Assembly: GCA_949282305.1 (NCBI GenBank)
Contig: CASDPB010000034.1
Span: 1 to 57,410, forward strand
Reading direction: 5' to 3'
Source: an uncultured Lentisphaeria bacterium
GTDB lineage: Bacteria > Verrucomicrobiota > Lentisphaeria > Victivallales > UBA1829
DNA: 57,410 nt
Numbering within the stretch: position 1 is the stretch's first letter; each line of letters opens with the position of its first letter. Below the pieces are notes generated by a model. The model worked only from the letters and a program-made list of their open reading frames with translations. It ran no database searches and was not told the origin of the DNA. Below are positions 1 to 57,410 of the stretch, piece by piece. The position numbers were made by a program, and so were the translations under genes.

Positions 1-723
1 GGAGCCGTCCTCGGACTCTTCACCGCACTCATTTTCTTCTGGAAAAAACACGGAAATTTCTATTGGATCGTAACGGTTTCCATCGTTTTCATGCTCGGAT
101 GGAGACTCGCCATACAGATTATCTCCACACGCTATGCGTCCATCCTGATCTATCCGGCGATCATTTTCTGTGTCTATTTCTGCTTCAAACTGGAGGATCT
201 CTGCAAACTGATCCCGAAATTTCCGGAGAAACTCAACCGCATAGTCCCGTGGCTGTTCATCATCGGACTCGCCATCGCCAGCCTGGTGAAGACGCTCCAT
301 TACAATCCCTACGAAAATTATATCCGTTACAACAGCGCCGTCGCAAAACAAGACGCCGCGAAGTTCGCCAGACCTCTGGCTCTCTCCGATTCGCGGGATA
401 CTAGGCGATACCATTACTATTCCGGAATCAAGACTTTTGGAATCCCCGCCCTTGATTTCCCTAGCGACACCGTAAACACAGCAGTGATCAAATCTCTACT
501 GAACCATTATTCCAGACAATGTGACGTATTGTATTTTTTCATTGACGAGTTGAGCTCGAACGCCCCCTTGACGGGAGCCGCTCTGAGATTACCTCCGGAA
601 AATTGGACACTCCTCTCATCCCAGTATCACAACCGCCGCAAAAAGAAACAGCTCCGCCTCTACCGCTATCTCCCCCCCAAAAAGAGAGAAAGCCCAAAAA
701 TTGTAGCGCGTCATGGCAGATAA
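1..723 (+). CDS. C-terminal part of a multi-pass membrane protein, glycosyltransferase 39-like
   Basis: The reading frame is open from the first base of the window, so the start lies outside; 240 codons remain. The visible part has about three hydrophobic segments (residues 1-15, 20-55 and 77-92) followed by a soluble C-terminal tail of about 145 residues rich in Lys and Arg at the end. The stretch STRYASILIYPAII resembles the late membrane region of ArnT/PMT-type glycosyltransferases (family 39), where a conserved Arg-Tyr precedes a membrane helix. The next gene is a broken mannose-1-phosphate guanylyltransferase, which fits a polysaccharide or glycolipid locus. The family assignment is tentative because the catalytic N-terminus is missing. 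Confidence 0.6.
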   Translation, partial: GAVLGLFTALIFFWKKHGNFYWIVTVSIVFMLGWRLAIQIISTRYASILIYPAIIFCVYFCFKLEDLCKLIPKFPEKLNRIVPWLFIIGLAIASLVKTLHYNPYENYIRYNSAVAKQDAAKFARPLALSDSRDTRRYHYYSGIKTFGIPALDFPSDTVNTAVIKSLLNHYSRQCDVLYFFIDELSSNAPLTGAALRLPPENWTLLSSQYHNRRKKKQLRLYRYLPPKKRESPKIVARHGR

Positions 724-786
724 AAACAATTCATGTATTTTCAAATCCTGAAAACAGAAAATCTTTACACCTATGGTGATCATGAA

Positions 787-1885
787 ATGGTATTAAAAGT
801 TCCTACATTTGCAGTCATTATGGCGGGGGGACGCGGTGAACGTTTCTGGACGGAATGCAGAATCAAACGTCCAAAACAGCTTTTGAATTTATTCGGGGAG
901 ATGACTCTGATTGAGCAGAGGTGCTTCGTCTTCAGGGATTTGTGCCGCAGGAACATATTCTGATTGTGTCTAATCAGACTTATGTAGAATCCATCCGCAA
1001 TCTGCTGCCTGGCATTCCCGGAGAAAACATCATCGGCGAACCGGTTTCACGGGATACGCCACCGTGTGTTGCCCTTGCCGCGGGCATCGTAAAGGCAAAA
1101 GCTCATGATGACAGCGCAGTAATGCTTCTGCTTCCCGCCGATCACTGCATTGTCAACAGCTATGCAATGGTTTCCGACCTGAAAGAATGTATCGCGGCAT
1201 CCACTGATCACGAAGCAATTGCAACGATAGGAATCAAGCCGATTGAACCTAGTCCGAACTATGGTTACATTGAATATGGTGAACCCGCTTTCCGGGCAGA
1301 AGCAATTTTTCCTCGTCCGCCGTTTTACCGAAAAGCCGTTTATGGAACAGGCGCGCATTTTTCTTGCCGGAGGCAATTATAAATGGAACAGCGGAATGTT
1401 TATTTTTTCCGTGAAAACAATTTGGGGAGGAGATGCGCCGTCAGAATCCTTCTCTGTTCACTTTCGCGGAAACAATTGCAAAATACTGGAATATGGAAGG
1501 TTTTTCAGCGGAACGGCAGGAGGAATTCAAAAAACTGCCGAAGATTTCATTCGATTATGCCATTATGGAACACGCACAAAAAGTTCTGGTTTCCGATGCG
1601 AATTTTGATTGGGATGACATCGGAAACTGGAATGCCATGCGCAATCATTATGAACACGATGATGTCAATAATGTAATCCATGCAAACGCCGAACTGTTGA
1701 ATTGCCGTGACTGTATCGTATTCTCGCATGACAAGGAAAAATTGATTGCCGGAATCGACCTGAACGGGCTTGTCGTAGTGCAGAGTCCTGATGCCACTCT
1801 TGTCGTCCCTGCTAACAGCACGGCAAAAATCAAGGAACTATTGAAACAGCTCTCCGCAAAAACAGAGAAGCAGAAATTTCTATGA
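787..1885 (+). pseudogene. manC: Frameshifted mannose-1-phosphate guanylyltransferase (manC-type)
   Basis: The translated pieces together make a nearly complete GDP-mannose pyrophosphorylase, the enzyme that joins GTP and mannose-1-phosphate. The nucleotide-binding signature VIMAGGRGERFW is near the N-terminus, then RPKQLLNLFGE, LLLPADHCI, RFTEKPF, GGNYKWNSGMFIF, and DFDYAIMEH-type and FDWDDIGNW motifs. The reading frame changes three times: frame 1 to 3 near 912-921, 3 to 1 near 1300-1315 (by a run of five T), and 1 to 2 near 1415-1435 (by a run of four G). The residues are otherwise well kept, so decay is recent, or some indels are sequencing errors at homopolymers. The start at 787 (MVLKVPTFAVIMAGG) is chosen by homology. 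Confidence 0.85.
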
Positions 1886-1941
1886 AAATGCAGAGAATTG
1901 CTATTATTCAATTCTTCTGAGCATCGATGGACTTTTATGTC

Positions 1942-1983
1942 TTGTTTGAACCGAGTCACCCCACTGTAACTCGGTTCAAACAA
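1942..1983. repeat. Perfect 15-bp inverted repeat (stem-loop)
   Basis: TTGTTTGAACCGAGT at 1942-1956 is exactly mirrored by ACTCGGTTCAAACAA at 1969-1983, with a 12-base loop. It lies 57 bases after the manC relic. No T-tract follows on either strand, so a classical terminator is not certain. It may be a terminator, a protein-binding palindrome or the end of a small mobile repeat. Confidence 0.7.
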
Positions 1984-2136
1984 AATAACGCTAAGATCAT
2001 CATGATTGATCTCTAGCAGCAGTTTGAAAAGAAATTCAAACAATCGGCACAACGCTTCTGATATTATCGAAATTCGACTTTAGGATGTAATAGTTGAATT
2101 CAATTTAAAAAACGGAAACAAACAGGAGAAATAGCA

Positions 2137-3375
2137 ATGGCACAAAAAACACCAGGAGCACCGGACCCCATCAGAAACGACAATAATCTTTATGGGCAAG
2201 GTATTTGCCCGATGGAAAAGAAATCTTTTCAGGATGTTGCAGAAAGTTTTTCAAATCAGAGACTGCATTTGTTGAACTGCAATTGGGAACAATCAGCAAA
2301 AATCATTCTGATGTCACGTGTGAATGAACATATTTCCAATGATCTGGCCCAGCGATATCCCCAAAACTCAATTTATTCCGAAATACCAATCCAGATAGGC
2401 AATCATTGCGTTTCCCTTTATGAAACTCAATATTTTGCCTCAATGCTTTATCGTTTCCCATTTACCTATAATTTAAATGGGGAACCAAAGATTGAACAAA
2501 CTAATCCAAATGGAAATCATCAAATCGTAAATAACTCGCTTCCATGGCGTACTCCTTTTTCTTTCTTGCGTCTGCAGGTACGTGGTTCATTGACTGCATA
2601 CGGATACGATGAATATGGATTTCAAGAGCCAGAATATCAAAAAGCCGCTGAAATTACGTCTTTGGCTGGATATACTGGTCACTGGGGCGGTAACAATCCT
2701 GGATTTATGGGCTATACTATTTCCCATTGCCCTGACCCATTTTCTGAACGCAGTGAATACGGGCGTTTGTTCCATATCTATGATTTCTATGGAAATGCAA
2801 AATGTTCCTTTGAAATGATTCCTGCGGGAAATAAAGTTTTGATTCTGCCTTACAGTTATAGAGTTCGTAATATGGTTTTAGGTTTTGCCAAAGTATATTT
2901 CCCTCAGAACGTAAGTATTCCTATCTGGGGAGCAGACAAGATCAGCAATCCGGCAACAGAACATGTAATTCTTTATCATAATCCGGGAATTATGCGTTTG
3001 AAATTTCCAGAAGTCTCTGTCACAACAGGCTGCATTCTTGATGGCATTGATTCAATTTCTTACGTATCTTTTGAGGGATTACAACAAAAACAGAATCATA
3101 TTCTGATTTATCCCGAAAATAAGTTCGATATCACCTTTGCTTTGCATCTTGCTGTTGCCATGAAGATACAGAATATTCCTGCTGTCCGTTTTATGCAGAT
3201 TGAATCGGCAACGGAAAAGGAAACCGACTACAACTGGGATGGAATGATGTATCCGGGAACTCTCCTGTCAGATATGAAAGTCAGAGAAATCACTTCCGAT
3301 GAATTGAGAAAACTGGCAGAAGAAAATAATATTGACATACCAGATGGATATCATCAGTATTTTCCGCAATCTTGA
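2137..3375 (+). CDS. Unrecognised 412-aa protein
   Basis: I do not recognise this family. The protein has no signal peptide, membrane segment or cofactor motif that I can see, so it is probably cytoplasmic. It is rich in aromatic residues and Asn, with segments such as SLAGYTGHWGGNNPGFMGYT and ALHLAVAMKIQNIPAVRF. Start: ATG follows AACAGGAG with 8 bases between, a good ribosome binding site. A strong terminator follows at 3403. The gene is more AT-rich than the neighbouring metabolic genes and sits alone between a pseudogene and a 650-base non-coding stretch, which suggests recent acquisition. Confidence 0.8.
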   Translation: MAQKTPGAPDPIRNDNNLYGQGICPMEKKSFQDVAESFSNQRLHLLNCNWEQSAKIILMSRVNEHISNDLAQRYPQNSIYSEIPIQIGNHCVSLYETQYFASMLYRFPFTYNLNGEPKIEQTNPNGNHQIVNNSLPWRTPFSFLRLQVRGSLTAYGYDEYGFQEPEYQKAAEITSLAGYTGHWGGNNPGFMGYTISHCPDPFSERSEYGRLFHIYDFYGNAKCSFEMIPAGNKVLILPYSYRVRNMVLGFAKVYFPQNVSIPIWGADKISNPATEHVILYHNPGIMRLKFPEVSVTTGCILDGIDSISYVSFEGLQQKQNHILIYPENKFDITFALHLAVAMKIQNIPAVRFMQIESATEKETDYNWDGMMYPGTLLSDMKVREITSDELRKLAEENNIDIPDGYHQYFPQS

Positions 3376-3402
3376 ACTTGAGTTTGCAGTATACTACATT
3401 TC

Positions 3403-3439
3403 AAAAACAGGCAAGTCATACAAATACTTGCCTGTTTTT
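3403..3439 (+). terminator. Intrinsic terminator after the 412-aa gene
   Basis: AAAAACAGGCAAGT (3403-3416) pairs perfectly with ACTTGCCTGTTTTT (3426-3439), giving a 14-bp stem, a 9-base loop and a T-tract. It starts 27 bases after the stop codon. The A-tract on the other side makes it potentially bidirectional. Confidence 0.9.
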
Positions 3440-4092
3440 GTGGTAATTTATTCGATTGTTTTTAATTTTACATAATTTGAATTTAAATATGTCTTAATAT
3501 TCAGGAAATGACATAGAGCTCATATTCCCTGAAAAATTATTGATGGGATTTGCAATCTATACGACAGTGGAATATATTGAGAGTGTTGTAAGGGGATGAA
3601 AGCTTATTGAAATGGTAATAAGTGGCACTTTGTGTAGTTTTGAGGATATGGTGCCCGGATATGAGGCTCTTAAGAGGAGGTGTCAATCGGTGCCATATGG
3701 AGGATCGAAAGTGGTAAAAAGTGCCGTTTGGCAATGTTGCTTTCCGAACACAGCAAAGAGCCAAATATGATATTTTTGAGTCTAAAAAGAGAACTTTATG
3801 TTTTTTTTAAGTTCAAGGAAAAAAGTTGGACATCCTCTCAGCGCCCACCACTGGCAAACCCATTTCCAAAGAAAAGCCGCCGTTTATTACCGTTCAGGAC
3901 TTTCTTTTCCGCATTATTTCAGCCAGAACAGAATTTCCATCGCCAATCCTGAACGGTTCGCGACAGCTTTCGTTGTTCCTGCATCCCGGAGTGAGAGAAA
4001 CAACCGGGGCAACTCCCGGTTTTCATCCGCGGATTCCAGTGTCTTCCCCTGATTGCCAGGGGATTCGAAATAGGAAAAACATCCCGTGTCCG
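3440..4092. other. Non-coding stretch with short hairpins
   Basis: About 650 bases with no convincing gene; short open frames here carry no recognisable domain and no good ribosome binding site. Two small hairpins lie downstream of the minus-strand DUF4434 gene: CCCCTG/CAGGGG at 4046-4062 and AACCGGG/CCCGGTT at 4002-4021. They may end the minus-strand operon. Confidence 0.5.
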
Positions 4093-5064
4093 CTATCCTT
4101 CAAAACGATAATCGCGTGCTCTGGCAGGGATGTTGAAATACTGGCAATAACGGTTGAAGAGATTGCCGGCGGATTTATACTGACTGTTGGGACTCATGAA
4201 ATGGGAAAATTCAAAAGTAATTCCCTCCTTGATGCCGGCGGCTTCCGCCGATTCCAACTTCCAGAGGAATTTTTCCCAGGCAATGGGAGGAAAGCGCCAC
4301 GGCATATCCCGGTCAAAACTTTCCACATTGCTCCAGCAGAGAATGCCGTACTTATCCGCAAGTCTGCGGGTAACTTCCAAATAGGCGGTCAGTTCGTCAT
4401 AATTCACGTGTCCGTCCTGGAAGGCGACAATATCGACAGAACCGGCAATTTCGGAAAAAACAGCATCCCAGTGCCGGGCGTGGGCTTCCACCGTGAGAAC
4501 CGTCAGATCCTGTTCTCCGCACGCCTCGGCAGCCTTGACTCCGGCAAAGTAGGGGGAAATCAAAGTCGGTTTATTCCCGGACACTTTTTTGGAAAAAGTC
4601 CCCTGCTCCACAAACAGATTGACAACACCGGGATCATTGGCGCGCACCTCGTGCGTCAGATACCACCCGGTAAAGGCCTTGCGGTGTCCGTAAAGTGCCT
4701 GAATCTCGGCAATGATCTCCTTGTTGAATTCAATTTCACGCCGGAAATCATCGGCAGTCCAGCCTGCCCCGCAGTTTTTGTCAACGCCGTGACAGGTTCC
4801 GATGAACATTTCCATCTCATATTTTTCCGCAAGAGAGAGAAAGAGGTCAATCAGATCCAGAGGGGGCCGATGACGTATTCCATAGCGGGGCAAAACTTTC
4901 GACGGATATGTCATCCAGAAACTGCTGGCGCAGCGAATGAGGATGACACGCCGGATTCCCATTGCCTTCATTGCCCGGAAATCGGCGTCCCACTCTTCCG
5001 GTCCCCAGTTGTTGCTGGGAATATCAAAAGTTATTTCATCTAAAAATGTTCCTGTGATTCTCAT
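4093..5064 (-). CDS. DUF4434-type TIM-barrel protein, probable glycosidase-like
   Basis: This 323-aa protein has no signal peptide. It resembles DUF4434 proteins, which fold as glycoside hydrolase-like TIM barrels. The N-terminus MRITGTFLDEITFDIPSNNW, the alternating strand/helix pattern (MFIGTCHG, FTGWYLTHEV, DIVAFQDGHV, LCWSNVESF) and acidic residues at strand ends (HEV near residue 140, NVESFD near 250) fit this. The reaction is unknown; sugar or glycoside processing is inferred from context. It is the last gene of the pseudopilin/GH28 operon, 116 bases after the GH28 stop codon. Confidence 0.7.
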   Translation of the reverse strand: MRITGTFLDEITFDIPSNNWGPEEWDADFRAMKAMGIRRVILIRCASSFWMTYPSKVLPRYGIRHRPPLDLIDLFLSLAEKYEMEMFIGTCHGVDKNCGAGWTADDFRREIEFNKEIIAEIQALYGHRKAFTGWYLTHEVRANDPGVVNLFVEQGTFSKKVSGNKPTLISPYFAGVKAAEACGEQDLTVLTVEAHARHWDAVFSEIAGSVDIVAFQDGHVNYDELTAYLEVTRRLADKYGILCWSNVESFDRDMPWRFPPIAWEKFLWKLESAEAAGIKEGITFEFSHFMSPNSQYKSAGNLFNRYCQYFNIPARARDYRFEG

Positions 5065-5180
5065 AAATTTCCGTTCCTTCGTCTTTTATCAATGCAGTTG
5101 GCTCATCTTTATGGATAAAAACGCGGAAAAGCCGCCGGAAAACGCTGCGGAAGTGTCTTTTCCGGCAGTTCCCGCGGCGA

Positions 5181-6488
5181 TTAACTTTCTGTGCAGTCCG
5201 GTTCCTGCTCCAGCGGCAGAAAGCCTGCATGCCCGCAGGTTATGCTGACGTCTCTCAGGAACGGAACCGGTATGCCGTGCAGACGCAATCCGCCGCATTT
5301 CCAATGTCCCCCCCAGTGATCCGGCATGGCTGCCTCCGGGTTTCGGGTAGCCGGTATTTCTGGAAGATCGGCAACCTGCATTGTCACATCATCAAAGCGC
5401 AGTCCGGAGATGGCGTGGGGAACGCCGCTCCCGATATAGCTGGTGGCAACGCTTTCAATCGTCATGCCGGAAAAGGAAAGATTCCGGATGTATCCGGCGT
5501 AATCGGTGCGGGGTGCTTCGTTTCCCGCCCAGATAAAGAATGCCTGTCCGACGTTGCGCATGACAATATTCTGAAAGCGGAGATTTTCGATGAGCGCGCC
5601 GTGTTCAATCTTCATGGGAGGAGAGACCGGTGCAATGGACAGGATGTCGATCCCGTGACGGGAGTCGTAAATGACAAGACTGCTGAAAACAGAATCACGG
5701 ATCATCGCATCGCCCTCATATCCGATCCGAATGGCACAAGTCGCGCTTGAAAGGATACAATTTGAGACAATGATCCGTTCGCATGGAAGAGATCGTCCGA
5801 AACGGCAGGGATCACTTTTCAATGCGATGCAGTCGTCCCCTGCCTCAATATCGCAATTCACGATCCTGACCTGCTGTGAACAGTTGATGTCAATGGCATC
5901 CGTATTCGGACCGTTGCGCGGATTGCGGATGACTACGCCGTCAATCAACGCCCGCCGGCAATCCACCAGCCAGACAGTGAAAGCGGCGGAATTTTTTATG
6001 GAAACTCCGGCAATGTGAATGTCGCTGCATCCTGCCAGATACAGCAGCACGGGACGCTGCGCACACGGCTTGTAGACATTATAGCTGATAACCGGCTGGT
6101 TGGGAGGCAGAGTGGCATCCGTATCGCCTGAAAAGTATTCTTTTTCCCAGAATGCGGGACCATTGCCGTCGATGCACCCGGCACCGGTGATGGTAATCTG
6201 TTTCCGGTTGAATCCGTATAAAAAGTAATACGGCAACCAGTCGTCATGGACTGAACTGTCCCGGTAAAAGTCCGCGATGTTTCCGGAGGCGCGCAGAACA
6301 GCACCGGCTTCCAGTGTAATCGTCAGCCGGTCAATCAGAGCAATGCTTCCGGAGACATAGGTTCCGGAAGGGAAGTACAGCTCTCCGCCTCCCGCGGCTT
6401 CGAGAGCCGCCAGCGCCCTTGCGATTGCTTCGGTATTGATCGTCCTGCCGTCACCGACGGCGCCGAAATCCAATATGTTTATTTTCAT
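5181..6488 (-). CDS. Glycoside hydrolase family 28-like protein (polygalacturonase fold)
   Basis: This 435-aa right-handed beta-helix protein starts with the typical pectate-lyase/GH28 entry (NILDFGAVGDG, then LYFPSGTYV). It carries NTDAID at 195-200 and GDDCIALKS at 217-225, the acidic residues used by GH28 for hydrolysis of uronic-acid linkages. The other two GH28 signatures are not conserved: the GHG site reads TCA (250-252) and the RIK site reads as GIDIL (279-283). No signal peptide is visible, so it may act on imported oligosaccharides. It starts 12 bases after the GntR-type regulator with an AGAGG ribosome binding site. Confidence 0.85.
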   Translation of the reverse strand: MKINILDFGAVGDGRTINTEAIARALAALEAAGGGELYFPSGTYVSGSIALIDRLTITLEAGAVLRASGNIADFYRDSSVHDDWLPYYFLYGFNRKQITITGAGCIDGNGPAFWEKEYFSGDTDATLPPNQPVISYNVYKPCAQRPVLLYLAGCSDIHIAGVSIKNSAAFTVWLVDCRRALIDGVVIRNPRNGPNTDAIDINCSQQVRIVNCDIEAGDDCIALKSDPCRFGRSLPCERIIVSNCILSSATCAIRIGYEGDAMIRDSVFSSLVIYDSRHGIDILSIAPVSPPMKIEHGALIENLRFQNIVMRNVGQAFFIWAGNEAPRTDYAGYIRNLSFSGMTIESVATSYIGSGVPHAISGLRFDDVTMQVADLPEIPATRNPEAAMPDHWGGHWKCGGLRLHGIPVPFLRDVSITCGHAGFLPLEQEPDCTES

Positions 6489-6500
6489 TGCAGACCTCTT

Positions 6501-7562
6501 TTACCGTTCCGTATTTTTTGAAAGAATAATGGATTCGCCTTTTTGGAGGATCACCTGATCCGCCTCCCAGAACAAACTGCCTTCCCAGGGAACGGAACGC
6601 TGCAGCCAATCCAGATAGTATTTGAAGTAGGAATAGGGATCCGTCCGTTCCAGTGAAGTGATTGCGGGGGTGTGGTATTCCGCCTGCAGTTCACCGTCAA
6701 AAGCCGCCAGAGAATAGTCTATGCCGGCGGTCAGACCGCAGTCCCTGGCAGCCCGGGCGAAAACTGTCGCCGCAGCCATTGTAACGCACAGCAGAGGACG
6801 CCTGAAGTCAAAAGCGCCATCCTGAATGTGCTTCCGGAATATTCTGCGCAATTCCTGAAACGGCAGCACTCCGCCATTGCTGCTGAAATCCCAGAAACGC
6901 CCTGTCCCGGACACTTCCGCAATTGCATTCCGCCACTCTTCACGGCGCGTCTTCGCCACGGGGTTCAGCGGAATGACACTCAGTAAATCAATGTCATGAT
7001 ACCCCTGTTCAATCAGATAGTTCAGCAGAACCCGCAAGCCGTGACGGGGGAAAAGGGAAAATGACAGAAAGCCGAGCTTTGACAGATCCCATTCCAGAAT
7101 CAATATGGGTTTCTTCAGGGAGTGCAGTTTTCTTATCATCCATTCCGGGAGGTCGGAACACGGGATCAGGATCAGGGCATCGACAATATTGTAACTTTCG
7201 CACAACACCGGATCATGCCAGCTGCCGTAGAACACAGTCTGAATCTGAACGGCTGTGTCTTCTGCCGCCTGTTCCAACGCCAGATAATGGGCATAGTAAT
7301 TGTCCGAATTCAGAACAGGGATGAAGTAACCCACCCGCATTTTATTGCATTCCGGATGCTCATTCTGCAAACGCCCGTTTTTCCGCCGGGCGATGATTCC
7401 GGAATGCAGAAGTGCATCCAATGCCTTCCGGACAGTCGGGCGTGCCACGCCGAATTCATTGGCAAGGCTGCGTTCCGAAGGCAGAACTCCGTCGGCATAT
7501 ACGGCTTCCTGCAGTCTCTGCCTGAGGATTTTTTCAATATTCTTGGCTGTAATTCTTGTCAT
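6501..7562 (-). CDS. GntR-type DNA-binding regulator with LacI-like sensor domain
   Basis: This is a 353-aa transcription regulator. Residues 1-65 form a GntR winged helix (LPSERSLANEFGVARPTVRK, then GIIARRKNGR). From about residue 75 (MRVGYFIPVL) a periplasmic-binding-protein-like domain of the LacI type follows, which should bind a sugar. The start at 7562 (MTRITAKNIEK) is preferred over an in-frame ATG at 7739, which would bury the helix-turn-helix behind 59 unrelated residues and overlap the upstream gene. It lies 14 bases after the large secreted protein and just before GH28, so it probably controls its own operon, perhaps through the palindrome at 11864. Confidence 0.9.
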   Translation of the reverse strand: MTRITAKNIEKILRQRLQEAVYADGVLPSERSLANEFGVARPTVRKALDALLHSGIIARRKNGRLQNEHPECNKMRVGYFIPVLNSDNYYAHYLALEQAAEDTAVQIQTVFYGSWHDPVLCESYNIVDALILIPCSDLPEWMIRKLHSLKKPILILEWDLSKLGFLSFSLFPRHGLRVLLNYLIEQGYHDIDLLSVIPLNPVAKTRREEWRNAIAEVSGTGRFWDFSSNGGVLPFQELRRIFRKHIQDGAFDFRRPLLCVTMAAATVFARAARDCGLTAGIDYSLAAFDGELQAEYHTPAITSLERTDPYSYFKYYLDWLQRSVPWEGSLFWEADQVILQKGESIILSKNTER

Positions 7563-7576
7563 AACGCATTCTTCAA

Positions 7577-10500
7577 TTAATCGTTTTCCAATTCCAGGCG
7601 ATACAGTTTGGCAACGGACACCGGCATTTGCAGACGGAGAGTCCCGTCTTTGTCTGCAACAGCGCGTTCCGACAGGATTTTTCCGGTCCACTCGTCTTTG
7701 ATGCGGTAGGTGCTTCCCGGTTTTCCCGCATGAAACCATTCCAGTGAAACCGGAGTCGCAGGAACTGCCTTTGCGACGGTTTCCACCTTGTCACCTTTAT
7801 CGCCGTAAGGTCCCTTGTCGGCAATCTCCGCTTCCGCCGGATCCAGAAACGCCACCATCAGGCTGCCGTCTGCAAGCCGGTATCCGCAGGCAAACCAGTT
7901 TTCGGGAGTTACCCGGGCAGTCATTTCCGCATCAAGAGAGGCAAACAGGTCTGCCGCCAGCTTCTTCAACTCATCTCTTCCGGCAAAGTGTTTCGGCAGC
8001 TGATTGAAAGGAAGACCGGAGTAGACAATCCTGCTGCCGTTGGCGAGAGGAAGACTCCAGACCACACTCTGTCCCTGCGGGGTCGCAACCAGCGGCTGCG
8101 CGTTTTCCGGAGGCGCAAGCAGCAGGATCGGAAGCGGAACGGGGAAATGATATTCCCTGCCGTTCATCAGCAGCGAGTCCGCCGTGGTCCGCCGCGGACT
8201 GCCGGGAATGCCCCATGCACTTAAATTTCCGCTCTGCCGCCAGGCGAACTGTTCCGCCTCCCAGCCGTTCCGGTAATCAACATGCCAGGGCATGGCGTGG
8301 TTGATCCACAATGTGCGCTTTTTCCCGTCTGAAGCGGCAAGCCACTGCTGAATCAGCTTGAAATCATCCCCGATCAGGCGCTCCGCCTCCCAGAACAGAA
8401 CACGGTAGGGGCTCAGCATTTCACCGGAAACAAGAGGCGTCTGCAGTCCATGGAAAGCATATCCGGAACAGCGCAGCAGCGATTCCAGCCCGATGGCGCT
8501 ACGTGAATTCGCCCGATAGTTTTCGGGATAGTAGGAATTGTTGTTGGTCAAAGTCGCCCAGACGGCATCGGCTGTCATCGGAACGGCTTTTGTATCTACG
8601 GCAAGTTGAAATCCGCGGTACATTGCCTTTTCCTCCGCGATCCGGTAGAAACGGTCGCGTCCCAGATAGAAATCAACTTGCAGATCTGAATAAGGAATTG
8701 CGGCACGTTTGGTGAACAGGCTTACGAAACTGGTTTCCGCTGTCCGGTAGGGTGCCCACTGTCCCGCCCCGATTTCTTCGTGCAGTCCGACCCGTTTCTC
8801 AAAAATTTTCCCATACTTGACCCAGTAGGGCTCCGCGCCGTAGGTGACGGCGAAAGCCTGTCTGTAGGCACTGCGGAAAAGCCAGCGGGTTTGGCGGTCG
8901 ATGTAGGGAAGCCGGTAGAGGAACGCCGAGATTTGAGCGACCAGCACTCCATCGTGCCCGATTACCAGATGCACCTCGGGAGCCTCCGCACGCAGTTGAG
9001 CGGACAAATCATCCAGCCGCATCATGTGGTAATAAGCGCGCAGCAGGTAATGCAGCCGATAGGCAAGCACTTCACGGAGCGAGTTCAGATACCCGCCCTC
9101 CTGCGCCAGTGTGACTTTCAGCGGCTCATATTCCTCCCACGATGCAAAGCCGAGCATTTCGGGAAGCGGAAATTCTTCTCCGTAAATCATGGTGTAAATT
9201 TCCCGCAGATGGTAGCGTGACTGGGTGGAACCGCCGGGATCGAGCATCCGCACGCCGGCATCCCGTCCCAGCAGAGCCCGCCGGTAGTTTTCCACTGCCG
9301 CCGGTGCATATCCGAGAAAGTGTCCATGACTGCCTTTTCTGTTGCTCAACACTCCCGGCGGTTCATAACCCGCTACCGCTTCCACCAGATTCACGATGTC
9401 CGGTTTGCCGGAGAGGATGCGCTGAAACCATTTCCGGCTGTGCTGCCTGACCAGCCATGAAGTCACATCTTCGCTGTGATGGGGCATATAATCCTGCGCG
9501 GAACGTCCGCTGGAATCGCAGTCATCCAGTCCCCATTCGGCAAGTTTGACATAGTTCGTAAGCAGCTGCCCGTAGTTGCAGAGCAGTTTTTCCTGATACA
9601 TCCATTCGCGCATGTCCGCCGGCATGGTGAAGCACTGCAGTCCGCGCAGAAGAGGATATTCCCGGCGCCATTCCGCCAGCCGGTCGCGAAACTCCCTGCC
9701 CTCCGAAGCATACTGCGAGCCGTTGAAGGAGCGGAACATGGTATCCGGCAATGCCGCCGCGGGATTTCCCGGCAGATTCTCAACGCCGATGCGGCTGTTG
9801 TGCACCGCCCGCCCCGCATCGTCTGTCAGGACGGCTTCCACAATGCTTTTCCTCCGGTCAAGCGTTACGGGCAGAGTCAGGCTTGTCTGCCATGCGGCGG
9901 AATCTTTCCACTTCACAGGCAATTTCGCCAGAGACCTGCCATCCATCAGGAGATTGACGGCATAACCTTCGGGCAGGTTCTCCCCCATGCGCTCAACGCC
10001 GACGGTCAGTGTCCGGTCCGGGGCTCCGTAAACAGGATTGACATCAACATAGGCAATCGCGGCAGGAGGCAGCCAATGCACAACCTTGCCGGTCTTCTGT
10101 CCATATTGCGTCACCACCTCAAAACGGTAGACTCCCCATTCCCCTGCGGGGGGCGCATCAATTCCGACAGAAGCGACAAAGGTTTCCCCCGGCTTTAAAT
10201 GCGTCGTCTGATCCGGGAATGTCCTGGGGGGCCGCTCAATCCCGAATTCAGGATCCTTGACCCACTGCGCATTCCACTTTACTTCCGTCGGCACTTTGCC
10301 GGGGTTGGACAGCGAGACGGAAACGGTGATGGACTCCGTGTCACCGATGACTGCGCGTTCCCCGGGGACGGTTATTTTGATTTCAGGCAGAGGAGTCCGG
10401 ATGAACTGCAGCAGTTTCGGCCAGAAGGACCTGCCGCCGCCCGGCGCAAAGACGGTTTCATGCAAAGGCATGGAGCCCAGGAAAATGAATTTCCCATTCC

Positions 10501-11095
10501 GGGGGAACGTGACAATTGCGGCAGGAGAGCATCTGGGCTTCTTTATCAACTCTATGAGAGTGCTTCCGGGCATTACACCGCAAATGCCGCGTCCTCCGGA
10601 AAAAGCCTCCGCGGCGCCGGTCAGTTCTTTTCCCAGGGCTGTGGTGGGCAGCATCTCAGGCGTCCATAAAAAACCGCCCCAGAAATTCGCCAGTTCTTTC
10701 TGCACCATCTCATCGGAGCGTTTAATGTTCTTCTGTTCGTCCACAATATACCAGAAGGGCATTTCACCGCCTGTAATGAAAACCCCTCCCCGTTCCAGAA
10801 ACGGGCGGACCGCAGGCGCCATGAGCTCCGGTACCTGTGCGCAATTGCCATAGACGACCAGATCCGTTGCCGGATTCCGCAACGCCTTTACCCATTCCCG
10901 GGGGCTTGTCTCCACCCGGCATTCATAACCGGAGGATTCCAGAACCGGAATCAGCTCCCGGACAGTTTTCCCCTGATTCAGCCAGGGACCGTTCATGTCG
11001 CAGATCACTGCTTCTCCCGCGGCAAGTCTCCACGCCATGAACAGCGTAATCACTGAACCGATCAGGATTTTTCTCATACCGTATTTTTTTCTCAT
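7577..11095 (-). CDS. Large secreted protein, probable glycosidase
   Basis: The protein has 1,172 aa with an N-terminal signal peptide (KILIGSVITLFMAWRLAAG). Residues about 25-230 look like a glutamine amidotransferase/ThuA-type fold (DLVVYGNCAQ, GGVFITGGEMPFWY). Immunoglobulin-like segments follow (ITVPGERAVIGDTESITVSV). A central TIM-barrel-like region (about 450-800) includes WGLDDCDSSGRS, GASWEEY-type and YGAEPYWVKYG segments, followed by a second amidotransferase-like part (PYRVLFWEAERL) and a beta-sandwich tail. The pattern resembles GH42-type multi-domain enzymes, but I cannot name the catalytic residues. Start: ATG at 11095 or 11077 just before the signal peptide; 11125 also opens the frame but overlaps the pseudopilin gene. 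Confidence 0.75.
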   Translation of the reverse strand: MRKKYGMRKILIGSVITLFMAWRLAAGEAVICDMNGPWLNQGKTVRELIPVLESSGYECRVETSPREWVKALRNPATDLVVYGNCAQVPELMAPAVRPFLERGGVFITGGEMPFWYIVDEQKNIKRSDEMVQKELANFWGGFLWTPEMLPTTALGKELTGAAEAFSGGRGICGVMPGSTLIELIKKPRCSPAAIVTFPRNGKFIFLGSMPLHETVFAPGGGRSFWPKLLQFIRTPLPEIKITVPGERAVIGDTESITVSVSLSNPGKVPTEVKWNAQWVKDPEFGIERPPRTFPDQTTHLKPGETFVASVGIDAPPAGEWGVYRFEVVTQYGQKTGKVVHWLPPAAIAYVDVNPVYGAPDRTLTVGVERMGENLPEGYAVNLLMDGRSLAKLPVKWKDSAAWQTSLTLPVTLDRRKSIVEAVLTDDAGRAVHNSRIGVENLPGNPAAALPDTMFRSFNGSQYASEGREFRDRLAEWRREYPLLRGLQCFTMPADMREWMYQEKLLCNYGQLLTNYVKLAEWGLDDCDSSGRSAQDYMPHHSEDVTSWLVRQHSRKWFQRILSGKPDIVNLVEAVAGYEPPGVLSNRKGSHGHFLGYAPAAVENYRRALLGRDAGVRMLDPGGSTQSRYHLREIYTMIYGEEFPLPEMLGFASWEEYEPLKVTLAQEGGYLNSLREVLAYRLHYLLRAYYHMMRLDDLSAQLRAEAPEVHLVIGHDGVLVAQISAFLYRLPYIDRQTRWLFRSAYRQAFAVTYGAEPYWVKYGKIFEKRVGLHEEIGAGQWAPYRTAETSFVSLFTKRAAIPYSDLQVDFYLGRDRFYRIAEEKAMYRGFQLAVDTKAVPMTADAVWATLTNNNSYYPENYRANSRSAIGLESLLRCSGYAFHGLQTPLVSGEMLSPYRVLFWEAERLIGDDFKLIQQWLAASDGKKRTLWINHAMPWHVDYRNGWEAEQFAWRQSGNLSAWGIPGSPRRTTADSLLMNGREYHFPVPLPILLLAPPENAQPLVATPQGQSVVWSLPLANGSRIVYSGLPFNQLPKHFAGRDELKKLAADLFASLDAEMTARVTPENWFACGYRLADGSLMVAFLDPAEAEIADKGPYGDKGDKVETVAKAVPATPVSLEWFHAGKPGSTYRIKDEWTGKILSERAVADKDGTLRLQMPVSVAKLYRLELEND

Positions 11096-11111
11096 GTCAT
11101 TATCCATAGAT

Positions 11112-11816
11112 TCAGTAACAGACAATCGCCCCGTTGGTCCAGTACCAGGTGCGGCTCATTTTCGAGATGGGTTTCCACCTCGCGCTGCCGTCGAAGGCGG
11201 CAACGTTGCTGCCAGCCGCCGTTTGAACGATGGCAGCGGGACCCCAGTGATTCTGGAACCAGTATGACTGAATGCAAAACGTCTTATCCGCAACCAGGAC
11301 ATTGGTATTTCCCCGATGCGTCAGGCGCAAGGAGTAATCATTCGATGCAAAATTAGGGTCATACGACACATTGTTGTCCACTTTCTGCTCTTCCGTCACC
11401 GGACAGTACATGTATCCCAGCTCGCCGCTTTCCCAGCGTTCATCAATGGTGACGGACAGAATTTCACTTGGACAATACCACGTGCGGAAATTTTTGATGT
11501 AGTCACTGGCAAAATTGGTATCATGCCGGAAACTGGTGTAGCCCCCATAGCCGAGTATGGTCCACGGCGCATCCCAGTATTTGCGGGGCACAAGTCTGTC
11601 CTTGTTGTCATTGGCATACATCGTCAGGCTCACCGCATTCTGCCGTATGTTGCTGAGACACATTGAGCGCTGCGCGGATTTCTGAGCCTGCCCCAATGCC
11701 GGCAGCAGCAATGCCGCAAGAATGGCAATGATCGCCACAACGATCAAAAGCTCTATCAATGTGAAAATACCGCTCTTCCCGCACTGCTGTCCTGCCGAGA
11801 CCTCTTCCGTCTTCAT
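11112..11816 (-). CDS. Type II-like pseudopilin, first gene of the GH28 operon
   Basis: This 234-aa protein has a prepilin N-terminus: short leader ending KSG, then [25 protein letters not shown], with the processing site before the hydrophobic helix and Glu near mature position 5. The C-terminal domain contains the NTNVLVADK and [11 protein letters not shown] segments typical of pseudopilins of this phylum (DUF1559-like, H-x9-DG type). It should be cleaved by a prepilin peptidase and anchored in the inner membrane. It is the first gene behind a strong promoter, followed directly by the large secreted protein, which suggests joint use in polysaccharide processing. Confidence 0.9.
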
Positions 11817-11863
11817 TTTCCGGAATCCTCCATCAATTATTTAAGTTGATTTATATAAAAACT

Positions 11864-11877
11864 TACCAATATTGGTA
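11864..11877. promoter_or_regulatory. Palindromic operator over the transcription start
   Basis: TACCAATATTGGTA is a perfect 14-bp palindrome placed directly downstream of the -10 element of the pseudopilin operon promoter. A repressor bound here would block initiation. Candidates are the operon's own GntR/LacI-like regulator (7562) or the LacI regulator at 12426. Confidence 0.7.
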
Positions 11878-11878
11878 T

Positions 11879-11906
11879 ATTATAGATAAAAAATCTGAAA
11901 AATCAA
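11879..11906 (-). promoter_or_regulatory. Promoter of the pseudopilin/GH28 operon
   Basis: On the minus strand, TTGATT (11906-11901), a 16-base spacer and TATAAT (11884-11879) form a near-consensus sigma-70 promoter 63 bases upstream of the pseudopilin start codon. Confidence 0.75.
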
Positions 11907-12361
11907 CCCTTTCTTTTATGAAAAACAGAAAAAATATGGTGTTTCCGCTGTCCGCGGATCAGAAATACGCCGGGCATGAAGGGCTGCACAACATGGGAAC
12001 CGGGGAATTGTATGATCGAGCTGCGCCGGAACGAAGTCCAGCGGCTTCTGCGCTTCACGACGCACACCATATCGGAAACCGCCTATCTGAGCGGGTTCAG
12101 CGACAGCAATGATCTGACGCATCTTTACAGGAAACGTTGCGGCATGTCTCCTTCCAAAGCCAGAAAAGCCCGTATCCGGGGAATTTCCGGGGAAACAGGT
12201 TTTTCCGGGCGGTGCCGGACTCCCTCTCATGCGGGGTGCGGAGAGATTCCGGAACGAAGATTCCGGAGGCTTTGCCCCTGTCTTTCAGCATCCGGACGGC
12301 AGACGCCGGAATGTCAATCACGCCGGATTGTAAAAAAATATTAAAATTTGGGATATTCTTC
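11907..12361. other. Intergenic region between the divergent sugar operons
   Basis: Apart from the AraC relic at 12012-12167, I see no intact gene here. The remaining open frames on both strands are low-complexity shadows with no ribosome binding site. Confidence 0.6.
12012..12167 (+). pseudogene. Relic of an AraC-family DNA-binding domain
   Basis: Fifty-two codons encode IELRRNEVQRLLRF, then ISETAYLSGFSDSNDLTHLY and KRCGMSPSKARK. This is the second helix-turn-helix of an AraC/XylS regulator with its usual ending (GFSD, F/Y, GMSP). The first helix-turn-helix and the sensor domain are absent and the frame continues into unrelated sequence, so this is a decayed gene. It lies between the two divergent sugar operons, so it was probably an earlier local regulator. 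Confidence 0.8.
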
Positions 12362-12389
12362 TTGACAATCCGTCTTTTCTGCTTATATT
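12362..12389 (+). promoter_or_regulatory. Promoter of the lacI-type regulator
   Basis: TTGACA (12362-12367), a 16-base spacer and TATATT (12384-12389); TATTAT with 18 bases is an alternative. A palindromic core ACCGGT at 12401-12406 lies at the expected transcription start and is a likely autoregulatory operator. Confidence 0.7.
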
Positions 12390-12425
12390 ATATCAAATAA
12401 ACCGGTATATCAGAGTTGTTGCAAG

Positions 12426-13448
12426 ATGAGTCAGAGAAGAAATACTAAAACACGTATGATTGACATTGCTCAACGGGTAGGTGTCTCAAAGGGAGCTGTT
12501 GCCAGTGTTCTGAGCGATGTCGGGAAGAATGTTATCCGGGTCGGCGAGGCAAAGCGTCAGGAAATTCTTCGAGTTGCCAAAGAGATGAACTACGTGCCGG
12601 ATATGACGGCGCGTGCGCTGGCGGGAAAGAGCGGCATGAAGATCGGTGCCCTAATTGATTCTCAGGCGCCGCGCTGCACCTACCGGATTCTGTGGGCAAT
12701 TGAAGAGGCGGCGGTAAAAGCCGGTTATCGTCTGATGATCGGACAGGCGCATGATGACCCGCAGAGCTTATTCGACTGCTATGACAACTTCATGTGTCAT
12801 GGTATTGACGGAGTCGTCTGTCTGGCGCATGAATATCAGAACTGCGGGGAGAAGGTCCGTTCCTTTTTCCAGAATAAAAGAAATCTGGTCTTTTACGAGC
12901 CTCCCGGATGGGAAGTCCCCTATGTGGGAATCGACCGGACAACAGGCATGGTGCAGGCTGTGCGCCACCTGCAGGAAACAGGCAGACAGCGTATTGGACT
13001 GTGTTTTCTTTGCGATAAGGATTATCACAGTCACCGTCAGAGAATCGCGGCTTACCGGGAGAGCAACCGGGGCGGAGAGTTTATCCGCATGGGAGTTTCC
13101 CCTTCTTCGTATGTTGATGAAATTCTGGCTGAAAAACTGGATGCCGTGATTGCTTCCAACGACAGACTGGCGGCGCAGGTGACGAGAGAACTTATGCGTC
13201 GCGGCATCCGCGTTCCGGAGGATGTGGCGATAATCGGGCATGACAATGATGATTTTTCCGAGTTTTATTATCCATCGCTTTCAACGATTGATCAAAATGA
13301 TGAAGCTGTGGGACAGAAGATTTTTGATCTGCTGATGGCGCTGCTGAAAACGGAACCGCTGCCGGGCGACTGCGTCTTCACTACGAAGCTGATAATACGT
13401 GAATCAAGTTTTAAGGCAACAGGGGGAAGCAATGAAAAAGAGGGATGA
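12426..13448 (+). CDS. LacI-family transcriptional regulator
   Basis: This 340-aa regulator has a LacI helix-turn-helix at residues 11-35 (MIDIAQRVGVSKGAVASVLS) and the hinge (MNYVPDMTARALAGK). A periplasmic-binding-protein sensor domain follows (IGALIDSQAPRCTYRILWAI; later VIASNDRLAAQV, DVAIIGHDNDDF, LSTIDQND), which would bind a sugar ligand. It precedes a pseudopilin and a secreted glycosidase and probably represses them. The ribosome binding site is weak; the start is fixed by the helix-turn-helix position. Confidence 0.95.
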   Translation: MSQRRNTKTRMIDIAQRVGVSKGAVASVLSDVGKNVIRVGEAKRQEILRVAKEMNYVPDMTARALAGKSGMKIGALIDSQAPRCTYRILWAIEEAAVKAGYRLMIGQAHDDPQSLFDCYDNFMCHGIDGVVCLAHEYQNCGEKVRSFFQNKRNLVFYEPPGWEVPYVGIDRTTGMVQAVRHLQETGRQRIGLCFLCDKDYHSHRQRIAAYRESNRGGEFIRMGVSPSSYVDEILAEKLDAVIASNDRLAAQVTRELMRRGIRVPEDVAIIGHDNDDFSEFYYPSLSTIDQNDEAVGQKIFDLLMALLKTEPLPGDCVFTTKLIIRESSFKATGGSNEKEG

Positions 13449-13567
13449 CTTTATCGCCATGAACAATGAACAAACAGAGGAGACGAAAAACTGCAATTCT
13501 GTCACAACTGAAAATATGCAATTAAATTGTTCCCATAAATCACAACAACAAGCAAAGGAAATAAACA

Positions 13568-14314
13568 ATGAATAAAAGGACAGCGTCATTTACACTGATA
13601 GAATTGCTGGTCGTCATAGCGATCATCGCAATACTTGCAGGTCTCCTGCTTCCGGCATTAAATATGGCAAAGGAAAAAGCGTATGTTACCTCCTGCAAAA
13701 GCAACATCAAGCAGATTATGACCGGCGTACTCTTTTACGCAACGGATTTCAATGATTATCTACCGCTGTGCAATCAGGCTTCGGAAGTTCCATCCGGAGC
13801 GGGGAGAAAAGAACTTTACTGGATTTCAGAAATTTATCCATATGTTACCGGAAAATCATATCCTTTCACTCTCCCTGAAGATTTCACTTTAGCCAAAGTC
13901 TTCAACTGTGCAGGCGCAAAACCAGAAGAAGTCTGGAAGAAAAATGGAATCACCTGGTCTTCTTACGGATATCCCTGTATTTTTGGAGATTTGCGCTACT
14001 ATCCGAAGAACAATCTTTGGTATAAGCCAAGGAAGATTACCCGCATTTATCATCCAAGCATGCAGGGTGTTGTCGCCGATGTAGATTCCTACAAAAGAGG
14101 AATGCGAAACGAGGACTTCAATGACATGATTGAAGATTTTAACAATATATCTCTGGTGCGCCATAGAGGGGAAACCAATCTCAGTTACGTAGACGGACAT
14201 GTCGAATTGCAAAAATTTTACAACATGATAGAAAGCAATGGTCAAAAAGACTTTGACAATACCTTCAATCATGTTGCCGCTGACTGGATCTGCTCGAAAT
14301 GCGGATATCAATAA
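13568..14314 (+). CDS. Type II-like pseudopilin, lacI-linked
   Basis: This 248-aa prepilin-like protein has a short leader and [24 protein letters not shown]. The C-terminal half contains [28 protein letters not shown] (the H-x9-DG signature of this family) and an unusual C-terminal CSKCGYQ ending, a single zinc-ribbon half-knuckle. An AAGGAAA ribosome binding site lies 8 bases before the ATG. It sits between lacI and a secreted glycosidase, mirroring the pseudopilin-first arrangement of the operon on the other strand. Confidence 0.9.
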
Positions 14315-14366
14315 TTTCCAGAAAAACTCACAGATAATCCCATTATCAACAACAGTAGGAGTCTTT

Positions 14367-16355
14367 ATGCACATACGGAAAATCTATCCTATTTTCACTT
14401 TCATCCTCATCTGGGGCAGCATTTCCCATGGAGCTCAGCCACCATTCGCTCAATACCATTCCTGGCCGCAGGGAGACAATGGCGGAGTCGTATACGAACA
14501 GGATTTCAGCCAGGGAGATTTGAAAATATTTACCTCGTTTCCAGGATATGAAATCGGCAAGTGGGGATACAACGGCTCTCCCGGTCTCCGCGTCGAACGC
14601 AAACCCGGCGGAAAATATGGATTTGTCTCTGTCAAACTGCCGAACTTGAAAGCGGGAAAAACCTACAAAGTGTCCATGCTTTGCCGCGGGGAAAATCTCT
14701 CTGGCAAAGCTCCTCACGGCTTCTGCATTGAATTCTATCAGAAAAACGGAAAATACGCTGGCGGACTTTACGACGCACAGCCGATCACCGCCGACTGGAA
14801 AAAGATCGAACGTCCCTTTGTCCTGAAGGAGGGACAGGAAGCATGTGTTTCGCTTTATCTGCGCGAAAAGGCATCCGGCACTCTTTACTTTGACAATCTG
14901 CGTGTGGAAGAAGTGGGAAATCTGTGGTCGGTTCTTCCAACCGATCTGACAGGGCTTTCTCTGTGGACGGATGATTCGTCCTTTAAGCTGAAAGCCTCCA
15001 TTCCCGCCGGTTCCAAAGATTTTGCCATACTTACGACCTTGAATCTCAATGGTAGACGCTATGAAAAACTCCTTCAGCCTGATGCACAAGGGGGCTGTCA
15101 AGGAGACTTCGGAAAACTACCTGAAGGCCGCGGTAAGATTACTTTCACATTGCTTGACATGAAAAAACACCGCAGGTTGTTTTCCACAACATATCAGATC
15201 CAGGTGCGTCCGCGCAATGCGGTTTCCAGCAATGCAGTTACACTTGACAAATATCAGCGGCTCATCGTCGATGGGAAACCTTTCATGCCGGTCGGCATAT
15301 ACGCCGCATGGCAGGGGACCGTAAAAGACAAAGACCTGAAACGGATTGCGGACGCAGGATTCAATACCGTTCATCTTTACGGCATGGCATGGCATCGGGG
15401 CCCCGGCAAATACACATCGGACATGGCAGGCATTCGCGCTGGAGTGGACCAAGTGCACAAGTACGGACTTAAACTGGTCGCCAGCGTCAAAGAACAGCTT
15501 CATGGCTGGAATCATAAAGTGGATGATGCTTTCGGCAATATTCCAGTCGTGCAAAAACTGGTGAACGAACTGAAAGATCACCCTGCGCTCCTGGTCTGGT
15601 ATGTCAGCGACGAAGAAGCGCGTTCTCGAGTCCCGGATATCATCAAACTCCGGGAAACAGTCAGTGCCATTGATCCGGATCATCCGACGTGGACATTGAC
15701 CTGCTTCTATGACGACCTCGCCTATTATGCCACTTCCGGCGACATTCTCGGCATTGATCCTTATCCGATCATGGCAACTCACGAACCACAGTCGCTCAAG
15801 AAACTTCAGGAAGCTCTGGCTGTTGGCAGAAATACTGGCATCACGATCTGGCACGTACCCCAGGCGTTCAACTGGGCTGTGGTGGACAAAAAAATGGATG
15901 ACGAAACCTTCCGCAAGAGTCGCTTCCTGACGCGCGAAGAAGTTCGCACTGCCCCCCTGCTCGGAGCGATTTACGGAGCAAAGGGTTTTGTCTTCTATGC
16001 TTATTACGATATCACGGAAATGGAAAGACGCGCCCCGGAGCGGGGAGAGCGCGACTGGAATTACATTAAAGAGGCAGTTCATGTACTGCGTGATCTGGAA
16101 CCGTACATCATGAGTACGGAACAGGCTCCGACAACAACGGTCAAAGCCACTCCGCCCGAGGAAGTATTCGCCCGTGCTTTCACAAAAAATGGGAAAACAC
16201 GTGTGGCGGTCGTTTCCCTCGGCAGAAAATGCAAAGCGGTCATTACGGTTCCCGGTCATCCGGATCTGAAGTCCCGTTTTGGAAAAACGAAGAATCTCGG
16301 CGGCGGACGCTATGAATTCGCCGCAGATGCCATTGATTCCGACGTTCTGGAGTGA
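14367..16355 (+). CDS. Secreted TIM-barrel glycosidase with N-terminal carbohydrate-binding-like domain
   Basis: The 662-aa product begins with a signal peptide (IRKIYPIFTFILIWGSISHG). Residues about 40-190 form a jelly-roll of the carbohydrate-binding type (YEQDFSQGD, LKAGKTYKVSMLCRG, SGTLYFDNLRVEEVG). An Ig-like part and a TIM barrel follow (PFMPVGIYAAWQG, FNTVHLYGMAW, LLVWYVSDEEARS, ILGIDPYPI). SDEE at the end of the fourth strand is where clan GH-A enzymes keep their acid/base Glu. The substrate is unknown. The start at 14367 follows AGGAG and precedes the signal peptide; an earlier in-frame ATG at 14238 lies inside the pseudopilin gene. A terminator follows. Confidence 0.85.
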   Translation: MHIRKIYPIFTFILIWGSISHGAQPPFAQYHSWPQGDNGGVVYEQDFSQGDLKIFTSFPGYEIGKWGYNGSPGLRVERKPGGKYGFVSVKLPNLKAGKTYKVSMLCRGENLSGKAPHGFCIEFYQKNGKYAGGLYDAQPITADWKKIERPFVLKEGQEACVSLYLREKASGTLYFDNLRVEEVGNLWSVLPTDLTGLSLWTDDSSFKLKASIPAGSKDFAILTTLNLNGRRYEKLLQPDAQGGCQGDFGKLPEGRGKITFTLLDMKKHRRLFSTTYQIQVRPRNAVSSNAVTLDKYQRLIVDGKPFMPVGIYAAWQGTVKDKDLKRIADAGFNTVHLYGMAWHRGPGKYTSDMAGIRAGVDQVHKYGLKLVASVKEQLHGWNHKVDDAFGNIPVVQKLVNELKDHPALLVWYVSDEEARSRVPDIIKLRETVSAIDPDHPTWTLTCFYDDLAYYATSGDILGIDPYPIMATHEPQSLKKLQEALAVGRNTGITIWHVPQAFNWAVVDKKMDDETFRKSRFLTREEVRTAPLLGAIYGAKGFVFYAYYDITEMERRAPERGERDWNYIKEAVHVLRDLEPYIMSTEQAPTTTVKATPPEEVFARAFTKNGKTRVAVVSLGRKCKAVITVPGHPDLKSRFGKTKNLGGGRYEFAADAIDSDVLE

Positions 16356-16408
16356 ATTTTCAGTGTAAGACGTCTGTTTTTCAGATTTCATGCCTTGACG
16401 GCATCAGC

Positions 16409-16452
16409 CTTTCGATTCCCGATCATAAGGATCGGAATCGAAAGTTTTTTTT
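16409..16452 (+). terminator. Intrinsic terminator of the lacI operon
   Basis: CTTTCGATTCCCGATC pairs with GATCGGAATCGAAAG (one bulged C), followed by eight T residues. Confidence 0.9.
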
Positions 16453-16512
16453 ATGAAATCTGCACCGAATGGACTCGCAAAGGGAGCGGTGTCCTGATGC
16501 TTCCGGACGGAG

Positions 16513-17172
16513 TCAGACTCCCTCCCGCGCGGGGCCCCAGATGTATTTGTGGAACTGAAGGTTCAGGCGGGCTTTGACCTTGTCTTCCAGCATCCAGGCG
16601 ACGAGAGCCGGAATGTCAATCGCACCGAACGCGGGACTGAACAGAATGTTTTTTGTCTGACGCGCCAAATCGAACTCGCGGATCTTCTCCAGCGCAAACA
16701 GATAGTCGTCGCGGTCGGACAGCACAAACTTCACTTCATCGAACGGACGCAGATTTTCAAAATTCGGCAGGAACATTTTTTCCGCTTCACCGCTGGACGG
16801 CGTCTTGTAATCCACAATGCGGATGACTTCACCCGGAAGGTAGGACAGATCATAGGAACCGTTGGTTTCCATCAGGATGCGGAAACGTTTCAGGGAAAGC
16901 AGACGTTCGGCAAGCATGCAGACCGCATCCGCCTGCATCATGGGTTCGCCGCCCGTGATTTCGATCAGCTCCGGAGCCGCCCGCATCGCTTCCGACACCA
17001 CCTCGTCAACAGTGAATTCCTTTGCCAGTGCGCAGGTCTGTGCCTTGACGGTGTCACAGTAGGAACAGCGCAGATTGCATCCGGCAAGACGGATGAAGAA
17101 ACAGGGCAGTCCGGCATAAGTGGACTCCCCCTGAATACTGGTGAACGTTTCATAAATTTTCAGCTGATTCAT
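16513..17172 (-). CDS. queE: 7-carboxy-7-deazaguanine synthase
   Basis: This 219-aa radical SAM enzyme converts 6-carboxytetrahydropterin to 7-carboxy-7-deazaguanine in the queuosine pathway. The N-terminus IYETFTSIQGES and the cluster motif CNLRCSYC (Cys32, 36, 39, CxxxCxxC) are seen, then IEITGGEPMMQ and LMETNGS. The length is normal. A GGAGGT ribosome binding site precedes the ATG by 5 bases. It is the last gene of a tight operon; queC and queD are not in the window. Confidence 0.95.
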   Translation of the reverse strand: MNQLKIYETFTSIQGESTYAGLPCFFIRLAGCNLRCSYCDTVKAQTCALAKEFTVDEVVSEAMRAAPELIEITGGEPMMQADAVCMLAERLLSLKRFRILMETNGSYDLSYLPGEVIRIVDYKTPSSGEAEKMFLPNFENLRPFDEVKFVLSDRDDYLFALEKIREFDLARQTKNILFSPAFGAIDIPALVAWMLEDKVKARLNLQFHKYIWGPAREGV

Positions 17173-17175
17173 TGT

Positions 17176-17874
17176 TTACCTCCTTGAAAACAGGTTGCGG
17201 AACAGTACGGAGTAGATTTTCAGGGAGTCCCTGAACGGATGAAAATGCGAAGACGCATTGTTGTCAATATAGATCGTGCGGACAGGCACTTCGCAGATAT
17301 TCAGGTGGCGGGAAGCCGCAAGAAGCAGCATGTCAAGCTCAAACTCATACTGATGATAAGGAATTTCCAGAAACAGAGACATCATGGAGAGCGGAATACC
17401 GCGCAGTCCGGTCTGCGTATCCCGGATATTCAGTCCGTAAAGCAGCCGGATCAGGAACCGGGTCATGCGGTTGCCGACACGGCTTCTCCACGGAACCTTG
17501 CCGTCAAAGGAGCGCGCCCCCAGGACGAGCGTCCCGGGTGTATTTTTCATAACAGCCATGATCCGGAGAATGTCTTCCGCCGTGTGCTGCCCGTCGGAGT
17601 CCGCAGTTACCGCACCGTCCACGCCGTCCGCATGTTCCAGCAGATACCGGAATCCCGTCTTCAATGCGTCTCCCTTGCCCCGGTTGACATCGTGCGAAAG
17701 GACCGCAATATGGCTCCAGCGTTCCCTGACTGTCCTGAAAATACTTTCACAGGAGACCCCGCTGCCGTCATCCACGATAAGAATCTTCCGCAGTCCGGCG
17801 GCATGAAGCGAATCCAGCAGACACAGCAACTTGTCATCGGGACGGTATGCGGGTATCAGTACATAAAAACTCAT
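17176..17874 (-). CDS. Glycosyltransferase family 2 (dolichyl-phosphate-mannose synthase-like)
   Basis: This 232-aa single-domain GT2 enzyme has the opening strand YVLIPAYRPDDKLL, LIVDDGSG, NRGKGDALKTGF and DGAVTADSDGQH (the DxD metal site), with RQTGLRGIPL-type sequence (TQTGLRG) later. It should transfer a sugar from a nucleotide donor to a lipid or glycan acceptor at the inner face of the membrane. There is no membrane helix. The start at 17874 has a G-rich ribosome binding site and fits the family; the longer open frame from 17943 adds 23 unrelated residues. The stop lies 3 bases before queE. Confidence 0.9.
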   Translation of the reverse strand: MSFYVLIPAYRPDDKLLCLLDSLHAAGLRKILIVDDGSGVSCESIFRTVRERWSHIAVLSHDVNRGKGDALKTGFRYLLEHADGVDGAVTADSDGQHTAEDILRIMAVMKNTPGTLVLGARSFDGKVPWRSRVGNRMTRFLIRLLYGLNIRDTQTGLRGIPLSMMSLFLEIPYHQYEFELDMLLLAASRHLNICEVPVRTIYIDNNASSHFHPFRDSLKIYSVLFRNLFSRR

Positions 17875-17887
17875 TTTTTCCCCCGGT

Positions 17888-18334
17888 TCAGTCAAAATAG
17901 TTAACAGAAACGGTTCCGCTGTTTCCGGTTTTCCGTTCTGCATTTTTCCTGCCGAAATTTGCCTTCCAGTGGTACATCGAAAAAAGACCGAAACGCGAAA
18001 ATATCACTTCGATGAGATCAAACCGGTAAGGAACCGGCGGTTTTCCGATCTTTTTCATATATGCCAGTGCCGCACGGTAAATCCGCCGTTTCTGCGCAGT
18101 TCTCAAATTGGTTCCGGGCGAAAGCTCCGCATTTTTCCGCAGACGGCGGGTCTTGACCTCCGCAAATACAAGGCACAGACCATCCCGCGCAACGATGTCG
18201 ATTTCTCCGGAACGCATACGGCAGTCACGCGCAAGAATATCGTAACCGGCATCTTCCAGCATCCGCACCGCCGCACGTTCTCCCGCCGCACCGAGCCGGA
18301 TATGGGCGGCTTTTGCACGCAGAAAATTCTTCAT
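17888..18334 (-). CDS. yraN: YraN/UPF0102 family endonuclease-like protein
   Basis: This 148-aa protein has the restriction-endonuclease-like YraN core: GAAGERAAVRMLEDAGY, SGEIDIVARDG (the GEIDL metal site) and VFAEVKTRR (the ExK site). The cellular role is unsettled; the family is linked to Holliday-junction or DNA processing. The C-terminus extends about 25 residues beyond the usual length. Its ATG overlaps the stop of the small membrane protein (ATGA), so the two are translationally coupled. Confidence 0.92.
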   Translation of the reverse strand: MKNFLRAKAAHIRLGAAGERAAVRMLEDAGYDILARDCRMRSGEIDIVARDGLCLVFAEVKTRRLRKNAELSPGTNLRTAQKRRIYRAALAYMKKIGKPPVPYRFDLIEVIFSRFGLFSMYHWKANFGRKNAERKTGNSGTVSVNYFD

Positions 18335-18558
18335 GAGGGCATTGCCGCCGTAAACATGCTGCCGAAGAACCAGGCAAGAAGGATCAGGAAACCGATGATT
18401 CCCAGGACGAACGAGATCAGCAGCAGGAGATAGAAGAAACAGCAGGAGACACAGCCGCTGATGCAGCCGTCCGCCAGAGTTTTTCCGCATCCGCTTTTCC
18501 CGCAGCAGTCTCTCTTTTCGCTGTCCGCAATCGGGCAGTCCGCCGTTTTCTGTTCCAT
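18331..18558 (-). CDS. Small Cys-rich single-pass membrane protein
   Basis: This 75-aa protein has ten Cys residues in the N-terminal half (CPIADSEKRDCCGKSGCGKT, CISGCVSCC), then a hydrophobic helix (YLLLLISFVLGIIGFLILLAW). A GGAGG site lies 8 bases before the ATG and the stop overlaps yraN. I do not recognise a family. The Cys spacing could bind a metal, but no standard knuckle is complete. Confidence 0.75.
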   Translation of the reverse strand: MEQKTADCPIADSEKRDCCGKSGCGKTLADGCISGCVSCCFFYLLLLISFVLGIIGFLILLAWFFGSMFTAAMPS

Positions 18559-18571
18559 GGCGATCCTCCGG

Positions 18572-18895
18572 TTATTTCAATTCCGTCCGCTCGAAAAGTC
18601 CCCAAACGGTGTCACCGCTCCGGAACGAGGCGCGGAGGCTGAAGCCCGAGTTGTAACGGGAACAGATCTCCGCGGAGACACCGTCACAGCTTGTATCCGC
18701 GAACGGAGCGAAAACAAACTCCGACTTCACGCGGACGGGAGAATCCTCGAAAGACGCGATCAGAACACCTCCGATGTCGCAGGCTCCGGCAAGACGAACC
18801 ATACGCCTCCGTTTCAGGCATTCCGTCAGCATTTCACTTATCGCTTCCGGATCAATCACGATGTCATCAATGTTGATCTGGACGATTTTATTCAT
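18572..18895 (-). CDS. Unrecognised 107-aa protein
   Basis: I do not recognise this family. The product is soluble with an alternating strand pattern (VQINIDDIVIDPEAI, MVRLAGACDIGGVLIASFED, SEFVFAPFADTS, NSGFSLRASFRSGD). The start overlaps the 3' end of the UDPGP pyrophosphorylase gene by 8 bases and follows GAGGCG, so it is translated as part of this operon. Confidence 0.75.
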   Translation of the reverse strand: MNKIVQINIDDIVIDPEAISEMLTECLKRRRMVRLAGACDIGGVLIASFEDSPVRVKSEFVFAPFADTSCDGVSAEICSRYNSGFSLRASFRSGDTVWGLFERTELK

Positions 18896-20300
18896 AATAC
18901 GCCTCGCTTCCTTTTTCAGGTGCTTTGTATTTGTCAGCGGCGAGGATCCCTGCCGCGTCATCGTTGTCGCAGACCGTTGCGGGAGAAATTTCCACAATGC
19001 AGTCGGGTGTGCCGTCCGCCTTGCGCGGAACTTTTTTGCCTGCGAGTTCAAGGCGTTCCGCATCGCGTGCGCAAAGCATCTGGCGGCAGGATTCGGCGGA
19101 ATCGACCCCCGTGGCGTTTTTCGTCGGTGCGAAGTGGTCCTTTCTGGAGCCTTCGAGAACCATGGTATGCTTTGCCAGCGGAAGTGCGTCGAAAATAAAG
19201 GATTCGAGCTTGACCGCATTCGGCTGTTCCGGTTTTACCAGCTCGCCGTCATCATTGATGTACGGAACTTTTTTATCTGCGCGGTGCCATGGCATATTGA
19301 GTCTGCCGTCTTTCGTGAGTTCTTCGATGAAAGTGCGGCTGACCACATGAATTGCGGGGCTTCCCGCGAGGAATGCAAGCGTGCCGTCGGGATTCTTGCG
19401 TTCCGCGAGTTCCGCCGGCATGTCGCTGTATTCGATGATCTGGAGTCTGCCGCCGGAAACGCAGAAATTGCCGAGCTTTTCATAAGGATTCGTCTTCGGA
19501 AGCATCCGGCTGCTGATTTCGGACTTTTCAAGGCTGTGCAGACCGAGGAACAGCGGGTCCGCCATCGGCGCCAGCGGATTGTCCACCTGGAAGTAGGAGA
19601 TATATTCCACGCCGTTCTTTTTCATTTCATCCAGCGCGCCGGATTTTTTGAGCGCAAGCAGTGTGCCGCCGTGTCCGTTCGGAGAGAGGGCGAGAGAATC
19701 GGGGGCGTTCATCAGCAGCTTGCCTTCATAGGAAATGGCCGGCATGGTTCCCTGTGTGAAGAATGTAATGTTTTTTTCGCCGAGACCGAAATAATTGTTT
19801 TCCCTGAAGAACTCGCGGGTGCATTTGTCATTCAGTTCGCTGGTCATGATGAACCAGTGAAGCGCCCTGCCGTATTTTTCCGATACGCGCCTGATGGTTT
19901 CCGCAAAATACTGAAACAGCGTTTTGTGTTTGACCGGAGTGATCGGATAGGTTCCTTTGGGACCGTCGAATCCGAGTCTTGTCCCCTGTCCGCCGGCAAC
20001 GACGAGCATGGCGACTTTTCCTTCGGAAAGCAGACGTTCGCCCTCTTTGCGTGCTTTTTCGTAATATTTTTTCTGCGCCTCGTCCTTTGCGGGAAAGGGA
20101 AAGAAGGGAGCGGGTGCGAGATCGGACGGAATTTCCGTTACGGGTTTCCTGAGGACGTAGTCACGGATCAGTTCCTCCAGTTCGTCGAAGTCAATTTCAG
20201 AGAGCTGTTTTTCGAGCTTGGCGCGAGCCTCGCCAGTAAGAGATTCCAGTTTGGATGCGACAAAGTCCTGTCCGTATTTTCTGAGCTTTTCAATCATCAT
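18888..20300 (-). CDS. UDPGP-family UDP-sugar pyrophosphorylase (UAP1-like)
   Basis: This 470-aa enzyme is of the eukaryote-type UDPGP family, which joins UTP with GlcNAc-1-phosphate or a related sugar phosphate. The nucleotide loop VVAGGQGTRLGFDGPKG (residues about 99-116) is diagnostic. Further motifs are WFIMTSELND, FTQGTMPAI, NGHGGTLLAL, YFQVDNPLAP and the late Lys region (APTKNATGVDSAES). GlmU-type bacterial enzymes look quite different. The start is set by AGGAG 8 bases upstream of the first ATG. Which sugar it uses cannot be told from sequence. It lies 29 bases after the TPR gene. Confidence 0.9.
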   Translation of the reverse strand: MMIEKLRKYGQDFVASKLESLTGEARAKLEKQLSEIDFDELEELIRDYVLRKPVTEIPSDLAPAPFFPFPAKDEAQKKYYEKARKEGERLLSEGKVAMLVVAGGQGTRLGFDGPKGTYPITPVKHKTLFQYFAETIRRVSEKYGRALHWFIMTSELNDKCTREFFRENNYFGLGEKNITFFTQGTMPAISYEGKLLMNAPDSLALSPNGHGGTLLALKKSGALDEMKKNGVEYISYFQVDNPLAPMADPLFLGLHSLEKSEISSRMLPKTNPYEKLGNFCVSGGRLQIIEYSDMPAELAERKNPDGTLAFLAGSPAIHVVSRTFIEELTKDGRLNMPWHRADKKVPYINDDGELVKPEQPNAVKLESFIFDALPLAKHTMVLEGSRKDHFAPTKNATGVDSAESCRQMLCARDAERLELAGKKVPRKADGTPDCIVEISPATVCDNDDAAGILAADKYKAPEKGSEAYYE

Positions 20301-20329
20301 AGTTGCGACTCCTGAAGTTTTTGATTTGA

Positions 20330-22102
20330 TTATGGGGTAATATAGCGCTGAAACAGCGTGGAGTAAATACCCCGATGCAAACTTTTCTGACTTGTTCGCT
20401 CCAACACCCGCTTTGCGATGCCGTTGCCTTCCCGCGCCGCCGCAAGCGAAAGCAGAAATGCCATGACGCCTTTCTCATGCGGTGAAACATGCGTCATGAT
20501 TTCCCGCGCCTGCGCCAGAGTGATTTTCCCATCCCATAAACGAAGCATGGTGCCGCGGAAAAGGTCGTCCCCGAATTTGGCATACAGTCGTCCCAGGTTC
20601 ACTTTCCAGCCGTCGTCCCCGCAATACCACGAGGCGAACGTGTCCCAGAAGCCGGGGTAGATTGTGTGATCCGGCACGGAATCGACGTGCATTGCCGCAT
20701 CAAACTCCTTTCGCGAAACATAATACAGAAGCCTTGCATGGGCGGTTTGCGGTATTTCCCTTCTCAGCGCCTCGGGCGGGGCTTCCCGGTTGACGGAAAG
20801 CGCGTATATAATCTCATAAAGCGCCCAGTCGTCCTGCAATGCGGGATCTTTTCTGATGGCATCGAGAGCCTGCCGCGCTTCTGCATTGTTTCCCGCATGA
20901 ATCAGATACGGCAGAAGTTTCGCCATGCGCTGAGATTCAGTCAGAGCCGGACAGTTTGTAATGAGCTCCCGCTTCAAGTCCTCCAGAATCTCTTTCCCGG
21001 GTTCTCCGTTGTCGAAACGAATCAGGGCTTTCTTTACGCGGGCGTCGGCGTCGTCCGGGAAAATCCGCAGATAGTTCGAGCAGACTGCGGCGGCACGGGA
21101 AAACTGTCCCAGCGCATAATATCCCTCTGCTAATTTCCGATACGGCAATTTCCGGTTCCGCCCTGCAAGGAGAGCCCGTTCCAGATACGGGATTGCCCTG
21201 CCGCCTTTCAGCAGATACGCCCCGCAGATCAGATTCGGAAGATAGGATTCCTGATTTTCCCGCGCCCAGCGCAGATATTCCCTCAGACAGACCGTCTGAT
21301 AAGGAGTCGCCGAGAGACAGCGGATGACTTGCAGATGAAACTGTTCCAGCTGCATGAATTCATTCTGGTTTTTGCGGAGTTGCGCGGCAATCTCCTTTTC
21401 CGGCGCTTTTTTCTTCACCAGTTCCCGCAGGACTTCCAAAGCGGTTTCTTCCGGCGGTTTCGGAGGCGGCTCCGGTTTTTCCGGCTTTGTTTCCACGGCT
21501 TTCACCTGTTGTTCTGCAGGAGGTGCGCCGGCCTGCCGCTCCGGCGGTTCGTCATTGATCAATTCATTGAACAGCTCATTGTTCTGAGGCAGTATCTTGC
21601 CGAATTCACCTTTGGGATCTTTGGCTTCGGCAATTGCCTTTGCGCCTTTTTCCATGGATATGGCATAAAGCAGCAGTGTCACGAGGACGCCTGCAAGGAA
21701 AAGCAGGAACAGAATCCGGCGCCAGGTAAGCCCGCAGCGTTCCAGCACGCTTCCTCTTTCCAGTTCAGCCATTGCTTCCAGCTGGCGTATTTTCAGCAAC
21801 GCTTCCGCTTCCGCGGCATCTTCCCGGAGCTGTTCCTCTGTTTTCCGTTCTTCTTTCTGCTGCACCGGCACTTTCGGAATTTCTTTCCCGGCATTTTCCC
21901 GCGGTTCCGCGGATTCCGGTTCACGCCGCAGGATGATCCGGGGTTTTGCCGCCGTTTCTTCCGGGAGATTCCGGACAGGCTGCAATATGGGCTTTTCCGG
22001 GAGACGGCGGACGGGCTGCGGCACCGGCTCTTCCGGGACGGAGATTTTGATTTTAGCGCCTTTCGGCTTCAATATGATCCTGATCTGTTCTTTTTCCGCC
22101 AT
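20330..22102 (-). CDS. TPR-like protein with one membrane helix
   Basis: This 590-aa protein has a Pro/Glu/Arg-rich cytoplasmic N-terminus with repeated RRLPEKPILQPVR / RNLPEE segments (residues 1-70), a charged coiled-coil-like part (about 75-115) and one membrane helix (ILFLLFLAGVLVTLLLYAI, about 128-146). A Pro/Glu linker and a helical repeat domain follow (LLKGGRAIPYLERALLAG, LAEGYYALGQFSRAAAVCSN), like tetratricopeptide repeats. It is probably a scaffold on the inner membrane. Start: a perfect GGAGG site before ATG at 22102. Confidence 0.85.
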   Translation of the reverse strand: MAEKEQIRIILKPKGAKIKISVPEEPVPQPVRRLPEKPILQPVRNLPEETAAKPRIILRREPESAEPRENAGKEIPKVPVQQKEERKTEEQLREDAAEAEALLKIRQLEAMAELERGSVLERCGLTWRRILFLLFLAGVLVTLLLYAISMEKGAKAIAEAKDPKGEFGKILPQNNELFNELINDEPPERQAGAPPAEQQVKAVETKPEKPEPPPKPPEETALEVLRELVKKKAPEKEIAAQLRKNQNEFMQLEQFHLQVIRCLSATPYQTVCLREYLRWARENQESYLPNLICGAYLLKGGRAIPYLERALLAGRNRKLPYRKLAEGYYALGQFSRAAAVCSNYLRIFPDDADARVKKALIRFDNGEPGKEILEDLKRELITNCPALTESQRMAKLLPYLIHAGNNAEARQALDAIRKDPALQDDWALYEIIYALSVNREAPPEALRREIPQTAHARLLYYVSRKEFDAAMHVDSVPDHTIYPGFWDTFASWYCGDDGWKVNLGRLYAKFGDDLFRGTMLRLWDGKITLAQAREIMTHVSPHEKGVMAFLLSLAAAREGNGIAKRVLERTSQKSLHRGIYSTLFQRYITP

Positions 22103-22207
22103 TTCAACCTCCGGAAATTTTTCTGCGGCATAGCAAAAAATAGTCCGCTTCCGCGTAATATGCAAATGCAGATGTTCTCTTTGCATGAAAAATATTCCGC
22201 CGCAGGT

Positions 22208-22235
22208 TTGCAAAGCGTTTTCTTATGATTATAGT
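22208..22235 (+). promoter_or_regulatory. Promoter of the polyol dehydrogenase-like gene
   Basis: TTGCAA (22208-22213), a 16-base spacer and TATAGT (22230-22235), 50 bases before the start codon. Confidence 0.55.
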
Positions 22236-22284
22236 ATTCAAATACAAAATGTCCTGAAAACTTCATAAACAGAGGGAGAACAGC

Positions 22285-23442
22285 ATGAAAACTTTTTTGG
22301 GAATCGGGCTCGGACCGATTCAGACGGGTATCTTCGTATCCGGCGCATCGAAGGGAAACTTCGACAGAATCGTCGTTGCGGAAGTCGATGATACGATCAG
22401 ACAGGCGATTTGCGCTTCAGGCGGTGCCATCACCATCAACATTGCGGCTCCGGACCGGGTGTACACCGAAGTCTGCAAAAATATCGAGGTCTACAGCCCC
22501 GCGGAACCGGAGGGACTGGAAAAGCTGATCGCCGCCGCCGCGGAAGCCTCGGAAATCGCAACCGCTCTGCCGAGCGTGAAGTTTTTCGGCACCACGGCAC
22601 AGTGGCTCCGCGACGGTTTCCGCCGCAATCCCGACGCATTGCGTTTCGTCTATACGGCGGAGAACGACAACCATGCCGCGGAAAAACTGGAAAAGGAGAT
22701 CGGAGAACCGTTCTCTCAGACCTATTACCTGAATACCGTGATCGGAAAGATGAGCGATGTGGCACGCGGCGAAGAGTGCAGGCTCCGCAGTCTCGCGGAA
22801 CTCTGTCCCGGCGCGGGACGCGCCCATCTCGTTGAGGAGTTCAACTGGATTCTGATCTCCGATGCGCCGCAGATTGAAACGCGCTCCGTGAAGAATCTGT
22901 ATGTCAAAAAGGATCTCTTCCCCTTCGAGTTCGCAAAACTCTACGGCCACAACGCAACCCATTTCCTGCTTGGCATCCTCGGGGATTCCACCGGACTCAA
23001 AAAGATGTCCGAACTTTCGGCACATCCTGAACTTGTGGAAATCGGACGCGAAGCCTTCCTGAAAGAATCCGGCATTGCGCTGTGCAGGAAATATGCGGGC
23101 GTGGACGAAATGTTCACCGAGTCCGGCATGGCGAATTACGCGAACGGCCTGATCGACCGGATGCAGAACATTTACCTTTCCGACTCCATTGACCGCGTAA
23201 TTCGCGACATTCACAGAAAACTGTCCTGGGACGACCGTGTCGTCGGCACGATGCGTCTTGTTTTAAGTCAGGGACTTCAGCCGCTGAATTTTGCGAAAGG
23301 CGCTCTGCTTGCCGCACGGAAAGAGTTCGGAAATGACACGGATGCCATCCGGAAGGGATTGGAGGAGCTCTGGCAGAAAGACACGCGGGAAGGCGAGGCA
23401 AAAGAGGTCTTCGATCTGATCGTCAATGCCCGGATCGGGTGA
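22285..23442 (+). CDS. Mannitol/polyol dehydrogenase-family protein
   Basis: The 385-aa protein looks like the long-chain mannitol dehydrogenase (MtlD/UxuB) family, NAD-dependent oxidoreductases of hexitol phosphates and uronates. The N-terminal Rossmann loop reads GIGLGPIQTGIF. The helix carrying the catalytic residues is visible as VKKDLFPFEFAKLYGHNATHFLLG, with the family's Lys...Asn...His pattern. The exact substrate is not clear. GAGGGAG precedes the ATG. It is a single-gene unit ended by a strong terminator, facing the aldo/keto reductase cluster. Confidence 0.75.
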   Translation: MKTFLGIGLGPIQTGIFVSGASKGNFDRIVVAEVDDTIRQAICASGGAITINIAAPDRVYTEVCKNIEVYSPAEPEGLEKLIAAAAEASEIATALPSVKFFGTTAQWLRDGFRRNPDALRFVYTAENDNHAAEKLEKEIGEPFSQTYYLNTVIGKMSDVARGEECRLRSLAELCPGAGRAHLVEEFNWILISDAPQIETRSVKNLYVKKDLFPFEFAKLYGHNATHFLLGILGDSTGLKKMSELSAHPELVEIGREAFLKESGIALCRKYAGVDEMFTESGMANYANGLIDRMQNIYLSDSIDRVIRDIHRKLSWDDRVVGTMRLVLSQGLQPLNFAKGALLAARKEFGNDTDAIRKGLEELWQKDTREGEAKEVFDLIVNARIG

Positions 23443-23458
23443 TTTCCCACCGAAAGCA

Positions 23459-23506
23459 GAAAACGGTTCCGCCCGGCGCACAGCAGACGGAGCCGTTTTC
23501 TTTTTT
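23459..23506 (+). terminator. Intrinsic terminator after the polyol dehydrogenase-like gene
   Basis: GAAAACGGTTCCG pairs with CGGAGCCGTTTTC (one G:U pair), followed by T residues up to 23506. It may also stop the converging aldo/keto reductase operon. Confidence 0.85.
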
Positions 23507-23617
23507 ATCCCGATCGCGGCGCAGGAAAAGAGGATTGCCGGATGCGGAAACATCCGGATGTCAAACCGGAGTTTCCGCGGGAGCCGCCTTCCATCCCGAT
23601 GCTGCGGCGGAGCCGGA

Positions 23618-24856
23618 TCAGCGGAACATGGCGGCAGTCTTCTTAAGTTCCTCGGGGATGTTGATCTTCTGCGGACACTTCTTCAGGCAGGCACCGCAGC
23701 TGACGCAGCTGGAGGCACGCTGTTCCTCCGGCATGGCATCATAAATCAGTTTTCCGTAAAACTGCCGTCCGCCCGCCTTGACCTGATTGTAAACCGCAAG
23801 ATTGCGCGGAATATCCACTCCGACGGGGCATGGTGCGCAATAGCGGCAGGCGGTACAGGGAACCGCGCCGGACTTGCGGTAGGCGGCAAGCGCCTCGGCA
23901 ACCGTCTTTCTTTCCGCATCGCTCAGCGGCTTGAAGGGAGAAAAGGTCTTCAGATTGTCCGTCATCTGATCGGGCGCGGACATGCCGGAAAGCACGCAGA
24001 GCACATTCGGCAGGGAAGCGACATAGCGCAGTCCCCATGAAGCCGCACTCGCTCCCGGCTCGGCCTTTTCAAAGATGGCTTTCGCTTCCGGCGTCAATTT
24101 GACCAGGGTGCCGCCTTTCAGCGGTTCCATGACCAGAACAGGAATGCCGAGTTTCGTCAGAACCTCATACTGCTCCCGGGAACGGCAGAGTTCCCAGTCC
24201 AGATAGTTGAGCTGAATCTGAGCGACGTCCCACGGATACGCTTTGGCGATTTCCGCCAGCACTTCCGGCTCGCCGTGATAAGAGAACCCGATCCGGCGGA
24301 TTTTCCCCTCCGCCTGTTTTTTCTTCATGAAATCGTAAAGTTTCAGTTTTTCAGCGATTTTCCAATGGGCGGCATTCAGCCAGTGCATCAGGTAAAAGTC
24401 GAAATATCCTGCCTGGGTCCGCCGGAGCTGTTCCTGAAAAATCCTTTCCAGATCCTCTTCCTGCTTCAACATGATGGTCGGCATTTTTGTTGTCAGGTAA
24501 TAGGAATCGCGCGGATATTTCTTCAGCGCCTCCGCGGCGAACATCTCGCTTTCCCCGTTGTGATACATGTAAGCTGTGTCGAAGTAATTGCATCCCGACG
24601 CCATCGCTCGGTCGACCATCATCCGGGCGGTTGCCCGATCCACTTTGCCGTCCTTTTCGGGAAGCCGCATCAGTCCGAATCCGAGCAGCGGCAATGTCAT
24701 ATCCGTATTCTTATACCGGCGGCGAGTCACCTGCGGATTCGACTCCCGTCCGTTTTTTCCTTTTTCCTCTCCCGCTCCTGCCTGCGCGGCAAAGCGGGTC
24801 ACGGGTGCGAGTGCGGCAACGGTCAATGCACTTTTCAAAAAATCACGTCTGTTCAT
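23618..24856 (-). CDS. Tat-exported Fe-S aldo/keto reductase, copy 3
   Basis: The 412-aa protein has a twin-arginine signal (NRRDFLKSALTVAALAP) and an aldo/keto reductase barrel with the catalytic tetrad: Asp and Tyr in FDTAYMYHNGESE, Lys in LTTKMP, His in LMHWLNA. The C-terminus has two ferredoxin-type sites, CTACRYCAPCPVG and CVSCGACLKKCP, expected to hold [4Fe-4S] clusters. Export folded with cofactors fits the Tat route. AAGGAA is the ribosome binding site. It is the last of three tandem paralogues. Confidence 0.93.
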   Translation of the reverse strand: MNRRDFLKSALTVAALAPVTRFAAQAGAGEEKGKNGRESNPQVTRRRYKNTDMTLPLLGFGLMRLPEKDGKVDRATARMMVDRAMASGCNYFDTAYMYHNGESEMFAAEALKKYPRDSYYLTTKMPTIMLKQEEDLERIFQEQLRRTQAGYFDFYLMHWLNAAHWKIAEKLKLYDFMKKKQAEGKIRRIGFSYHGEPEVLAEIAKAYPWDVAQIQLNYLDWELCRSREQYEVLTKLGIPVLVMEPLKGGTLVKLTPEAKAIFEKAEPGASAASWGLRYVASLPNVLCVLSGMSAPDQMTDNLKTFSPFKPLSDAERKTVAEALAAYRKSGAVPCTACRYCAPCPVGVDIPRNLAVYNQVKAGGRQFYGKLIYDAMPEEQRASSCVSCGACLKKCPQKINIPEELKKTAAMFR

Positions 24857-24877
24857 GCTGTTTTTCCTTATTTGCTG

Positions 24878-26179
24878 TTATACCAGTGCTTCATTGTCCG
24901 GAGTCCAGAATGCCGCCGCCTGACGGCGGTTCTTTGATTCCAGCTCTGCGGCAATCCGTTTCAGGTGTTCCGGAATGTTGATTTTCTGAGGACACTTTTT
25001 CAGGCAGACACCGCAGTTGACACAGGCGGTGGCTTTTTCGTCTTCGGTCATTTTATCGTAGACCAGCTGGAAGTGAAAGAAATTGCCGCTTGTTTTGTAT
25101 TGATTGTAAAGACCGAAAATCCGGGGAATGTCCACTCCTACGGGACAAGGCGTGCAGTAACGGCATTCCGTGCAGGGAACGGCTCCCGATTTCCGATAGG
25201 CGGCAAGAGCCGCTTCCACGGTTCTGCGCTCCGCATCGGTCAACGGTTTGAAGTTTGTAAATGTCCTGATGTTGTCCTCCAGATGCTCGGTCAGCGTCAT
25301 GCCGCTTAATACGCAGAGCACGTTCGGGAGCGACGCCGCATAACGAAGCGCCCATGAGGCGACGCTCGCATTCGGATTGGCTTTTTTGAAAATGCCCGTG
25401 GCTTCCGGATTCAAGGTCGCCAGTGCGCCGCCGCGCAGCGGTTCCATGACAACCACCGGAATGCCGAGTTTTGTCAGGATTTCATACTGTTCTCTGGAGC
25501 GGTAAAGCGTCCAGTCAAGATAATTGAGCTGAATCTGGGCGAAATCCCAGGGGTGCACCTCGGCAATGATCTTCAGGACTTCGGGCTCGTCATGGAAAGA
25601 GAATCCGAGACGGCGGATTTTCCCTTCTTTCTGCTTCTGCTTGAGGAACTCGTAGACATGGAAACGTTTCGTATCCTCCCAGCGGTCCTTGTTCAGATTG
25701 TGAACCAGATAAAAATCGAAATAGTCTGCCTTGCACCGGGCGAGCTGTTCATTCCAGATACGTTCCACATCCGCCTCTTTTTTCAGAGCGCGGACCGGCA
25801 TCTTGCTTACAAGATAATAACTGTCGCGCGGATATTTGGTAAGCAGGTCCCCGGCACACTTCTCGCTGAGTCCGTCATGGTAAAAGTAGGCGGTGTCGAA
25901 GTAATTGACACCGGCTTCCATTGCGCGGGCGATCTGCTTTTCCGCCGTGGCATAGTCAATATCGGGTTTTTCGGGAGAGAGGCGCGGCAGGCGCATCATG
26001 CCGAAACCGAGCAGGGGAACGGTCTGGGCGGTATTCCTGTAGCGCCGGCGGGTGACCTGGGCGCCTTTGCTTGAGTCGGAGCTTTTGTCTCCGTCGAGCC
26101 CCGCCTTGGCGGCGAGGCGTGTAATGGGTGCGAGAGCGGCAACGGTCAGTGTTCCTTTCAGAAATTCGCGTCTGTTCAT
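24878..26179 (-). CDS. Tat-exported Fe-S aldo/keto reductase, copy 2
   Basis: This 433-aa paralogue has the same plan: Tat signal NRREFLKGTLTVAALAP, tetrad residues in FDTAYFYHDGLSE, LVSKMP and LVHNLNK, and two Fe-S sites CTECRYCTPCPVG and CVNCGVCLKKCP. The C-terminus carries an additional approximately 20-residue tail (NRRQAAAFWTPDNEALV). AAGGAG precedes the ATG. It starts 45 bases after copy 1 and ends 21 bases before copy 3. Confidence 0.93.
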   Translation of the reverse strand: MNRREFLKGTLTVAALAPITRLAAKAGLDGDKSSDSSKGAQVTRRRYRNTAQTVPLLGFGMMRLPRLSPEKPDIDYATAEKQIARAMEAGVNYFDTAYFYHDGLSEKCAGDLLTKYPRDSYYLVSKMPVRALKKEADVERIWNEQLARCKADYFDFYLVHNLNKDRWEDTKRFHVYEFLKQKQKEGKIRRLGFSFHDEPEVLKIIAEVHPWDFAQIQLNYLDWTLYRSREQYEILTKLGIPVVVMEPLRGGALATLNPEATGIFKKANPNASVASWALRYAASLPNVLCVLSGMTLTEHLEDNIRTFTNFKPLTDAERRTVEAALAAYRKSGAVPCTECRYCTPCPVGVDIPRIFGLYNQYKTSGNFFHFQLVYDKMTEDEKATACVNCGVCLKKCPQKINIPEHLKRIAAELESKNRRQAAAFWTPDNEALV

Positions 26180-26224
26180 AAGAACTTCTCCTTGGGTTAA
26201 TGTGTTCCACCGGTCGGCGCCGGA

Positions 26225-27472
26225 TCAGCTTTTGAGTTCCGCGGCGATTTTCCTGAGTTCCGCCGGGATTTTGATTTTCTGCGGACAATGTTTCATACAT
26301 TTGCCGCAGTTGACGCAGGCGGATGCCCGCGAATCTTCCGGGATCGCGTTGTAGTTGTTGCTGAAGAGCCATTTGTTGCCGGAGATCTTGTACTGGTTGT
26401 AAAGCCCGAATATCTTGGGTATTTCGACTCCGACCGGACACGGCATACAGTAACGGCAGGCGGTACAGGGAACCGCCAGATGCTTCCGGTATGCCGTCAG
26501 CGCCTGTTCCAGCACCTTCCGCTCGTTGTCCGTGAGCGGTTTCAGCGGAGAGAAGGTCTTGAGATTGTCCTCCATGTGTTCCGGCAGACTCATCCCGGAG
26601 AGTACGCAAAGCACATTCGGCAGACTTGCGACATAACGGAGCGCCCAGGCGGCATTGCTGGAGCCGGGATCGGTTTTCCTGAGAATTTCCGTGGCGTCCG
26701 GCGAAAGGGACGCCAGCGAACCGCCGCGCAGCGGTTCCATGACGATCACCGGGATTCCGGCTTTCGTCAGGATTTCATACTGTTCGCGGGAACGGTAGAG
26801 TTCCCAGTCAAGATAGTTGAGCTGAATCTGCGCAAAATCCCATTCATGCGCGTTTACGATTTCCTGCAGCACTTCGGGCGTGTCGTGGAAAGAGAATCCG
26901 AGTTTGCGGATTTTCCCCTCCTTCTTCTTCTGCGCCAGAAATTCATACGCCTTGTATTTCCGTGCAAGATTCCAGTTCACCGTGTCAAGCGAATGCAGCA
27001 TGTAGAAGTCGAAATAGTCCGTTTTGCATCGCGCGAGCTGTTCATTGAAAATTTTGTCGATGTCATCGGGGTTCCGCGCGAACCACACCGGCATCTTGTC
27101 CGTCAGGTAATAAGAGTCGCGGGAGTAGGGTTTCAGCAGTTCCCCGAGACAGCGTTCACTTTCCCCGTCATGATACATGTAGGCGGTGTCGAAATAATTG
27201 CATCCCGCCTTCATTGCCCGGGCGATCATCTTCTCCGCCGTGGCATAGTCGATTTTTGAATTGTCCGGAGACACCTGCGGCAGCCGCATGCAGCCGAAAC
27301 CGAGCAGGGGAACGGTCAGGGCGCTGTTCTTGTAGCGCCGGCGAGTCACCTGACTGCCCTGCCGGACATCCGATGTCTTGTCCCCGTCCGCCCCGGCTTT
27401 TGCCGCGAGGTGTGTAATGGGAGCAAGAGCGGCAAGGGTAAATGCACCTTTCAGAAATTCACGTCTGTTCAT
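26225..27472 (-). CDS. Tat-exported Fe-S aldo/keto reductase, copy 1
   Basis: This 415-aa paralogue has Tat signal NRREFLKGAFTLAALAP, tetrad in FDTAYMYHDGESE, LTDKMP and MLHSLDT, and Fe-S sites CTACRYCMPCPVG and CVNCGKCMKHCP. The start at 27472 follows AAGGAG; an upstream in-frame ATG at 27505 would add 11 residues in front of the signal and lacks a site. It lies 116 bases after tatA. Confidence 0.93.
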   Translation of the reverse strand: MNRREFLKGAFTLAALAPITHLAAKAGADGDKTSDVRQGSQVTRRRYKNSALTVPLLGFGCMRLPQVSPDNSKIDYATAEKMIARAMKAGCNYFDTAYMYHDGESERCLGELLKPYSRDSYYLTDKMPVWFARNPDDIDKIFNEQLARCKTDYFDFYMLHSLDTVNWNLARKYKAYEFLAQKKKEGKIRKLGFSFHDTPEVLQEIVNAHEWDFAQIQLNYLDWELYRSREQYEILTKAGIPVIVMEPLRGGSLASLSPDATEILRKTDPGSSNAAWALRYVASLPNVLCVLSGMSLPEHMEDNLKTFSPLKPLTDNERKVLEQALTAYRKHLAVPCTACRYCMPCPVGVEIPKIFGLYNQYKISGNKWLFSNNYNAIPEDSRASACVNCGKCMKHCPQKIKIPAELRKIAAELKS

Positions 27473-27588
27473 CTTCTTCTCCTTGATTTTCCTGCATTTG
27501 TTCAAAATTCCATTGGACGGCTTTTCGAGCCGGGGAACCGCCCCGACCCGTTCCGTTCGGTCTGCCTGTGCTGTAAAATCGCAACAGA

Positions 27589-27873
27589 TCAGCGACCGGC
27601 ATGATACTGTTTGGAGCTTCCGCCACCGGCCCGGCTTTCCGACGCCCCGCTGTCTGCGGAGGCGGAATCTATTCTTTTCATTTCCTCCTGTCCCGCCGTA
27701 TCCCTGACAACATCCATGAGTTCCCGGGTTTCATCGGTCACTGCAGACTTTGCCTTTTGGAATTCATAGGATGCACGCCCCAGGGACCGTGCCAGTTCGG
27801 GAATTCGTTTCGCCCCGAAAATGATGAGAACCACCAGAACGATGAGAAGGATTTCGGTAAATCCGAGCGACAT
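27589..27873 (-). CDS. tatA: Sec-independent translocase subunit TatA/TatE
   Basis: This 94-aa protein has the TatA membrane helix (TEILLIVLVVLIIFG), the hinge AKRIPELARSLG and an amphipathic helix (ASYEFQKAKSAV), then a short flexible tail. It forms the pore of the twin-arginine pathway. Two ATGs are possible: 27879 is only 1 base from AAGGAGG, 27873 is 7 bases away, so 27873 is the likely start. It lies immediately after larE and before three genes whose products carry Tat signals, so it probably serves them. tatC is not in the window. Confidence 0.93.
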   Translation of the reverse strand: MSLGFTEILLIVLVVLIIFGAKRIPELARSLGRASYEFQKAKSAVTDETRELMDVVRDTAGQEEMKRIDSASADSGASESRAGGGSSKQYHAGR

Positions 27874-27875
27874 AA

Positions 27876-28712
27876 TCATGCCTCCTTGTTTGATTGCCGG
27901 TTGTTGTTGAGTTCGTCCATGCTTCCGGAACGGAAGCCTTCAAGATCAAGAGTTACAAACTGAAATCCGAGTTTTTTCAGCCCTTCCGCAATTTCCCGGT
28001 GCCGCGCCGCCGCTACCGCAATGTCTTCCCCGGATACTTCAATCCGGGCGATGCCGGCATGAATTCTGAGCCGGACATCGCGGACGGAGGGAATGAGCTT
28101 ACGGATCAGATCCTCGCCGTCGATTGCTTTCCGGATCAGGTCTTCCGTCAGAAGGGAACCGTATTCAAAACGGGTTGCCATGCAGGGGATGGACGGTTTC
28201 TCCGCGCATTCCAGCCGGAGCTCCGCAGCCATGCGGCGGACATCTGCTTTGGTTATGCCGAGTTCGGCAAGCGGTGAACGGATGCCGAGTTCCTCCAATG
28301 CCGCCAGCCCGGGACGGTAGGATTTCCGGTCGTCGGCATTGGTGCCGTCGATGACGGTTCCGATCCCTCTTGCCATCGCGAAGTCTCTGATTTCCGAAAA
28401 AATATAGCGTTTGCACCAGAAACAGCGGTCCGGCGGATTGTATTTCACTTCCGGAATCGACAGCGGGTCACAGCCGAACAGTTTCAGTTCGATCCCCGCT
28501 TTTCCGGTGGCAATCCGGACTTCCTCCAGCTCTTCCGGACGCTGGAATATGGAATGCAGGGTCAGCGCCAGCAGGGGAAACGGGGCCTCGTCATGCAGTT
28601 CCTTCAGGGCGGCAAGGAGCAGAGAACTGTCAACTCCGCCGGAAAATGCGAGCGCAATCCCTCCTTCCGAGCGTTCCCGCAGATAATGCTTCAGTTGTTC
28701 ATATTTTGACAT
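27876..28712 (-). CDS. larE: ATP-dependent sacrificial sulfur transferase LarE, three-Cys type
   Basis: LarE makes the dithio-acid groups of the nickel-pincer nucleotide cofactor of lactate racemase-type enzymes. The 278-aa protein has the PP-loop FSGGVDSSLLLAAL for ATP. It has three conserved-position cysteines: Cys97 and Cys100 (RCFWCKRY) and Cys177 (PSIPCMATRF). LarE proteins with three such Cys are known to carry a [4Fe-4S] cluster as the sulfur carrier rather than sacrificing a single Cys. The start at 28712 (MSKYEQLKHYL) overlaps larC by 14 bases. No larA or larB is seen in the window. Confidence 0.93.
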   Translation of the reverse strand: MSKYEQLKHYLRERSEGGIALAFSGGVDSSLLLAALKELHDEAPFPLLALTLHSIFQRPEELEEVRIATGKAGIELKLFGCDPLSIPEVKYNPPDRCFWCKRYIFSEIRDFAMARGIGTVIDGTNADDRKSYRPGLAALEELGIRSPLAELGITKADVRRMAAELRLECAEKPSIPCMATRFEYGSLLTEDLIRKAIDGEDLIRKLIPSVRDVRLRIHAGIARIEVSGEDIAVAAARHREIAEGLKKLGFQFVTLDLEGFRSGSMDELNNNRQSNKEA

Positions 28713-29898
28713 TTTGTGCCTCCGCAATTTGTTTCGCCTGTATGAAAACCGTGTGAAAATCAATACCGGACGATTCGGAAAGCTGTTTTATGCTTTCATA
28801 TTCCGGGTAACAGCGCTCCACATTGTTCCAGACGCATTTCTTTGCCCGCACTGTTCCGAAAGGAAGTGTCAGTTCCACGGCTTCACGCTGCATGCAGGTC
28901 CGCTCCACGGGAAACTTCCGCAGACCTATGGTGGTGGTCGTTTCAAAGAGGATTGTTTCAATTCTCGGCAGAAGCGCCTCCGTCACAATCGCTCTCAGCA
29001 GATAGGCGGGGCGGTTCTTCTTCATGAAACACGGAAGAAAATGCACATCCCTTGCGCCGTTTTCCAGAAGTTTTTCCATCGCATAACCGAATGCTTCTCC
29101 GGTCGAGTCGTCGATATTGCATTCCACAACGTAAATCTGTTCCGGATCGCTTTTTTCCTCGATCAGCATGGCACGCAGAAGATTGGCACGCCCGAAATCC
29201 CGTTTGCCGAGTCCGATGCCGACCTTGCTGACCAGATACTCCCCCGGAAGCGCGGAACGGGTTCGGAGCGCCGCGGCAATTGCAATTCCGGTCGGCGTCA
29301 CCATCTCTCCGGCGGTTGCGGTTGTCCGCAGGGGAATGGAATACGTCTGGGCGATGTTCAGTACCGCCGGAACGGGTACCGGGAGCTCGCCGTGCTGGCA
29401 GTGGACGAATCCGGTGCCTTCGGTGAGTCCGGTCACAACGCAGTCTGTAATGCCGAGATCGTCAATTAAAACGGAAGCCGCCACGATGTCCACGATGGAA
29501 TCGACGGCTCCGACCTCGTGAAAATGAACCTCCTCAACGGAGCATCCGTGCGCTTTGGCTTCCGCTTCCGCAACAATCCGGAAGATTTTCTTTGCCAGCT
29601 CACGCGCAAACCGGCTCATGTCGCCCCGGTCGATAACGGAATGGACGTCGGCAAGATTCCGGTGCGCATGGTGATGATGCCCCTCGGCATGATGATGTTC
29701 GTGCAGACGCACATCGAAATCGCAGCCTTCGACGCCGCAGGACTTCCGGCGCGATACGGTATAATCAAAGCCTTCAAGACGCAGACTGTTCAATACCGCG
29801 TCAAGTTTTTCCCGGCTCCCCCCGAGGTCAAGCAGAGCTGCAACGGTCATGTCGCCGGAAATCCCGGATGCGCCTTCGAGATACAATAATTTACTCAT
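28699..29898 (-). CDS. larC: Nickel-pincer cofactor biosynthesis protein LarC
   Basis: LarC inserts nickel into the pincer nucleotide cofactor using CTP. The 399-aa protein shows LYLEGASGISGDMTVAALLDLG at the start, a His-rich loop at 66-79 (HEHHHAEGHHHHAH) that could bind nickel, VHFHEVGAVDSIVDIV, MVTPTGIAIAAAL and the C-terminal NIDDSTGE and ETTTTIGLR regions. LarC is a single uninterrupted frame here; in some species it is made by frameshifting. AGGAG precedes the ATG at 29898. Confidence 0.95.
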   Translation of the reverse strand: MSKLLYLEGASGISGDMTVAALLDLGGSREKLDAVLNSLRLEGFDYTVSRRKSCGVEGCDFDVRLHEHHHAEGHHHHAHRNLADVHSVIDRGDMSRFARELAKKIFRIVAEAEAKAHGCSVEEVHFHEVGAVDSIVDIVAASVLIDDLGITDCVVTGLTEGTGFVHCQHGELPVPVPAVLNIAQTYSIPLRTTATAGEMVTPTGIAIAAALRTRSALPGEYLVSKVGIGLGKRDFGRANLLRAMLIEEKSDPEQIYVVECNIDDSTGEAFGYAMEKLLENGARDVHFLPCFMKKNRPAYLLRAIVTEALLPRIETILFETTTTIGLRKFPVERTCMQREAVELTLPFGTVRAKKCVWNNVERCYPEYESIKQLSESSGIDFHTVFIQAKQIAEAQNVKI

Positions 29899-29959
29899 TG
29901 GAATGATCTCCTGTTGTTCCTGTTCCAAAATATTTCCTGTGCCATGGTCTCCGCACTCT

Positions 29960-31282
29960 TCATGCCTCCAGCGTGATCTGCTTTTCTATTTCATGAACGG
30001 TCATTGCCTTTTCCGGTGCAGGACAGACCTGCTGGCAGGCGCCGCATCCGATGCAGAGCCGCGGATTCAGGCGCGGAGCGCCGGTTCTCCGCAGAGTTAC
30101 CGCTTTGACCGGGCAGACGTTTGCGCATTTGCCGCATTTCGCCCCGTCCTGAAAAACGATACAGGTCCGCGGGTTGAAACGTGCTTCCGCAATTTTGGTT
30201 TTCTGTTTGGCTGCCAGCGTCAACGGGCGGATCGCCCCGGTCGGACAGACCTGGGAACAGCGGTTGCAGTCGAACTGGCAGGCGCCTTTGGTCAAATCCA
30301 GCGAAACCGGGCCGGCGCCATGCGGCGCAGGGACAATGATTTTCGCCGGGCAATTCGCCGTGCAGAGCTGGCAGGAGGTGCACCGGGCGGCAAAACGTTC
30401 CGCATTTCCCGCTCCCGGCGGCAGAATTCTGAAGCGGGCGGCAAAACGGGACAGCTTTTCCATGCCGGCTTTTGCCAGCACTGCCCCCGCGGCAAATCCC
30501 GCAATCAGAACCCCGCTGTTGACAAGAAAGGCGCGGCGGGTTTTATCGACGGGAAGCGCTTTCCGTTCCGCCCGCCCGAATTTCACCGCATGGAGACGGC
30601 AGACGGATATGCAGTTCATGCAGCGGACACAGCGTTCGTTGTCCAGTGTGCCGTTTTCCGGGTCGATGCAGCCGGAGGGACAGACTTTTACGCACATGCC
30701 GCATTTCACGCATTGATCGGAAAGACGCAGCCGGAACACCCCGTATTTCGCCGTCAGCCCGAGCAGGGTTCCGACCGGACAGATCGCGGTGCAGTAGATT
30801 CGTTTTTTCCAGACTGCCAGCGCGACGATGACTATCAGCGGAATCATGGAGCCGATGGAGAAGGAACCGACGATCCGCCCGAAATTGGAGTAGGGATCAA
30901 GCAGCAGAAACGGCGCCGCCCAGCCTGCAATCAGCATCCCGAAGGCAAATCCACCAATGAGATAGCGGGTTTTCATGAAATTCGCAGTTGTCCTTCCCTT
31001 CCGGCGGGAAAGGAATCCGATGAAATCCTGCAGAATTCCGAAGGGACAGAAGACCGCGCAGTAAAAGCGTCCGAACAGGAAAGTCACCAATGCTGTCGCC
31101 AGCAGAGCGATCAGTGTCCCTGCGGAGAATGCGGCAAGGCATTTCATCAGAACCGGCCCGAATTGCCCATGCAGAAGGGTCGCGAAAATGCCGCCTTTCC
31201 CGGAAAAACCGATAAGAGTCACCGCAATGCAAAGTGTCGCCGCCGCAATTCTGATATAGTTCCATTTCATCTGTTTTTTCAT
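29960..31282 (-). CDS. Membrane polyferredoxin (NapH-like with extra ferredoxin domains)
   Basis: The 440-aa protein is an electron-transfer membrane protein. Its N-terminal part has four or five hydrophobic segments with the NapH/CcoG-type motifs YCAVFCPFG and YCTAICPVG. A ferredoxin pair follows (CVKCGMCVKVCP, CVRCMNCISVC), then a Tat-like RRAFL segment with a hydrophobic stretch and a second series of cluster sites (CTSCQLCTANCP, CNRCSQVCP, CGKCANVCP, CIGCGACQQVCP). It looks like NapH fused to a NapG-like protein. It is the first gene behind the promoter at 31329 and precedes larC by 61 bases, which suggests it feeds electrons to the exported Fe-S reductases or to the LarE cluster. Confidence 0.9.
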   Translation of the reverse strand: MKKQMKWNYIRIAAATLCIAVTLIGFSGKGGIFATLLHGQFGPVLMKCLAAFSAGTLIALLATALVTFLFGRFYCAVFCPFGILQDFIGFLSRRKGRTTANFMKTRYLIGGFAFGMLIAGWAAPFLLLDPYSNFGRIVGSFSIGSMIPLIVIVALAVWKKRIYCTAICPVGTLLGLTAKYGVFRLRLSDQCVKCGMCVKVCPSGCIDPENGTLDNERCVRCMNCISVCRLHAVKFGRAERKALPVDKTRRAFLVNSGVLIAGFAAGAVLAKAGMEKLSRFAARFRILPPGAGNAERFAARCTSCQLCTANCPAKIIVPAPHGAGPVSLDLTKGACQFDCNRCSQVCPTGAIRPLTLAAKQKTKIAEARFNPRTCIVFQDGAKCGKCANVCPVKAVTLRRTGAPRLNPRLCIGCGACQQVCPAPEKAMTVHEIEKQITLEA

Positions 31283-31328
31283 TGCTCAAATCTCCTTGAA
31301 CATTCTGTTTTTCCCCTCTCTGATTTTT

Positions 31329-31358
31329 AGTATAAGCCTTAGAGTAACTGTCAGTCAA
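31329..31358 (-). promoter_or_regulatory. Promoter of the polyferredoxin/lar/tat cluster
   Basis: On the minus strand TTGACT (31358-31353), an 18-base spacer and TATACT (31334-31329), about 47 bases upstream of the polyferredoxin ATG. Confidence 0.65.
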
Positions 31359-31773
31359 TACTTTTTTTCAAAAAAAAATGATTTTTTTCCCGAAAAGCGG
31401 AAATCAGGCTGAAAATGAGCTGCGCAGGATATGATTTTTTGCATTGCCCCCCTGATTCGCCAGGACAGCGGAACTTGCACGGACCGGTTTTCCCGAAAAA
31501 TGTGACTGTCGCGTCAGCGGGTGATTTTCTGAATCTCCTGTCTCTTTTCACATGTCGGCTTTGACGAAGAGATTCAGGCAGGATTCCGCAAAGGCTTTCT
31601 TCCGCGTTAAGGCGTCCGCCCTGACAGTCCGAACGGAACGAACAAAACCATATTCTGCGGCGCGACAGTTCTTCCCGCATGTCCGCTTTGGCGGAGCAGT
31701 GCACCTTCCTTGCCGCTTTTTACCAATGACGGTTCGCCGAAACGGAAAATAAGTATTTCCCTTTTATTATTAT
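31359..31773. other. Intergenic stretch without a supported gene
   Basis: Short frames on both strands overlap each other and have no ribosome binding site or recognisable domain. The part near 31360-31400 is rich in T and A runs. I see nothing functional beyond the promoter at its left edge. Confidence 0.5.
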
Positions 31774-31983
31774 TCATTCCATATTGCTTTTTCTTTTCTC
31801 TATACTCCACATTTTAGCTTTTCGCATGTGGTCTTGCTCACTGGCCGCAATTATGATTGTCAATAAACAAGCCAATAGTAATAACAATAACAGCAAATAT
31901 ATGGTCCAATGTGTTTTAATGTGTATCCTTATCGCCGCCCCATTTAAAAAACAGTCATTTTCCCCATCCTGCAGTTTTTTCAT
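31774..31983 (-). CDS. Possible small single-pass membrane protein
   Basis: Sixty-nine codons with one clear membrane helix (TIYLLLLLLLLACLLTIIIAA) flanked by charged ends. The start overlaps the 3' end of the ankyrin gene by 29 bases in an AT-rich island, so it may be translated with it. No family is recognised; it could be an accessory to the ankyrin protein or a chance frame. Confidence 0.4.
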   Translation of the reverse strand: MKKLQDGENDCFLNGAAIRIHIKTHWTIYLLLLLLLLACLLTIIIAASEQDHMRKAKMWSIEKRKSNME

Positions 31984-32695
31984 TTAACAAATCAATTATT
32001 TTCTTGTTTCCTCTTTTTCCGGCAATATCAATTGCTGTATCCCCCCAGATATTCTTGACAGATTTGTCAGCTCCCTGCTCTAAAAGTTTCTGAACAAGTA
32101 AAATATTTTGATTGGAAACTGCCCGCATTAATGGGGTAATGCCATTTGCATCTGCTTGATTGATATTTTTTCCAAAAGCAATTCTTGCTAAGGCATTTTC
32201 ATCATCATGAAACATCAGTTGCAAAAGTAAAATAGACTGTCCTGAATTTCCCCGATACCGAATGACCTTCACAACTCTTTCCTGAGGTGTCCCTTCTATA
32301 TATGAATAAAAATCCGGCAACTCGCCTTTTGCAAAATTAAACTCAATCGGACCATCCAATGAAGATGGCAAAACAAAAATCCGCTGATTTTCTCTCCTCC
32401 AGGCTACAATTGCTGTACTTATTCCTTCTTCTATATAACATGCAGCAAAATTAGGAATATAAGTTATTGAATCACTATCATGTATATGTGGTTTGAGCAA
32501 TATCCATTGAGTATGATCTGGAAAGAAGCCTTCATTATCATGAGCATAGAGAGATAACTGCTTAGATACTTGTCCTAAAATTGCCATACTTTGAAAACGA
32601 GGACGTGATGGTGGTACAGGCATTATTTGAACAAATACAAGTCCGAGAAAGAAAATAAACCCTAAAAGGATATAAAATCTTCTATAATGTTGCAT
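31955..32695 (-). CDS. Membrane-anchored ankyrin-repeat protein, possible immunity protein
   Basis: The 246-aa protein has an N-terminal membrane anchor (FYILLGFIFFLGLVFVQIMPV), a middle part with LSLYAHDNEGFFPDH (similar to pseudopilin globular domains of this phylum), and about two ankyrin repeats at the C-terminus (NQADANGITPLMRAVSNQNI, NIWGDTAIDIAGKRGNKK). Its ATG lies 2 bases after the stop of a broken toxin-like frame on the same strand (32698-32900). Ankyrin proteins often serve as immunity partners of polymorphic toxins, so this role is inferred from position. Confidence 0.75.
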   Translation of the reverse strand: MQHYRRFYILLGFIFFLGLVFVQIMPVPPSRPRFQSMAILGQVSKQLSLYAHDNEGFFPDHTQWILLKPHIHDSDSITYIPNFAACYIEEGISTAIVAWRRENQRIFVLPSSLDGPIEFNFAKGELPDFYSYIEGTPQERVVKVIRYRGNSGQSILLLQLMFHDDENALARIAFGKNINQADANGITPLMRAVSNQNILLVQKLLEQGADKSVKNIWGDTAIDIAGKRGNKKIIDLLNEKTAGWGK

Positions 32696-32697
32696 AT

Positions 32698-32900
32698 TTA
32701 AAAGCCTTTCCCCTTACAGTCGGCAGAAGTATCTCCGCCACCAGCTTTCATTATGTCAAAACGTGTAATGTCTATTGTGTGCTTTTGCCTGTTTTCACAA
32801 CATGTAATATTTTTTACAATTTCCCCACTTGCTTCCTTATAATATTTTTAACATATCCGCCTCTCCCCCAGGTTGGACAACTTTTATTGAAAAAATTGCG
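32698..32900 (-). pseudogene. Broken C-terminal end of a possible toxin or secreted protein
   Basis: On the minus strand a frame reads CPTWGRGGYVKN and, after a single-base slip at a run of five A, YYKEASGEIVKNITCC, ENRQKHTIDITRFDIMKAGG and GDTSADCKGKGF then stop. It has no start codon and is cut off upstream by an IS3 transposase relic. The stop lies 2 bases before the ankyrin gene, the usual layout of a polymorphic toxin C-terminus followed by its immunity gene. The toxin identity is not recognised. Confidence 0.5.
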
Positions 32901-32914
32901 TAAGAGCCTTTGAG

Positions 32915-33075
32915 TTACTATATTCCGTTGTTTCCTGATTGCAAGTCCCGAAACACATTTTGTCCAAAATCTGATATTGTCGTGTCGAATGAATCCACCT
33001 GGAGTTGTAGAATTTCACATAATGCTGTATCTCAATCAAAGCTGCGATAAGCTGCTCTTTGATTTTGATGTCTTT
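32915..33075 (-). mobile_element. IS3-family transposase relic, copy A
   Basis: The minus strand encodes EYKDIKIKEQLIAALIEIQH, then YVKFYNSRWIHSTRQYQILD, which matches the C-terminal end of IS3-type integrase transposases (FYN..R.H...GY). There is no complete gene. Bases 32915-32957 are identical to 34803-34845 (copy B). Confidence 0.75.
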
Positions 33076-33284
33076 GTATTCCGACGCCTACCGGAACATT
33101 GGTATTTCCCCGTATCCCCCCCACGACCAACCGCTTCCTGCCCACACCGTTTTTTGAATCAGTTTACTCTATACATACGGCTTGCTTCATGAAACACCCC
33201 TTGCCGTTTCATTGAACGGGCATTTTACACCAAGTCAAGTTCCCGTTTTCAAGCTCAATCGCACTCGGCAATTTGGATTTATTT
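33076..33284. other. Remainder of the gap between relic A and the secreted protein
   Basis: No gene is seen. The sequence changes from the GC-richer relic to AT-rich DNA near 33240. Confidence 0.4.
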
Positions 33285-34265
33285 TTAGATTTTATCATAA
33301 TCTGCTGTTGTTACATTCCTCTTTTCAGAAGAAGCCTGTTCCAGATTAAAGTATAAATTTATTACAAGACGCAATTCATCCCCTGAAATATTTGGAAAGA
33401 CACTTTTCTCCACTCGTCCTTTTCCATAATATTTGCCAGTATAAAAATAGAAATAAAGATAATCTGAATTATTTGTACCAACCTCAAGGGAAATGCTTCG
33501 AGAATGGTAGCCATTCAATGGAGCTTTCTTCATATCACCAAAGTTTTTAATTTGTGTATCAACAATAAAACCTGCTGATTTATCTTCGGACTTCAACTGT
33601 AAAAAAGCAACCTTTGGAATAAAAATATTATTAGTATTTTGTTTTTTCAATATATTCCCGAATTTATCCCGCTCAACATCAATACTCAAGCTATTTTTGC
33701 CGGGGACAGTCGCATTGCTCACTTTTTTCATCAGTGTCAAGTCGATATAATCTCCCGGTGAACCCTGACGCCATGACATTCCGGTATATAACTTTTTAGT
33801 TTTGGCAATCTTACCAATTTTTCGCAACTTGATAATGAGGTCTTTCTGCAAAGGATTTATCTTTGCATTTTGTTTCATCCCAGCAGGAAAATAAAAATGC
33901 AGTTCTTCATCATAATAGCCGTCCTTTTGAAATGTAAGGACTACGGATGTATAGTGCCTTTTTTTGCAATGAAAAAAAGGACCGACCTTGCTTTCTTCAT
34001 AAACAGTTTCATTTTTAGTTTCCCATATGTCTTTGGGACGGGAATAACGTGCTTGCAGATTTACATTATCAAGTTTTTTTCCAGAGGAATCAATAATCGT
34101 TCCCTGAATATCAATAACAGCATTTTTTAATGAAGTTTGATGTAACTCTCTAATAATTCCAACTCTCTCTCTATTCGCAGCTATTCTACCTGCTGATGGT
34201 TCACCTCCGTAAGTCAAGAAAAAGAAAATAATGACTAGAAGAAAAATCAAGAAAGATTTCATCAT
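33285..34265 (-). CDS. Secreted protein with a carboxypeptidase-regulatory-like domain
   Basis: The 326-aa protein has a signal peptide (MKSFLIFLLVIIFFFLTYGG). Residues about 50-130 (DIQGTIIDSSGKKLDNVNLQ, VVLTFQKDGYYDEEL) resemble the carboxypeptidase regulatory-like beta-sandwich. The remainder is Lys/Tyr-rich and unrecognised. GAGGA precedes the ATG. The gene is very AT-rich and lies between two IS3 relics in the same orientation, so it is probably acquired. The function is unknown. Confidence 0.8.
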   Translation of the reverse strand: MMKSFLIFLLVIIFFFLTYGGEPSAGRIAANRERVGIIRELHQTSLKNAVIDIQGTIIDSSGKKLDNVNLQARYSRPKDIWETKNETVYEESKVGPFFHCKKRHYTSVVLTFQKDGYYDEELHFYFPAGMKQNAKINPLQKDLIIKLRKIGKIAKTKKLYTGMSWRQGSPGDYIDLTLMKKVSNATVPGKNSLSIDVERDKFGNILKKQNTNNIFIPKVAFLQLKSEDKSAGFIVDTQIKNFGDMKKAPLNGYHSRSISLEVGTNNSDYLYFYFYTGKYYGKGRVEKSVFPNISGDELRLVINLYFNLEQASSEKRNVTTADYDKI

Positions 34266-34282
34266 TTATTCCTCATAATCTT

Positions 34283-34697
34283 TCATTGCTGTTTTTCACA
34301 AAAAATATGTCTAAACCAATTCTGTATGGTGCAGCAGGTCAATTCCTTTATTGCTATAAACCCCATCTTCCCATTTTTTCTGCGCAGCCAGCACATTGTC
34401 TGCACATTCACTGAGGTAACTTCCATAGGAGCAGGCAGATCAAAATATCTACCTGCTTCAATCAATAATATGTACTCCATAGATTTCGTTTTTTCAAAGG
34501 CTCTTCTTCAACATTTTTGACAATACGAAGCCAGACGCTGGCTACATTGTTTACTGTCGAGGGAGAGATCAACACAATTCCCGATTTTCAAATAAATACA
34601 AATATCAGGAGCTCCCGTAGCCTGCATCCCCGGGATTGGAATTCTGTGCAAACAAATAAATTGACGGCAGGAGAATGCTGCAAAGAAAAAATCTCAT
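34283..34697 (-). pseudogene. Degraded small secreted-protein gene
   Basis: A strong AGGAGGAG site precedes ATG at 34697 and a signal-peptide-like start MRFFLCSILLPSIYLFAQNS, but the frame stops at 34605. Open pieces continue in other frames: APDICIYLKIGNCVDLSLDS, then NVEEEPLKKRNLWSTYY, then GRYFDLPAPMEVTSVNVQTM. This looks like one gene of about 135 codons with two or three frameshifts. The family is not recognised. Confidence 0.45.
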
Positions 34698-34802
34698 AAA
34701 CTTACTCCTCCTTTTTTATTTTCTGATTTATTACACTAACAGAAAACAGCAAAATGAGAAAAATAATAAAATTGTGCAATAATTATGATTATTTCCCTTC
34801 CT

Positions 34803-34925
34803 TTACTATATTCCGTTGTTTCCTGATTGCAAGTCCCGAAACACACTTCGCCCGGCATCTGATACTGCAAGACCGAATCCATCCGCCTGGAGTGCAAAAG
34901 CTCACATAATACTGAAACCGAATCG
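34803..34925 (-). mobile_element. IS3-family transposase relic, copy B
   Basis: The first 43 bases are identical to copy A, and the rest aligns with substitutions. The minus strand reads LLHSRRMDSVLQYQMPGEVC, the degraded C-terminal end of an IS3-type transposase (R.H..L.Y..P.E). Confidence 0.7.
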
Positions 34926-35013
34926 GACAGAAAAATGGAAATGCCGTTCAACGCATATTTCCCGGATACAGGATTTCACAATCCATCCCGCAGGAATCAG
35001 CCGGTGCCGAAAA

Positions 35014-36141
35014 TCAGCGCAGACGGTGATAGACGCTGCCTTCCTTACGGACTTTACGCAGAAGTTCGAGCCCGATCAGAGTGGACATGACCTCGGATGC
35101 GGAAATTCCGGTTGCGGCGGAAATATCGTCGACCGACGCATCGCCTTTCGTCAGGAACTCCACAATCCGCGCGGCTTCCGTCGAAAGCGAAGCATCCGCC
35201 TGTTCTTCAAAGAACTGTTCCGCGGCATTCCCTTCGCGCAGAGTTTTCCTGTCCCGGGAGAAGCCCGGCAGGAAATCGAATTCCTCCAGAATATGGTCGA
35301 AGTTTTCCACAAGAATCGCATTCTGGCGGATCAGTTTGTTGCATCCCGCCGCCTGCGGATTGTCCGCCTGCCCCGGAACCGCAAAAATCGTGCGTCCCTG
35401 CTCCAAGGCAAAGGACGCCGTAATCAGCGACCCGCTGTTCAGTCCGGCTTCCACGACCAGCGTAGCTTTGGAAATACCGGAAATGATCCGGTTGCGCATC
35501 GGGAACGAGTGACGTGTGGGCGAAAATTCCATCGGGAATTCACTGATGACCGCACCATGCCCGGCAATGTCACGGGCAAGCGGCACATGTTCCTGCGGCT
35601 GAATCCGTGCCAGTCCTCCGCCTAAAACGCTCACGGAAAGTCCTCCGGCGTTCAAAGCCGCCCGGTGGGCGACTGCGTCCACACCGTAGGCCAGGCCAGA
35701 AACGACGGTGAATCCGGCAAAGGCGGCGGCTTCGGCAAGATGCTGCGCCATGCGCTGGCCGTACTGCGTCATGTTGCGTGTGCCGACTACGGCAAGGGAA
35801 CGACAGGAAATCGTGTCGGGAATTTCCCCGCGCACATAAAGGCAGACAGGGGCATCATGAATCGTGCCCAGAAGTTCGGGGTAATTCTCCTCGCCGCGCG
35901 TAATGATATGGACTCCTCCGCGTTCGGCAAGATCCAGCTCATGCTTCAAATCGACGTAACGTTCCCAGTGGGCAATCTTTTCCGCAAGAACGGGTCCGAT
36001 TCCCTGAATCACTGCAAGGTTGTGCTCCGGACACGAAAAGATTTCGGACGGCGTCCCGCATACGGAAAGGAGCGTCGCAAGACGCGCCGGCCCGATGCCG
36101 CTGAGCATGTTCAGCACAATATAAGCCTCTCTGTCAATCAT
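35014..36141 (-). CDS. dprA: DNA-processing protein DprA
   Basis: This 375-aa protein binds incoming single-stranded DNA and loads RecA in transformation. An N-terminal helix-hairpin-helix-like part (LNMLSGIGPARLATLL, IQGIGPVLAEKI) precedes the Rossmann domain (LAVVGTRNMTQYGQ, VVSGLAYGVDAVAHRAAL, SEFPMEFSPTRHSFPMRNRI, GSLITASFALEQGR, GCNKLI). A C-terminal winged helix (FLTKGDASVDDISAATGISA) follows. The ATG overlaps the aroB stop (ATGA), so it is coupled to the shikimate gene. Confidence 0.95.
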   Translation of the reverse strand: MIDREAYIVLNMLSGIGPARLATLLSVCGTPSEIFSCPEHNLAVIQGIGPVLAEKIAHWERYVDLKHELDLAERGGVHIITRGEENYPELLGTIHDAPVCLYVRGEIPDTISCRSLAVVGTRNMTQYGQRMAQHLAEAAAFAGFTVVSGLAYGVDAVAHRAALNAGGLSVSVLGGGLARIQPQEHVPLARDIAGHGAVISEFPMEFSPTRHSFPMRNRIISGISKATLVVEAGLNSGSLITASFALEQGRTIFAVPGQADNPQAAGCNKLIRQNAILVENFDHILEEFDFLPGFSRDRKTLREGNAAEQFFEEQADASLSTEAARIVEFLTKGDASVDDISAATGISASEVMSTLIGLELLRKVRKEGSVYHRLR

Positions 36142-37232
36142 TTCCCGATCCGTTTCCTGATGGCGTTCATAATTTTTTCCACTGGAACATCCGTATAGAT
36201 CCCCGCCCTGCCGATTTCCTCCGGCAGAATCAGTTTCAGTCTGCCTCCCGAGTTTTTCTTGTCCGTTCCCATTGCCTTGAAAATCGCTTCGGCGGAATAT
36301 CCCGCGGGGATTGACACGGGCAGGGCGAAAGTTTTCAAAAGCGACTCCTGACGTGCCGCGGTTTCACCGGAAATGAGCCCCAATGAAACGGCAAGTTCCG
36401 CGGCAACGCACATGCCGATTGCCACTCCTTCTCCATGTTCGACGAGGGAATAGCCTGTCACCGATTCGATTGCATGACCGAAAGTATGCCCGTAATTCAG
36501 AATGGCACGCAGGGACGATTCTTTTTCATCAGCGGAAACTATCCGGGCTTTCAAGGCACAGCAGCGGGAAACCGCTTCGGAAACCCGTTCCGCATCGGCG
36601 AGATTCAGCAGATCGCGCGCATGTTTTTCAAGCATATCGAACAGGGTTCCGTCCAGAATGACGGCGGTTTTAATCAGTTCGGCATAACCGCAGGAAAGTT
36701 CGCGGGCGGGCAGCGTTTTCAGAAAATCCGTATCAATGACGACCGCTTCCGGCTGAAAAAACGCGCCGATCAGATTTTTCCCTTCCGGCAGATCAACCCC
36801 CGTCTTGCCGCCGACGGAAGAATCCACCATCGCCAGCAGAGAGGTCGGGAGCTGAACGAAACGAGTGCCGCGCATGTAGATCGCGGCGGAAAATCCCGTC
36901 ATGTCGCCGCAGACGCCGCCGCCGAGCGCGATGAAAACAGACCTGCGGTCCAGTCCCGCCTTCACTCCCTTCCGGCAGATCATCTCAATCGTGGAAAGCT
37001 GTTTGGACGTTTCTCCGGCGGGAAAGACGCACGTATGAACGGAATGTGAAACCGCCGAAAGTTTTCCTGCCACGCTTTCAAGATAAAGTTTTTCCAGGTT
37101 GGAATCGGTCACAAGAAAAACGGAACGGTCTTTCAGGTATTCGCCGAGCAGAGCGTCCAGCTGCTCCCGCAGCCCGGCTCCGACGAAAATCGGGTAGGAG
37201 CGTTCCGCCAGTTCCACATTTACAACATTCAT
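36138..37232 (-). CDS. aroB: 3-dehydroquinate synthase
   Basis: AroB converts DAHP to 3-dehydroquinate, the second step of the shikimate pathway. The 364-aa protein has the NAD-binding segment ALGGGVCGDMTGFSAA, RFVQLPTSLLAMVDSSVGGK with the catalytic Lys, and the zinc ligands in AELIKTAVI, NYGHTFGHAIE and HGEGVAIGM. The length is normal. AGGAG precedes the ATG at 37232; the frame opens earlier at 37262 without a site. It lies 13 bases after the acyltransferase gene. Confidence 0.97.
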   Translation of the reverse strand: MNVVNVELAERSYPIFVGAGLREQLDALLGEYLKDRSVFLVTDSNLEKLYLESVAGKLSAVSHSVHTCVFPAGETSKQLSTIEMICRKGVKAGLDRRSVFIALGGGVCGDMTGFSAAIYMRGTRFVQLPTSLLAMVDSSVGGKTGVDLPEGKNLIGAFFQPEAVVIDTDFLKTLPARELSCGYAELIKTAVILDGTLFDMLEKHARDLLNLADAERVSEAVSRCCALKARIVSADEKESSLRAILNYGHTFGHAIESVTGYSLVEHGEGVAIGMCVAAELAVSLGLISGETAARQESLLKTFALPVSIPAGYSAEAIFKAMGTDKKNSGGRLKLILPEEIGRAGIYTDVPVEKIMNAIRKRIGK

Positions 37233-37245
37233 CGTTTTCTCCTGC

Positions 37246-38070
37246 TCACTGGTGCCCGGCAACCTTGCAGCCCCATGAAATCACTCTGTTTTTAATAAAA
37301 TCGACAATCTGCGCGTGTTCCGCCTTGCCGGAGGCGGAAATCTGCATGATCGGCTCCCCGAATTCAAAATAAACCGGATTTTTCCGGCGGATGGGACCGA
37401 GATCCTTTATCAGCTTTCCGTTCGCCAGAAAATCCGTGCGGAGCGCCATCGGAATGATCGGGGCGCCGGTGTGTTTGGCAAGTTTGACGCCGATCGTATT
37501 GAATTGCGCCGGATCAAATACCTCGGAGCGCGTGGACTGCGGGAAAATCACGATGCTCCTGCCTTCCGCAATCCTCTTTGCACCTTCGGTCATGACAGCC
37601 TTGAAATCATCGCGCGGATTCCTGCGGTCCACGGGAATGCAGCCGAGCCGGCGCATAATGTCTCCGAAGTAAGGCACATCCAGAAGGGAGCGCTTGATTA
37701 CGAAGCAGAATTCGCGGCGCGGACGTATGAATGCGTGCATCAATGCCGTTTCCAGCAGACTCATGTGATTGCCGATAATGACAGCCGGTTCGGAAAAACG
37801 GGAAAGATTGTCGAGTCCGCGCAGATGAATCTTGCCCCCGCAGCTTTCGACGATACGGAAGTTCTTCAGAGAATTGTCCGCCTGCGGCTGACCGTTGAAA
37901 TTGTGCGCACGGCAGCGTCTGCCCGAGTCATAGAACACATAGAAGTTGCGCAGGTAAAAGGACAGACGGGTTCCCAGCGTCAGATATTCCCAGAGACTGC
38001 GCGGGCAGTTTTCCGGCGTATCGTAAGAGTTTTCCGTAAAAGGAGTGGCGATATTTTCTGGTGTAAACAT
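37246..38070 (-). CDS. PlsC-like lysophospholipid acyltransferase with variant motif
   Basis: This 274-aa member of the glycerolipid acyltransferase family would acylate lysophosphatidic acid or a related acceptor at the membrane. Motif I reads IIGNHMSLLET: the usual H-x4-D is H102-x4-E107 here. The third motif reads FPQSTRS instead of FPEGTRS; PIIPMAL follows as usual. The family is clear, but the altered catalytic pair makes activity uncertain. AGGGA precedes ATG at 38070. It lies between hisA and aroB. Confidence 0.85.
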   Translation of the reverse strand: MFTPENIATPFTENSYDTPENCPRSLWEYLTLGTRLSFYLRNFYVFYDSGRRCRAHNFNGQPQADNSLKNFRIVESCGGKIHLRGLDNLSRFSEPAVIIGNHMSLLETALMHAFIRPRREFCFVIKRSLLDVPYFGDIMRRLGCIPVDRRNPRDDFKAVMTEGAKRIAEGRSIVIFPQSTRSEVFDPAQFNTIGVKLAKHTGAPIIPMALRTDFLANGKLIKDLGPIRRKNPVYFEFGEPIMQISASGKAEHAQIVDFIKNRVISWGCKVAGHQ

Positions 38071-38080
38071 GATTCCCTGA

Positions 38081-38815
38081 CTATCCGCGTTCCGCGGCCT
38101 CCACAAGTTCCCGATAGGTGGTTCTCCCGTCATAAAGCGCTTTGCCGACAATCACGCCTTCCAGATTCGGCAGTTTCAACGCGCTGAGCTTTGCTGCGTC
38201 TTCCGCGGCGGAAACACCGCCGGAAGCAATGATCCTGCAGTCCGGCACCAGCCGGCAAAGCGCGGCGGTCGGTTTCAGACTCGGCCCGGTGAATGCGCCA
38301 TCCGTCGCAATATCGGTGAAGATGATACGTTTTACGCCCAGCTCCGCCATTTTCGCGGCAAGCTCCGACGCATCGACTTTGCTTGTTTCAATCCAGCCGC
38401 GCACAGCTGCCTTGCCGTCCTTGGCGTCAATTCCGACCACGACTTTCTCCGGTCCGAATTTTTCGATGAAACGCTTTGCAATTTCCGGATTTTCGCAGAC
38501 GACCGTTCCGAGAATCACGCGGGAAACACCGGCATTGAAAAGAAGCTCCGCATCCTGTTCGGTCCGGATTCCGCCGCCGATTTCACAGGGGATGTTCACG
38601 CTTTCGCAAATTCTGCGAACCGGTTCCACATTGACGGGATGCCCCGCCTTTGCACCGTCAAGATCCACAAGATGAATGATTTTCGCACCGTCGTTCATCC
38701 ACTTGACCGCCTGTTCCGCCGGATTGTCGCTATAGACGGTTTCTCTGGCATAGTCCCCTTGAAAAAGACGGACACAGCGTCCGCCGCGCATATCAATAGC
38801 CGGTATAATCAGCAT
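38081..38815 (-). CDS. hisA: ProFAR isomerase of histidine synthesis
   Basis: This 244-aa half-barrel-repeat TIM barrel isomerises ProFAR to PRFAR. The start IPAIDMRGGRCVRLFQGD carries the catalytic Asp (AIDM); the second Asp is in FTDIATDGAFTGP. The phosphate-binding GGGIRT and ASGGVS repeats are present. The start at 38815 overlaps the hisH end by 7 bases. Confidence 0.96.
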   Translation of the reverse strand: MLIIPAIDMRGGRCVRLFQGDYARETVYSDNPAEQAVKWMNDGAKIIHLVDLDGAKAGHPVNVEPVRRICESVNIPCEIGGGIRTEQDAELLFNAGVSRVILGTVVCENPEIAKRFIEKFGPEKVVVGIDAKDGKAAVRGWIETSKVDASELAAKMAELGVKRIIFTDIATDGAFTGPSLKPTAALCRLVPDCRIIASGGVSAAEDAAKLSALKLPNLEGVIVGKALYDGRTTYRELVEAAERG

Positions 38816-39444
38816 GATCCCGAAACATCCTTTCCGCAGATCGTTACAAAATTTCTGAGTATGGCAAGCCCGCAATCCTGACTCTTTTCAGGATGGAACT
38901 GTGCCGCGAATACGTTGCCCTTCGAGAGGGCGGCCGCAAAATCAATCATATAAGTGCATCTTGCGGCAGTCACGGAAGGATCATCCGGAAGAGCATAATA
39001 CGAATGTACAAAATAGAAGAAGGAGTCCTGTCCGAGCCCCTTCAGAAACGGATTGTCCTGATCAAACCGGATGGAATTCCAGCCGATCTGCGGAATCTTT
39101 TCCCCGAGTTCGGGGAAGCGCAGAACACGTCCGCGAAAAATGGAAAGCCCCGGGACTCCCGGCGCCTCCTCGCTGGAATCGAGCAGCATCTGCATCCCGA
39201 GACAGATTCCGAGAAACGGCACGTTCCTGCGGACGGTCTCCCTGATGAACGGCACGAAACCGCTCCGGTTCAGATGCTCCATGCCGTCGCCGAAATTGCC
39301 GACGCCCGGCAGTATCACGCCGGACGCGCCCTCCGCTTCAGAGGGCGTATCCACGATTCTGATCTTCCCGCCGACGTATTCCAAAGCCTTGGAAACGCTC
39401 ATCAGGTTTCCCATTCCATAGTCGATCAGGGCAATGAAACTCAT
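38809..39444 (-). CDS. hisH: Imidazole glycerol phosphate synthase glutaminase subunit
   Basis: HisH releases ammonia from glutamine for HisF. The 211-aa class I amidotransferase shows IDYGMGNLMSVSKALE, the oxyanion segment PGVGNFGDGM, the nucleophile Cys in GICLGMQ, and His/Glu in AAQFHPEKS. GGGAG precedes ATG at 39444, 4 bases after the SDR stop. hisF is not in the window. Confidence 0.96.
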   Translation of the reverse strand: MSFIALIDYGMGNLMSVSKALEYVGGKIRIVDTPSEAEGASGVILPGVGNFGDGMEHLNRSGFVPFIRETVRRNVPFLGICLGMQMLLDSSEEAPGVPGLSIFRGRVLRFPELGEKIPQIGWNSIRFDQDNPFLKGLGQDSFFYFVHSYYALPDDPSVTAARCTYMIDFAAALSKGNVFAAQFHPEKSQDCGLAILRNFVTICGKDVSGSC

Positions 39445-39448
39445 CGGG

Positions 39449-40306
39449 TCAAACTCCCGAGAATGCGGCAAATCCGCCGTCCACAGGGATCACCGCGCCG
39501 TTGACGAAGCCGGAAGCCTTGTCGTCCACGAGCCAGAGCAGTGTGCCGAGCAGGTCCTCGGGTGTGCCGAAACGTCCCATCGGGGTATGCGTGAGAATCG
39601 TATTTCCGCGCGCGGTGAGGGAACCGTCCGCATTCGTGAGAAGGGTGCGGTTCTGATCGGTCAGGAAAAATCCGGGGGCAATCGCATTGACGCGGATGCC
39701 GACCCTGGACATGTGAGTAGCGAGCCACTGGGTGAAGTTGCTGACCGCCGCCTTGGCTCCGCTGTATGCGGGAATCTTGGTCAGCGGACGGAATGCGTTC
39801 ATGGAAGAGATGTTGATGATGACGCCGTGTCCGTTCAGCGCCATATCCCGTGCGAAAACCTGTGTCGGAAGCAGAGTTCCGATGAAGTTCAGGTTGAAGA
39901 CAAAGCCGATGCCCGCCGGATCAAGATCAAAGAAAGAGATTTTCCCCTCGGCGGAACCTTCCGCATCCGCTCTGGTGACAAATTCGCTGGAAGTTGTTCC
40001 CTTCGGATGGTTTCCGCCTGCACCGTTGACCAGGATGTCACAGGGACCGTATGTGTCTTTCACGGTCTGGTGAGCAGCAAGCAGACTCTCTTTTTCCAGC
40101 ACGTTCGCGGCAATACCGACCGCTTCCCCGCCGTTTTTCCTGATTGCTTCCGCCACCTTTTGAGCGTTCTCAAGACGGAGATCAAGGATTGCGACTTTTG
40201 CGCCGCACTCCGCCAGAGCCACGGCCATGGAACTGCACAGGATGCCGCCTCCGCCTGTTACGACGGCGACTTTGTTCTTCAGATCGATGTTCAGAGGAAC
40301 ACTCAT
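39449..40306 (-). CDS. SDR oxidoreductase, D-mannonate/fructuronate reductase-like
   Basis: This 285-aa short-chain dehydrogenase has the NAD(P) loop VVTGGGGILCSSMA, LVNGAGGN, the catalytic Ser in NISSMNAF and YSGAKAAVSNF with Tyr and Lys. An insertion around residues 100-125 (GNHPKGTTSSEFVTRADAEG) is typical of SDRs annotated as mannonate oxidoreductase. It is the first gene of a six-gene operon whose other members are housekeeping. GAAGGAG precedes the ATG. Confidence 0.9.
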   Translation of the reverse strand: MSVPLNIDLKNKVAVVTGGGGILCSSMAVALAECGAKVAILDLRLENAQKVAEAIRKNGGEAVGIAANVLEKESLLAAHQTVKDTYGPCDILVNGAGGNHPKGTTSSEFVTRADAEGSAEGKISFFDLDPAGIGFVFNLNFIGTLLPTQVFARDMALNGHGVIINISSMNAFRPLTKIPAYSGAKAAVSNFTQWLATHMSRVGIRVNAIAPGFFLTDQNRTLLTNADGSLTARGNTILTHTPMGRFGTPEDLLGTLLWLVDDKASGFVNGAVIPVDGGFAAFSGV

Positions 40307-40423
40307 GATTTCACTCCTTCATTATATTATAGGGTTCCGAATGAAAACAACTCTGTAATATACTCCGGAAATGAAAATCTTAAAATGATTTTTGAATAGT
40401 TGCGCGGAATATTTTCATTTCTC

Positions 40424-40452
40424 TTGCAATATTGTATCTGAAAACGTATATT
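40424..40452 (+). promoter_or_regulatory. Promoter of the folD operon
   Basis: TTGCAA (40424-40429), a 17-base spacer and TATATT (40447-40452), 51 bases before the first start codon. Confidence 0.7.
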
Positions 40453-40503
40453 TCATAGAAAAAGAAAAAATTTTTCAATGTTTCAAGAGAAGGTGCCAAC
40501 CCC

Positions 40504-40869
40504 ATGTATCGAAAACTGCTATTCTGTTCGCTTTGCACAGCGCTTCCGCTGTTGCTTTCCGCCGTTCCGGAATCCGAAGGCGGCGCCGCACGGCCGCTGA
40601 TCAACAGGAAAGGGCTTGAACCCGGAAATTTCGCAGACCCTTCCACTGCGGAGAAACTGCTCAATGAACGGCGGGCGCTGATTCTCAAGATGCACAAGAC
40701 CCGTCTCGAACTGATTAAGAAAGACCCGAAACTGAAACGGATTCACGCACAGATCACGGCGCTTTACAAGGAACTTGCCGTGGAGCTGGACTCCAAACGC
40801 GAAATGACGCTTCTCAACAGCGATCTCAGGCTGCTCGATTCCAAAATCGACTCCCTTCAAAAAAAATAA
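40504..40869 (+). CDS. Exported 121-aa helical protein
   Basis: The protein has a signal peptide (YRKLLFCSLCTALPLLLSAVP) and then an almost fully helical, charged domain predicted as coiled coil (NERRALILKMHKTRLELIKK, LNSDLRLLDSKIDSLQKK). No family is recognised. GAAGG precedes the ATG. It starts the operon and ends 15 bases before folD. Confidence 0.8.
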   Translation: MYRKLLFCSLCTALPLLLSAVPESEGGAARPLINRKGLEPGNFADPSTAEKLLNERRALILKMHKTRLELIKKDPKLKRIHAQITALYKELAVELDSKREMTLLNSDLRLLDSKIDSLQKK

Positions 40870-40884
40870 CAAGGCGGAAGTACA

Positions 40885-41787
40885 ATGAAAGAAACACATA
40901 CACCCTGTTCAAACCTGATCGACGGCAAGGCAATCGCGGAGGCGGTTAATCGCGAAACAGCATCCGAAGTCGCCAACATCGGCAAACAATATGGGGCGGT
41001 TCCCGGACTCGCGGTCGTTCTCGTGGGCGACAATCCGGCGTCTCAGGTTTATGTGAACACCAAAGTGAGGAAATGTGCCGAACTGGGCATTTATTCGGAA
41101 AAAATCGTGCTGCCGAAAGAAACGACGCAGGCGGAGCTTCTGGCTGTGATTGACAAGCTCAACCGCAATCCGACCATTCATGGGATTCTTGTGCAGTCTC
41201 CGCCTCCGCCGCAGATCGACGAGGCGGAAGTCGTCAAGGCGGTTGCACCGGAAAAGGATGTGGACTGCTTCCACCCGCAGAATGTCGGCAGAATGCTTCT
41301 GGGAGACCTGACCGGATTCCTGCCCTGCACGCCGAGCGGCGTCATGCAGCTTCTCCGGCGCTCCGGCATCGAAACCGCCGGAAAAAACGCGGTTGTTCTC
41401 GGACGCTCCAACATTGTCGGCAAACCGATGATGGCGCTTCTTTCCGCAAAAGGTGTCGATGCAACGGTCACAATGTGTCATTCCCGCACGAAAAATCTTG
41501 CGGATTTCACGAGAAAGGCGGATATTATCGTTGCGGCAATCGGCAGACCCAAATTTCTGCGCGGCGACATGGTGAAAAAAGGAGTCGTGGTGATTGACGT
41601 CGGAATCAACCGCGTTCCCGCTCCGGATGCTCCGAAAGGCTATCGGATTGTCGGCGACGCCGCATTCGATGAGATTGCCCCGAAAGCCTCGAAAATCACC
41701 CCGGTTCCCGGAGGCGTCGGGCCGATGACCATTGCCATGCTGATGCAGAATGCGGTCCGTGCATTCAAGGCTTCGCTAAAAAAATGA
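40885..41787 (+). CDS. folD: Bifunctional methylenetetrahydrofolate dehydrogenase/cyclohydrolase
   Basis: This 300-aa enzyme of one-carbon metabolism interconverts 5,10-methylene-, methenyl- and 10-formyl-tetrahydrofolate. Visible signatures are [18 protein letters not shown] (with catalytic Lys), [35 protein letters not shown], the NADP loop [10 protein letters not shown] and [15 protein letters not shown]. The length is normal. GGCGGAAG precedes the ATG. Confidence 0.97.
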
Positions 41788-41820
41788 AAATGTATCGCGC
41801 GGAAACGAAGGGAGGGTGCC

Positions 41821-43059
41821 ATGCAGCTGATTTTCATCCTGGTTTTTATTTTCATCGTGCTGAGTGTTCTCGGCAGAATCGCGAAAGCGGCAAAGAGAGT
41901 GAATACGGCAGCGAAAAAGGCACGCCGCGGCACATTCACCCCGCTTGACGGATTGGGCAAAGTGTTCAATGCGTCCGCCCGCAACGAGGCATGGATGAAG
42001 GCGGCGGGCGATCTCGGACTCTCTTTCATCCGCCCGTCCACAATATATGACAATCCATCCATCGCGGGAAGGATCAACGGATTTGAAATCAACGTCACAA
42101 CGGAACGGGATCCCGATCAGACCGTCTACCGCATCACATTTCCAAAGAGCATTGACATCGGCTTTCTCGCAATGAAGGACAAAGCCGCCACAATGCTCAA
42201 CCGTCAGTTCAGCGGCAGAAAGCGTCTGGAGAAAATCCTGAATCTCCTGCCGGACGACCTGGTCAACAGCGCCGTTTCCGCTTATGAGGAAAAACCTCTG
42301 ACCCGTTTTCTGACGAGGGAACGGCGGGATGCGCTCCTGAAATGTCTGCAGCTTTATGACACAGTCAAAATTGATGACAATTCCATCACGGTGACTTACG
42401 ACGGAATTGAACAGAAGCCCGAGGTTCTTTGCGCACGGATCAACACCGCGCTGATGTTTGCCAAGGCTTTCGGCTGCGATGTGGAGCCGGCAGGTGTGAG
42501 CGGCATTCCCCCTGCTGCACCCCGGAAAATGCCGCAGGAACCGCATGACATCAAAACTGCGCCGCCGGAACCGCCTGCCGGAAATGCACCTTCCGGGGAG
42601 GAACAGCCGGAGAGCAGGAAAGAGACGGAACCGGTTCCTGCGGAAACCGCTCCGCAGACGCAGCCGGTATCGATATCTGACAACAATCTCCTGCGGAAAG
42701 AGGTTCTCATCCCGGCATTGTTCGGTTCAACGTTTACGGGGACGAAGGAGAAGGAGCTTTTTGAAAAGGTCAAAGGCAGGGAGGTGGTCTGGAGCGGAAC
42801 CGTAAAAAGTGAATATGAATTCGGCATGGACTTTGTTTTCGGCAATCAGGGCGGCGTGAAAACGACGCTGGAGCTCATGGAAATTCAGCAGGGGACCTAC
42901 TCCATGAAGATAAAGATCAAGGCGGTCGTATGCTTCCCGAAAGAGGACTTTCAGGAAATTCGCGCCCTGAACGGAAAAGAGATCACATTCAGCGGAACGT
43001 TATTGAAATTTGAAGGATTCGCCAAGGAGGTCTACCTGACTTCCGGCAAACTGGTATGA
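41821..43059 (+). CDS. Membrane-anchored protein with a C-terminal OB-like domain
   Basis: The 412-aa protein starts with one membrane helix (MQLIFILVFIFIVLSVLG) and a basic segment. Residues about 50-215 form an unrecognised soluble domain. A Pro/Glu-rich linker lies at about 220-285. The C-terminus (residues about 290-412: VLIPALFGSTFTG, EVVWSGTVKSEYEFGMDFVF, GKEITFSGTLLKFEGFAKEV) resembles the tRNA_anti-like OB fold. GGGAGG precedes the ATG. The function is unknown. Confidence 0.8.
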   Translation: MQLIFILVFIFIVLSVLGRIAKAAKRVNTAAKKARRGTFTPLDGLGKVFNASARNEAWMKAAGDLGLSFIRPSTIYDNPSIAGRINGFEINVTTERDPDQTVYRITFPKSIDIGFLAMKDKAATMLNRQFSGRKRLEKILNLLPDDLVNSAVSAYEEKPLTRFLTRERRDALLKCLQLYDTVKIDDNSITVTYDGIEQKPEVLCARINTALMFAKAFGCDVEPAGVSGIPPAAPRKMPQEPHDIKTAPPEPPAGNAPSGEEQPESRKETEPVPAETAPQTQPVSISDNNLLRKEVLIPALFGSTFTGTKEKELFEKVKGREVVWSGTVKSEYEFGMDFVFGNQGGVKTTLELMEIQQGTYSMKIKIKAVVCFPKEDFQEIRALNGKEITFSGTLLKFEGFAKEVYLTSGKLV

Positions 43060-43069
43060 GGATTTTGCA

Positions 43070-43312
43070 ATGAGACCCAACACACCGGAACAGAAAGCCG
43101 CCATGCTCGGCATCGGCCTTGACAACAAAGACGGACACAAACGCATCACCAAAGGCGATAATTTCATGCTTGTCGGCGGGTCCGAGGAAACCCACGAACG
43201 CATGACGGAAACCGCAATCAAAATCAATGAAAAACTCTCGTCGCGCGGCAAATCCCTGGATGACGTTTCACCCGAGGAGTTCCGCGACATCGTGGACGAA
43301 TGCAGCCATTGA
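43070..43312 (+). CDS. Small conserved-looking 80-aa protein
   Basis: The protein is soluble and charged (NTPEQKAAMLGIGLDNKDGH, ITKGDNFMLVGGSEETHERM), predicted helical at the C-terminus. GAGG lies 8 bases before the ATG and the gene starts 10 bases after the membrane-anchored protein, so it is the last gene of the folD operon. No family is named. Confidence 0.75.
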   Translation: MRPNTPEQKAAMLGIGLDNKDGHKRITKGDNFMLVGGSEETHERMTETAIKINEKLSSRGKSLDDVSPEEFRDIVDECSH

Positions 43313-43550
43313 CAGGTCTTCCGGTTCGGACAGGCGCGCGCCGAATTCCAGGGCAACGCACATGCAGGGAGAATATCCGGGCGGATATGAACTCCGGATC
43401 ATTCGCGGCAATTGATGGCATTGCGCCAATCGGCGCACTTCCCTTGAGCAGTCCAGCCCAATGTTTGATCCGGCTGCCGTGAAACTGATTTGCATTATGT
43501 CTGATGTTCCGAATTATCGGATAATCAGTCCGGACAGCTCCGGTTCCTGG

Positions 43551-44384
43551 TCAGCCGGCCGCGGTCCGGCGGAATGCGCCCGGGCTCATTCCCGTGGCGG
43601 AACGGATCAGGCGCGCGAAATGCGCCGGATCGGGAAGTCCCACCCTGGCGGAGACCATGTGAACCGGCAGATCAGTGTTGCGCAACAGGGAAAGCGCCCG
43701 CTGTATCCTGACCTGAAGCAGATATCTGCCGGGAGTCTGATTCATCTGCTCCCTGAAAATCCGCGACAATGTGGAACGGTGCACTCCGAGCATTTCCGCA
43801 ATGAGATTGACGTTGATCTGACTCTGCATGTAATGGTCACGCACGGTCTCAATGAAACGCCGGATCAGTCTTGCCTCCGAGGTGGAATCGTCATGGGTTC
43901 CGCCGAACAGCCACAGAATTTCCGTGATGATGCCGACCAGACGGCGCATTCCGGTCAGCGTGTTCTCCTTCAACCCGCGTTCAAACTCCTGAAACAGTTC
44001 CTCGGGACAACGTCCGGCGTTCTTCCGCAGAACCGGATAATCATAGGAACGCATGAAATCTTCTGCACAAGGACCGTCGAAAGTGAGCCAGCGGAGTTTC
44101 CACGGCGCTTCCGTCCCCGTGTTTTTCCGGCTGTTGCCGGGCAGAGAGTAAAACACGTCGCCCGGCCGTACAACGAACTCATCGCATCCGCCGACCGCAA
44201 CCCTGCCGCACCCGGCTGTGCACCAGTTGATCTGGACAAACGTCTTTTCCCCGCCGTCGTGAGTCTCCGTGTCCAGCATGGAAACCGTCTCTCCGCAGGA
44301 GCGCGGAAAGAACGGCAGTTTCCAGTCCGGCAGAGTATAGGGATTCGGACGGCTGATGATCCTGTTTTTCAAATCGCACGGCAT
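43551..44384 (-). CDS. AraC-family transcriptional regulator
   Basis: This 277-aa regulator has an N-terminal cupin-like sensor domain (VQINWCTAGCGRVAVGG, FVVRPGDVFYSLPG) and a C-terminal double helix-turn-helix (INVNLIAEMLGVHRSTLSRI, MNQTPGRYLLQVRIQRALSL, LPVHMVSARVGLPDPAHFAR, TGMSPGAFRR). It is transcribed away from the GH35 gene. Paired 14-base direct repeats in the shared promoter are its probable sites. It likely senses a galactoside and activates the GH35 gene. Confidence 0.95.
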   Translation of the reverse strand: MPCDLKNRIISRPNPYTLPDWKLPFFPRSCGETVSMLDTETHDGGEKTFVQINWCTAGCGRVAVGGCDEFVVRPGDVFYSLPGNSRKNTGTEAPWKLRWLTFDGPCAEDFMRSYDYPVLRKNAGRCPEELFQEFERGLKENTLTGMRRLVGIITEILWLFGGTHDDSTSEARLIRRFIETVRDHYMQSQINVNLIAEMLGVHRSTLSRIFREQMNQTPGRYLLQVRIQRALSLLRNTDLPVHMVSARVGLPDPAHFARLIRSATGMSPGAFRRTAAG

Positions 44385-44386
44385 AA

Positions 44387-44421
44387 TACGACAAATATCC
44401 CTGTTTTACGACAAATCTTCC
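44387..44421. promoter_or_regulatory. Direct repeats, probable AraC-type activator sites
   Basis: TACGACAAATATCC (44387-44400) and TACGACAAATCTTCC (44407-44421) are two near-identical copies 20 bases apart, about two turns of DNA. The second copy ends next to the -35 position of the GH35 promoter, the position used by AraC-type activators. The first borders the araC-type start codon. Confidence 0.75.
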
Positions 44422-44423
44422 TC

Positions 44424-44452
44424 TTTCCTGTTTCATATTCTTCAGATATAAT
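44424..44452 (+). promoter_or_regulatory. Promoter of the GH35 gene
   Basis: A perfect TATAAT (44447-44452) with a very poor -35 (TTTCCT, 44424-44429) at 17 bases. The weak -35 fits activator-dependent transcription. Confidence 0.65.
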
Positions 44453-44492
44453 ATGACAGGAGCAATACAAAAAATCAAGGAGACAACAGGAA

Positions 44493-46268
44493 ATGCCTCA
44501 AAATTCCATTCAGGTTTCGGGACGCGACATTCTGGTCAACGGTAAAAAAACACAGATCCGTTCGGGTGCGATGCACTATTTCCGCATCCATCCGGACTAC
44601 TGGCGCGACCGCATTGTAAAACTGCGCCAGTGCGGGCTGAATACGCTCGAAACCTATCTCTGCTGGAATCTCCACGAACCGCGCGAGGGCTGTTTCGATT
44701 TCACCGGATGGCTTGATTTCGTAAAATACGTCAAAATCGCGCAGGAGGAAGGATTGATGGTCATCCTGCGCCCCGGGGGCTACATCTGTTCCGAATGGGA
44801 TCTCGGCGCCCTCCCCTCCTGGCTCCTGACGAAACCGGGGATGCACCTGCGCTGCATGAACGAGCCTTTTCTCAAGGCGCAGGACGCTTATTACCGCCGT
44901 GTTCTCGAACTCATCAGACCGCTTCAGTTCACACAGGGCGGACCGGTCATCATGATGCAGATCGAAAATGAATACGGTTCCTACGGAAACGATCATGAAT
45001 ATATCGCCCACTGCAAGGAGCTCTTCTGCGAATGCGGTATCGAAATCCCCCTTTTCACCTCCGACGGTGCCGGAAATCACTGGCTCAGCGCAGGCACCGA
45101 TCCCGGACTCCTGCCGACGGTCAACGGGAGAAACCATCCGGCGGACATGATCGGGCAGCTGAACGCATTCCGCAATCCGACGCCGCCGATCATCATGGAA
45201 CTCTGGAACGGAACCGGGCTTCACTGGGGCATCATGCGCCCGGAACATAAAGCCGAAGACGTGCGGCGAGACATCGCCGAAGCCATGGAACACAACATCA
45301 ATTTCAATCTCTACATGTTCCACGGAGGCACGAACTTCGGTTACATGGGCGGTGCCAACGGCGGTGCGTCCCCGCTCGAAAATCCTTATAAACCCATGTT
45401 GACCAGTTATGACGTGGACGCCCCCCTGAATGAATCGGGAGAACCGACCGGAAAATATTTCGCGATTCAGTCTGAAATCGCAAAACACGATCCCGGATTC
45501 CGGCCGGAAACACCCCGCGCAGTCACAAAAAAGGCTTACGGAACAATCCGCCTGACGGAGTCTGCAACGCTGGAAGACTCCCTGAAACTGATTTCCAAAG
45601 CAAGAAAAGCAGTTTATGCCGAACCGATGGAATATTACGGACAGGACTACGGCTTCATTCTTTACCGTTACCATCTGGAAATTCCCGGCAATGTGCGTCT
45701 GCATGGACTCAAGGACCGCGCGCTTGCGATGGTAAACGGAGAAACCGCCGCCGTAATCTATCGCAATGACCGGGATCATTCGTTTTCCGTTCCGTTTCCG
45801 GAATGCAGGCTGGACATTCTGGTCGAGAACATGGGACGCATCAATTTCGGGTATCACATGGACGAGGAATTCAAAGGGATACGCCGCCTGACTCTGGACG
45901 GTCAGGAGCAGTTTCATTGCGAAGTCTACAGTCTGCCGATGAACAACCTCGAAAAACTCCGCTTCCGACCGTTGACAGCGACAAAAAATGTTCCCGCCTT
46001 CTACCGCGGGACATTGGAAGTCGAGGAACCCCACGACACCTTTCTGCGGATTCCCGCCGGCAATAAAGGGATTCTGTGGATCAACGGGTTCAACCTCGGG
46101 CGCTATTGGAACATCGGGCCGCAGAAGACCCTGTATGTCCCTGCGCCGCTGTTGAAAAAAGGCGCCAATGAAGTCATTGTCTTCGAGCTTCACGGACTTG
46201 CGAAAAACAGTCTGGAATCCGTGGACACGGAGGATTTCGGACCGCGCATTCCGATGATGCTTCCGTAA
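44493..46268 (+). CDS. Glycoside hydrolase family 35 beta-galactosidase
   Basis: This 591-aa enzyme cleaves terminal beta-galactosides. The family opening LVNGKKTQIRSGAMHYFRIH is followed by GLNTLETYLCWNLHEP and LRPGGYICSEWDLGALPSWL. The acid/base Glu160 is in MMQIENEYGSYG and the nucleophile Glu236 in IIMELWNGTG. The C-terminal beta-sandwich domains end with LWINGFNLGRYWNIGPQKTL, as in other GH35. No signal peptide is seen, so it acts in the cytoplasm on imported sugars. AAGGAG is upstream of the ATG. Confidence 0.96.
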   Translation: MPQNSIQVSGRDILVNGKKTQIRSGAMHYFRIHPDYWRDRIVKLRQCGLNTLETYLCWNLHEPREGCFDFTGWLDFVKYVKIAQEEGLMVILRPGGYICSEWDLGALPSWLLTKPGMHLRCMNEPFLKAQDAYYRRVLELIRPLQFTQGGPVIMMQIENEYGSYGNDHEYIAHCKELFCECGIEIPLFTSDGAGNHWLSAGTDPGLLPTVNGRNHPADMIGQLNAFRNPTPPIIMELWNGTGLHWGIMRPEHKAEDVRRDIAEAMEHNINFNLYMFHGGTNFGYMGGANGGASPLENPYKPMLTSYDVDAPLNESGEPTGKYFAIQSEIAKHDPGFRPETPRAVTKKAYGTIRLTESATLEDSLKLISKARKAVYAEPMEYYGQDYGFILYRYHLEIPGNVRLHGLKDRALAMVNGETAAVIYRNDRDHSFSVPFPECRLDILVENMGRINFGYHMDEEFKGIRRLTLDGQEQFHCEVYSLPMNNLEKLRFRPLTATKNVPAFYRGTLEVEEPHDTFLRIPAGNKGILWINGFNLGRYWNIGPQKTLYVPAPLLKKGANEVIVFELHGLAKNSLESVDTEDFGPRIPMMLP

Positions 46269-46308
46269 TCGGAAACGGGAAGGATGGAAAGTTCATGCTC
46301 CGCCGCAC

Positions 46309-47277
46309 TCATTCCTGTATGCGGGGAGCCTGTTTTCCGAAAAGCTCCAGCCTCTTCTTTTCCGCCGCCCCGTAAATTTCGCTGTCGCGTTCCGTTCCGG
46401 CACCATGCCCGGTTTCGGCAATGAACCGGATCCGGTATCTGTCCGGAATCGAATTCGCGACGCTGAACTGTCCGGCGGGAGCCACACAGGGATCGGACAG
46501 CGCGGGAACGACAACGGTCGGAATCCGGAGATATTTCGCGGAAACCGCCGCATCGAAATAACCAAGAACCTCCATCGCTTCGGGATGCTCCTGAACATAT
46601 TTTCCCAGAGCCTCCCCATACCCCGGCGACTGATATTTCAGACACACAGGATTGTTCCCGAACGCCGGAACGCCGAGAAACGCCGCCTTGAACCGGGAAT
46701 CCCACGGCAGCATCAGCGCCCCCGTCCCGCCGCCCATGCCAGACCCCATATAATTCAGGTTTTCCGCGACGTCGGGATACATGTCGATCAGAATCGTCGC
46801 CGCAAGCCAGAGATCCGTAATCACGCCCCGCAGGACATAGGTCTCTTTCGCGCGGATGCCGTGAAGCACATGTTCCGGCGGAACCCATGGAATATCCCTG
46901 CACTGCGAAAGCCCCAGCCCGCGCACATTCGGGCAGCACAAGGTAACCCCGGCATCGCAGGGCGGCGGAACAGACATATTGCAATATTCCTGTCCGATCA
47001 GGATTCCCCCTCTGGAGTGCCGGGGACGGGAAATCCACATCACGATTTCCCGGTTGTCCCAGGTCTTCGCGCGGACAACATAAATCCGGCAGTCGGGCTG
47101 TCCGCTCCATACCTCACGTTCAATGTAATAATAGGGTTTGTGCTCCATGGCAAGCGAATGGGTTTCCTCCCAGAACTTTCTGAATCCGGGAGATTCGGGA
47201 GGCGCGGCAAGCATCAGCAGTTCCTCCCGGGAAAGACCGCCGGCGGGATCATACGGAAAATCATGCCTGATGTTCAT
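46309..47277 (-). CDS. CE7-like acetyl esterase lacking the catalytic serine
   Basis: This 322-aa alpha/beta hydrolase resembles acetyl xylan/cephalosporin C esterases (AXE1, family CE7): CCPNVRGLGLSQC, the position of the nucleophile elbow at 177-184, SDPCVAPAGQFSVANSI with Asp262, and AETGHGAG with His291. The elbow reads MGSGMGGG where GGSQGG is usual, so the Ser180 position is Gly and a Ser lies one residue earlier. Activity is doubtful, or the geometry is shifted. An AGGGG site precedes the ATG. It lies 14 bases after recN. Confidence 0.8.
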   Translation of the reverse strand: MNIRHDFPYDPAGGLSREELLMLAAPPESPGFRKFWEETHSLAMEHKPYYYIEREVWSGQPDCRIYVVRAKTWDNREIVMWISRPRHSRGGILIGQEYCNMSVPPPCDAGVTLCCPNVRGLGLSQCRDIPWVPPEHVLHGIRAKETYVLRGVITDLWLAATILIDMYPDVAENLNYMGSGMGGGTGALMLPWDSRFKAAFLGVPAFGNNPVCLKYQSPGYGEALGKYVQEHPEAMEVLGYFDAAVSAKYLRIPTVVVPALSDPCVAPAGQFSVANSIPDRYRIRFIAETGHGAGTERDSEIYGAAEKKRLELFGKQAPRIQE

Positions 47278-47291
47278 TGAAGAAATCCCCT

Positions 47292-48941
47292 TTATTTCAA
47301 CATTGCCTCGGCATGTCGGTAAGCGATTTCACCGCCGCCGAGCATACGCGATATTTCATTGATTCTTGAAGCCTTGTCCAGCCTGCAAATGCGCGTGGTG
47401 GTGACGTCCGCCGCGGACTCCTTGCTCACCATGAAATGAACCGAAGCGTTGCAGGCGACCTGCGGCAGATGCGAAATGCAGAGAATCTGCTTGTTTTCCG
47501 CAAGCGCCGCAATCTCCTGCCCGACGCGCGACGCGGTCTCGCCGCCGATATTCGCGTCGATCTCATCGAAAATCAGAATCGGAATGGAATCCGCTTCGGC
47601 AAGCACAGTTTTCGCGGCAAGCATCACACGCGACAGCTCACCGCTGCTGGCAACCTCGCGCAACGGCATCAGCGGCACGCCGGGATTCGCGGTAAACATG
47701 AACTCAATCCTGTCCGCTCCGTCCGCCCCCGGCGCCGCATCCATGACAACGACTTCAAAGTCCGAACGTTTGAAACCAAGTTTTTTGAGTTCACTGCCGA
47801 TTTGTTTCGCAAGTGCCTTCCCCGCTTTTTTCCGCGCGGCGGAAAGCCCGGCACATGCGGCTGTCAGCCTGGATAAAAGTTCCTTTTCCCGCTTCCCGAA
47901 ATTTTCGCGGATCACCTCGGAATTGTCATAGGCTTCGATCTTCGACTGCAGAAACGCAAGATGCGCAAGCACATCGTCCAGCGTGGGGCCATACCTGCGC
48001 TTCATCGTCTGAAGCACGCGCAGACGCTCCTCCATCGCCATGAACTCGCCCTCGTCAATATCGACCTCGGACACATGATCCGTCAGGTCGTTGGAAAGCG
48101 ACATGACCTGCGAGGAGATCTCCTCAATCGCCTGAATGAACTGTTCCGCGTGATCGGGGTCGAATTTTTCCAGATCGCCAAGCATCCGCCGAATCTGTCC
48201 CACGCGGTCGGCGAGGGAATCTTCGCATTCGGACAATGCGTTTGCGGCGGTCAAAGCAACTTCGATAATGCTTTTGGAATGTGCCGCGACAGCGTGTCTT
48301 GCCTCCAGTTCCTCATCTTCGCCGGAGACCGGGGCAGCCTTTTCAATCTCCGCGGCGTCCCGGCGGAAACGCGCGGTCTCCTCGGCGGACGGCATGGACT
48401 CCGCAAAATTTTTCTTCTCCTGCCTCAGTTCGGCAAGTTCCCTCCAGACAGCGCGTACCTCTGCAAGTTCCGCGTCAAGCCTGCCGAAACGGTCCAGCAT
48501 CTCAAGCTGGTTCTGGTTTTTCAGAAGCTGGTGATTCTCGCTTGCGCCGTGAATATCCACCAGAACTTCACCGATCCTGTGCAGAATCTGAAGCGTCACC
48601 GGCGACTCGTTCACAAAATTCCGGCTGGAAGACGCGGTAATGACACGGCGCACCAGCAGACTTCCCGCAGTGCCGGACTCAATTCCCGCCTCATCCAGAA
48701 TCGCCTTCACACGGGTCTCGGAAACGCCGACGACGGAAAATTCGCCGGAGACTTCACAGCGGTCGGTTCCGATGCGGATTGCCGACTTGTCAGCGCGCCC
48801 GCCGAGCAGAAGCCCGACTCCCCCCATAATGACCGACTTCCCGGCACCGGTTTCCCCCGTAATCACATTGAATCCCGGTCCGAATTCCATATCCGCCTTG
48901 TCGACAAGCGCAAGGTTCTTCAAACGCATCCATTTCAGCAT
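47292..48941 (-). CDS. recN: DNA repair protein RecN
   Basis: This 549-aa SMC-like protein of double-strand-break repair has Walker A GETGAGKS at about 29-36 (VITGETGAGKSVIMGGVGLL). Long coiled-coil arms follow, then the ABC signature (SSGELSRVMLA) and Walker B (ILIFDEIDANIGGETASRVG). The length is normal. The start at 48941 (MLKWMRLKNLALV) fits the family; the open frame reaches 48971. Confidence 0.96.
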   Translation of the reverse strand: MLKWMRLKNLALVDKADMEFGPGFNVITGETGAGKSVIMGGVGLLLGGRADKSAIRIGTDRCEVSGEFSVVGVSETRVKAILDEAGIESGTAGSLLVRRVITASSSRNFVNESPVTLQILHRIGEVLVDIHGASENHQLLKNQNQLEMLDRFGRLDAELAEVRAVWRELAELRQEKKNFAESMPSAEETARFRRDAAEIEKAAPVSGEDEELEARHAVAAHSKSIIEVALTAANALSECEDSLADRVGQIRRMLGDLEKFDPDHAEQFIQAIEEISSQVMSLSNDLTDHVSEVDIDEGEFMAMEERLRVLQTMKRRYGPTLDDVLAHLAFLQSKIEAYDNSEVIRENFGKREKELLSRLTAACAGLSAARKKAGKALAKQIGSELKKLGFKRSDFEVVVMDAAPGADGADRIEFMFTANPGVPLMPLREVASSGELSRVMLAAKTVLAEADSIPILIFDEIDANIGGETASRVGQEIAALAENKQILCISHLPQVACNASVHFMVSKESAADVTTTRICRLDKASRINEISRMLGGGEIAYRHAEAMLK

Positions 48942-49031
48942 GTTTTCCCATATCCTGTTTGAATGAAACAATGGCAGTAATATAACTCACTCCGGGGAAA
49001 AACCAAACGGAAAAAGCAGAGATTCCGCCGC

Positions 49032-49349
49032 CTATTCCGTCTCCACGCTCCAGTGCTGAAACGCGGGAGTCTCATAAGGATGCGCATCCTTCAGGGCGGC
49101 GATCACCTCCCGGATCCGTTCCTCCGGACAGATCATTTCCAGTTTCCACTCCGTGACATGTTCCACACGCCCCTGCGCCCCGATAAACGGGTCCGCCCCT
49201 TTCAGCGGCCGGAACTGTCCGCGCCCGCATACCTGAAAACAGCAGCAGTCGTAGTTGCCGACCGCGCCGGCGCCCGCCGCAAACATCGCATCTTTCACAA
49301 TTCCGGCATGGGTTTCCGGTACATAAACGTCAATTCTTCTGTATTTCAT
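49032..49349 (-). CDS. YqfO/NIF3-insert-like small protein
   Basis: This 105-aa stand-alone protein matches the middle domain found in YqfO/NIF3-family proteins: DVYVPETHAGIVKDAMFAAG, GAVGNYDCCCFQVCGRGQFR, GADPFIGAQGRVEHV and ALKDAHPYETPAFQHW. The fold is CutA/PII-like. Its role is unknown; it may act as a metal or nucleotide sensor. AAGGGGG precedes the ATG. The large antisense frame covering it continues through lysA and is not a gene. Confidence 0.88.
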   Translation of the reverse strand: MKYRRIDVYVPETHAGIVKDAMFAAGAGAVGNYDCCCFQVCGRGQFRPLKGADPFIGAQGRVEHVTEWKLEMICPEERIREVIAALKDAHPYETPAFQHWSVETE

Positions 49350-49435
49350 GGAACTGAAATCCCCCTTTCCTGAGTGAAAACAGTGTTTTTTATAAAGAAA
49401 TATACCCTGAAACGCCATTTTTAACAGTCCGGAAG

Positions 49436-49464
49436 TTGACAGAATCAATAAATTGTGGCAAATT
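49436..49464 (+). promoter_or_regulatory. Possible lysA promoter with inverted repeat
   Basis: TTGACA (49436-49441), a 17-base spacer and a weak CAAATT. The inverted repeat TGTGG (49454-49458)/CCACA (49466-49470) covers the -10 region and could be an operator. Confidence 0.45.
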
Positions 49465-49499
49465 ACCACATGTGAAAATATAAAACAAGGAGATTCAAA

Positions 49500-50768
49500 G
49501 TGAAATTCATCGGTGACAAGATAGCCATCGGCGAGATTCCGGTAACGGAGATCGCGGCAAAGTTCGGAACCCCCACTTATGTTTACGACGAGCAGAAGAT
49601 CCGGAAAAACTACCGGCGCGCTTTCAATGCGTTCGCAAAACATTATCCCGACTTCAAAATGTTCTATGCCGTCAAGTCCTGCAACAATCCGGCAATCGTC
49701 AATATTCTGCGCCAGGAAGGCGCCGGCGTCGATGCCGCCAGCGTCAATGAAATCCTGCTCGCAAAACATGTCGGGCTCGGCGGCGAAGACGTGATGTTCA
49801 GCGGTAACTTTCTTTCCGACGACGACATCAGGCAGGGACTGGAAAGCGGAGTCATCTTCAACCTCGACGACATCTCGCTCCTGCCGCGTCTGCTCAAGTT
49901 CGGCAAACCGGAAATCCTTTCGTTCCGCGTCAATCCCGGTTACGGCAAAAGCAATGTCGGCGAATTCGTCACGAACGCCGGACCCAACGCCAAGTTCGGA
50001 ATTCACCCGGACAAGGTCATGGAAGCCTACAAGCTCGCGAAAGAGGCGGGCATCACTCGTTTCGGCGCACACATGATGACGGGTTCCTGCATCACGGACG
50101 CGGAATATTTCCCCTTCGTGACAGGTCTCCTCATGGACATCATCGGAAAAACCGGCAGGGAGCTCAACATCGACTTCGAGTTCATCGACCTCGGCGGCGG
50201 TCTCGGCATCCCCTACAAACCTGGCGAACCGGCGCTTGATCTCGAAAAAGCGGCGGAGCTGACCGCAAAGATGTTCCGCGACAAAGTGGCGGAATACGGG
50301 CTCAAGCCCCCGCAGCTCAAGATGGAACCCGCCCGTTATTTCGTCGGCAACGCCGGATACCTGCTCGGCCGCGTCCACTCCATCAAGGAATCCTACAGGA
50401 AAATCGCCGGAACGGACATCGGCATGAACACGCTGGCGCGTCCCGCGATGTACGGTTCCTACCACCATATCTATGTGGACGGCAAGGAACAGGAACCGCG
50501 TGCCGCAATCGGACTGTGCGGGCAGCTCTGCGAAAATACGGACTTCTGGGTCAAGGAACGCGAACTTCCCGCCTCCATTGCCGAGGGCGATCTGATCGTC
50601 GTGGAAAATGCGGGCGCCTACGGTTTCGGCATGAGTTATCAGTACAACGGGCGTCTGCGCCCCGCCGAGGTTCTGGTCAACGGCGAGGAAGCCACACTGA
50701 TCCGGACACGCGAGGATTTCGACGACATGATCCGCCACACATTCGTGCCGAGCCGTCTGAAGAGCTGA
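49500..50768 (+). CDS. lysA: Diaminopimelate decarboxylase
   Basis: LysA makes lysine from meso-diaminopimelate. The 422-aa fold-type III PLP enzyme has the PLP Lys in FKMFYAVKSCNNPAIV, EGAGVDAASVNE, GAHMMTGS, the phosphate-binding FIDLGGGLGIPY, MEPARYFVGNAGYL, IGLCGQLCENTDF and VENAGAYGFGMSYQYNG. The start codon is GTG at 49500, fixed by AAGGAG 7 bases upstream; no ATG fits. It precedes mreB by 84 bases. Confidence 0.95.
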   Translation: MKFIGDKIAIGEIPVTEIAAKFGTPTYVYDEQKIRKNYRRAFNAFAKHYPDFKMFYAVKSCNNPAIVNILRQEGAGVDAASVNEILLAKHVGLGGEDVMFSGNFLSDDDIRQGLESGVIFNLDDISLLPRLLKFGKPEILSFRVNPGYGKSNVGEFVTNAGPNAKFGIHPDKVMEAYKLAKEAGITRFGAHMMTGSCITDAEYFPFVTGLLMDIIGKTGRELNIDFEFIDLGGGLGIPYKPGEPALDLEKAAELTAKMFRDKVAEYGLKPPQLKMEPARYFVGNAGYLLGRVHSIKESYRKIAGTDIGMNTLARPAMYGSYHHIYVDGKEQEPRAAIGLCGQLCENTDFWVKERELPASIAEGDLIVVENAGAYGFGMSYQYNGRLRPAEVLVNGEEATLIRTREDFDDMIRHTFVPSRLKS

Positions 50769-50794
50769 TTTTCAGGATATTTTCAGTTTTCAAC

Positions 50795-50822
50795 TTTGCA
50801 ATCTTGGAAAAACACGCTAGAT
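50795..50822 (+). promoter_or_regulatory. Promoter of mreB
   Basis: TTGCAA (50795-50800), a 16-base spacer and TAGATT (50817-50822), 30 bases before the start codon. Confidence 0.6.
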
Positions 50823-50825
50823 TAG

Positions 50826-51887
<1,062 letters not shown>

Positions 51888-51913
51888 ATCAACTCAAATC
51901 AGATCAATTTCAG

Positions 51914-51943
51914 GACGGCGGAAAATTCCCGCCGTCTTTTTTT
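51914..51943 (+). terminator. Intrinsic terminator of mreB
   Basis: GACGGCGG (51914-51921) and CCGCCGTC (51929-51936) form an 8-bp GC stem followed by seven T. Confidence 0.92.
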
Positions 51944-52166
51944 ATTTCCTGCCCCTCTGCATAACTCATGCGGAAACAGCCTCTATTCGCACGACTTGCC
52001 GGAAAAAGCGGATTCCGGCAGAGCTAGCGCCGCAGCCCCCTGCCCTGGAATTGACCTGCTCCGGAGCGGTTCCCTGCGCAGTTGACTCTCCCGCCGGTCG
52101 GACTTGCTCCGGAGTCATGTTCAAATGAAGGATTTCCTTTTTGTTAGAAAATTATTTAAATGCTCC
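51944..52166. other. Non-coding stretch with short palindromes
   Basis: No gene is seen. An 8-bp inverted repeat TGCCGGAA/TTCCGGCA lies at 51997-52020. GCTCCGGAGC at 52058-52067 is repeated as GCTCCGGAGT at 52106-52115 in similar surroundings. Confidence 0.5.
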
Positions 52167-52195
52167 TTGAAAATACAAGATATACCGTATATATT
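52167..52195 (+). promoter_or_regulatory. Promoter of nrdG-nrdD
   Basis: TTGAAA (52167-52172), a 17-base spacer and TATATT (52190-52195). The two NrdR-like boxes cover the spacer and the expected transcription start. Confidence 0.75.
52173..52188. promoter_or_regulatory. NrdR-like box 1
   Basis: ATACAAGATATACCGT matches about 10 of 16 positions of the NrdR consensus (ACAC-ATAT-AT-GTGT type). It starts exactly 31 bases before box 2, the usual tandem spacing. Confidence 0.5.
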
Positions 52196-52203
52196 CCAAA
52201 AAA

Positions 52204-52219
52204 ACACAATATGTAGTAT
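52204..52219. promoter_or_regulatory. NrdR-like box 2
   Basis: ACACAATATGTAGTAT is close to the NrdR consensus. It lies over the expected transcription start, where binding would repress nrdG-nrdD. Confidence 0.65.
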
Positions 52220-52273
52220 TCTATAAAGTACCGCGGTTATGCTTTCCGACGTATATTTTCTGGAGAAAAGAAG

Positions 52274-52999
52274 ATGGTTGAACTTCATTTTGGACTGCAG
52301 AAACTTACCTTGCTTGATTTTCCGGGCAAGGTGGCATGTACCATATTCACATTCGGCTGCAATTTTCGTTGTCCGTTCTGCCATAACGCCTCGCTGGTCC
52401 GGAGAAATGGAGAAGCCGATGCTCTGAGGGAAAAGGATATATTTGCCTTTCTGGACAAGCGGCGCGGAATCCTGGACGGAGTCTGCATCTCCGGGGGCGA
52501 ACCGTTGCTCCATCCGGAAACGCCTGCTCTGATAAAGGCAATCCACGACAAGGGTTTCTCCGTCAAACTGGATACCAACGGTTCCTTTCCGGACCGGCTC
52601 CGTGCCGTCATGGAGTCCCATTGCGTCGATTATGTCGCCATGGACATCAAGAACGCTCCGGAGAAATATGCGGAAACCACGGCAGCGGAAGGAATTCTGG
52701 AGGCAGTCCGGGAAAGCGTCGGTTATCTGAAGCGCGGAACGGTTCCTTATGAATTCAGAACCACGGTTGTCAGGCAGTTCCATAATGCGGAAAGCATCGA
52801 AGCGATAGGGGCATGGATCAAAGGAGCTCCGCATTATTACCTCCAGTCTTTTGTCGATTCGGGGCATCTGCTGTCCGACAGGTGCAGCGGCGTGCCGAAA
52901 GAAGAGATGGAACGGTATCTCGCCACGGCAAGGCGCTTTGTGCCCGATGCCGGGATTCGCGGAATGGAAGCGGAATGGAATAGGAACAACCGGCATTAA
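52274..52999 (+). CDS. nrdG: Anaerobic ribonucleotide reductase activating protein
   Basis: This 241-aa radical SAM activase generates the glycyl radical on NrdD. FGLQKLTLLDFPGKVACTIF leads to the cluster motif CNFRCPFC (Cys29, 33, 36), then CISGGEPLLHP, KLDTNGSFP and YVAMDIKNAPEKY. This longer NrdG type is common in strict anaerobes. GGAG precedes the ATG. nrdD starts 28 bases later. Confidence 0.95.
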   Translation: MVELHFGLQKLTLLDFPGKVACTIFTFGCNFRCPFCHNASLVRRNGEADALREKDIFAFLDKRRGILDGVCISGGEPLLHPETPALIKAIHDKGFSVKLDTNGSFPDRLRAVMESHCVDYVAMDIKNAPEKYAETTAAEGILEAVRESVGYLKRGTVPYEFRTTVVRQFHNAESIEAIGAWIKGAPHYYLQSFVDSGHLLSDRCSGVPKEEMERYLATARRFVPDAGIRGMEAEWNRNNRH

Positions 53000-53027
53000 A
53001 ACGTTATATTTTTTGAAAGGGATGACA

Positions 53028-55382
53028 ATGTATCAGGTGCAAAAACGTGACGGGAAGAACGTCGACTTCAATCTGCAGAAGATTTCCGATGCAATCAAAA
53101 TGGCCTTCGAGGCGCAGGAAAAGCAGTATCACCCCTCCATCATCGATTTTCTCGCGCTGAAAGTCACGGCGGATTTCGAGCCCAAGATCAAAGAGGGGCT
53201 GATCTCCGTCGAAGACATTCAGGACAGCGTGGAAGCCGTGCTGGTGCAGGCAGGATATGCCGATGTCGCCAAGGCCTATATTCTGTACCGCCGCCAGCGG
53301 GAGAAACTCCGTTCCATCTCCTCCACGGCACTTGACTATAAGACAACGGTCGACAACTACCTGAAAATCAATGACTGGCGCGTCAAGGAAAACTCCACCG
53401 TCACTTACTCCGTCGGCGGACTGATCCTTTCCAACTCCGGAGCGATTACGGCAAACTATTGGCTCTCCGAGGTTTATGATGACGAAATCGCCAATGCGCA
53501 CCGTAATGCGGACATCCATCTGCACGACCTTTCCATGCTGACCGGCTACTGCGCCGGATGGTCCCTGCGACAGCTGATCCAGGAGGGGCTCGGCGGAGTC
53601 CCCGGCAAAATCACAAGCGCACCGGCAAAGCATCTGGCGACACTCTGCAATCAGATGGTCAACTTTCTCGGAATCATGCAAAACGAGTGGGCGGGAGCTC
53701 AGGCGTTCTCCTCCTTCGACACCTATCTGGCGCCTTTCGTCAAAGCGGACAATCTGTCCTATGCGCAAGTCAAAAAGTGCATTGAGTCCTTTATTTTCGG
53801 GGTCAACACGCCGTCCCGCTGGGGAACGCAGGCACCCTTCACCAATATCACGCTGGACTGGGTAGTTCCGAATGACCTCGCGGAATTGAATGCAATCGTC
53901 GGCGGCAGGGAAATGCCGTTCAAATACAAAGACTGCAAGCAGGAAATGGACATGATCAACAAGGCGTTCATCGAAACGATGATCGAAGGCGACGCCAACG
54001 GACGCGGATTCCAGTATCCGATCCCGACCTATTCCATTACCCGCGATTTCGACTGGTCCGACCGGGAAAACAACCGGCTGCTTTTTGAAATGGCATCCAA
54101 ATACGGAACGCCGTATTTTTCGAACTACATCAACAGCGACATGGAACCCAGCGACATCCGCAGCATGTGCTGCCGTCTGCGACTCGACCTGCGCGAACTC
54201 CGCAAAAAGTCCGGCGGATTCTTCGGCAGCGGCGAAAGCACAGGTTCCATCGGCGTCGTCACAATCAACATGCCGCGCATCGCATATCTGGCGGAGAACC
54301 GCGAAGACTTTTTCAGGCGTCTGGATCACATGATGGACATTTCCGCACGTTCTCTCAACATCAAACGCAAGATCATCACCAAGCTGCTGAACGAAGGACT
54401 GTACCCTTATACGAAGCGTTATCTCGGTAAATTCGACAACCATTTTTCCACAATCGGACTGCTCGGCATGAACGAGGCCGGACTGAATGCAAAATGGCTG
54501 CGCGCGGATATGACACACAGAGAAACGCAGGAGTTCTCAAAAGAGGTGCTGAACCACATGCGGGAGCGTCTTTCCGATTATCAGGAAAAATACGGCGATC
54601 TCTACAACTTGGAGGCAACCCCCGCGGAATCAACAAGCTACCGTCTTGCAAAACACGATAAGAAACGGTTCCCGGACATCATCACGGCGTCAGAAGACAA
54701 CGAAACGCCTTATTATACCAACAGTTCCCACCTCCCCGTCGGCTATACGGACGACATCTTCAACGCTCTCGACATTCAGGACGATCTTCAGGTCCTGTAT
54801 ACGTCCGGAACGGTCTTCCACGCTTTTCTCGGCGAAAAGCTGCCAGGCTGGCAGAGTGCGGCAGCCCTGGTCAGAAAAATCGCCACGAATTACAGACTGC
54901 CGTATTATACCCTGTCCCCGACTTATTCCGTCTGCAAAAATCACGGCTATATCGCAGGGGAAAAGCTCGAATGCCCCGAATGCGGACAGCGCACAGAGGT
55001 TTACAGCCGCATCACCGGCTACTACCGCCCCGTGCAGAACTGGAACGACGGCAAACTTCAGGAATACAGACAGCGCCGGGTTTACAGTGCGGCTGGCATA
55101 ACGGCAAAATGCGGAGAACCGGAACCGGAAAAAACGCCGGCCGAATCCGGGGAGGAACATTTTATCCTGTTCGCCACCAGAACATGCCCGAACTGCAAAA
55201 CAGCAAAAGCCTTTCTCGATCAGGCGGGGATCAATTATGATGTGATTTTCGCAGACGACGATCTTGAGACTGCGGAACGTTTCGGCATCCGGCAGGCGCC
55301 GACGCTTGTCGTCAGAAAAGACGGCAAAGCGGAACGCATTATCAATGTATCAAACATTCGCAGATACATCGATGCCGTCTGA
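53028..55382 (+). CDS. nrdD: Anaerobic ribonucleotide reductase with C-terminal glutaredoxin domain
   Basis: This 784-aa class III reductase makes deoxyribonucleotides without oxygen. Residues 1-95 form the ATP cone (VQKRDGKNVDFNLQKISDAI). The catalytic barrel follows (HLHDLSMLTGYCAGWSLRQL, FGSGESTGSIGVVTINMPRI). The metal site is CKNHGYIAGEKLECPEC and the glycyl-radical loop is YSRITGYYRPVQNWNDGK. The last 75 residues add a glutaredoxin/thioredoxin-like domain (FILFATRTCPNCKTAKAFLD, FGIRQAPTLVV) with a CPNC redox pair, probably the built-in electron donor. The start at 53028 is 7 bases from GAAAGG; the ATG at 53022 is too close. Confidence 0.95.
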   Translation: MYQVQKRDGKNVDFNLQKISDAIKMAFEAQEKQYHPSIIDFLALKVTADFEPKIKEGLISVEDIQDSVEAVLVQAGYADVAKAYILYRRQREKLRSISSTALDYKTTVDNYLKINDWRVKENSTVTYSVGGLILSNSGAITANYWLSEVYDDEIANAHRNADIHLHDLSMLTGYCAGWSLRQLIQEGLGGVPGKITSAPAKHLATLCNQMVNFLGIMQNEWAGAQAFSSFDTYLAPFVKADNLSYAQVKKCIESFIFGVNTPSRWGTQAPFTNITLDWVVPNDLAELNAIVGGREMPFKYKDCKQEMDMINKAFIETMIEGDANGRGFQYPIPTYSITRDFDWSDRENNRLLFEMASKYGTPYFSNYINSDMEPSDIRSMCCRLRLDLRELRKKSGGFFGSGESTGSIGVVTINMPRIAYLAENREDFFRRLDHMMDISARSLNIKRKIITKLLNEGLYPYTKRYLGKFDNHFSTIGLLGMNEAGLNAKWLRADMTHRETQEFSKEVLNHMRERLSDYQEKYGDLYNLEATPAESTSYRLAKHDKKRFPDIITASEDNETPYYTNSSHLPVGYTDDIFNALDIQDDLQVLYTSGTVFHAFLGEKLPGWQSAAALVRKIATNYRLPYYTLSPTYSVCKNHGYIAGEKLECPECGQRTEVYSRITGYYRPVQNWNDGKLQEYRQRRVYSAAGITAKCGEPEPEKTPAESGEEHFILFATRTCPNCKTAKAFLDQAGINYDVIFADDDLETAERFGIRQAPTLVVRKDGKAERIINVSNIRRYIDAV

Positions 55383-55394
55383 AACGAAGTGACA

Positions 55395-55433
55395 GATTTC
55401 TCCGTATCCCGTCATCCGGGATACGGAGAAATC
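55395..55433. terminator. Perfect 17-bp stem-loop between convergent genes
   Basis: GATTTCTCCGTATCCCG (55395-55411) mirrors CGGGATACGGAGAAATC (55417-55433) with a 5-base loop. It lies between the nrdD stop and the converging DUF1275 stop, so it probably acts on both strands. There is no T-tract. Confidence 0.7.
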
Positions 55434-55467
55434 ACCGGCAGGCCCCTCTTCCGGAAAAACGGCGGCT

Positions 55468-56184
55468 TCATGCTCGCTTTCGGAACATATTCCGGAATCT
55501 TCTGCGCACTTTGGCCAGCTGCCGTTTTGTCGTGACCATGAAAAACACGGCAATCAATCCGGCGGGGACAAGGAAAAAGACAAAATGCCCGAATCCGCGC
55601 AGCAGAACCGCTCCGGATGCAGCACCGGCAATAAAGCATAAAATCACCAGGTAATAATGCAGGGATTTCCCCAGCTCCATACGGTCTTTTCCCGTGACAT
55701 GACGGAAAAACGCTTCCGTCCCGCTTCTCAAATTTCCCGTGCACATCGTTGAAGCAAACGGAAGCCCGTGAACACGGCGGAATGTCTGGACTTGAAGCGC
55801 ACAGACAAAGGAAATCAGAGAATTGACCAGAAAGTCAAAATCCCCGTAAGGGATGAAGATCACAGGCGCCAGACATATAATTTCCAGTATCAGCACGGAC
55901 TGATGCCAGCCAATCCGTTTCACCGCAGGCAGTTTCTGATGAATATATTCGGCAGCAAACACCCCAAGCGCATAGAAAAATATCGCCAGCAGATATTTTG
56001 CGCCTCTCCCCCATTCCAGATTCGCCAGATGGAAGCCGAACAGCACCATATTCCCGGTGACGGCATTGGCAAAGACCCTGCCCCGGCAGAGATAGGTGTA
56101 AACATCCAGAAAACCGCCGATCATACTCAGCACACACGCCGCTGCCAGGCGTTCCGCATTGGCATTTTGTGAAACAGCACTCAT
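55468..56184 (-). CDS. DUF1275 (YoaK-like) membrane protein
   Basis: This 238-aa inner-membrane protein has about six helices. The family signatures GGFLDVYTYLCRGRVFANAVTGN and ALQVQTFRRVHGLPFASTMCTGNLRS are clear. Members are annotated as possible transporters, with substrate unknown. Codon and GC content match the neighbouring metabolic genes. Confidence 0.92.
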   Translation of the reverse strand: MSAVSQNANAERLAAACVLSMIGGFLDVYTYLCRGRVFANAVTGNMVLFGFHLANLEWGRGAKYLLAIFFYALGVFAAEYIHQKLPAVKRIGWHQSVLILEIICLAPVIFIPYGDFDFLVNSLISFVCALQVQTFRRVHGLPFASTMCTGNLRSGTEAFFRHVTGKDRMELGKSLHYYLVILCFIAGAASGAVLLRGFGHFVFFLVPAGLIAVFFMVTTKRQLAKVRRRFRNMFRKRA

Positions 56185-56267
56185 AACTGATTCCCGTTTA
56201 CATCTTTGTAATTAAAATTTCCCGCATGACTGCAATAATATATCACACAAATCAATCAGAACAAAGA

Positions 56268-56492
56268 TGAAAACCGCCGTTCTGCGTCTGAAAATGTCAT
56301 TCGCACAGGCATAAGTGCTCACGCTTCCATTGTGACGTCTGGCGGCATTCTGCACGTCCAGCTGCTTGTCACATTATTCGGATGCACCATCGCCGTTGCA
56401 AGATCACTGTCGACAGACAGGCATAGGTAAAGTCTCCTGATGGTGTTGTGATCTTGTTCCTCCGCCCGTAAGTATAATTGTTCATATTGCCA
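56268..56492 (-). pseudogene. Degraded Rhs/YD-repeat fragment
   Basis: Three minus-strand frames join into an Rhs repeat: GNMNNYTYGRRNKITTPSGD, then VDSDLATAMVHPNNVTSSWT, then ARRHNGSVSTYACANDIFRR. They match the YD-repeat pattern (GN...YTYD.RNRIT..., SDL...M..PN..T..W.Y, STYAY.ND..GRRT) with two frameshifts. No start or full gene is present. It begins 8 bases after the stop of the 93-aa membrane gene. Confidence 0.75.
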
Positions 56493-56499
56493 AGGCATA

Positions 56500-56781
56500 T
56501 TAAGAACGGTTTTCCTTTTCCCGTTCTATTTGATTCAGTTTTTTCTTTCTTATTCTCAATATGATATTTTTAATAAAAGCAGAAATCAGCAAGACACATC
56601 CGGCAACTTCCATGCTCAGAAGTATTAAAATAAGAAAAATAGATGATTCCTTGCGATCAAATTCTACTAATTCTACTAAATAGTTCGACAAAAAAACTCC
56701 TGGTTCCGTATAAATCAACAGACACACAATAATCACTGGTAAGATATTGTAAAAAAGAAAAATAAATAATGCAGCTTTCAT
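56500..56781 (-). CDS. Small two-helix membrane protein
   Basis: The 93-aa product has two membrane helices (FIFLFYNILPVIIVCLLIY and IFLILILLSMEVAGCVLLI) and a basic C-terminal tail. It is AT-rich and unrecognised. It lies 16 bases after the 162-aa membrane gene and directly before an Rhs fragment. Membrane immunity proteins of Rhs toxins have this size, but the assignment is only positional. Confidence 0.6.
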   Translation of the reverse strand: MKAALFIFLFYNILPVIIVCLLIYTEPGVFLSNYLVELVEFDRKESSIFLILILLSMEVAGCVLLISAFIKNIILRIRKKKLNQIEREKENRS

Positions 56782-56797
56782 TTACATCTCTCCTCCT

Positions 56798-57286
56798 TCA
56801 TTTTTCCGCCTCTTTCTTTTCCTGCTGTCCCTTGCCCGTAAATTCGCAATGACGTTTCAGCATAAGACCAGTTTTATGGCGACTTTTCCGTAAGAAAATG
56901 GAAATTACAATCAAAGTCATTAAAAGAGCAAGGACAAGGAGAAAGGCATAATGAAAGACAATAGAGAGAGTTGTATATTCATATTCAGGATGTAATGTTT
57001 CTATTATATACATTGAATTAAGAGCAAGTAAAAATACAATCAAAATCAGATTGAATAAAATTGTAGAAGTTATGAAATAAATACAATGTATCAAATAAAG
57101 ACCATTGCACTTTAATGATGGGAATAATAATATGAAACAGGAATAAGCCATAAAAAAAGTTATAAAAAACTCAAGATAAACAGGATACCTCGAAAAATAT
57201 CCTGGTGATGAAATTTCATATATGATAAAATTACAAATAACCGGCAATGGACTATCGTCTCTCAAAATTCTAGGTTGTGTCGTCAA
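56798..57286 (-). CDS. Four-helix membrane protein with IS-derived start
   Basis: The 162-aa frame has about three or four membrane helices (VYLEFFITFFMAYSCFILLF, YFITSTILFNLILIVFLLAL, FHYAFLLVLALLMTLIVISI) and a charged tail. Its ATG and first codons (MTTQ) lie inside the end of the IS5-type element, so the original 5' end was probably replaced by the insertion. Family unknown. Confidence 0.55.
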   Translation of the reverse strand: MTTQPRILRDDSPLPVICNFIIYEISSPGYFSRYPVYLEFFITFFMAYSCFILLFPSLKCNGLYLIHCIYFITSTILFNLILIVFLLALNSMYIIETLHPEYEYTTLSIVFHYAFLLVLALLMTLIVISIFLRKSRHKTGLMLKRHCEFTGKGQQEKKEAEK

Positions 57287-57410
57287 TAGATTTGTGCTAT
57301 ATTATGCAAACGTCAAAAAAGGATATAGGGAAAATGGCGAATGCATACGAACGACATGATATATCGGATGAATCTTGGGCTAAAATCGAATTTTTGCTAC
57401 CGGGGCGTAA
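57273..57410 (+). mobile_element. Left end of an IS5-type insertion sequence
   Basis: Sequence from GGTTGTGTCGTCAATAGA onward is unlike the flanking membrane gene and leads directly into a transposase start. It probably begins at or next to CTAG (57270-57273), which matches the YTAR target of IS5-type elements. The right end is outside the window. Confidence 0.65.
57334..57410 (+). CDS. IS5-family transposase, N-terminal part
   Basis: The 25 visible residues (MANAYERHDISDESWAKIEF, then LLPGR) match the opening of IS5-type transposases with the N-terminal DUF4096-like domain (RHDLTD..W..I.PLLPG). The frame runs off the window. The upstream AAAAAAGGATA may serve as the ribosome binding site. 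Confidence 0.85.
   Translation, partial: MANAYERHDISDESWAKIEFLLPGR

Follow-up and report, generated by a model that had tools for sequence, protein, structure and literature searches.

The window analysed here is a whole contig of 57,410 bases belonging to the MAG G000, a genome of the order Victivallales (Lentisphaerota). The source bacterium is described as gut-type. On the minus strand of the window, seven genes follow one another, all of them open and full length: PolyFd (29960..31282), encoding a membrane polyferredoxin of 440 aa; larC (28699..29898) and larE (27876..28712), encoding proteins for the biosynthesis of the nickel-pincer nucleotide (NPN), a rare nickel cofactor; tatA (27589..27879), encoding the pore subunit of the Tat translocase; and AKR1 (26225..27472), AKR2 (24878..26179) and AKR3 (23618..24856), encoding aldo/keto reductases. 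Gene calls and family models thus agree with the initial annotation, which had claimed seven genes on the same strand. The intergenic spacings are 61 bases between PolyFd and larC, 116 between tatA and AKR1, 45 between AKR1 and AKR2, and 21 between AKR2 and AKR3, and the claimed overlap of larC and larE measures 14 bases. The start of tatA had been placed 2 bases past the larE stop codon, which is correct if translation begins at the second Met; from the first Met, the two genes overlap by 4 bases. The single good promoter claimed for the cluster corresponds to a sigma-70-like match, TTGACT-N18-TATACT, on the minus strand 5' of PolyFd (31329..31358), which was found by a consensus scan and is one of three matches at 10 of 12 positions in 15 kb. 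Because 19 promoter-like sites were observed against 11.6 expected from shuffles, we regard this promoter as plausible but weak. Neither a tatC gene beside tatA in the cluster nor a DUF362 gene anywhere in the window was found. The GC content across the cluster is 54–58%, similar to that of the adjoining MtlD-like gene, and was uninformative as a signature of foreign DNA.

The two biosynthetic genes are well defined by family models. LarC, the nickel-inserting protein, matches PF01969 with 436 bits, and its two complete domains score above the cut-offs of the LarC1 (TIGR00299, 193 bits) and LarC2 (NF052512, 136 bits) models. LarE, a [4Fe-4S]-type sulfur insertase, scores 248 bits with TIGR00268 (cut-off 150) and carries SGGVDS (the PP-loop, at 24), CFWC (at 97) and CMATR motifs together with a Cys at 177. 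The resulting CxxC...C pattern is that of the three-cysteine type, in keeping with the earlier reading of this LarE as a cluster-type enzyme, as defined by the cluster motif of the three-Cys [4Fe-4S] protein of Thermotoga maritima (PMC9283937). TatA matches PF02416 and exceeds the cut-off of TIGR01411 (57.4 versus 53.9 bits).

PolyFd was characterized by Pfam and NCBIfam models, hydropathy, Cys motifs and an alignment of 13 members, in which the cluster cysteines are invariant. Its N-terminal part has four TM-like segments and two CxxxCP Fer4_5 motifs, with two [4Fe-4S] sites; TRRAF and a further TM segment come next, followed by 16 Cys that account for four more [4Fe-4S] sites. In terms of family content, the protein combines five or six hydrophobic segments with two NapH-like Fer4_5 domains and six Fer4-type sites. 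Its probable orientation, judged from the resemblance to NapH and NapG and from the TRR that precedes the last TM segment, puts the first Fe-S sites on the cytoplasmic side and the last four on the outer side. The layout is that of a predicted NapGH-like electron wire across the membrane, and the TM-like segments and Cys motifs fit what had been proposed for this protein. A NapH-like part of four TM segments, bearing CxxxCP motifs and ferredoxin sites, precedes a NapG-like poly-Fe-S part, which recalls the NapGH quinol dehydrogenase, whereas PolyFd is one fused chain whose partners are an AKR or a DUF362 protein rather than nitrate reductase. It scores 89 bits with the NapH family model TIGR02163 (cut-off 213) and thus lies outside that family.

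All three reductases match PF00248 above its cut-off (145–152 bits), AKR2 and AKR3 being 69% and 62% identical to AKR1, respectively. Each begins with MNRR(E/D)FLK and contains the motifs CxxCxxCxxC and CxxCxxCxxxC, which bears out the Tat signals and two ferredoxin-type sites attributed to them before. The two sites of the AKRs are C-terminal [4Fe-4S] sites (Fer4_9 in AKR1), and their eight cysteines are kept in nearly all relatives. The AKR1 model shows a canonical AKR fold, and the catalytic tetrad D95/Y100/K126/H160 is invariant. Sequence matches in the PDB cover the AKR domain only. Known Fe-S AKRs (PF00248 plus C-terminal Fer4) share the barrel, the tetrad and the two C-terminal [4Fe-4S] sites; the enzymes in the window differ in being Tat-exported, in occurring three in tandem and in their linkage to PolyFd and TatA. 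Our literature search found no paper on Tat-exported Fe-S AKRs.

Outside the window, G000 carries larB (C116:50928-51548, 288 bits) and a second larC (C121:14029-15159), so that the NPN pathway is complete with LarB, two LarC and LarE. LarA is, to our knowledge, the only enzyme known to use NPN. Genome-wide counts here rest on family searches, and a search of G000, which is roughly 96% complete, with PF09861 returned no match. The reported lack of larA therefore extends to the whole genome as searched, while that of larB applies to the cluster alone. LarA is likewise absent from G001, G125, G134 and JB025 in PF09861 searches, and it is present in G014, G067 and G035. We also considered LarA proteins hidden in the relatives, but the partial PF09861 matches of 21–25 bits proved to be DUF362 proteins, as they coincide with PF04015 matches (G035:C1:378522, G126:C5 and similar). 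The window genes carry all the defining motifs of larC and larE of the larA-larB-larC-larE operon, with a three-Cys LarE, but they fall outside the lactate racemase operon: larA is missing from the genome, larB is on another contig, and the partners are PolyFd, TatA and exported reductases. In this respect the genome resembles the approximately 15% of genomes, many of them cyanobacterial, that have larBCE but no larA and for which a further client of a different fold is expected by the authors of that survey (PMC11796402). It likewise has the genes for NPN synthesis in the absence of LarA, and it differs in the operon linkage of its lar genes to specific exported redox proteins, of which one has a predicted LarA fold in related loci.

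The association is not confined to the window. In at least seven Victivallales genomes and in Verrucomicrobiota bacterium JB025, lar genes adjoin PolyFd or an AKR, in the orders PolyFd-LarB-LarC-TatA-TatC-AKR (G001), PolyFd-LarC-AKR-AKR and, separately, LarE-AKR (G014), truncated LarC-AKR (G035), PolyFd-LarB-LarC-LarE (G067), DUF362-PolyFd-LarB-LarC-LarE-TatA-TatC with a divergent AKR (G125), AKR-PolyFd-LarB-TatA-TatC-DUF362 (G133), DUF362-PolyFd-LarB (G134) and, on a single strand, DUF362-PolyFd-LarE-LarB-LarC (JB025). The LarB, LarC and LarE identities in several of these loci were confirmed by NCBIfam, and the JB025 locus was found by a PolyFd profile scan of named genomes. A scan of public genomes with PolyFd gave 80 loci, about half of which match weakly and were left out of the interpretation, and a plasmid search with PolyFd gave remote relatives only. 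Genomes bearing the DUF362-PolyFd pair also turned up in Bacteroidota, Spirochaetota and Desulfobacterota. Adjacency of lar genes and PolyFd was seen in seven genomes of the order, against 0.09 expected by a crude estimate from random placement, and collapsing the adjacencies to four lineages, which handles the phylogeny roughly, gave a p of about 2e-6. In the LarC tree, where several forks are weakly supported and the JB025 copy is very distant, the linked copies fall in about four places: {G000, G001, G035, perhaps G014}, G067, G125 and JB025. The linkage recurs, in G125 within a contig of 3.9 Mb, and we therefore reject chance and assembly artefact as its cause. We conclude from these gene neighbourhoods that the linkage of lar genes with the PolyFd/AKR module is real and recurrent.

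Comparison of neighbourhoods, which had been suggested as a test of this linkage, also shows its limits, and these bear on the alternative that the lar genes are unrelated passengers, that is, a mobile larC-larE cassette that landed in a PolyFd-Tat-AKR operon and makes NPN for an unrelated enzyme. Two congeners, G016 and G017, have the AKR-PolyFd module free of lar genes and possess a different LarE together with LarA, and in genera g6, g7 and g9 and much of family f8 the larB-larC-larE operon typically stands apart from PolyFd. On their own these cases would, by the refuting condition set in the initial annotation, make the linkage a matter of chance; with the recurrence described above, the outcome is mixed. 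Set against this are the roughly four LarC lineages that adjoin the same type of PolyFd in several gene orders, one of them in another phylum (JB025), and the excess of seven adjacencies over the chance estimate. We consider the passenger explanation unlikely, although it is the alternative that survives best.

We asked which protein tracks LarC across the order. In 137 genomes, we scored LarC, LarE, LarA, Tat-AKR, PolyFd and a pair consisting of a PF04015 (DUF362) protein beside PolyFd; the pairs were scored by hand among the matches listed, and a few may be missed. Among the matches listed, LarC occurs in 39 of the 43 genomes with the pair and in 49 of the 94 without it, which corresponds to an odds ratio of 9.0 for the Tat-DUF362/PolyFd pair (p 6.5e-6), and none of 20,000 within-genus shuffles was as extreme. 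The association also holds within genus g43 alone, where the proportions are 5/7 and 1/27 (p 4e-4, again for pairs among the matches listed). When only high-quality genomes are counted, the pair still leads, with a weaker association (odds ratio 10, p 0.022). The odds ratios of LarC with LarA, Tat-AKR and AKR-type PolyFd over the 137 genomes are 0.89, 0.75 and 0.44, respectively. Because the pair tracks LarC while the Tat-AKRs do not, DUF362 is the better candidate for a pincer-dependent enzyme, which most likely lies outside the window cluster. This agrees with the initial annotation, which had placed such an enzyme elsewhere.

The correlation has exceptions in both directions. Thirty genomes have LarC and LarE but no LarA; among the matches listed, ten of them have the pair and 20 have neither LarA nor the pair, so another client, possibly a cytosolic DUF362, exists in those 20. 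Conversely, four genomes with a pair among the matches listed lack LarC (G092, G105, G127 and G133), and a control Bacteroides has DUF362 but not LarC, indicating that not every DUF362 is an NPN enzyme. The matches listed for G001, G014, G067 and G035 contain no Tat-DUF362/PolyFd pair, despite the lar genes beside PolyFd or AKR in these genomes; G001, which is 78% complete, has a single, non-paired DUF362.

Two further alternatives were weighed against these data, both of them improbable. NPN might serve a LarA-like racemase of 2-hydroxy acids by which some substrate of the exported reductases is supplied or removed, which would make the connection one of pathway rather than cofactor; LarA homologues do racemise many 2-hydroxy acids with the help of NPN (PMC7583248, PMC11770544). 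The presence of LarA in G014, G067 and G035 speaks for this explanation, to which we give little credence because the linkage is found in G000, G001, G125, G134 and JB025, all of which lack LarA. Least probable of all is that NPN, or a derivative of it, acts as a hydride carrier for the Tat-exported Fe-S AKRs in a periplasm free of NAD(P)H, which would explain larC and larE in their operon. This reading is favoured by the expected lack of soluble NAD(P)H beyond the membrane, by the direct adjacency of lar genes to AKR or PolyFd-AKR in G000, G001, G014 and G035, and by G001, which combines lar genes and AKR with the lack of LarA and of a paired DUF362. However, the Tat-AKRs and their polyferredoxin are also present in genomes that lack LarC or LarE (G003–G005, G007, G101 and others), they do not co-occur with LarC, and the canonical AKR1 fold with its usual tetrad intact contains nothing resembling an NPN site. 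The AKRs are therefore unlikely users of NPN and were rejected as its client.

Returning to DUF362 as the preferred candidate, G000 itself encodes a TatA-TatC-DUF362(Tat)-PolyFd module on contig C89. The structural model of the JB025 DUF362 protein (pLDDT 90) has the LarA fold: the 19 best Foldseek matches all belong to the LarA family, with Z scores of 16–18 over about 210 residues, compared to 5.5 for the next fold. The motif H197-x9-K207-x14/15-H222, shorter by two in some, is invariant in 19 DUF362 sequences, and a second set of 21 sequences has H184, K194 and H207 at these positions. All 21 LarA sequences taken from the studied genomes keep H-x9-K-x15-H, and hhalign aligns the three His/Lys/His residues of DUF362 with those of LarA in a local match of modest probability (E 0.001). 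In LarA of L. plantarum, Lys184 is the residue to which NPN is tethered and His200 is a Ni ligand (PMC9283937), and His174 is a catalytic acid/base (PMC12611868). The region equivalent to the second catalytic His of LarA (His108) reads FD(H/T)TC in DUF362 and is not clearly conserved. The DUF362 proteins match PF04015 only, and neither G125 nor JB025 yielded a match to PF09861, which places them outside the LarA family proper, and a PDB sequence search with the DUF362 profile returned nothing up to E 10; the likeness to LarA thus comes from fold comparison, not from PDB sequence search. Both DUF362 and LarA belong to Pfam clan CL0471, as noted in a study that uses DUF362 solely as an outgroup (PMC11770544). 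Within the clan, the DUF362 protein of the sister module resembles the LarA superfamily (DUF2088) in fold and in the His/Lys/His set, and it differs in being a separate Pfam family, 305 aa long versus about 425, Tat-exported and paired with PolyFd; it is a candidate NPN binder. We found no paper in a literature search that proposes or shows DUF362 as an NPN protein.

The explanation we favour, while holding it at somewhat less than even confidence, is that the cluster joins a module of exported oxidoreductases with the genes of NPN synthesis, the cofactor serving a LarA-fold DUF362 partner. PolyFd would draw electrons from quinol or from a cytoplasmic ferredoxin pool, and its outward Fe-S domain would hand them on to the exported AKRs at their two Fe-S sites; such a transfer, already proposed in the initial annotation, is plausible. 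NPN would be made in the cytoplasm by LarB, LarE and LarC and used by the Tat-exported DUF362, an alternative partner of the same type of PolyFd, which in G000 is the C89 protein. Since the Tat system exports proteins already folded around their cofactors, an NPN enzyme could receive its cofactor in the cytoplasm and act on the outer side. A polyferredoxin of its own may permit DUF362 to catalyse net oxidation or reduction rather than racemisation. On this view, G125 would show the arrangement in full, and the operon in the window would be a merged or derived version of it. In the simplest account, its larC and larE would serve the C89 DUF362 and be co-transcribed with a sister module that follows the same logic of export and electron wiring.

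By kind the window cluster is a known one, NPN synthesis placed in a novel operon context; a categorically new function may be involved should DUF362 turn out to be an NPN oxidoreductase. More tentatively, we suggest that Tat-exported, PolyFd-wired DUF362 proteins form a class that uses NPN in net redox reactions taking place outside the membrane and may be the missing client of many larA-less larBCE genomes, the window operon being a hybrid of this system with exported Fe-S AKRs. Operon linkage, co-occurrence, fold and NPN-holding residues converge on one expressible candidate, an exported DUF362 with its polyferredoxin, which is directly testable with a published co-expression system. If this proposal is true, NPN would be a cofactor for electron-coupled reactions, beyond racemisation.

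Across many phyla (loci L128–L166, from Bacteroidales, Desulfovibrio, Synergistaceae, Spirochaetes, Riflebacteria, Akkermansia, and Chloroflexi), the partner of the membrane polyferredoxin is a Tat-signal DUF362 protein or an Fe-S aldo/keto reductase (AKR). A Tat-signal DUF6282 protein adjoins a second Fe-S AKR type, which matches AKR1 of the window at approximately 38%, at L060 (5123–8866), L058, L059, and L102, in most cases together with the same polyferredoxin; the DUF6282–AKR pair in the window's genome is separated onto another contig, C121. At three loci the AKRs are adjoined by a third type of Tat-signal DUF362 protein (L060, 11666–12649; L102, 11788–12765; L104, 9607–10587), in which the His-x9-Lys-x15-His set is also kept. 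At L111 in G029 (genus g9), TatA, TatC, and the polyferredoxin are adjoined by neither DUF362 nor AKR; this genome has larBCE and lacks LarA, and a different partner gene for the polyferredoxin is possible there.

In the window, an ankyrin-repeat protein (31955–32695) adjoins a low-GC stretch near 32–34 kb (approximately 37% GC versus 52% overall), where an orphan ORF (33285–34265) has no Pfam match. In G035, the LarC upstream of an AKR is reduced to its LarC1 half of 281 amino acids (L071, 8965–9807), and a LarC2 half lies on a separate contig (C2:116576).

Family searches over the 137 genomes of the order found LarA (PF09861) without LarC and without LarE in 29, among them G004–G007, G089–G094, and the 99% complete G127. 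The LarA homologues of these genomes may be active without the nickel-pincer nucleotide; alternatively, the organisms may scavenge this cofactor.
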